Shown: in pieces, positions 1 through 23,310 of the stretch
How positions within the stretch are numbered: the first letter of the stretch is position 1
How the letters are laid out: every line of letters begins with the position of its first letter
Source of the DNA: a virus
DNA: 23,310 nucleotides
IMG/VR virus record: IMGVR_UViG_3300017989_000452
Location: 1-23,310 of that record
Reading direction: 5' to 3' (one strand)
Notes under the pieces: generated by a model
Seen by the model: the letters and a program-made list of their open reading frames with translations, nothing else
Database searches by the model: none
Told to the model about the DNA's origin: nothing
Position numbers and translations under genes: made by a program

Positions 1-2
1 AA

Positions 3-929
3 ATGAGAGAAAGCCAAACTCCCGAAGATTTGACAAGTGTATTTATAAAACCAAGTAACCGAGAACGACTAAACAAGGCAATGGGGTATGAAAGCAAGGC
101 TCGTGATCTTGTTGATCGCCTAGTAGTAGAAAATATTGCTAAAAAACCCAAAGAACTGGCAAAAGAAATAGCTGCTGAGAATAAAAAATATATGAGTAGT
201 AAAGCTAATCGTGCTTTAGAAGAGTTGATGGAATACGGTGATAGTTTAACCAGTCCTGGCCAACAAGCAATAGCACGAGGAAATGTCCTTCAAGATCTCC
301 AAAGGTCTTTTGATGTTGGGATGCGACCTGATTATACACTAAAATTGATGCAGAACAAAACTGGCTATAAGCTTGTTAAAGATACGCTAAATAGATCACC
401 GAAAGGCAAAAAAGCTTGGCAATATCTTCAAAGACAATCTGTTTCTGATATTATCAATTCCACATTAGACGCTAACAAAGTTATTGATTTTACAAAAGCA
501 AAAGATATTATTTCAGACCCACACGTTAAAACTATGATAAAAGATGCTCTTGGTGCTGACGGTTTACAGTTTTTTGAACAGCTACAGACCTATGGCAAAA
601 ACATGGCCGATAATATTAAGAAATTTGCAATGCGAGATAAGCCATTATTTGAACGAGTTAAAGAACAGTATCTAGATAAAGGACTCAAATATTTACTTTA
701 TGGATTAACTGGTTATACAGGTGGAACAAGTTTAATTCCAATAATGGGAGTTGAACTTGGGAGAATGGCAAGACGCAGAAAACTGTTTGATATATTAGCC
801 GAGAAAACATCTATGAAGTTAATTGAAAAATTGGGAAGGCCAAACTTAGCTCCAAAACAGACTGAAGATCTAATAAAAAAATTAGCAATGATATATGGAA
901 CTCAAAAGAGTGAGGAATCAGAAGTCTAA
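3..929 (+). CDS. C-terminal part of a large helical phage virion/internal protein (probable)
   Basis: A 308-residue reading frame opens two bases into the window, so the true start probably lies upstream and this may be only the end of a longer protein. It is almost entirely charged, predicted-helical sequence with no signal peptide. Near residues 230-255 there is a glycine-rich hydrophobic stretch (LLYGLTGYTGG, then LIPIMG) followed by an arginine cluster (ARRRK), and the end reads like a short helical hairpin (GRPNLAPKQTEDL). Large phage internal or DNA-ejection proteins located just before tail-fibre genes often end in this style, and the position supports that, but no catalytic motif is visible. 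The function is inferred from composition and context only. Confidence 0.5.
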   Translation: MRESQTPEDLTSVFIKPSNRERLNKAMGYESKARDLVDRLVVENIAKKPKELAKEIAAENKKYMSSKANRALEELMEYGDSLTSPGQQAIARGNVLQDLQRSFDVGMRPDYTLKLMQNKTGYKLVKDTLNRSPKGKKAWQYLQRQSVSDIINSTLDANKVIDFTKAKDIISDPHVKTMIKDALGADGLQFFEQLQTYGKNMADNIKKFAMRDKPLFERVKEQYLDKGLKYLLYGLTGYTGGTSLIPIMGVELGRMARRRKLFDILAEKTSMKLIEKLGRPNLAPKQTEDLIKKLAMIYGTQKSEESEV

Positions 930-976
930 CACGCCCGACAAAACCATAATAATACCAAATGTTAAAAAGAACATAT

Positions 977-1114
977 TTACCTATGAAATTTTTCTAAATA
1001 ATACAGCACCGCCTGCAACATAAGCTTAGACATTGTCATGCTGCGTCCAAATGCAGCTAGCTTGATCTGCTGATGAATTTCCGGTGCAACTTCTATAACT
1101 ATTCTCTTTTTCAA
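977..1114 (-). CDS. Ribbon-helix-helix (CopG/Arc-type) DNA-binding protein
   Basis: The 45-residue product starting at TTG 1114 has the ribbon-helix-helix layout: a short basic beta strand (KKRIVIEVAP), helix A (EIHQQIKLAAFGRS), a turn, and helix B (MSKLMLQAVLYYLEKF). The length matches CopG-type repressors. The start is uncertain. The frame is open to ATG 1201, but that ATG lies before a strong ribosome site, so it is unlikely. TTG 1177 sits 5 bases after GGAGG and would give 66 residues; TTG 1114 sits 5 bases after a second CAGGAGG and matches the domain edge. It lies alone, leftward, among rightward virion genes, so it is probably a local regulator. A TGTACA pair lies just upstream and could be its own operator. 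Confidence 0.62.
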   Translation of the reverse strand: MKKRIVIEVAPEIHQQIKLAAFGRSMTMSKLMLQAVLYYLEKFHR

Positions 1115-1175
1115 AAGTGCCTCCTGTTCTGGGAGGCACGCTATGTTCCCGCACCTTATGGTAGCTGTAATCCAC
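1026..1175 (-). CDS. Possible 49-residue leader reading frame before the RHH gene (alternative)
   Basis: A GTG codon at 1175 lies 7 bases after the strong AAAGGAGG site and opens a 49-codon frame that overlaps the ribbon-helix-helix gene in another frame. Its product has no recognisable domain. It is listed because the upstream ribosome site is too good to be idle: either this frame or the in-frame TTG 1177 should be translated, and that would affect the hairpin masking the second ribosome site. It may well be a chance frame. Confidence 0.2.
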   Translation of the reverse strand: MDYSYHKVREHSVPPRTGGTFEKENSYRSCTGNSSADQASCIWTQHDNV

Positions 1176-1187
1176 AATGGTGCCTCC
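1117..1187 (-). promoter_or_regulatory. Three-element leader with two alternative Shine-Dalgarno pairings
   Basis: Read leftward, GGAGGCAC occurs twice (1187-1180 and 1124-1117), each as part of a ribosome binding site. Between them lies the exact complement GTGCCTCC (1139-1132). The middle element can pair over 8 bases with either copy. The hairpin with the second copy has a 7-base loop and is followed by TTTTG; pairing with the first copy would leave the second free. This layout suggests translation of the downstream ribbon-helix-helix gene is masked unless the upstream region is translated. The pairing is seen in the sequence; the switching is inferred. Confidence 0.45.
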
Positions 1188-1194
1188 TTTCCTG

Positions 1195-1208
1195 TGTACA
1201 TTTGTACA
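1195..1208. promoter_or_regulatory. TGTACA-TT-TGTACA operator-like site
   Basis: Two copies of the self-complementary hexamer TGTACA are separated by two bases, immediately upstream of the ribosome site of the ribbon-helix-helix gene. Ribbon-helix-helix repressors usually bind short tandem palindromes close to their own start, so autoregulation is plausible. No binding protein can be proven from sequence. Confidence 0.4.
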
Positions 1209-1287
1209 TTATTTTCGCATTTCTTGCAATTAAAATAATTATTTTATACGCAACAGGTTAACACGCAACCACAACCATGAGGACACG

Positions 1288-3588
1288 ATGGCTAGAATAA
1301 GAAATGGCTATGGTATTGGATCTCCTCTACAGGATATTTTTCCAGTACCAGTAATAGCCTCTAGAGCACCAACAAGCTCTGACAAAAATTATGAAGACGG
1401 TCAAGTTTGGATCTATCAAGCAACAAATCAAGTTTGGATCAAAATCAAAACATCTTCTGGATCAGCGACATGGAGTTTAGCAGGCCCAGGAGCTTCCGAC
1501 GTTGACACATTAACCGGAGACGGTGGAGGCGCAATCTCTCCCGCAGCCGGAAACATAACTCTTGCTGGTGGTACAAATATCACAACAGCAGGTGCTGGGT
1601 CAACAATTACATTTAACTTGGATGCTGCTATTACGTTGGCAACATCTGTGACTTCACCAATATACACTACTGGTGCTGCTGCGGATATGAACATTAATTC
1701 TGCTGCTGGTCAAGATATCATTATGCAGATGGGAGACGCTGCTGCTGCTAACAAGATCTCGTTTGAAGATAATGCAAGCGCAGAAGTTGCTTCTCTAGAT
1801 TCTAATGGAACTCTTACCGTTGTAAATATGGATGGTATCATTGGTGCTACCACACCTGCTGCCGGAACATTTACAACTGCTACAGCAAATACATCTGTAA
1901 CATCACCCCTGTATCTAGTTGGTGCTGGTGCTGACATGGCAATCCGCGCAGCTACAGGCCAAGATATTATAATGAAGATGGGTGATAATGCTGCTGCCAA
2001 CAAAATATCATTTACAGATTCAGATGATGCCGAAGTCGCATCTATCGACTCTAACGGTGCTTTGACATTTGTTGGTTTGACCTTCACTGGGCTTTTAACA
2101 GCTAGTGCTAGTGCTACCATCGAGACCGCGGGTGCAACACTATCTTTGGGAGCAGATAACTCAGCAGATGCAGTTATCTTAGGAGGGGGAACTTCCGCTC
2201 GTGCAATAACTATCGGCCAAGATGCTGCTGCTCATACAGTTGCAATTGGTCAAGCTGCTGCTGGTGCTATCACAATAGATACCGCTGCTGGCGTTTCTAT
2301 TGACTCGGCTACAGCTTCAAACTTCACCGTTACTGGTGCTGCTGATCTTACATTAAATTCTAGTGCCGGATCAGTTGACATTGCAGGTGGAAAAGCTGCT
2401 GCTGACGCTGTAACAATACAAGCTGCTGCTGGTGGTGTAGACATTGATGGTGCCCTACAAGTTAATATCGCATCTTCACAAGCTGCTGCTGACGCAATCA
2501 GAATAGATGCAAGTAATGCTGCCGGTGGTATTGATATTGATGATGGCGGTGGAGGAATAACAGTTGATTCTGCTGCTGGTATCTCATTAGATGCTGCTGC
2601 TGCTTCTAACTTCTCTGTAAGCGGTGCGGGTATAGATCTTACGCTTGCTAGTGCTGCCGGACGTGTAGTCGTAAACGGCGAAGAGGCTGCTGCAAACGCA
2701 ATCACATTATTATCTGCTGCTGGTGGATTGGATGTCGATGTCGCGCTTCAAATGAATCTAACTTCAAGCCAAGCTGCTGCTGATGCGGTAAGAATATTTG
2801 CCTCTAATGCAGGCGGTGGTATCGACATAGATGCTGGTACTACAGGCATAGCAATAGATTCTACTGGTGCCGTGTCTTTACAAGGTGCTGCTGCTTCAGA
2901 CTTCAGCGTATCAGGTGCTGGAATCGATTTAACGCTTGCTTCTGCTGCTGGTAGAGTTGTTATCAATGGCGAAGAAGCTGCTGCCGATGCTGTTCGCGTC
3001 TTATCTGCTGCCGGCGGACTTGACGTTGACGTTGCATTGCAGATGAATCTTGTATCTTCACAAGCTGCTGCTGACGCTATTGTTATCAATGCAAGTGCTG
3101 GTGGTGTGGATATCACTGCTGCTAGCAATGATCTTGATATTGCTGCTTCAACAGCAAGCGTCAATATTACAGGTGCAGAAGCCGTTGCAGATGCAGTTGT
3201 TATTACAGCAAGTAATGCTGCTGGTGGTGTGCAAATTGTTGCAGGTACTGGTGCTCTAGACATTCAGACAGGACAAATTCTTAATGTTGTTAATAAAGCC
3301 AATGCTGACACCCCATATGCAGCTCTTGGAACTGACTATGTAATTGCTTGCGATACTGGTGCGGGTGTTTTGCAGGTAACATTACCAGCAGCTCCAGAAA
3401 CAGGACGTAAATATATCGTATTTGACGAAGGAGGTGCAGCAGGTGCAAGCAATATCACAATCAGCGGAAACGGCAAAAACATTGCTTCTGCTGGAGCTGT
3501 TGCTGCTACGGCTGTTATTAACTCTAACTACGGAACAATGACTCTAGTATACACAGGAACAATATGGAACGCGATGGATGTCGCATAG
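1288..3588 (+). CDS. Repeat-rich phage tail fibre/adhesin-like protein
   Basis: This 766-residue protein starts after a GAGGACA ribosome site. Residues about 25-70 form an N-terminal module (SRAPTSSDKNYEDGQVW, then SATWSLAGPG) of a type seen in phage fibre proteins. The body is a string of Ala/Gly/Asp/Ile-rich repeats likely to fold as stacked beta structure. Two 83-residue copies begin with SVTSP (DNA 1645 and 1894). Three 96-97-residue copies begin at DNA 2323, 2611 and 2902, with conserved GRVV-NGEEAA and LDVDVALQMNL segments. A non-repeated C-terminal domain (about 670-766) follows and may be the tip. There are no cysteine clusters or enzyme motifs. It heads the fibre gene block and most likely forms a trimeric or fibrous surface structure for host attachment. 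Confidence 0.72.
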   Translation: MARIRNGYGIGSPLQDIFPVPVIASRAPTSSDKNYEDGQVWIYQATNQVWIKIKTSSGSATWSLAGPGASDVDTLTGDGGGAISPAAGNITLAGGTNITTAGAGSTITFNLDAAITLATSVTSPIYTTGAAADMNINSAAGQDIIMQMGDAAAANKISFEDNASAEVASLDSNGTLTVVNMDGIIGATTPAAGTFTTATANTSVTSPLYLVGAGADMAIRAATGQDIIMKMGDNAAANKISFTDSDDAEVASIDSNGALTFVGLTFTGLLTASASATIETAGATLSLGADNSADAVILGGGTSARAITIGQDAAAHTVAIGQAAAGAITIDTAAGVSIDSATASNFTVTGAADLTLNSSAGSVDIAGGKAAADAVTIQAAAGGVDIDGALQVNIASSQAAADAIRIDASNAAGGIDIDDGGGGITVDSAAGISLDAAAASNFSVSGAGIDLTLASAAGRVVVNGEEAAANAITLLSAAGGLDVDVALQMNLTSSQAAADAVRIFASNAGGGIDIDAGTTGIAIDSTGAVSLQGAAASDFSVSGAGIDLTLASAAGRVVINGEEAAADAVRVLSAAGGLDVDVALQMNLVSSQAAADAIVINASAGGVDITAASNDLDIAASTASVNITGAEAVADAVVITASNAAGGVQIVAGTGALDIQTGQILNVVNKANADTPYAALGTDYVIACDTGAGVLQVTLPAAPETGRKYIVFDEGGAAGASNITISGNGKNIASAGAVAATAVINSNYGTMTLVYTGTIWNAMDVA
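1645..2140 (+). repeat. Two 83-codon repeats inside the 766-aa fibre gene
   Basis: The SVTSP unit begins at 1645 and again at 1894, exactly 249 bases apart. Both copies carry GQDIIM-MGD, AANKISF and EVAS-DSNG segments. The spacing is a whole number of codons, so the units look like in-frame duplications. Confidence 0.75.
2323..3190 (+). repeat. Three 96-97-codon repeats inside the 766-aa fibre gene
   Basis: Units begin at 2323, 2611 and 2902 (288 and 291 bases apart). The second and third are nearly identical as protein (FSVSGAGIDLTLASAAGRVV in both) while their DNA differs at many third codon positions. The first unit is more diverged in protein (FTVTGAADLTL). Confidence 0.78.
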
Positions 3589-3597
3589 GAGTAAAAA

Positions 3598-3810
3598 ATG
3601 CAAGGAAAGAACGTAATTGCCTTTGAATATAAAAAAGGGGAGCGAATCTACACATTTTCAATGGAAACCGGATCGCCCCTTGGTGAGGCATACGAGGCTT
3701 CAGCGGAGTTTATGGCACACATGGTAAATCTTATCAATGAACATCTTGCTAAGAGTATGCCCAAAGAACCAGAACCCGAAAAAGCCGAAGACTCTCCAAA
3801 AGAAGAATAA
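3598..3810 (+). CDS. Small acidic-tailed protein of the fibre block
   Basis: The 70-residue product starts 8 bases after GGAG, directly after the fibre gene. Residues 1-55 look like a small alpha/beta fold (NVIAFEYKKGERIYTFS, then a helix AYEASAEFMAHMVNLINEHL). The last 16 residues are rich in Pro, Glu and Lys and probably disordered. It is not recognised as a named family. A small partner gene inside a fibre block may be a chaperone or adaptor, but nothing in the sequence proves that. Confidence 0.6.
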   Translation: MQGKNVIAFEYKKGERIYTFSMETGSPLGEAYEASAEFMAHMVNLINEHLAKSMPKEPEPEKAEDSPKEE

Positions 3811-3834
3811 GGAAAGGGTTAACTTTTTCCATTA

Positions 3835-3872
3835 GGTCCGTTGGTATTGCCGTACCTACGGGCCGCCTTTTT
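3835..3872 (+). terminator. Rho-independent-type terminator inside the fibre block
   Basis: GGTCCGTTGGTA (3835-3846) can pair with TACCTACGGGCC (3853-3864), giving 11 pairs including one G-T and a single mismatch, around a 6-base loop. A run of five T follows at 3868-3872. A second, weaker dyad (GGAAAGG/TTTTTCC) lies just before it. It would limit read-through from the 766-aa fibre gene into the next genes. Confidence 0.65.
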
Positions 3873-3894
3873 ACACGCAACACTAGAGGACATA

Positions 3895-4194
3895 ATGGCT
3901 AGAGCAAATGAAAACCGCCCATTCAAGTTTGGTGCTATGGATAGGCGAGAATTTATCGTGCATGATGGTGAAGTCACGATCAGAGCACAGAACGATGCCA
4001 GTGGCAATGTCATATATCTTGGCATGGCTAAAGTTGGCACATCTACCAGTGAAGCTAAATGGCAAATCGCATATCACACCTGGGACGGAAATAACGCACT
4101 ATTGACTAAAACATGGCCTCAAGATTCATTTGGAAATCCATCTTCAGAATATGAATTTGTGTGGGACAACAGAGCCTCCCTCGTCTACGCATAG
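3895..4194 (+). CDS. Phage structural-type small protein
   Basis: The 99-residue product starts at ATG 3895, 2-8 bases after AGAGGACA; a longer reading from 3841 would run across the terminator hairpin and is rejected. The protein is predicted mostly beta (REFIVHDGEVTIRAQND, NVIYLGMAKVG, WQIAYHTWDG) with a C-terminal YEFVWDNRASLVYA strand pair. It has the look of a small fibre-associated or neck/tail accessory protein, and it lies between two fibre genes. No specific role can be assigned. Confidence 0.6.
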   Translation: MARANENRPFKFGAMDRREFIVHDGEVTIRAQNDASGNVIYLGMAKVGTSTSEAKWQIAYHTWDGNNALLTKTWPQDSFGNPSSEYEFVWDNRASLVYA

Positions 4195-4204
4195 GAGGTA
4201 GGTT

Positions 4205-4951
4205 ATGCCATTAAAAATTAATCCAATTAATGGAAATTTAGATCTCGTTTTGTCTCCTGGCGGTGGCACTGTCACAACAAGTTTTGCCACAGATTCAGGA
4301 ACAGCAACTCCAACAGCAGGCGGTGTTATTACATTTACAGGCGTTGGCATGGCCTTCTCTGGTTCTGGCAACACTGTAACCTGCACGCTTGATACACCTG
4401 TCACAGTGGCAAATGGTGGCACAGGAGCTTCCACACTAACAGATGGGGGCATATTGCTGGGAAGTGGCACGTCTGGAATTACTGCTACAGCACAGCCAAC
4501 AAACGGTCAATTGTTAATCGGTTCCACGGGGAACGACCCTGTTTTGGCAACACTTACCGCAGGAGCGGGCATAAATATTGTAAACGCTGCTGGTGCTATC
4601 ACTATTACAAATACCGCAGGAGCATTCGTTTGGAATGAAATTACATTAACTTCGGCTTCCATGAGTGCTGAGAATGGATATATTGCCAATAACGCAGCTC
4701 TGGTAACGCTCACGCTGCCTGCAACGGCTTCTGTTGGCGAGAAGATAGAAGTCCTTGGTAAAGGTGCGGGAGGCTGGAAAGTGGCTCAAAACGCAGGACA
4801 GACAATACATTTCATAGATACAGACACAACAACTGGTGCTGGTGGTTCTTTAAGCAGCACAAAGCAATATGACTGCATAGAGCTTACTTGTATTACAGCA
4901 AATACCGACTGGGTTGTTAGCGACTCAGAAGGCAACATAACAATCGTATAG
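4205..4951 (+). CDS. Tail fibre-type protein with GGTGAS module and beta tip domain
   Basis: The 248-residue product starts after AGGAGG. Residues 1-8 (MPLKINPI) form a short leader, then low-complexity Gly/Thr/Ser-rich sequence leads to the module VANGGTGASTLTDGGILLGS with GQLLIGSTGNDPVLATLTAG, which is common in environmental phage fibres. From about residue 140 a C-terminal beta domain follows (FVWNEITL, LVTLTLPATASVGEKIEVLGKG, and a final WVVSDSEGNITIV strand). The next gene carries a related copy of the central module. Its likely role is a fibre or spike component that contacts the host surface. Confidence 0.7.
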   Translation: MPLKINPINGNLDLVLSPGGGTVTTSFATDSGTATPTAGGVITFTGVGMAFSGSGNTVTCTLDTPVTVANGGTGASTLTDGGILLGSGTSGITATAQPTNGQLLIGSTGNDPVLATLTAGAGINIVNAAGAITITNTAGAFVWNEITLTSASMSAENGYIANNAALVTLTLPATASVGEKIEVLGKGAGGWKVAQNAGQTIHFIDTDTTTGAGGSLSSTKQYDCIELTCITANTDWVVSDSEGNITIV

Positions 4952-4959
4952 GGGGCAAT

Positions 4960-7275
4960 ATGACAACACAAAATGCAATCAATCTCCAAGATGTTGGTAT
5001 TGCCACTTATGACGGTGTGGGCAATTTCGCATCTAGAGTTATCGTTAGTGGAGACGGTCTATATATTATAAATGGTGATGGCGTTGTTGGCAATCCAACA
5101 TTATCAAGTGCTGCCATTCCGGTGGGTTTTGAAGATCCATCTAATGATGCACAGATATCTTTTGTCAATGGCACAAGAACATTAACCGTATCTCCACAGG
5201 TATCAGCTTATTCTTATTGGTCTGACGGAGCAAGATATACCAAGAATGGCTCAGAAAGCATTGTTATAACAAACACAGAAGGTTTGCACTACGTTTATTT
5301 TGATGGAGCGACATTAACAAGCACAACAACATTTTCAACAGATATAATCACAAAATATGCAATCGTGGCGATTATCTATTGGGATGCGACTAACAGCAAA
5401 CAACTCTATCTTGGCCAAGAACATCTACATACTCGCGAGATGAGTGGTTTAACGCATGCGAGTCTACATCAAACCAGGGGCTTCGCATTAGATACAGGCG
5501 GGGCGTTGACAGACTTTGTTACAGATGCATCCGGAGCCCTTGCTTCTCATGCACAATTTGGTAATGAAGCAACAATCGCTTGGGATGAGGACGCACGATT
5601 CTCATACAGTGCTAGAACAAGCACAGCAAACATCGCTGTATATTATCGCAGTGGTGCAGATGCCAGCAACATTTGGCGTATAGATGAGTCCGCTTCATTT
5701 GGCGTGCTTACAACTGGAACAGGTAGAGCTGCTTACAACCAAAACAATGCAGGCACATGGCAACAAACAGAGGTCACGAATAACCAATTCGTTCTAGCGC
5801 ACGTCTTTGTTATGAATGATTCTGATAGAGAATTTGGTGTCGTGCAAGGCCAAGCTGATTATGCAACCCTAACTGCTGCAAGAGACGGTGCTGAAACAGA
5901 GATTGTTGATATCATTCTAGAAGGCTTGCCAACTGCTGAATTCAAGTTTCTCGGAACAATCATATATCAAACATCAAATAGTTATGGAAATGCAGTAAAG
6001 TCTAGAACTAGAACGGTTAACGTTGCTGGCGATGATTATATAGATTTACGAGACTTTGGTGTTACAAGAGGTGGTGTATCGTCCAGCTTGACGGATCACG
6101 GTGCTTTGACTGGACTTGGTGACGATGACCATACACAATATCTTCTAGCTGATGGATCTAGAGCACTTGCAGGTGCATGGGATATGGGATCACAAGCAAC
6201 CACAAATGTTAACATAACATCTGGCTCTATAAGCGGTATCACTGATTTAGCAGTTGCAGATGGTGGAACAGGAGCTTCTAATGCAGGCGATGCAAGAACA
6301 AATTTGGGCTTGGTAATTGGCACAAACGTTCAGGCATGGGATGCGCAACTAGATGATATTGCAGCACTTGCGGTAACAGACGGTAATTTTATCGTTGGAA
6401 ATGGGAGCAATTGGGTTGCAGAATCAGGAGCTACAGCACGTACGTCTCTTGGATTGGGAACAATAGCCACACAAGACGCAAACAATGTAACGATTTCCGG
6501 CGGTTCTATCACCGGAATTACTGATCTTGCAGTTGCAGACGGCGGAACAGGAGCCTCAACGTTAACGGATCACGGTGTATTAGTTGGCAGTGGCACTTCA
6601 GCGGTAACGGCTCTTGCAGTCGGAACAAATGGGCAAGTGCTTGTTGGCTCTACAGGAGCAGACCCCGTTTTTGCAACTATTACTTCTACAGATGCATCTA
6701 TTACAATTACTGGCGGTGCAGGAACGCTTGATTTACAAGTTGCAGGCAGTGGAGGCGGAGCGTGGGAATATGTTGGCACATATACGATTAGCGGAGACGC
6801 AAGTATTGATATTGAAGACCTTAGCACAGACTATAGTTACGAAATTACAGTAGATCATTTAGTGCCAGGTGGTGATGGTGACGAGATATATTTCCGAATG
6901 AGTAATGACAACGGAACGTCATTCCAAAGCTCCGGTTATTGGTATTCTGAAGAGCATGTACAAAAAGATGCTCAAGACGATAGTGGATCAAACAACATTG
7001 CGTACATACCACTAAGCCAGAATGACAAGATTGGTACAGGCACAGGCGAAAGATTCTATTGCAGAATCTGGTTATATGATGTTACAAATGCTTCGAACCC
7101 GGCATATATAAGATATGAAACTGCTTATATATCAAACTTACCAGACCCAACATTGATGGAAGGCATGGGAGTTAGCGGAACATCTAACTTTGCATGTGAT
7201 GCAGTGCAGATTTACGGTAATGAGAATAATCTTGGAACTGGAACAATAAGACTATTTAGACAAGTACACAGTTAA
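4960..7275 (+). CDS. Large tail fibre / receptor-binding protein
   Basis: The 771-residue product starts after GGGGG. The N-terminal part (about 1-370) has a beta-rich region beginning NAINLQDVGIATYDG. It contains a His-rich LTHASLHQTRG segment (about 165-175). Around residues 380-400 is the fibre motif LTGLGDDDHTQYLLADGSRA, known from many phage fibre shafts. Two ITDLAVADGGTGAS modules follow (about 430 and 525), the second continuing as in the previous gene (VLVGSTGADPVFATI). The C-terminal region from about 605 (WEYVGTYTISGDASIDIEDL) looks like a beta-sandwich of about 160 residues, a good candidate for sugar or receptor binding. It is the last large gene of the fibre block. Confidence 0.75.
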   Translation: MTTQNAINLQDVGIATYDGVGNFASRVIVSGDGLYIINGDGVVGNPTLSSAAIPVGFEDPSNDAQISFVNGTRTLTVSPQVSAYSYWSDGARYTKNGSESIVITNTEGLHYVYFDGATLTSTTTFSTDIITKYAIVAIIYWDATNSKQLYLGQEHLHTREMSGLTHASLHQTRGFALDTGGALTDFVTDASGALASHAQFGNEATIAWDEDARFSYSARTSTANIAVYYRSGADASNIWRIDESASFGVLTTGTGRAAYNQNNAGTWQQTEVTNNQFVLAHVFVMNDSDREFGVVQGQADYATLTAARDGAETEIVDIILEGLPTAEFKFLGTIIYQTSNSYGNAVKSRTRTVNVAGDDYIDLRDFGVTRGGVSSSLTDHGALTGLGDDDHTQYLLADGSRALAGAWDMGSQATTNVNITSGSISGITDLAVADGGTGASNAGDARTNLGLVIGTNVQAWDAQLDDIAALAVTDGNFIVGNGSNWVAESGATARTSLGLGTIATQDANNVTISGGSITGITDLAVADGGTGASTLTDHGVLVGSGTSAVTALAVGTNGQVLVGSTGADPVFATITSTDASITITGGAGTLDLQVAGSGGGAWEYVGTYTISGDASIDIEDLSTDYSYEITVDHLVPGGDGDEIYFRMSNDNGTSFQSSGYWYSEEHVQKDAQDDSGSNNIAYIPLSQNDKIGTGTGERFYCRIWLYDVTNASNPAYIRYETAYISNLPDPTLMEGMGVSGTSNFACDAVQIYGNENNLGTGTIRLFRQVHS

Positions 7276-7285
7276 TGAGGTTAAT

Positions 7286-7522
7286 ATGAAAAAGATGGTA
7301 ATAAATGCAACTACTGGCGAAGCTAGACATGTTGAATTGTCTCCCGAAGAAGAAGAAGAAGTTCTTTCAAGACGAGAACAAGCACGTATAGATAGAGAGG
7401 CCAGACAAGCACAACAAGCTTTGAAAGAAAAAGAAGATGCGCAGTTCTTTAAAGAGAAAGCACAAGCTTTGGGACTTGAAGAAAATGAGCTTAAAAGGCT
7501 ATTGTCAATCAAGCACAACTAG
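7286..7522 (+). CDS. Small charged coiled-coil protein after the fibre gene
   Basis: The 78-residue product begins 5 bases after GAGGTT. After a short beta-like start (KMVINATTGEARHVEL) it has a Glu run (PEEEEEVLSRREQ) and a long charged helix to the end. Small helical proteins with an N-terminal strand directly after a fibre gene are often fibre-assembly helpers. That role is an inference from position; no family is recognised with certainty. Confidence 0.6.
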   Translation: MKKMVINATTGEARHVELSPEEEEEVLSRREQARIDREARQAQQALKEKEDAQFFKEKAQALGLEENELKRLLSIKHN

Positions 7523-7531
7523 AGGTGTGAT

Positions 7532-7735
7532 ATGAAATGGATTAAAGAACACAAAGAGGTCATTTTGAGAGCAATACTTGTTGTCTTGTTAAGTGCAAGT
7601 CTATTAGGGGCATGCACTTATGTGAATAAGAAGTTGGGGTTACATGATGATAATCTGTTGGAGGAAGCATTCGAAGAGCAGATTGAATCAAACACAGGCA
7701 TTGAGATAGATCTTACGCCTGAATCAAAAGAATAA
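7532..7735 (+). CDS. Small putative membrane lipoprotein
   Basis: The 67-residue product starts 7 bases after AGAGGTG. Residues 1-9 are positively charged, 10-26 are hydrophobic (ILRAILVVLLSASLLGA), and Cys28 follows in LGAC, which fits a lipobox reasonably well. The mature part would be about 40 residues and acidic, with the motif LGLHDDNLLEEAFEE and a TGIEIDLTPES tail. Small phage lipoproteins near the end of the structural block may serve in lysis or superinfection exclusion. No spanin partner is visible beside it, so the role is open. Confidence 0.6.
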   Translation: MKWIKEHKEVILRAILVVLLSASLLGACTYVNKKLGLHDDNLLEEAFEEQIESNTGIEIDLTPESKE

Positions 7736-7739
7736 TACG

Positions 7740-7769
7740 GCGCGTCTGCGGACGCGCTACGCTTTTCTT
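7740..7769 (+). terminator. Terminator at the end of the structural operon
   Basis: A perfect 7-bp stem, GCGCGTC/GACGCGC, with a TGCG loop is followed after a short spacer by TTTTCTT. It lies directly after the last rightward structural gene and faces the end of the leftward operon. The spacer before the T run makes it a moderate rather than an ideal terminator. Confidence 0.55.
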
Positions 7770-7822
7770 ATAGCCAACACAAAGACTAGTACTAAACATC
7801 CGTAAATAATCAATAACTTCAT
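7757..7822 (-). CDS. 21-residue membrane microprotein at the operon end
   Basis: ATG 7822 overlaps the stop codon of the upstream gene in an ATGA arrangement, with GAGGTGA 4 bases before it. The 21 codons give MKLL followed by an uninterrupted hydrophobic stretch and a basic RKA end, i.e. a single membrane-spanning peptide. The stop codon falls at the edge of the terminator hairpin. The good ribosome site, coupling and hydrophobic pattern argue for a real gene, although such short frames can arise by chance. Confidence 0.5.
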   Translation of the reverse strand: MKLLIIYGCLVLVFVLAIRKA

Positions 7823-8016
7823 TCGTTCACCTCATATTCGATGCATAATTCTCCACCATTTGGGGAAAGCATTTTTGGTTCAATCATGAGGATACTGTAA
7901 TGTTTTTTTTGCGCCAGCTCAATGAAATTAACAATAGTCTGCCTCATTTCTTCAGATAGTTTAGATTTCTCATTTTCTGATAAGCAGAAAAATTCTATCT
8001 TAATTTTTGCTTTCAA
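7819..8016 (-). CDS. Hypothetical small protein, leftward operon
   Basis: The 65-residue product is predicted as strand-helix-strand: KAKIKIEFFCLS, a helix from about 14 to 37, then SILMIEPKML and ELCIEYEVNE strands. It overlaps the preceding gene by 17 bases, which fits coupled translation. No family is recognised. Confidence 0.5.
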   Translation of the reverse strand: MKAKIKIEFFCLSENEKSKLSEEMRQTIVNFIELAQKKHYSILMIEPKMLSPNGGELCIEYEVNE

Positions 8017-8236
8017 TTTGTTCCTGATTGTAATCTTTTATAATTGCTTCTCTTATAGCACCACTAAATAATCTTCGAAATCCACTTCCTTCTTTTTCCA
8101 TTCTCCACCAAATAATATCATCGCTATCAATCATTTTCTTGGCTACGTATTCATTCCCATCTGTATCGATGGCTATGTCGTGAATCGAAAAATCTAAAGA
8201 ATTCATGAATTTAATTAATGTCTCTTTATTTTTCAT
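8000..8236 (-). CDS. Hypothetical small protein, leftward operon
   Basis: The 78-residue product has an N-terminal helix (KNKETLIKFMNSLDF), a beta region with IDTDGNEYVAKK, and an IIWWRMEKEGSGFRRL segment followed by a C-terminal helix. Both ends overlap neighbours (11 and 17 bases), so it is part of a translationally coupled chain. No function can be assigned. Confidence 0.5.
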   Translation of the reverse strand: MKNKETLIKFMNSLDFSIHDIAIDTDGNEYVAKKMIDSDDIIWWRMEKEGSGFRRLFSGAIREAIIKDYNQEQIESKN

Positions 8237-8546
8237 TTTTAATTTCCCTGATGAATTCTTCTGCCCTTTTTGAAGTATTTAATATGGTTCTAATTAAAAT
8301 TTTAAGCCACTCTGCTTTATACAGCTGCGGTTTATCAGGTCTTACAATTTCCATCATGATTAACATCATTGCCGAACATACTTTCGTTAATTTATCACCA
8401 AGATACACAGTTATTAGCTCTGTTTCTATTGCTTCAGGAAATTTGCATAGAAACTCCAATGCGTCTATCACCTCTTGATTTGAAACATCTTTATATTTTT
8501 CAAGAGACTTAAATTTTTCTAACAGTTCTTTATTCATATGCTCCAC
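8226..8546 (-). CDS. Hypothetical all-helical protein, leftward operon
   Basis: The 106-residue product appears all helical, with Leu/Met-rich helices in the middle (KLTKVCSAMMLIMMEIV) and a charged end. The start at 8546 overlaps the previous gene by 13 bases; ATG at the fourth codon is an alternative. There are no recognised motifs. Confidence 0.5.
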   Translation of the reverse strand: MEHMNKELLEKFKSLEKYKDVSNQEVIDALEFLCKFPEAIETELITVYLGDKLTKVCSAMMLIMMEIVRPDKPQLYKAEWLKILIRTILNTSKRAEEFIREIKNEK

Positions 8547-8722
8547 CTGCGATTGATTTTGTTTGATTTATATATCTCTCTTTTCTTGAACAACTCAATG
8601 ACATATTTAACCACTGCTTCGCGTTGTCTTATCCATTTTTTTGGCACATGATAAGATAATTTTTCATAATCTTCTTGCGTCATTTTTCTAAGATTTTCGC
8701 AAGCATCAACTCTTTTCATCAT
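8534..8722 (-). CDS. Hypothetical basic helical protein, leftward operon
   Basis: The 62-residue product is strongly basic and helical (RQREAVVKYVIELFKKREIY). It starts inside the end of the gene before it (17-base overlap). It may bind nucleic acid because of its charge, but no motif supports this further. Confidence 0.45.
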   Translation of the reverse strand: MMKRVDACENLRKMTQEDYEKLSYHVPKKWIRQREAVVKYVIELFKKREIYKSNKINRRWSI

Positions 8723-9062
8723 TTTGTTTCTCCATATTTTTTTTGACTTTCTTCCATTCTATATCTCCATCTTGGATCATTTTAACAACGTCCTCGTGAC
8801 CTTCTATTGCTTCACTTTCCGTCATGTATTTTATAGATATGATCTCCTCGAATTTCTTCTTTTTGTAATTGTAAACACACGTTTCAAATAGAAAGAACTT
8901 TTCTTTCGAGTATTTCTTATGAATGCCATTCCACGAGGTATACACCAAGTAACCATGAACCATGGTCTCTCTTATTCGTGTATAGTCACAATCTTTGGAG
9001 AGCTTTTTCCATCGCTCTCCATCAATTTCGTAACCTTGGCGGTCATAAAAATCTAATAACAT
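8706..9062 (-). CDS. Small phage protein with Y-x-TE-x-EA-x2-GHE motif
   Basis: The 118-residue product has a beta-rich centre (YLVYTSWNGI, about 38-47; FLFETCVYN, 57-65) and then YMTESEAIEGHEDVVKM (79-95). A beta core of this kind ending in a TE-x-EA-x2-GHE helix occurs in small proteins of many unrelated phages, whose function is not known to me. It lies 7 bases downstream of the exonuclease gene and so is co-transcribed with the recombination genes. The last 20 residues are lysine-rich. Confidence 0.55.
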   Translation of the reverse strand: MLLDFYDRQGYEIDGERWKKLSKDCDYTRIRETMVHGYLVYTSWNGIHKKYSKEKFFLFETCVYNYKKKKFEEIISIKYMTESEAIEGHEDVVKMIQDGDIEWKKVKKNMEKQNDEKS

Positions 9063-9069
9063 ACCGGCT

Positions 9070-9954
9070 TTATGATATTCTCCATTTAATTATATCGTCC
9101 TTGCGATACCTCTCTAAATCAATATTTTCCAGCTCTGGAATATCACCATAATTTACACGTCCGCGCTCTTTGATCTTTGTTACCTTTAGACCGTAACCCT
9201 TGCAACTGTGGTCTTTACACATCGCGATTAACTTTTGGCGACACTTTTCTTTTGTTTCCAACAACTTCTTTATTGATTGATCTACGGCTTTATATTCGAA
9301 TGCCAACCTTTCCCACTCGGGATCATATTTTTCTTCATAGTCTGAATCCATTAACTCTGGGGCTTTGCGCCCCACGATGTTAGTTTTCCAAAACTTCTCT
9401 ATGCCAGGGCGTAATTTCTTCTCAATAAAGGCGCTATCTCTTGGTATAAGAATAATCGCATCTTCTTGGCCTTCGACATGAGCAACCAAAAAGCCTTGTT
9501 CAAGGTTATCGTCAATGCCATATTGGTGTTGTACTTGTATCCAATAGTCGGGAAATTCTTCTTTGATTCTTTTTATATCGTAAGACATAATCGCCGAATG
9601 CAGTTTCATTGTTCTCGGGCATTTTATCTCTGCAAAAACTGTTCGATCTGCATTTATAGCATCAAAAGATGCGCGAAAGATCGGCTGCTTCTCATGAGCA
9701 CCACACACAGGAGAAAATTCTTCGCCGAATCTTTCGCACAATGATTTTACAACTCCATCTTCAAGATCAATGCCTCGCTGCATGTCTTCATTGATGGGGT
9801 CGGGCATTTCTTGCCCGGTTCTTAACAACCATGTTTTATACGGTGTTTTGTATTTAGATAAACCCAAGATAGCGGCCGATTCGCTGCCTCCGATTCCTTC
9901 AGAGCGCCAGATGTGCCATTCCGGAGATCTTTGTTCTATGTCATATTCAATCAT
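9070..9954 (-). CDS. YqaJ-type (lambda exonuclease-like) recombination nuclease
   Basis: The 294-residue protein carries the hallmarks of the YqaJ/lambda-exonuclease fold. It begins with RSPEWHIWRSEGIGGSE (Arg9 to Glu25), followed by a G-x2-LE segment (Gly61-Glu65), Asp98 in ASFDAI, Glu109-x-Lys111 in FAEIKCP, and the QVQHQ motif at 140-144. The Asp98, Glu109 and Lys111 set forms the metal-dependent PD-(D/E)xK site. The C-terminal 60 residues form a charged helix and a small basic domain. Such enzymes degrade one strand of double-stranded DNA 5' to 3' and hand single strands to an annealing protein. The gene overlaps the ERF gene by 8 bases, the usual two-component recombination pairing. All key residues are present, so it should be active. 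Confidence 0.85.
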   Translation of the reverse strand: MIEYDIEQRSPEWHIWRSEGIGGSESAAILGLSKYKTPYKTWLLRTGQEMPDPINEDMQRGIDLEDGVVKSLCERFGEEFSPVCGAHEKQPIFRASFDAINADRTVFAEIKCPRTMKLHSAIMSYDIKRIKEEFPDYWIQVQHQYGIDDNLEQGFLVAHVEGQEDAIILIPRDSAFIEKKLRPGIEKFWKTNIVGRKAPELMDSDYEEKYDPEWERLAFEYKAVDQSIKKLLETKEKCRQKLIAMCKDHSCKGYGLKVTKIKERGRVNYGDIPELENIDLERYRKDDIIKWRIS

Positions 9955-10630
9955 TTGTGGCCTCCTTTTCTTGGATTAACTGTTGGATGTATGTGATTAT
10001 CTGGTCATATTGACAGGCTGCTATTTTGCTGATGGCATTGTATTTTGCTATTATGCGCCTGCGTATATCGCTATGACCATTTATAAGATCATTTATATTT
10101 TTTTCTTGCTCTTTAGATATCAACTCTTTGGGCTTTAACAAGTTTGTCGTATTTTCAAATGAATCCGGGTCCATATCGTCAGTTGGTATATTGAAGAATC
10201 CCAACAAGAAATATCTTATTGCATATGTATTATAACCCCCGATATCTTTGATATCGTCGCCAACGCCTTGGAAGTAAAGGGTTCTTTTCATCTCTTGTTT
10301 TGGATCGTCTGCATCCGTAAAAATAAATGTATATTTCATACGCACGCGCCCAAGTTGCACATTGATGTTTTCTTTGGTTTTTTTATCGAACTGTGTTCTC
10401 TCTACGTCGCTGGTATCCATTTCTTCAATTTCATAAGATAACAAAACGTTTAGCTCATCCATTTTGGGGCGTAACAGTCCTAATAGGACGCTCCCTTTTG
10501 CGTAATTGTAGTTAAAACTTTTTTCTCCCTTTTTAAGGTATGTGACCTGTTTGCGGATTTCGATCAACTTTTGATGCAGATTTAATTTTTGTGGTTTTTG
10601 TTCTTTTTTTTCTTTTTTTTCTTTAGCCAT
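9947..10630 (-). CDS. ERF-family single-strand DNA annealing protein
   Basis: The 227-residue protein has a lysine-rich start (1-15). The ERF core begins at about residue 18: HQKLIEIRKQVTYLKKGEKS, YNYAKGSVLLGLLRPKMDEL, and a beta region to about 120. A GVGDDIKDIGGYNTYAIRYFL segment and the acidic FNIPTDDMDPD motif (about 122-156) follow, matching the conserved end of the ERF domain. ERF proteins coat and anneal complementary single strands in phage recombination. The stop overlaps the start of the exonuclease gene, and both depend on the strong promoter at 10901-10929. The C-terminal 60 residues are helical and may contact partner proteins. Confidence 0.82.
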   Translation of the reverse strand: MAKEKKEKKEQKPQKLNLHQKLIEIRKQVTYLKKGEKSFNYNYAKGSVLLGLLRPKMDELNVLLSYEIEEMDTSDVERTQFDKKTKENINVQLGRVRMKYTFIFTDADDPKQEMKRTLYFQGVGDDIKDIGGYNTYAIRYFLLGFFNIPTDDMDPDSFENTTNLLKPKELISKEQEKNINDLINGHSDIRRRIIAKYNAISKIAACQYDQIITYIQQLIQEKEATND

Positions 10631-10868
10631 TTGAATCCTCCGCGTTTACTTTATTTACTGATTTTTCCGCTAGGGGAAACAGATCAATAACTATAGATTT
10701 AGATTCTTCTGCGCCAACGGTGGCAACCAGCATCCCAAGCGACAAAAACAACATAAATGAAAGCGTCTCGGTGGGGTTAAAGTTTTTTTCTGTGTATTTA
10801 TCAACCAACGCCATAAAGTCGGCTCTTACGGTATCGGTAAAATCTTCTATTTTTTTTTCTTTAGCCAT
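10623..10868 (-). CDS. Small hypothetical protein leading the recombination operon
   Basis: The 81-residue product starts after AGGAGAT and begins MAKEKK, the same six residues as the ERF protein that follows. Its centre is hydrophobic (TLSFMLFLSLGMLVATVG, about 35-52) and could be a buried helix or a membrane segment. It is the first gene after the consensus promoter at 10901-10929 and overlaps the ERF gene by 8 bases, so it may be an accessory to recombination. No family is recognised. Confidence 0.55.
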   Translation of the reverse strand: MAKEKKIEDFTDTVRADFMALVDKYTEKNFNPTETLSFMLFLSLGMLVATVGAEESKSIVIDLFPLAEKSVNKVNAEDSNG

Positions 10869-10873
10869 ATTTA

Positions 10874-10887
10874 TCTCCTGTGTGTGG
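10874..10887 (-). promoter_or_regulatory. Conserved CCACACACAGGAGA ribosome-site element, copy 1
   Basis: Read leftward, this 14-base sequence places AGGAGA before ATG 10868. The identical 14 bases occur before two other leftward genes (12525-12538 and 12782-12795). The identity extends upstream of the Shine-Dalgarno part, so it looks like a shared translation-start element rather than coincidence. Confidence 0.6.
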
Positions 10888-10900
10888 CTTTAAATGTTTA

Positions 10901-10929
10901 ATTATAACACATTTAGTGTTAAGTGTCAA
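10901..10929 (-). promoter_or_regulatory. Consensus sigma70 promoter for the recombination genes
   Basis: Read leftward, TTGACA (10929-10924) and TATAAT (10906-10901) are separated by exactly 17 bases, a perfect match to the sigma70 consensus. Transcription would start about 10894 and enter the 81-aa gene, ERF and exonuclease. It lies in a 76-base gap, the largest gap within the leftward operon. Confidence 0.82.
10905..10921. promoter_or_regulatory. Operator-like dyad in the promoter spacer
   Basis: TAACAC-ATTTA-GTGTTA is a 6-bp perfect dyad with a 5-base centre. It occupies the spacer and the edge of the -10 box of the consensus promoter, so a bound repressor would block the polymerase. A strong promoter with an overlapping dyad is typical of a phage gene set kept off until needed. 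Confidence 0.5.
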
Positions 10930-10944
10930 GTCTTTTATCGTCTT

Positions 10945-11187
10945 TCAGTCATCTGAGTCCTCCAATTTTTCAATCTCATTCATTAAAGCATTGATAAAAT
11001 CTTTTAGCTGCTTCTCATAATGATCGGCTGCTTCTTTGCTAATGTATGAACTCAAATAAAAAGCATAGAACGCGCCAGCAAAGAGAAAGCCCGCGCTTTC
11101 TTTATCTTCGCTATTTTCTATAATTTCGTTGTATAACCGCGCTGCGCGCTTTATGTCTTTTATTGTAATTGCAGTTTTAATCTTCAT
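10945..11187 (-). CDS. Hypothetical helical protein, leftward operon
   Basis: The 80-residue product is helical with a basic start (KIKTAITIKDIKRAARLYNEI) and an aromatic middle helix (FLFAGAFYAFYLSSYI). It overlaps the previous gene by 4 bases (ATGA). No function is recognised. Confidence 0.5.
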   Translation of the reverse strand: MKIKTAITIKDIKRAARLYNEIIENSEDKESAGFLFAGAFYAFYLSSYISKEAADHYEKQLKDFINALMNEIEKLEDSDD

Positions 11188-11576
11188 TTTTCTCCTTTAA
11201 AGAATTCGTCAAAAAGATATTCTACGTTAATTTTTACGATAATCTTGCCGTCCACTTCCTTGGCATATTCCAACAGCCTCTTTTCCTGGCACTGTAAGAT
11301 CATCTTTCGAATGTTGTTTTTGGTGATATTTCTTTTAGCGGTTAATTTGTCCCCAATTTGCTGCGATACATCAACCTCCCAATTACTTTTTCCATTAGAA
11401 TCTACCATTCTAGTGAAAGCCCCTGCGAGTGCGGTCATCATAAATCCAACTACAGTGCACTTTAAACTCGAGCGCAGCAGCTTATAGGGCACCGGAATGC
11501 AATCTTCCCTACGCTGTTCAAGCTGTTCTTCAAGCAGTTCTTCAAATAGTTTTTTTTCTTTTTCTTGTTTTTCCAT
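11184..11576 (-). CDS. Hypothetical protein, possible winged-helix C-terminal part
   Basis: The 130-residue product has a very charged first helix (1-24), a middle helix with a hydrophobic stretch (CTVVGFMMTALAGAFTRM, about 40-57), and a C-terminal region (about 82-125) that reads as helix-turn-helix followed by two strands (ITKNNIRKMILQCQEKRLLEY, then KIIVKINVEYL). This could be a small winged helix, but the match is weak. Its start overlaps the stop of the preceding gene by one base. Confidence 0.5.
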   Translation of the reverse strand: MEKQEKEKKLFEELLEEQLEQRREDCIPVPYKLLRSSLKCTVVGFMMTALAGAFTRMVDSNGKSNWEVDVSQQIGDKLTAKRNITKNNIRKMILQCQEKRLLEYAKEVDGKIIVKINVEYLFDEFFKGEK

Positions 11577-11845
11577 TACAATTTCCCTTGTTTTTTTAAG
11601 CTTTTAACTGCATCCACTAAAGCTGGCTTGATCTTTTTCCCGACAACTTCTCCTGCTCCCCCAGGAAACACTTTTATAATTGAGAGCTCGTATTTAGTTA
11701 TATCATTGGTTTTCAATAGTTTATCTTTGTAGTTATTTGCTAGTGATAAACTTGAAGAAGTAAATAAGATTTCTTTATTGTCATACATAACGTAATATGT
11801 TGTTGTCGCTGTTTTTGGGTCTAGCATGCTCTTTTTGTCTGTCAT
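11576..11845 (-). CDS. Hypothetical small protein, leftward operon
   Basis: The 89-residue product begins with about 15 polar residues, then beta strands (TTYYVMYDNKEILFTSSS), a helix, another strand (YELSIIKVF), and a basic C-terminal helix (KIKPALVDAVKSLKKQGKL). Four-base overlap with the previous gene. The layout resembles small phage proteins of unknown role. Confidence 0.5.
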   Translation of the reverse strand: MTDKKSMLDPKTATTTYYVMYDNKEILFTSSSLSLANNYKDKLLKTNDITKYELSIIKVFPGGAGEVVGKKIKPALVDAVKSLKKQGKL

Positions 11846-12108
11846 TTTTTTACTCCATATAGATTTTTTTGTAAGCTCGTAAAAGTCTGTATCATCAAAA
11901 AGCTGGAGCGGGTTTGTATCTTGGGCGTTTTATCAGAAAATGGCACATCAAAGAAGTGACATAATTCTTCAAGACAGCCCTCGATACTGCCGATATCGCC
12001 GGTTTCATATACGGCTTCAACCAGTCCAGCCAAAAAATCTTTTACATCTTCTATGTCTTGGGGTTCAATCCCATGTTCTTCAAAGAGATAATATTCTTCC
12101 GTGTCCAT
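11842..12108 (-). CDS. Hypothetical acidic protein, leftward operon
   Basis: The 88-residue product is strongly acidic over its first 60 residues (EEHGIEPQDIEDVKDFLAG, GSIEGCLEELCHFFDVPF) and then turns basic. An acidic small early protein may mimic DNA, but there is no direct support for that here. It follows the 135-aa gene after one base. Confidence 0.48.
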   Translation of the reverse strand: MDTEEYYLFEEHGIEPQDIEDVKDFLAGLVEAVYETGDIGSIEGCLEELCHFFDVPFSDKTPKIQTRSSFLMIQTFTSLQKNLYGVKK

Positions 12109-12109
12109 G

Positions 12110-12517
12110 TTATGCCCCTGTATGCTTGATTACTAGATCGTCTACACATCGCGCTAACATTTGCAAATCATAGAAAAGATTGACTTGTGACAGGGCTTCA
12201 TCTCTTGAACAATCATACAAGCGAAATTCTCTTTCTATATCGCTGCGCTCTATTGCGAACGCGTTACATATCTTCGCATGAATGCGGTCTGTCAACATGC
12301 GCAAAACTTCGTGCGCCAGCTCTTGCAGAGAATCGGCTTCTACATCGTAAGGGTCTCTATAATCTTCCCAAGAATAAGAAATTATGGTGTCTAGTTCGTT
12401 TTGATCGTTAAATCGACCTTCCAACAGAGCGTATAAATCTTTGATTAGTGGCAAGTTATACCATAATTCTTGAAATTCTTCGAATTGTTTTCTGGTTAAA
12501 TTGTCTACTGAATACAT
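12110..12517 (-). CDS. Hypothetical acidic helical protein, leftward operon
   Basis: The 135-residue product starts after the conserved CCACACACAGGAGA element and is mostly helical and acidic. It opens YSVDNLTRKQFEEFQEL. Segment LTRKQF also occurs in the 76-aa protein encoded just upstream (KLTRKQFKDP), so both share a short docking-type motif or common ancestry. No enzyme motif is visible. Confidence 0.52.
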   Translation of the reverse strand: MYSVDNLTRKQFEEFQELWYNLPLIKDLYALLEGRFNDQNELDTIISYSWEDYRDPYDVEADSLQELAHEVLRMLTDRIHAKICNAFAIERSDIEREFRLYDCSRDEALSQVNLFYDLQMLARCVDDLVIKHTGA

Positions 12518-12524
12518 TTTGTTA

Positions 12525-12538
12525 TCTCCTGTGTGTGG
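12525..12538 (-). promoter_or_regulatory. Conserved CCACACACAGGAGA ribosome-site element, copy 2
   Basis: The same 14 bases as at 10874 and 12782, here before ATG 12517 and preceded by a run of A. There is no convincing promoter of its own at this place, which favours a role in translation rather than transcription. Confidence 0.6.
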
Positions 12539-12543
12539 TTTTT

Positions 12544-12774
12544 TTAAAGATTATCAACTTCTTCTTCTTCCATTAGCAAAATCGCTCTAAAAACAATTTT
12601 TGGATCTTTGAATTGCTTTCGAGTGAGTTTGATTGAACCTATTCGGAAAAAACGGTTATCGCGAAGCTCTCTTACTTCGTAATTTATGCCTAGTATATGC
12701 TCTACTTTAAATTCGCCATACTCATTTGTAAACTGAAGTTCGTCCCTATCATGATAAAAAACATCGATTTCCAT
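12544..12774 (-). CDS. First gene of the leftward operon, hypothetical
   Basis: The 76-residue product is mainly beta (MEIDVFYHDRDELQFTN, YGEFKVEHILGINYEVREL) with a KLTRKQFKDP segment and an acidic end (MEEEEVDNL). It is the first gene after promoter 12883-12911 and has the shared 14-base ribosome-site element. First early genes of phages often target the host or regulate the operon; no motif shows which applies. Confidence 0.52.
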   Translation of the reverse strand: MEIDVFYHDRDELQFTNEYGEFKVEHILGINYEVRELRDNRFFRIGSIKLTRKQFKDPKIVFRAILLMEEEEVDNL

Positions 12775-12781
12775 GATTTTT

Positions 12782-12795
12782 TCTCCTGTGTGTGG
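12782..12795 (-). promoter_or_regulatory. Conserved CCACACACAGGAGA ribosome-site element, copy 3
   Basis: Third exact copy of the 14-base element, 7 bases before ATG 12774 of the first leftward gene. Like the others it is preceded by A-rich sequence. Confidence 0.6.
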
Positions 12796-12876
12796 TTTTT
12801 GTTATCGCTGCACTGCTCAAGCGCTCGGGGGACTTGCCCAGCTAAGCCGATGACGCGAGCTTTGCGTGCTTTGATG
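12796..12876 (-). other. GC-rich leader of the leftward operon
   Basis: About 80 bases between the leftward start site and the first ribosome site hold no gene. They are clearly richer in G and C than the flanks and contain several possible pairings, for example AAGCTCG with CGAGCGCTT enclosing GGCTT/AAGTCC. A folded leader is plausible; no known RNA class is recognised. Confidence 0.35.
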
Positions 12877-12882
12877 TGGTCT

Positions 12883-12911
12883 ATAATATCTCAATATCAA
12901 GAACTTGTCAA
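12883..12911 (-). promoter_or_regulatory. Leftward sigma70 promoter of the early operon
   Basis: TTGACA (12911-12906) and TATTAT (12888-12883) are 17 bases apart, one mismatch from consensus. Transcription would begin near 12876 and run into the 76-aa gene. The palindrome cluster starts about 22 bases upstream of the -35 box, so a regulator bound there could activate or repress it. Confidence 0.75.
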
Positions 12912-12933
12912 CAAAAAAACGAAAAAAAATAAT

Positions 12934-12994
12934 GTTTTTACATGTAAAACCGTTTTACATCGTGGTTTTACAGAGATTGTTTCTGGTTTTACAT
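12934..12994. promoter_or_regulatory. Operator cluster with TGTAAAAC palindrome and half-sites
   Basis: The full palindrome ATGTAAAACCGTTTTACAT is at 12942-12960. A left-hand half-site (TTTTTACAT) joins it at 12935, and two right-hand half-sites follow: GGTTTTACAG at 12964-12973 and GGTTTTACAT at 12985-12994, 21 bases apart or two helical turns. The cluster lies between the leftward and probable rightward promoters, as expected for the main switch of the region. Confidence 0.65.
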
Positions 12995-13033
12995 CAGATC
13001 TTTACGATTTCTTTAAAAAAAAAGATAAAAAGA

Positions 13034-13062
13034 TAGACGGATATTTTCCGATCGCTTATAAG
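13034..13062 (+). promoter_or_regulatory. Probable rightward promoter of the replication-type operon
   Basis: TAGACG (13034-13039) and TATAAG (13057-13062) are 17 bases apart, matching 4 of 6 and 5 of 6 consensus bases. The start site would fall near 13069, about 20 bases before the leader peptide. No better rightward candidate was found before the first gene. Confidence 0.42.
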
Positions 13063-13089
13063 CAGAATTTTAGCTCTGAGGGGGGCGGG

Positions 13090-13152
13090 ATGCGACAAAA
13101 AAGGGCACTGACCGAAGTCAGCACCCAACACGCGTCCACGGGGACAACTTAA
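13090..13152 (+). CDS. 20-residue leader peptide before the replication-type genes
   Basis: GAGG at 13078-13081 lies 8 bases before ATG 13090. The 20-codon frame (MRQKRALTEVS...) stops 8 bases before ATG 13161, which has no ribosome site of its own. That spacing would allow termination and restart. The peptide has no domain; its value would be in translation. The frame spans the terminator stem of the antisense RNA described here. Confidence 0.42.
   Translation: MRQKRALTEVSTQHASTGTT
13097..13126 (-). terminator. Leftward UUCG-loop terminator
   Basis: Ten-base-pair stem with a TTCG loop and a run of six T, read on the minus strand. There is no leftward gene to its right, so it either ends the candidate antisense RNA or guards against antisense transcription. 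Confidence 0.72.
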
Positions 13153-13205
13153 ACGTCTATATGTGCTCTAACCCAGACACATATATACAAATGGTAGTTT
13201 GTGTG
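13097..13205 (-). ncRNA. Candidate antisense RNA against the leader and first replication-type gene
   Basis: The leftward promoter at 13240-13212 would start an RNA near 13205. About 109 bases on, GGGTGCTGAC-TTCG-GTCAGTGCCC (13126-13103) forms a 10-bp stem with two G-U pairs and the very stable C(UUCG)G loop, followed by six T (13102-13097), an excellent rho-independent terminator. On the opposite strand the stem has two mismatches and no T run, so it works only leftward. The RNA would be complementary to the leader peptide frame and the first codons of the 66-aa gene. CAGACACA and TGTGTCTG (13174-13211) also form a dyad in the overlapped mRNA. Confidence 0.5.
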
Positions 13206-13361
13206 TCTGACAGTATAAAGATTAATGCAATTTCTGGCAAGTTTACAATCGTTCCAAATGAAATTTTACAAAATTCTAGTCTATTGTGGGGAGCCAAAGG
13301 GCTGCTTGCATACTGCAAGACAAAAGACTCATACGAGGTAAAGGCTGATTTATGGAATTAA
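13161..13361 (+). CDS. Short winged-helix-type protein, probably truncated
   Basis: The 66-residue product contains KFTIVPNEILQ, then LLWGAKGLLAYCKTKDSYEV and ADLWN. This is the beginning of the winged-helix domain common in phage replication proteins (first strand, then helix with AKG-LAY), but the recognition helix and wing are missing. ATG 13161 lacks a ribosome site; ATG 13191 is an alternative, also without one. Translation may depend on the leader peptide just upstream. The next gene overlaps by 10 bases. It may be the remnant of a longer replication or regulatory gene. Confidence 0.5.
   Translation: MCSNPDTYIQMVVCVSDSIKINAISGKFTIVPNEILQNSSLLWGAKGLLAYCKTKDSYEVKADLWN
13212..13240 (-). 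promoter_or_regulatory. Leftward promoter of the candidate antisense RNA
   Basis: TTGCCA (13240-13235) and TATACT (13217-13212) are 17 bases apart, each box one base from the sigma70 consensus. It lies within the coding region of the 66-aa gene and points back toward the leader. Confidence 0.55.
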
Positions 13362-13732
13362 AGCGCAGCTTCGAGGGCATTTTTATTTCAAATCAAGTAC
13401 GCAGCCAAAAAAGTTTAACATCGACAGAAAAATTTCTGTTGGCAGTTATCAAAAGGCTGTGCTCTAGCAGAAAGCATTGCTTAGAAACTAATGCTTTTTT
13501 CACAAAAAATCTTGGTGTTTCTCTGTCGACTGTGAAGCGCGGACTTCGCAAGCTACAGAAGTTAAATCTAATTATTATTACATACGATTTGAAAGAAAGA
13601 CGAATCGTAATCAATTTAAATCAACTGGGCGAGATACAAAAAAAAGAGGCCGACCGAAGCGCCAGCCTCCAAAAAAATGCCCATACAACCATAAGGAAAA
13701 AAGATGAGCATTATGCGAACTATTCACGATAA
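13352..13732 (+). CDS. Helix-turn-helix DNA-binding protein
   Basis: The 126-residue product has the layout of small phage helix-turn-helix proteins: first strand FEGIFISNQV (7-16), helix SLTSTEKFLLAVIKRL (21-36), CLETNAFFTKNLGVS (43-57) as the second helix and turn, STVKRGLRKLQKLNLI (59-74) as recognition helix, and a beta wing (KERRIVINL). The C-terminal 35 residues are polar and basic. It overlaps genes on both sides, so it is made together with the larger winged-helix protein that follows. It is a candidate for the protein that binds the TGTAAAAC palindromes or the replication origin. Confidence 0.7.
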   Translation: MELKRSFEGIFISNQVRSQKSLTSTEKFLLAVIKRLCSSRKHCLETNAFFTKNLGVSLSTVKRGLRKLQKLNLIIITYDLKERRIVINLNQLGEIQKKEADRSASLQKNAHTTIRKKDEHYANYSR

Positions 13733-14759
13733 GAATAATCCATATGTCATATTAAACACAACCATTTATTCCAGAAATAAAAATTCTCACAAAAAATTAT
13801 CTGCCCGAGCCATCGGGATCTGGTCTTATGCGATGTCTCTCCCCGACTCATGGAAATTCAATATGAGCGACCTCGTTTCAAGATTTTCTGAGGGTAGGGA
13901 CGCAATTCGTCGCGCGCTGAAACAGTTAGAAGAGGCGGGATATCTGCATAGAATGCCGAAAAGGGATCAGAAAACAGGAAAGATGCTTGGCCACGAATGG
14001 TACTTTTTTGAGACTTCTCGGGAAAAGGTAGACAATTTAGATATAATTTCACAAGACACTGAAGAAGAAGAAGATACCGACAGCCTGGAAAACGACGACA
14101 CCGACGGACTGGAAACCCGCACGTCGGTAAACCCTCCCCTTAGTAATAATAAGTATAGTAAATATCCAAAAGAAATACATACTAACGTATGTATAAAGAA
14201 AGATCGCAAGCGATCTTCTTCACCCCCGCCAAAGCCAAGAAAAAAGAAAGAAAAAAAATCCAAAGAGCTGACTCCTGAGCAAAGGGATGCTTTGGTCAAG
14301 CAGCATGGCGAAGAGATGACGGCGCGGGCTATAGCTCATCTTGCAGAGTACAAAGAGTCGCTTGAAAAGCCATACAAGTATACAGACTTCTGGGCTATAA
14401 AGCGCTGGGTGATAACGGCTTTGAGAGAGAAAGACTTGAGAGAAGCAGAGCTGAAGCAGAGAGAGGAGCGATTACGGAAATACCAGGCAAAAAGTGCTGA
14501 TAACCAGGCACTTAAGTGCGCATTTGAACCGGAGATGAAGTCATTCTTGACGAAAGCACAGACGCAGCATACGCAGGCTGTCTTTGGAGGAGTAGACGCA
14601 GCGAGAGACTTGCGCTTCTTTGTCGACTACGATAAGGGAGTTGTGAAGATCGGACACAAGGGAGCGAGACTTGACGTATACACAGCAGACCAGATCTTTG
14701 CATGCCCTAACCCACTGAGGGAGCACGTCCTCAAGGAAGCACGCAGATGGGGGACGTGA
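13704..14759 (+). CDS. Winged-helix replication initiation-type protein
   Basis: The 351-residue protein opens with NPYVILNTTIYS and a winged helix at about 30-105: LSARAIGIWSYAMSLPDSW, then DLVSRFSEGRDAIRRALKQL as turn and recognition helix, then GYLHRMPKRD and a wing. An acidic linker (115-140), a Lys/Pro-rich stretch (163-187), and a C-terminal helical domain with YKYTDFWAIKRWVITAL follow. Phage replication initiators or helicase loaders often combine an N-terminal winged helix with a C-terminal Y-x-D-x2-AI-x2-WV helix, so a role at the origin is likely. It starts after AAGGA at 13704. The last third is much richer in G and C than the first, suggesting a mosaic origin. Confidence 0.66.
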   Translation: MSIMRTIHDKNNPYVILNTTIYSRNKNSHKKLSARAIGIWSYAMSLPDSWKFNMSDLVSRFSEGRDAIRRALKQLEEAGYLHRMPKRDQKTGKMLGHEWYFFETSREKVDNLDIISQDTEEEEDTDSLENDDTDGLETRTSVNPPLSNNKYSKYPKEIHTNVCIKKDRKRSSSPPPKPRKKKEKKSKELTPEQRDALVKQHGEEMTARAIAHLAEYKESLEKPYKYTDFWAIKRWVITALREKDLREAELKQREERLRKYQAKSADNQALKCAFEPEMKSFLTKAQTQHTQAVFGGVDAARDLRFFVDYDKGVVKIGHKGARLDVYTADQIFACPNPLREHVLKEARRWGT

Positions 14760-15082
14760 TCGTGGGCAGACTGTACAAAGGCCAGACACACCGCTTTCCC
14801 AAGCCATCACTTTTATCAGACGTGGTGTGCCCACGTTGTGGCGGCTCTAAGATGCATACTTGCTGGCACTTAGACGAGCGTTGGTGTTTCTGTACAGAGT
14901 TTTCTTGCTTGAAGGCTGACACCGAGGACAAGATCAAGCGCTCTCATGAGCAAGCACTTAGAGACTTACAGGCGGAGCAGATCGCAGCAGAGCGAGAGCT
15001 AGCACGCAAAGAAGCACGAATGACAGACTTTTCCTGGGTCATAGACCCGAAGACACCGCAAACCGGAGAATTAAAAAAATGA
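14747..15082 (+). CDS. Zinc-ribbon-type protein before RusA
   Basis: The 111-residue product has Cys28-x2-Cys31 (CPRCGG), then CWHLDERWCFC with Cys39, His41, Cys47 and Cys49, and Cys54, enough to form a zinc ribbon. The second half is a charged coiled coil (DKIKRSHEQALRDLQAEQ). It overlaps the winged-helix gene by 13 bases and RusA by 4, so the three are coupled. Zinc ribbons next to replication and resolvase genes usually bind DNA or a replication protein; this is an inference. Confidence 0.6.
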   Translation: MGDVIVGRLYKGQTHRFPKPSLLSDVVCPRCGGSKMHTCWHLDERWCFCTEFSCLKADTEDKIKRSHEQALRDLQAEQIAAERELARKEARMTDFSWVIDPKTPQTGELKK

Positions 15083-15651
15083 TTATAGAACCCGATTCAC
15101 ACACTTTCACTTTGTACGGCAAGCCGATACCACAAGCTCGACACAGAGGCTACCAGAGGGATGGAAGGACTCACTACTACGACCCATGCTCACAGCAGAA
15201 GGCCACACATCGGATCGAAGTACTCGATCAAATACGTCTAAAACCGTCATATACGCGCTTGGTTGGCCCAATCGGATGCAAGATGACTTTCGGTATGGGT
15301 CGATGCTCAGACTCGCTTAAACGGTCTCCAAATGGCTCCTATCACACAAAGAAACCAGACATAGACAACTTGTGCAAGTACTACTTCGACATGATGTCAG
15401 ATCTTGTCTTTGACGATGACAAGCAAATTGCATATACCGAGCTTCATAAGATCTACACTCCCGAGCCATACACTCATATAGAGTTCTTCAAGCTTGGCCA
15501 ACGCATAGCTCCCGTCTATGACAAGTCTTTTCTTGAGCCAGAGATAAGACGCTGTGGCACAAAGTGGATCGTGGCAGGCTCAGAAGCGCACGAGCTGACA
15601 ACCGAACAGTTAATTAATTATTTGAAAGACAACTACTTGGGGGAGAAATGA
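15079..15651 (+). CDS. rusA: RusA-family Holliday junction resolvase
   Basis: The 190-residue protein begins with the family's strand FTLYGKPIPQARHR (10-23). It carries KKPDIDNLCKYYFDMM (91-106), with Asp94, Asp96, Asn97 and Lys100, followed by LVFDDDKQIAYTELHKIY (109-126), where the Asp cluster 112-114 supplies the third metal ligand. These match the catalytic aspartates of RusA, which cuts four-way DNA junctions. It is longer than E. coli RusA (about 120 residues); the extra C-terminal 55 residues (from about 135) contain EIRRCGTKWIVAGSEAHEL and are not recognised. The position after replication-type genes fits resolution of replication or recombination branches. Confidence 0.85.
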   Translation: MIIEPDSHTFTLYGKPIPQARHRGYQRDGRTHYYDPCSQQKATHRIEVLDQIRLKPSYTRLVGPIGCKMTFGMGRCSDSLKRSPNGSYHTKKPDIDNLCKYYFDMMSDLVFDDDKQIAYTELHKIYTPEPYTHIEFFKLGQRIAPVYDKSFLEPEIRRCGTKWIVAGSEAHELTTEQLINYLKDNYLGEK

Positions 15652-15866
15652 TAACCTTTTTTTCTGTACTGGCGATGGTTTTTCTGGTATGCTTAGTGAT
15701 AGTAGACAGGCGCTTTGCTCTTGAGCCAGAGAAGCCTGCGGAGAAACCAAAACGAAATTTTAATTTGTATAACTCGCACAAAGCCAGCGAAGTGTCAAAG
15801 TATCGTACGCTTAAGCGAGACTTAAAAAAAACATCACTAAGGATGAAAAATGGAAAAAGAAAATAA
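15648..15866 (+). CDS. Small single-pass membrane protein
   Basis: The 72-residue product has a hydrophobic N-terminal segment (FFSVLAMVFLVCLVIV, 4-19) followed by DRR and a basic polar tail, so it is probably anchored with the tail in the cytoplasm. The start overlaps the RusA stop (ATGA). It is not recognised. Confidence 0.52.
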   Translation: MITFFSVLAMVFLVCLVIVDRRFALEPEKPAEKPKRNFNLYNSHKASEVSKYRTLKRDLKKTSLRMKNGKRK

Positions 15867-16323
15867 ATTATTTGAATGGAAGTCGGAATCCGATCATTCA
15901 AGCTATCGTATAGTTTACGGATCTCGCGAGGGAAAGATACATGATGAAGTCATACTGTGCTGTACATACGTTGAATGCGGTGACCCGCTAGACCAGCGCA
16001 TAAGATACGAAGAGCACATCACCGGCGAACATGTAACACCAAAACTTTTTTTGAATCTCAAGCTTTACTATCTATGCCAAATACTAGTGGCTACAAACCG
16101 TGGTATAGAAAATTCTTGGAAAGACTACAAGAAAGAAAAGCCCGCGGACCCGGTGCAAGTGATCGCATACGGTGAGTACGCCGATAAGCGGATGGCAGAT
16201 CGGATGCCTCTACAGAGCTTCCACATAGCCAAATTCCGTTATGGCAAGATGACAGACACCTTGACAGGCCTCGAGCTTGATTGCTGCTTTTGGGGCCATA
16301 TACCAGAATTACCAACCAACTAA
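15850..16323 (+). CDS. Hypothetical protein with D-x2-TG-x4-C-x2-W-x3-PE ending
   Basis: The 157-residue product starts 9 bases after AAGGA and overlaps the previous gene by 17 bases. Its end (136-153) reads DTLTGLELDCCFWGHIPE. The next gene carries the same spacing of residues near its own N-terminus. The W-x3-PE ending loosely recalls the end of DUF551-type phage proteins (HWMPLPEPP). The rest is mixed alpha/beta with a LFLNLKLYYLCQILVATNRG helix. The function is unknown. Confidence 0.55.
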   Translation: MEKENKLFEWKSESDHSSYRIVYGSREGKIHDEVILCCTYVECGDPLDQRIRYEEHITGEHVTPKLFLNLKLYYLCQILVATNRGIENSWKDYKKEKPADPVQVIAYGEYADKRMADRMPLQSFHIAKFRYGKMTDTLTGLELDCCFWGHIPELPTN

Positions 16324-16342
16324 AACCAAAAAAGGAAGAAAA

Positions 16343-16828
16343 ATGAAATATGACTACATTTGGAAAAGACTAGCTAGAGAAGAATCTGACGATTTCGAGT
16401 TTCTTGTCTGGGGTAAAGATAAACACGAAAAAAAACCCTCGCTGCATGTGTGCAGGGGCTACAGCATGCGTGGCGATATATGTGATTTAATCACGGGCGA
16501 AAAGATAGAGTGCTCGCAGTGGTGTAACTTTCCAGAGTACGAAGATGACTTTTTAGTCATGGTGTATAAGATAAAAAACGGGGAGTCTGCTTGGAAGCGA
16601 GGATGTCTTGGCAAAACGGCTCTATGCTTAGTTAGAAACCCGATGAACCGGGAGGAAATTATCCCATGTATCTGTGACAAAGACTTTTACGAAGTACAAA
16701 CTGGCTTCAAAATGGAAGTACTTTGCTGTACTGAGCTACCGCAGCTTATAGAATACAACGACTGTAAAGTAGTTGGTCCTTCTGATCCCGATTTCATGGA
16801 GTTCATAGAGAAACTGCTCGGATTTTAA
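16343..16828 (+). CDS. Hypothetical cysteine-rich protein sharing the W-x3-PE motif
   Basis: The 161-residue product starts at ATG 16343 after AGGAAG; the frame is open further upstream to 16277, but that would overlap the previous gene by 47 bases without a ribosome site. Residues 48-65 (DLITGEKIECSQWCNFPE) repeat the motif of the gene before it with the same spacing. It has eleven cysteines (for example CICDKD and LCCTELP), unusual for a phage cytoplasmic protein of this size. No family is recognised. The stop lies 3 bases before the palindrome at 16832. Confidence 0.58.
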   Translation: MKYDYIWKRLAREESDDFEFLVWGKDKHEKKPSLHVCRGYSMRGDICDLITGEKIECSQWCNFPEYEDDFLVMVYKIKNGESAWKRGCLGKTALCLVRNPMNREEIIPCICDKDFYEVQTGFKMEVLCCTELPQLIEYNDCKVVGPSDPDFMEFIEKLLGF

Positions 16829-16831
16829 CCT

Positions 16832-16848
16832 TGTAAAACGGTTTTACA
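16832..16848. promoter_or_regulatory. TGTAAAAC-G-GTTTTACA palindrome
   Basis: A perfect 8-bp dyad around one central G fills almost the whole 21-base gap between two genes and ends one base before ATG 16850. It is the same sequence, in the opposite orientation, as at 12942, 17076 and 23107. No good promoter overlaps it. Confidence 0.65.
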
Positions 16849-16849
16849 T

Positions 16850-17080
16850 ATGAAAAAAGAAACAGCTGAAAAACTGGAAAGACGACGAAAAGAGAAAGAG
16901 AAGCGAATACTGGCTAAAATGCGAGAACTTGGCAGGGAAGTAGTGGTTGTGGAATCTAAGATAGAGACTGTCAATGACATAATCGAACTTTTGGTTGAAG
17001 AGCGAGAGCATATACTTAAGTCACTGGTAAGCATAAAGAAAACGATCGAAAAAGAGAAGAAAAGTTTTTTTGAGTTGTAA
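16850..17080 (+). CDS. Small coiled-coil protein bracketed by palindromes
   Basis: The 76-residue product is a highly charged coiled coil (AEKLERRRKEKEKRILAKMREL, then ETVNDIIELLVEEREHILKSL). ATG 16850 has no Shine-Dalgarno sequence; the palindrome sits exactly where one would be. Its stop codon lies inside a second copy of the palindrome. It could be translated by restart from the previous gene, 21 bases upstream. The function is unknown. Confidence 0.48.
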   Translation: MKKETAEKLERRRKEKEKRILAKMRELGREVVVVESKIETVNDIIELLVEEREHILKSLVSIKKTIEKEKKSFFEL

Positions 17081-17092
17081 AACCGTTTTACA
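17076..17092. promoter_or_regulatory. TGTAAAAC-C-GTTTTACA palindrome before rtcB
   Basis: Perfect 8-bp dyad around one central C, containing the stop codon of the coiled-coil gene and ending before the AAGGAG ribosome site of rtcB. A protein bound here could act as a roadblock to transcription into rtcB. Confidence 0.65.
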
Positions 17093-17105
17093 TTTAAGGA
17101 GTAAC

Positions 17106-18269
17106 ATGTATAAGATTGAAACTGAAGGGCTTGACATTCTATCATGGTGTGAAGATATCGAGGATTCAGCACTACAGCAAGCCAAGAATCTGGCGATGCT
17201 GCCTTTTGCGGAAAGACACATCGCTTTGATGCCTGATTGTCATGCTGGCTACGGAATGCCCATAGGGGGTGTTTTAGCAGCCCGTGACGTGATTGTTCCG
17301 AATGCAGTTGGTGTTGACATTGGTTGCGGTGTGATAGCCTGTAAAACGACCATAAAGGACATTTCAGATGGTGACATTAAAAGAGCGATGTCTATCATAA
17401 GAAAGAAGATTCCGGTCGGCTTTAACCATCACGAAGAAGATCAAGAGTGGGATGGCTTCTATGATGCTCCAGATTGCTATATCGTTAATAAAGAGCTGGG
17501 TTCCGCGAGAAAGCAACTCGGTACTCTTGGAGGCGGTAACCACTTCATTGAAATACAACGTGGTGAAGATGGCTGTATCTGGGTCATGATTCATAGCGGA
17601 AGCCGTAATATTGGGTTGAAGATCGCAAAGTGGTACTCTGAGCTAGCTGATGCTATGTGTAAAAAGTGGCACTCGGCAATACCAACCTTTAACAAACAAG
17701 ACTCTTTAGCCTTTTTTCCGGTATCTAGCAGCGAAGGGAACGAATATCTTGAGTGTATGGACTTTGCGTTATATTTTGCATCACAGAATAGAAGGCTGAT
17801 GATGGATCGGTGTATTGAGTCATTAATAGAGACCGATTTAGAATTTGCTACAGGTGAGTATCTTGAAAGCGTGCACAACTTTGCCGAATTTGGTTGGGTT
17901 AATGGTGACGATTGTTGGGTACATAGAAAAGGCGCAACATCAGCTTTTACAGACATGATTGCTATAATACCCGGATCACAAGGCACAGCGTCTTACATCG
18001 CTCGCGGACTTGGAAACTGCAAGTCTTTTTTCTCGTGTTCGCATGGTGCTGGGCGTAAGATGTCTAGGGCAAAAGCAAGAGCAATTCTTTCTTTAGAAGA
18101 AGAAAAGAAAAAGTTAGATGATTTGGGCATTATTCATGCAATACGGACGCAAAAAGATCTAGATGAGGCTCCTTCAGCGTACAAAGACATTGACGAAGTC
18201 ATGGCTGCTCAAAGTGATCTAGTTGAAGTAGTAGAAAAGTTAATACCGATAGCAGTAATCAAGGGGTGA
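17106..18269 (+). CDS. rtcB: RtcB-family RNA-splicing ligase
   Basis: The 387-residue protein starts at ATG 17106, 5 bases after AAGGAG. It holds the RtcB motif set in order: PDCHAGYGMPIGGV (43-56), GVDIGCGV (69-76, Asp71 and Cys74 metal ligands), GTLGGGNHF (139-147, His146), IHSGSRNIG (162-170, His163), HNFAEFG (257-263), HRKGATSA (273-280), GSQGTASY (290-297), and CSHGAGRKMSR (311-321) with His313 as the expected guanylylated residue. RtcB joins 2',3'-cyclic phosphate or 3'-phosphate and 5'-OH RNA ends using GTP and Mn. The length fits the shorter RtcB group. In a phage it could repair tRNAs cut by host anticodon nucleases. No archease gene is present. All active-site residues are kept. Confidence 0.9.
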   Translation: MYKIETEGLDILSWCEDIEDSALQQAKNLAMLPFAERHIALMPDCHAGYGMPIGGVLAARDVIVPNAVGVDIGCGVIACKTTIKDISDGDIKRAMSIIRKKIPVGFNHHEEDQEWDGFYDAPDCYIVNKELGSARKQLGTLGGGNHFIEIQRGEDGCIWVMIHSGSRNIGLKIAKWYSELADAMCKKWHSAIPTFNKQDSLAFFPVSSSEGNEYLECMDFALYFASQNRRLMMDRCIESLIETDLEFATGEYLESVHNFAEFGWVNGDDCWVHRKGATSAFTDMIAIIPGSQGTASYIARGLGNCKSFFSCSHGAGRKMSRAKARAILSLEEEKKKLDDLGIIHAIRTQKDLDEAPSAYKDIDEVMAAQSDLVEVVEKLIPIAVIKG

Positions 18270-18270
18270 G

Positions 18271-18504
18271 ATGGTTAAAAAGACAAGAAAATACGACTAT
18301 CCGGAGACTATTTGCGAGAATTGCGCAATAGATCACGGCGGAACGTGGGTAATGGACTACATCGGAAAGTTCAAGCTGGGGATATGCGGATGGTGTAAGA
18401 AAGAACGGTACGTTTACAAGCCGATAGAGTGGGGATACCCGAAGTACTATCCATTTAAGGGTCATGGACATAAGCACGACAAGAAAAAGAAAGGGGCGGT
18501 ATGA
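18271..18504 (+). CDS. Small zinc-binding protein after rtcB
   Basis: The 77-residue product has Cys15-x2-Cys18 (ICENCAIDHGG) and Cys39-x2-Cys42 (ICGWCKK), a four-cysteine zinc site, and a C-terminal HGHKHDKKKK tail. It starts one base after the rtcB stop, with GGGGTGAG as ribosome site. Zinc proteins of this size are common in phages with unknown roles; closeness to rtcB may suggest an RNA-related partner, but that is only position. Confidence 0.6.
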   Translation: MVKKTRKYDYPETICENCAIDHGGTWVMDYIGKFKLGICGWCKKERYVYKPIEWGYPKYYPFKGHGHKHDKKKKGAV

Positions 18505-18584
18505 CAGGAGAAGAATTCAGAAAAATTGAAAACCAGGTTTTCAAACTGCTAAAAAAGTGGAGCACAAATGGAACATCAGATTAA
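18501..18584 (+). CDS. 27-residue small protein
   Basis: ATG 18501 overlaps the stop of the zinc protein gene (ATGA) and is preceded by GGGGCGG. The product MTGEEFRKIENQVFKLLKKW... is a single amphipathic charged helix. It overlaps the next gene by 17 bases. The coupling makes it plausible, but it is too short to be sure. Confidence 0.38.
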   Translation: MTGEEFRKIENQVFKLLKKWSTNGTSD

Positions 18585-18942
18585 AGACGAGCTAACAAAT
18601 ACACGTTCAGCAGACCCTCTGTATCAAATTAGATGCAAATGCGGTAGAGTTGCTGATTGGAAATGTTTTAGATCAGAGTATGCAGACTGGAAGTTTTGCA
18701 CTAAATGCATGACTGAGTTTATTAGAATAGAGACCAGCAGAGATATTCTAGAGGAAGTAGGACTTACCATCTCTACAGCAGTAGATATCATAAATCGTAC
18801 AGCTCACAAATTCGAACTAGCTTTGGAAAAGAAGGACGTTGATAGAGCAAAAAAAATCAGTAAAGAAATAAATCAGATTTTATATTCTCTCCAAAATCTG
18901 TTTTCAAAAATGGGCTATATCGTTTCAGTAGAAAAATTATAA
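18568..18942 (+). CDS. Zinc-binding N-terminus plus helical domain, hypothetical
   Basis: The 124-residue product has Cys23, Cys25, Cys33, Cys44 and Cys47 (RCKCG ... WKCF ... FCTKC), a likely zinc finger. It then has a helical region (LTISTAVDIINRTAHKFEL, DRAKKISKEINQILYSLQNL). It starts after a weak AAAAGTGGAG site. The function is unknown. Confidence 0.55.
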   Translation: MEHQIKDELTNTRSADPLYQIRCKCGRVADWKCFRSEYADWKFCTKCMTEFIRIETSRDILEEVGLTISTAVDIINRTAHKFELALEKKDVDRAKKISKEINQILYSLQNLFSKMGYIVSVEKL

Positions 18943-18960
18943 GGAGGACAAGGTAAACAA

Positions 18961-19395
18961 ATGGATATCGGTGATGCAATAGGTTTACTAGCAAATGAGC
19001 AGCAAAAAGTAATTATTAATCAGGAATACGAAATTAAAAGTCTTGAAAGCAAACTTAATAAGGTTTTTGAAGAACGCCAGCGATTCAAGCAAGAATCAGA
19101 ATATCTTAAGTATGGCAGGATGCCAGAATTTAAATACTTAGCCACGCCCAAGGTGTTAGAAGTTAAGTCCTTATTGCCAAGGGCCAAGGTTCGTGCTATT
19201 TCAAATAATATTTCTAATGAAATTCATGTGACTTTACGCGCCACAGGAGAAGATGGTATTTTTGATTATGGATATTATGTTAACAAAGATATGCTTTTAA
19301 ATGCTGACGATCTGTGTAAAGTTTTAGAAGAGCTTCATAAAATGGTTATGAAGGACATAGAGAACGAACTAACAGGAGAAAGTAATGCCTTTTAA
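18961..19395 (+). CDS. Hypothetical coiled-coil protein
   Basis: The 144-residue product starts after AAGGAGGACA. The first 50 residues form a coiled coil (QEYEIKSLESKLNKVFEERQ). A beta-rich part follows (RAKVRAISNNI, EIHVTLRATGEDG, IFDYGYYVNKDML). The C-terminal 30 residues form a helix. No family is recognised. Confidence 0.55.
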   Translation: MDIGDAIGLLANEQQKVIINQEYEIKSLESKLNKVFEERQRFKQESEYLKYGRMPEFKYLATPKVLEVKSLLPRAKVRAISNNISNEIHVTLRATGEDGIFDYGYYVNKDMLLNADDLCKVLEELHKMVMKDIENELTGESNAF

Positions 19396-19510
19396 AAGTG
19401 AAGCACAACGCAAATATCTCTTTGCCAAAAAGCCAAAAGTGGCAAAAGAGTTTGCAAAAAAAACACCGAAAGGCAAGCAATTGCCCAAAAAGGTAAAGAA
19501 GAAGAAATGA
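19385..19510 (+). CDS. Small lysine-rich phage protein (MPFKSEAQRKYL type)
   Basis: The 41-residue product starts at ATG 19385, overlapping the previous stop, after AGGAGA. It opens MPFKSEAQRKYLFAKKP and is followed by repeated Lys/Pro segments. Many phages encode a short basic protein beginning with a similar SEAQRK-x-L/F motif; its role is unknown, though nucleic acid binding is likely from its charge. Confidence 0.62.
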   Translation: MPFKSEAQRKYLFAKKPKVAKEFAKKTPKGKQLPKKVKKKK

Positions 19511-19528
19511 AAAGATGGAGAGCTAACA

Positions 19529-19744
19529 ATGTTTTTAAAAAGATTATTTTGCAAACACGATTGGGCTCTTTTAAGATGTGGATCGATATTTTACTACGGT
19601 GAAATTGAAGGTTCGTATGCAACTAAGATATGTATGAAATGTGGCAAAGAAAAGACAAAAAAGTGGAATTCTGAATATAGCGGAACATCCGTCATCATTT
19701 GGTGTAAAGCCAACAAGGTAGATTATGAAACAAGATTTAAATAG
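19529..19744 (+). CDS. Small zinc-type protein
   Basis: The 71-residue product has Cys8-x-His10 (FCKHDW), Cys17, and Cys35-x2-Cys38 (ICMKCGK), a typical small phage zinc site. It starts after GGAGAG and overlaps the following gene by 20 bases. The function is unknown. Confidence 0.55.
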   Translation: MFLKRLFCKHDWALLRCGSIFYYGEIEGSYATKICMKCGKEKTKKWNSEYSGTSVIIWCKANKVDYETRFK

Positions 19745-20009
19745 AAGGTACAAAGAAGTCTGGATCAGAATAGGTGAATATGGAACGCCAGCTCCGTTTA
19801 TTGTTTCGGATACAGATCAACTGATAGCTAAAGAATGTTTCAATAATTACTTATCATTTCTAAAATCTAACGGAATTAATTGTAATCCCGAAGATAAGGT
19901 AGAAGTAATATCCCAAGAATCTGATGGATTATTTTTGTCTAGAAAACATCTTTTTGAAGGGACGGTGAGTAAAGCAGAAACATGGGCAAAAAACAAGGAT
20001 AGCAGATGA
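19725..20009 (+). CDS. Hypothetical protein
   Basis: The 94-residue product has a mixed fold (EVWIRIGEYGTPAPFIVSDT, helix AKECFNNYLSFLKS, strand KVEVISQES). No motif is recognised. It overlaps the zinc protein gene by 20 bases and ends in an ATGA overlap with a 12-codon frame. Confidence 0.5.
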   Translation: MKQDLNRRYKEVWIRIGEYGTPAPFIVSDTDQLIAKECFNNYLSFLKSNGINCNPEDKVEVISQESDGLFLSRKHLFEGTVSKAETWAKNKDSR

Positions 20010-20044
20010 ATTTAAGTAACGATCCACTAATTAGGAGGGACTAA
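20006..20044 (+). CDS. 12-codon minigene carrying the next ribosome site
   Basis: ATG 20006 overlaps the previous stop (ATGA). The 12-codon frame (MNLSNDPLIRRD) ends 3 bases before ATG 20048 and contains the AGGAGGGA ribosome site of that gene. If translated, it would couple the two neighbours. It may be only a chance frame in a linker. Confidence 0.25.
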   Translation: MNLSNDPLIRRD

Positions 20045-20047
20045 AAA

Positions 20048-20221
20048 ATGATGAAACCACCAACATTTAACGGCCTTAAGTTTAGTTGTTTATGCGGTAA
20101 AGATGCTGACATAGTAAAGATTAAGGGCAGTAAAATGACTGTTCAGTGCAAACAGTGTCAAGAGGCTGGTATAGAACCACGCGAAATGGATGCAACTATT
20201 AATGAGATGGGCAGAAAATGA
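20048..20221 (+). CDS. 57-residue zinc-binding protein
   Basis: Starts at ATG 20048 (or the next ATG) after a strong AGGAGGGA. It has Cys14-x-Cys16 (CLCG) and Cys34-x2-Cys37 (CKQC), a four-cysteine zinc site. It is the fourth small Cys-type protein in 1.8 kb after rtcB. Its ATGA stop overlaps the next gene. Confidence 0.6.
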   Translation: MMKPPTFNGLKFSCLCGKDADIVKIKGSKMTVQCKQCQEAGIEPREMDATINEMGRK

Positions 20222-20334
20222 ATCTAGATAACTTATGGTTAATAGTCGCCTTTTTGGCGGGGATGTCTTTCAGTAGTCTGCTCATTGGAATGTGGGCATT
20301 GTATGCTTTGATTGTTAAAATATGGAAAAAGTAG
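20218..20334 (+). CDS. 38-residue single-pass membrane protein
   Basis: ATG 20218 overlaps the previous stop. The product has one hydrophobic segment from about 6 to 34 (LWLIVAFLAGMSFSSLLIGM and on) and ends KIWKK. The coupling and the clear membrane pattern support a real gene; the role is unknown. Confidence 0.5.
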   Translation: MNLDNLWLIVAFLAGMSFSSLLIGMWALYALIVKIWKK

Positions 20335-20340
20335 GTGTAT

Positions 20341-20598
20341 ATGGAACATACAGAACCGGGAATGTTTGTTGTAACAGCCAAGGGCAACAACATCGAGTAT
20401 TTGCGCTATTTCGCGCGTTTAGAGACTCTAACGATAGATGAGCCGAACATAGTTAAGACTGTAGAAGAATGGATCAACGCAGGCCATCTAAAGCCGTCTG
20501 ATGAGGGGGCAGTGATAGTAAAGATTTTTAGAGAGTGTGAATGTGGGAAGCATGTTCCGATGGTAACACTAGAATATTTTGTAAAACAACCAAAGTAA
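20341..20598 (+). CDS. Hypothetical protein
   Basis: The 85-residue product starts at ATG 20341; GTG 20335 in the same frame is less likely. It is mixed alpha/beta (GMFVVTAKGNNIEYLRYF, TVEEWINAGHL, GAVIVKIFRECECG). The single ECECG pair is too little for a zinc site. No family is recognised. Confidence 0.52.
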   Translation: MEHTEPGMFVVTAKGNNIEYLRYFARLETLTIDEPNIVKTVEEWINAGHLKPSDEGAVIVKIFRECECGKHVPMVTLEYFVKQPK

Positions 20599-20608
20599 GG
20601 TCTGATAA

Positions 20609-21007
20609 ATGGAATATATAATTGACTTAATGTCTATAGCAATTGGATGTCTCATTGGGTATTGTACTTTTTTATTTAAAAAAAATCGCATATTGAAGCA
20701 AGAGAAAATGAAACCCAAAGAAAATATTTCGGAATGGAAAAGGTTTAAAGAAGAATTACCGCCAGAAGATACCAAAATTATTGTTTATGCGAGTCTTGAG
20801 GGCATTTCTTATCGTAATAACTATGAAGAAATTAAAGGACATGCAGTATGCAAATGGAATATTAAAAATGGTTTAAAGCCGTTGTTTAGCGATTACGAAA
20901 TCAAAGAGCCGTATTATTGGAGACATTTAGACACTCCAGAGCAGGAGTTAAAAAAACAGTTAAAAGATAAGTTAAGAGAAATTTTCTGTAGCAAAGAGGA
21001 TGATTAA
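20609..21007 (+). CDS. Membrane-anchored DUF551-like protein
   Basis: The 132-residue product has a membrane segment at about 3-23 (YIIDLMSIAIGCLIGYCTFLF). A soluble part from about 42 (WKRFKEELPPEDTKIIVYASLEG) ends YYWRHLDTPEQE. The pattern of W-x(n)-P then strand IIVY, ending in W-x3-PE, resembles DUF551-type phage proteins of unknown function. The match is loose. Confidence 0.5.
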   Translation: MEYIIDLMSIAIGCLIGYCTFLFKKNRILKQEKMKPKENISEWKRFKEELPPEDTKIIVYASLEGISYRNNYEEIKGHAVCKWNIKNGLKPLFSDYEIKEPYYWRHLDTPEQELKKQLKDKLREIFCSKEDD

Positions 21008-21235
21008 ATGGGCGAGTTAACTGATTTAATATTCTCATTGCTGGGCAAACTAGGTCGATACTTCAATATCCAAGGCCAGCGACTATGCTTTATTGTTTGG
21101 ATCGTATGCTTAAGTTACTGGTTTGTAAGAAACTGTGGTCTAGGGCTAAAAGTACAGGCGTGCAGTTGCCTTTTTAGTATTGCTTGTCATATATGGGGAT
21201 ATTGGAATTGGAAAACAAAAAACATAGGAAACTGA
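21008..21235 (+). CDS. Small multi-pass membrane protein, PnuC-like pattern
   Basis: The 75-residue product follows the previous stop without a gap. It has two hydrophobic segments (LCFIVWIVCLSYWFV, 26-40; ACSCLFSIACHIWGYWNW, about 52-69) and a GYWNWKTKN end. That end and the preceding segments resemble the small PnuC-like membrane proteins of phages (typically GIYNWKKK). Transport activity is not implied, since the protein is much shorter than PnuC. Confidence 0.45.
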   Translation: MGELTDLIFSLLGKLGRYFNIQGQRLCFIVWIVCLSYWFVRNCGLGLKVQACSCLFSIACHIWGYWNWKTKNIGN

Positions 21236-21260
21236 AATGATTGAATGGAGCGTTTAAATT

Positions 21261-21599
21261 ATGGCAAAAGAGCTAGAACCACAAATTAGGAACAAATTCA
21301 ATAGATTAGCAGAAGATCTTGAGCAATCACGCGATTTACAAGAAATCAGGATAAGACAACTGCAAGATATGATAGAAAAAGCTGAAAGATCTATTAGTGA
21401 TGTCTATAAAAAGCTACATCAACTTGAATTACATTATTCTCAAGAGACAAGAGAAACAAGGTATCTTTTAAGTAGATTAAGACAAGAACGAGAGAATATT
21501 GAAAAAACACTTAAGCAGATAGACAGCAAGAAGTTAGCCTCAATATTAGAATTTATCAAATTAGTAGAAAGCTTTTTGAAAGGAAAATATAATGATTGA
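21261..21599 (+). CDS. Coiled-coil protein
   Basis: The 112-residue product is a continuous charged coiled coil (LAEDLEQSRDLQEIRIRQL, SDVYKKLHQLELHYS, and on) with a short hydrophobic end. The preceding gap holds only a 6-codon frame at 21237. It overlaps the next gene by 8 bases. The function is unknown. Confidence 0.55.
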   Translation: MAKELEPQIRNKFNRLAEDLEQSRDLQEIRIRQLQDMIEKAERSISDVYKKLHQLELHYSQETRETRYLLSRLRQERENIEKTLKQIDSKKLASILEFIKLVESFLKGKYND

Positions 21600-21918
21600 A
21601 TGCACAAGATATAAAGAGAATAACAAGGGAGCAGTACTCGGGTTTGCAGACTTCTATTTGCCAGCTTGGGGAATAGAGATAAACGGATGCTCTCTATGCC
21701 AGAACGAAAAGGGCAGATGGGTAAATCTACCCTCAAAGATGTATACGAACTCAGAAGGTGAAAAGAAATTTGCGCCGTATATAAGATTTAAAAAGAAAGA
21801 AGATTGGGAACGCTTCTGCAACGAAGCAAAAGAGGCGGTTGACCGGTATAATGAAAGGAATGTTTATGGGAGTACCGATCAACCAGTTCAAACAAATGAC
21901 ACTAATTGCTTATTTTAA
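21592..21918 (+). CDS. SpoVG-like phage protein
   Basis: The 108-residue product has the layout of a SpoVG-type domain: GAVLGFADFYLPAWGIEINGC (13-33), KGRWVNLPSKMYTNSEG (40-56), KFAPYIRF (59-66), then a helix EDWERFCNEAKEAVDRYNE. SpoVG proteins bind DNA or RNA, and phages often carry versions of this fold. The last 20 residues are polar. A ribosome site, AAAGGAAA, precedes ATG 21592. Confidence 0.55.
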   Translation: MIECTRYKENNKGAVLGFADFYLPAWGIEINGCSLCQNEKGRWVNLPSKMYTNSEGEKKFAPYIRFKKKEDWERFCNEAKEAVDRYNERNVYGSTDQPVQTNDTNCLF

Positions 21919-21929
21919 CGAGGGGTCCT

Positions 21930-22220
21930 ATGTATAGAATTTATGGTTACTTGTCTTGCCATGAGCGATACCCTGTCTACATAGAATCTTTCCCGACTGT
22001 AGAGCGTGCGATGCACGACTTTGCACAAATCTACAAACGCGACTTTCTCCATTCTGTAGACGTCGTATGCGAGGAAAGTCAAGAACCAGTGTCAAGATCA
22101 GAACTTTACAACCTCTACGACAAATTCTACGAGGGAATGTGGATTTTTGACAAGGACGGAAATTGTATGGGTAACTTATTGGAGGAAGAAAATGAAGAAG
22201 ATACAAAATCGGACGGGTGA
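21930..22220 (+). CDS. Hypothetical protein
   Basis: Start at ATG 21930 after GAGGGG; the frame upstream to 21906 lacks a ribosome site. The 96-residue product is alpha/beta (MYRIYGYLSCHERYPVYIES, a helix VERAMHDFAQIYKRDF, strand SVDVVCEE) with an acidic tail. The WIFDKDGN segment is a common loop and not diagnostic. Confidence 0.52.
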   Translation: MYRIYGYLSCHERYPVYIESFPTVERAMHDFAQIYKRDFLHSVDVVCEESQEPVSRSELYNLYDKFYEGMWIFDKDGNCMGNLLEEENEEDTKSDG

Positions 22221-22374
22221 CGGATATACAGAAGTCGATGCTCGTCAACAACTTGGGAAAAAGAATACAAAATATAGAAAAACTCCCAAAGATTTGGAAA
22301 GAGAAGAAAAATCAAAAGAGTTAATGAAGTTAAGAAAGAAAGAGTCTAAATGGCGCAGTAAACAGGAAATTTAA
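22192..22374 (+). CDS. Small basic protein
   Basis: Start at ATG 22192 after TTGGAGGAAG; the upstream frame to 22147 is rejected for lack of a site. The 60-residue product is strongly basic and likely disordered to helical (GKKNTKYRKTPKDLEREEKS). It overlaps both neighbours (29 bases and 1 base). It may bind nucleic acid. Confidence 0.5.
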   Translation: MKKIQNRTGDGYTEVDARQQLGKKNTKYRKTPKDLEREEKSKELMKLRKKESKWRSKQEI

Positions 22375-22673
22375 TGAAAGCACAACTATACCGAAAAAAC
22401 CCAGTATTTGTTGAGGCTATACAATTCAAAAAAGGAAATTTCCAAAAGATAAAGAAATGGTGTCGTGCTGATATCGAGCATCTATTTGGCAACGAGTACA
22501 CAGTAAAGACTCCGTATTGGAATTATTGTTTAGAGATAGGTGATTGGTTAGTAAAAGATTATGCAAACGGAACCCGATTATCAGTTTATTGGGATGGTGA
22601 CTTTGAAAAAAAATTTGAACTTGTGAAGAAAGAGATAGATTATGATGAAGTACAAAGTGAACATGATATATAA
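22374..22673 (+). CDS. Phage YRKxPVxVEAIQF-family small protein
   Basis: The 99-residue product carries the pattern of a widespread phage family: YRKNPVFVEAIQF (6-18), a variable middle, EIGDWLVKDYANGTR (54-68), and DFEKKFEL (76-83). The family is well known by sequence, but its function is not established. The start overlaps the previous stop by one base. Confidence 0.68.
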   Translation: MKAQLYRKNPVFVEAIQFKKGNFQKIKKWCRADIEHLFGNEYTVKTPYWNYCLEIGDWLVKDYANGTRLSVYWDGDFEKKFELVKKEIDYDEVQSEHDI

Positions 22674-22941
22674 AGACGACAAAAGTTTATCTGTCATGGT
22701 AAAAAAAGAAGAGATAGAGAATTTTTTTAACCATTTAAACGCAAGTCGTGTATATATAGAACCAGACCAAGACATTGGGTTTTGGACTGATATCTCTAGT
22801 ATAAGGTATATAACCGTCAAAGAGGAAGAGGATGTCTGTATCGAAGTTGTCGCAAGAGCTGAAAGCAGTGATGAACGACCATCGCCGGAAAGTGAAACTG
22901 CTAACAAAGAGCGAAAACAGGATAAAAAAAGCGAAAGATAG
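22642..22941 (+). CDS. Small phage protein with long overlapping tail
   Basis: The 99-residue product overlaps the previous gene by 32 bases. Residues 1-60 look folded (KYKVNMIYKDDKSLSVMV, helix KEEIENFFNHL, VYIEPDQDIGFWTDISSIRYI) and match a type of small phage protein I have seen in many genomes without known function. Residues 64-99 are charged and probably disordered, and are encoded by DNA that also encodes the next gene in another frame. Confidence 0.58.
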   Translation: MMKYKVNMIYKDDKSLSVMVKKEEIENFFNHLNASRVYIEPDQDIGFWTDISSIRYITVKEEEDVCIEVVARAESSDERPSPESETANKERKQDKKSER

Positions 22942-23032
22942 ACTGTTTGAGGAGTTCTTGCAGAAATGTGACAAGATCACAACCGAATGGATTGAAGGAA
23001 TGATTAAAGAGAAAGAAGTCGAAAAGATATAG
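22832..23032 (+). CDS. Small basic coiled-coil protein in an overlapping frame
   Basis: ATG 22832 lies 5 bases after GAGGA. The 66-residue product is a charged helix pair (SKLSQELKAVMNDHRRKVK, IKKAKDRLFEEFLQKCDKI, EWIEGMIKEKEVEKI). The first 110 bases are shared, one frame off, with the end of the previous gene. Its good ribosome site and regular helical pattern make it a likely true gene. Confidence 0.5.
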   Translation: MSVSKLSQELKAVMNDHRRKVKLLTKSENRIKKAKDRLFEEFLQKCDKITTEWIEGMIKEKEVEKI

Positions 23033-23039
23033 TAATGGT

Positions 23040-23103
23040 TGTGCCGGAATATGGGAGAACTTGAACAGTGAGTTTCTCGGTGTAAAACCATAGTTTCGGC
23101 ATG
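23040..23103 (+). promoter_or_regulatory. Folded leader candidate before the last gene
   Basis: TGCCGGAATATGG (23042-23054) pairs with CCATAGTTTCGGCA (23088-23101): 13 pairs including one G-U, and one bulged G. Two more G-U pairs are possible outside. Directly stacked on it, GAGAACT (23055-23061) pairs with AGTTTCTC (23071-23078) with one bulged T and a 9-base loop. The remaining strand GGTGTAAAA joins the two helices. There is no T run, so it is not a simple terminator. It resembles a structured regulatory leader of no class I recognise. Confidence 0.5.
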
Positions 23104-23106
23104 ATC

Positions 23107-23123
23107 TGTAAAACCGTTTTACA
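23107..23123. promoter_or_regulatory. TGTAAAAC-C-GTTTTACA palindrome with upstream half-site
   Basis: The perfect palindrome lies 25 bases before ATG 23149, with a half-site TGTAAAACC at 23081-23089. It matches the sites at 12942, 16832 and 17076. Confidence 0.62.
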
Positions 23124-23148
23124 TCGAAGCAAACAAAAGGAGAACGAA

Positions 23149-23310
23149 ATGTACTTATTGAAAATGAAATATAAAGAAAATCCGACCGCGACAGTCAATA
23201 TATCACTAAATAGCCAGTACTATGAAACCAAGAAATTGACGGATGCAATTAGGTATCTGTTTGATAATGCGTGCTTTATAAAACATTATGAAATATTTAA
23301 GATAGAAGAA
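23149..23310 (+). CDS. Hypothetical gene running off the window end
   Basis: ATG 23149 follows AAAAGGAGAA. The 54 visible codons have no stop. The product begins MYLLKMKYKENPTATVNIS and continues with a helix (KKLTDAIRYLFDNACFI). It is the first gene after the folded leader and palindrome, so it may be separately controlled. No family is recognised from this part. Confidence 0.55.
   Translation, partial: MYLLKMKYKENPTATVNISLNSQYYETKKLTDAIRYLFDNACFIKHYEIFKIEE

Follow-up and report, generated by a model that had tools for sequence, protein, structure and literature searches.

Strand-specific leftward terminators and a start-codon hairpin preceding phage replication-type genes, with a possible oop-like antisense RNA

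The computational analysis of a 23,310-base linear virus record (IMGVR_UViG_3300017989_000452, an incomplete fragment, the whole of which is called the window here) showed that two leftward terminators in front of phage replication-type genes are real, and that the mRNA hairpin enclosing the start codon of the first of these genes is real as well. Just 5' of the replication genes of this uncultured virus of bacteria, these elements are accompanied by a candidate leftward promoter and a short leader ORF, and the closest known layout is that of lambda pO-oop-tO, a phage system.

Leftward recombination genes (ERF, YqaJ) occupy 7.8 to 12.8 kb of the window, and rightward from 13.16 kb lie the replication-type genes, followed by RusA and RtcB. 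The features of the region are the following:

13034 to 13062, plus strand: candidate rightward promoter, TAGACG-17-TATAAG, 9/12
13090 to 13152, plus strand: 20-codon leader ORF MRQKRALTEVSTQHASTGTT, ATG at 13090, TAA at 13150-13152
13126 to 13103, minus strand: leftward intrinsic terminator 1, GGGTGCTGAC-TTCG-GTCAGTGCCC, then TTTTTT to 13097; 10 bp, UUCG loop
13097 to 13205, minus strand: proposed antisense RNA of about 109 nt, drawn from the candidate promoter and terminator 1
13155 to 13188, plus strand: predicted mRNA hairpin around AUG 13161, GUCUAUAUGUG..CACAUAUAUAC, with the 5-nt loop AACCC
13240 to 13212, minus strand: candidate leftward promoter, TTGCCA-17-TATACT, 10/12, inside ORF 13161
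13161 to 13361, plus strand: first replication-type ORF, 66 aa at most, matching phage initiator N termini
13352 to 13732, plus strand: HTH_36 winged-helix replication-type ORF, 126 aa (phrog_270, E 2.5e-8)
13670 to 13645, minus strand: leftward UUCG terminator 2, antisense to the end of ORF 13352
13704 to 14759, plus strand: main phage replication initiator or DnaD-like helicase loader, 351 aa (phrog_186, E 8e-18)

A first-pass annotation of the same DNA had described the leftward promoter, terminator 1, the leader, the 13161 start, and the rightward promoter, and each of them was found in place; terminator 2 and the start-codon hairpin had escaped it. The three successive ORFs overlap, with the start of ORF 13352 overlapping the end of ORF 13161 by 10 nt and the start of gene 13704 lying inside the end of ORF 13352; ORFs 13352 and 13704 each have their own ribosome site.

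Leftward terminators and their surroundings

The folding energy of terminator 1 is -17.6 kcal/mol on the minus strand versus -11.3 on the plus strand (z -5.41), and that of terminator 2 is -17.8 kcal/mol on the minus strand versus -6.9 on the plus strand (z -4.14), since G-U wobble pairs exist only in the minus-strand RNA. The minus strand folds much better, and terminator 1 is therefore a genuine leftward stop; in both terminators the leftward direction is set by the stem structure as well as by the T-run. Moreover, hairpin-plus-T sites of at least 9 bp and at least 6 GC occur twice in the window versus 0.0 times per dinucleotide-shuffled window, which places the previously annotated UUCG terminator with six T far above chance. 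Terminator 1 sits 35 nt upstream of the ATG of ORF 13161 and terminator 2 sits 34 nt upstream of the ATG of 13704. Terminators of this strength are infrequent elsewhere: 110 other viral loci, 1.6 Mb in all, contain just 23, of which only 2 were embedded antisense between opposite-strand genes.

Other readings of the stems were considered. A rightward attenuator at 13103-13126 was ruled out because no T-run follows the stem on the plus strand. An origin of the two terminators by duplication is not shown: the stems are 76% alike over 21 nt, but BLASTP aligns nothing between 13161 and 13704. The only Rfam matches, to sbrA and ncr1241, are below threshold and fall on the terminator stem, and they were rejected. 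In another locus (L071:4414-4445), a terminator-like stem precedes a phage replication initiation gene by 57 nt and is a possible oop-like site; it was not counted as a further example, since it reads as a terminator on both strands. Lv-1, with a leftward stop 74 nt before its initiator, was likewise not counted and may terminate both ways too.

From the candidate promoter, leftward transcription would be expected to start near 13205. Promoter sites scoring at least 10/12 number 17 in the window versus 13.2 +/- 4.1 in shuffles, and 5.4% of local 204-nt shuffles hold a comparable leftward promoter, so that the candidate is, by itself, weak evidence and not above chance. No 10/12 promoter was found serving terminator 2, and for this reason the terminators may stop transcripts arising elsewhere. 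The whole proposed antisense RNA has a folding energy of -35.9 kcal/mol (z -3.18), with a z of -0.62 once the terminator part is removed; by its position, it would span codon 3 of the leader and all that follows up to and including the next start, leaving out the leader ribosome site. The two strand-specific leftward terminators give good support to an antisense transcript stopping before the replication-type genes; the transcript itself is something that we infer. Of the previously suggested RNA of about 110 bases, the terminator stands on firm ground and the promoter lies within chance.

To the left of the module lies a divergent control region with the following features:

12883 to 12911, minus strand: promoter of the leftward recombination operon, TTGACA-17-TATTAT, 11/12
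12905 to 12933, plus strand: rightward promoter, TTGTCA-17-AATAAT, with its -35 overlapping the -35 of the leftward promoter
12933 to 12995, plus strand: half-site cluster TGTAAAAC/GTTTTACA, a candidate operator just downstream of the rightward -10, including the palindrome at 12943-12959

Two divergent promoters with overlapping -35 boxes are found between the recombination and replication operons (12883-12933). Farther into the leftward operon, at 10929-10901, there is a perfect leftward consensus promoter (TTGACA-17-TATAAT with a TG extension), just before gene 10623-10868. The exact 17-bp palindrome TGTAAAACSGTTTTACA occurs four times in the window (12943-12959, 16832-16848, 17076-17092, and 23107-23123): three copies lie 1 to 25 nt before a start codon and the fourth lies in the half-site cluster at the divergent promoters. 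The palindrome precedes the RtcB RNA ligase gene of the rightward operon (17070-18269, 59% to locus L048). Furthermore, the palindrome is repeated in other phage contigs (L007/L018/L020/L026; L014/L022/L029; L013; L015), often 10 to 50 nt upstream of ORFs, and by tblastn these contigs share no proteins with the window. It looks like a dispersed operator, comparable to the stoperators or start-associated sequences of mycobacteriophages.

Leader, start-codon hairpin, and first replication-type ORF

The leader ORF has a strong ribosome site, TGAGGGGGG, at 13077-13085 (-11.6 kcal, 4 nt before ATG 13090). A leader-like ORF arises in 5.9% of local shuffles, and in the mRNA fold that is predicted the AUG of the leader is base-paired too. 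The next ATG, at 13161, lies 8 nt past the leader stop, lacks a proper ribosome site, and is enclosed by the hairpin at 13155-13188, which has a z of -6.06, with none of 200 shuffles as good, and which ranks first (z -7.71) in a 43-nt window scan of both strands restricted to folds of -10 kcal/mol or lower. Its AACCC loop matches a GGGUU loop that the antisense RNA could form. On reaching the end of the leader at 13150-13152, a ribosome would occupy the 5' arm of this hairpin, as translational coupling requires. Translational coupling between the leader and 13161 is plausible because of the strong leader ribosome site, the 8-nt gap, and the position of the next AUG within a significant hairpin. 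The hairpin is a stronger clue than any in the earlier annotation, the interpretation of which is partly supported.

Residues 28 to 66 of ORF 13161 match the initiator of locus L045 (41% over 41 aa), and the ORF matches phrog_11718 with an E value of 0.007; it retains no more than the initial part of the winged-helix domain of phage initiators and stops short of the recognition helix. Because it ends there, ORF 13161 (66 aa or less) is a truncated initiator domain and not a replication protein of the RepA kind. Members of the initiator family usually start at a point equivalent to about 13191-13203, not at 13161, which makes 13161 uncertain as the true start.

No close relative of the region was found when viral contigs were scanned with the 13352, ERF, and 13704 proteins, genomes were scanned with 13704, and terminator patterns were searched (IMG/VR, GTDB). 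A profile of the initiator N terminus retrieved only relatives at 35 to 46%, an RtcB search gave 80 loci with next to no further content in common with the window, and a DNA-level search of phage and plasmid records gave no match. Within the Legionellales, 17 of 143 genomes hold initiator relatives, and a comparable module is absent from all of the initiator loci fetched from this order. About 30 distant relatives of 13704 (phages, Legionella plasmids, Piscirickettsia) showed no comparable strand-specific leftward terminator upstream, an absence that says little because only about 100 residues are shared, at 30 to 46% identity.

A tentative antisense control and its alternatives

As the best reading of the region, it is possible to hypothesize, tentatively and at a level just short of an even chance, that an oop-like antisense RNA tunes the leader-coupled translation of the first replication-type ORF. 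Transcription from the leftward promoter inside the start of ORF 13161 would end at the strong UUCG terminator 35 nt upstream of this ORF and yield an RNA of about 109 nt; the RNA would be the exact complement of the leader, from the third codon onward, and of the start-codon hairpin, and would itself carry a hairpin complementary to 13155-13188. When the RNA is scarce, ribosomes translating the 20-codon leader would halt 8 nt short of the buried AUG and open the hairpin, after which they could enter 13161 and then, by overlap, 13352 and 13704. When the RNA is abundant, with many genome copies present, it would pair with the leader mRNA, block the coupling, and expose the mRNA to double-strand cleavage, and initiator output would fall as copy number rises. 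In this scheme we infer the RNA, its promoter, the translation of the leader, the coupling, and the effect on replication.

The oop-like reading is supported by the two strand-specific terminators, 35 and 34 nt upstream of initiator-type ORFs where none would be expected, by the AUG hairpin as the most significant in the window, and by the combination of the leader ribosome site (-11.6 kcal), the 8-nt gap, the missing proper site at 13161, and the three overlapping ORFs; a positive control on lambda, which recovers pO and tO, supports it too. Against it stand the promoter and the leader, each a 5 to 6% chance event, the pairing of the leader AUG, the truncation of ORF 13161 together with the ribosome sites that 13352 and 13704 have of their own, the family starts near 13191-13203, and the roughly 30 distant relatives.

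The same terminators could instead be insulators, halting stray or promoter-driven antisense transcription of the rightward operon before it can invade the divergent control region and, beyond that, the leftward recombination operon, with no specific regulatory RNA and with the leader and the promoter due to chance. We regard this as somewhat unlikely. It fits the facts that only one of the two terminators has a promoter-like site nearby, that the leftward operon with its near-consensus promoter (12911) adjoins directly on the left, and that the promoter and the leader could each have arisen by chance, but it leaves unexplained both the AUG-bearing hairpin and the near-equal placement of the terminators, 34 to 35 nt before two initiator-type ORFs. 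A further alternative is promoter interference, in which a collision of the leftward promoter with rightward transcription would set the timing of origin activation, as proposed for lambda pO, with the RNA in a minor role. In its favor, the layout matches lambda, in which pO mutations alter replication via rightward transcription and the oop RNA itself was considered to matter little for replication (PMC3985674). Against it, convergent promoters alone would require neither the leader nor the start-codon hairpin, and gene 13704 showed no iteron-type origin; we consider such interference distinctly improbable here. A true copy-number control of the IncFII or I-complex type, inherited by a phage-plasmid, would account for a leader, a hidden start codon, and an antisense RNA in series, and the initiator has relatives (about 38 to 41%) on conjugative plasmids of Legionella and on one plasmid of Piscirickettsia that bears a capsid gene. 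These plasmid relatives lack the module, clostridial phages match equally well, no Rfam plasmid antisense family matches, and no partition, relaxase, or integrase gene was recognized in the window; inheritance of this kind seems very unlikely.

A bolder version of the oop-like reading would have the phage independently build the full R1/ColIb-style switch, with antisense RNA, leader peptide, and a start codon hidden in a hairpin, upon a layout like that of lambda oop, set another antisense stop in the same position before the working initiator, and meter its replication by genome copy number; we think it unlikely. Copy-number control by an antisense RNA and a coupled leader is known from plasmids, and the closest antisense RNA of a phage replication region that we considered, lambda oop, plays a debated part in replication. 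If a phage did join both, copy sensing by RNA would also be used by viruses, and a small, testable module of about 200 bp would be at hand for studying how lytic or episomal phages meter replication. If the terminators are insulators instead, the region would show a phage fencing its divergent control region from antisense transcription.

Comparison with plasmid copy control and with lambda

In IncFII plasmids, CopA prevents the translation of tap, to which repA translation is coupled (PMC12779154). Like the CopA/tap/repA system of R1, the region examined here presents an antisense RNA (proposed), a short leader, and a replication-type ORF without a good ribosome site; as far as the layout goes, a leader with a ribosome site ends beside a start lacking one, and the coupled start region lies in a stable hairpin (13155-13188). 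Different from R1, the putatively coupled ORF is a truncated initiator domain, 13704 is a winged-helix DnaD-like protein and not RepA, and the context is that of a phage. Furthermore, the R1 antisense RNA prevents leader translation, whereas the RNA proposed here would leave the leader ribosome site uncovered. Rfam scans up to E = 1 gave no plasmid antisense family and no CopA match. Membership in IncFII is not supported, since an Rfam family and a RepA-type initiator were both looked for and neither was found; the leader and the hidden start codon do resemble the IncFII layout.

In the I-complex plasmid ColIb-P9, which has inc RNA, repY, and repZ, the start region is hidden in a hairpin and the leader stop is close by. 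The window resembles it in the hidden start, the nearby leader stop, and the possibility of complementary hairpin loops, and departs from it in having a different initiator and no detectable sequence similarity.

The idea of a phage-plasmid rests only on the distant homology (about 40%, N-terminal) of the 13704 initiator, whose relatives, at about 38 to 41%, include proteins of conjugative Legionella plasmids and of a Piscirickettsia plasmid carrying a capsid gene; clostridial phages match 13704 as well as the plasmid proteins do, and partition, relaxase, and integrase genes were not recognized in the 23-kb linear, incomplete fragment. Extrachromosomal mycobacteriophage prophages have RNA-based origins in which an initiator RNA, beside parABS, replaces the Rep protein (PMC7157519). 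The likeness to these prophages would be a phage replication tied to a noncoding RNA (here proposed) near the replication region; different from them, initiator-type proteins are present here and no partition genes were seen.

The nearest known precedent is a phage system. When identical promoter and terminator scans were applied to lambda as a positive control, they recovered pO (TTGAGT-17-CATAAT), which spans the start codon of O, as well as tO, a stem of 11 bp and -16.0 kcal/mol that precedes O by 58 nt; the same terminator scan gives 10 bp, -15.5, and 35 nt here. Since these scans recover pO and tO and the stems are alike in strength, the layout can be said to match lambda pO-oop-tO, and the 'separate invention' of an IncFII layout suggested in the earlier reading is not needed. 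The shared elements are a leftward promoter that lies at the beginning of a replication gene or within that beginning (in the window a 10/12 pattern, within chance alone), a short leftward RNA (here proposed), and, a short way upstream of the gene, a strong leftward terminator. The activity of lambda pO affects replication, both of phage and of plasmid, by tempering rightward transcription, and the oop RNA is antisense to cII mRNA and acts via RNase III (PMC3985674, PMC5869508). Different from oop, which overlaps the end of cII, the RNA proposed here would overlap the 20-codon leader and the hidden start codon; upstream of the module there is no cII-like gene, and the leader ORF takes that place. 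The RNA, at about 109 nt, would be somewhat longer than oop, the window has a second leftward terminator at the next initiator gene, and no sequence homology to lambda oop was found. It is plausible that the leader and the hidden start codon add a coupling of the R1/ColIb kind to an oop-like layout.
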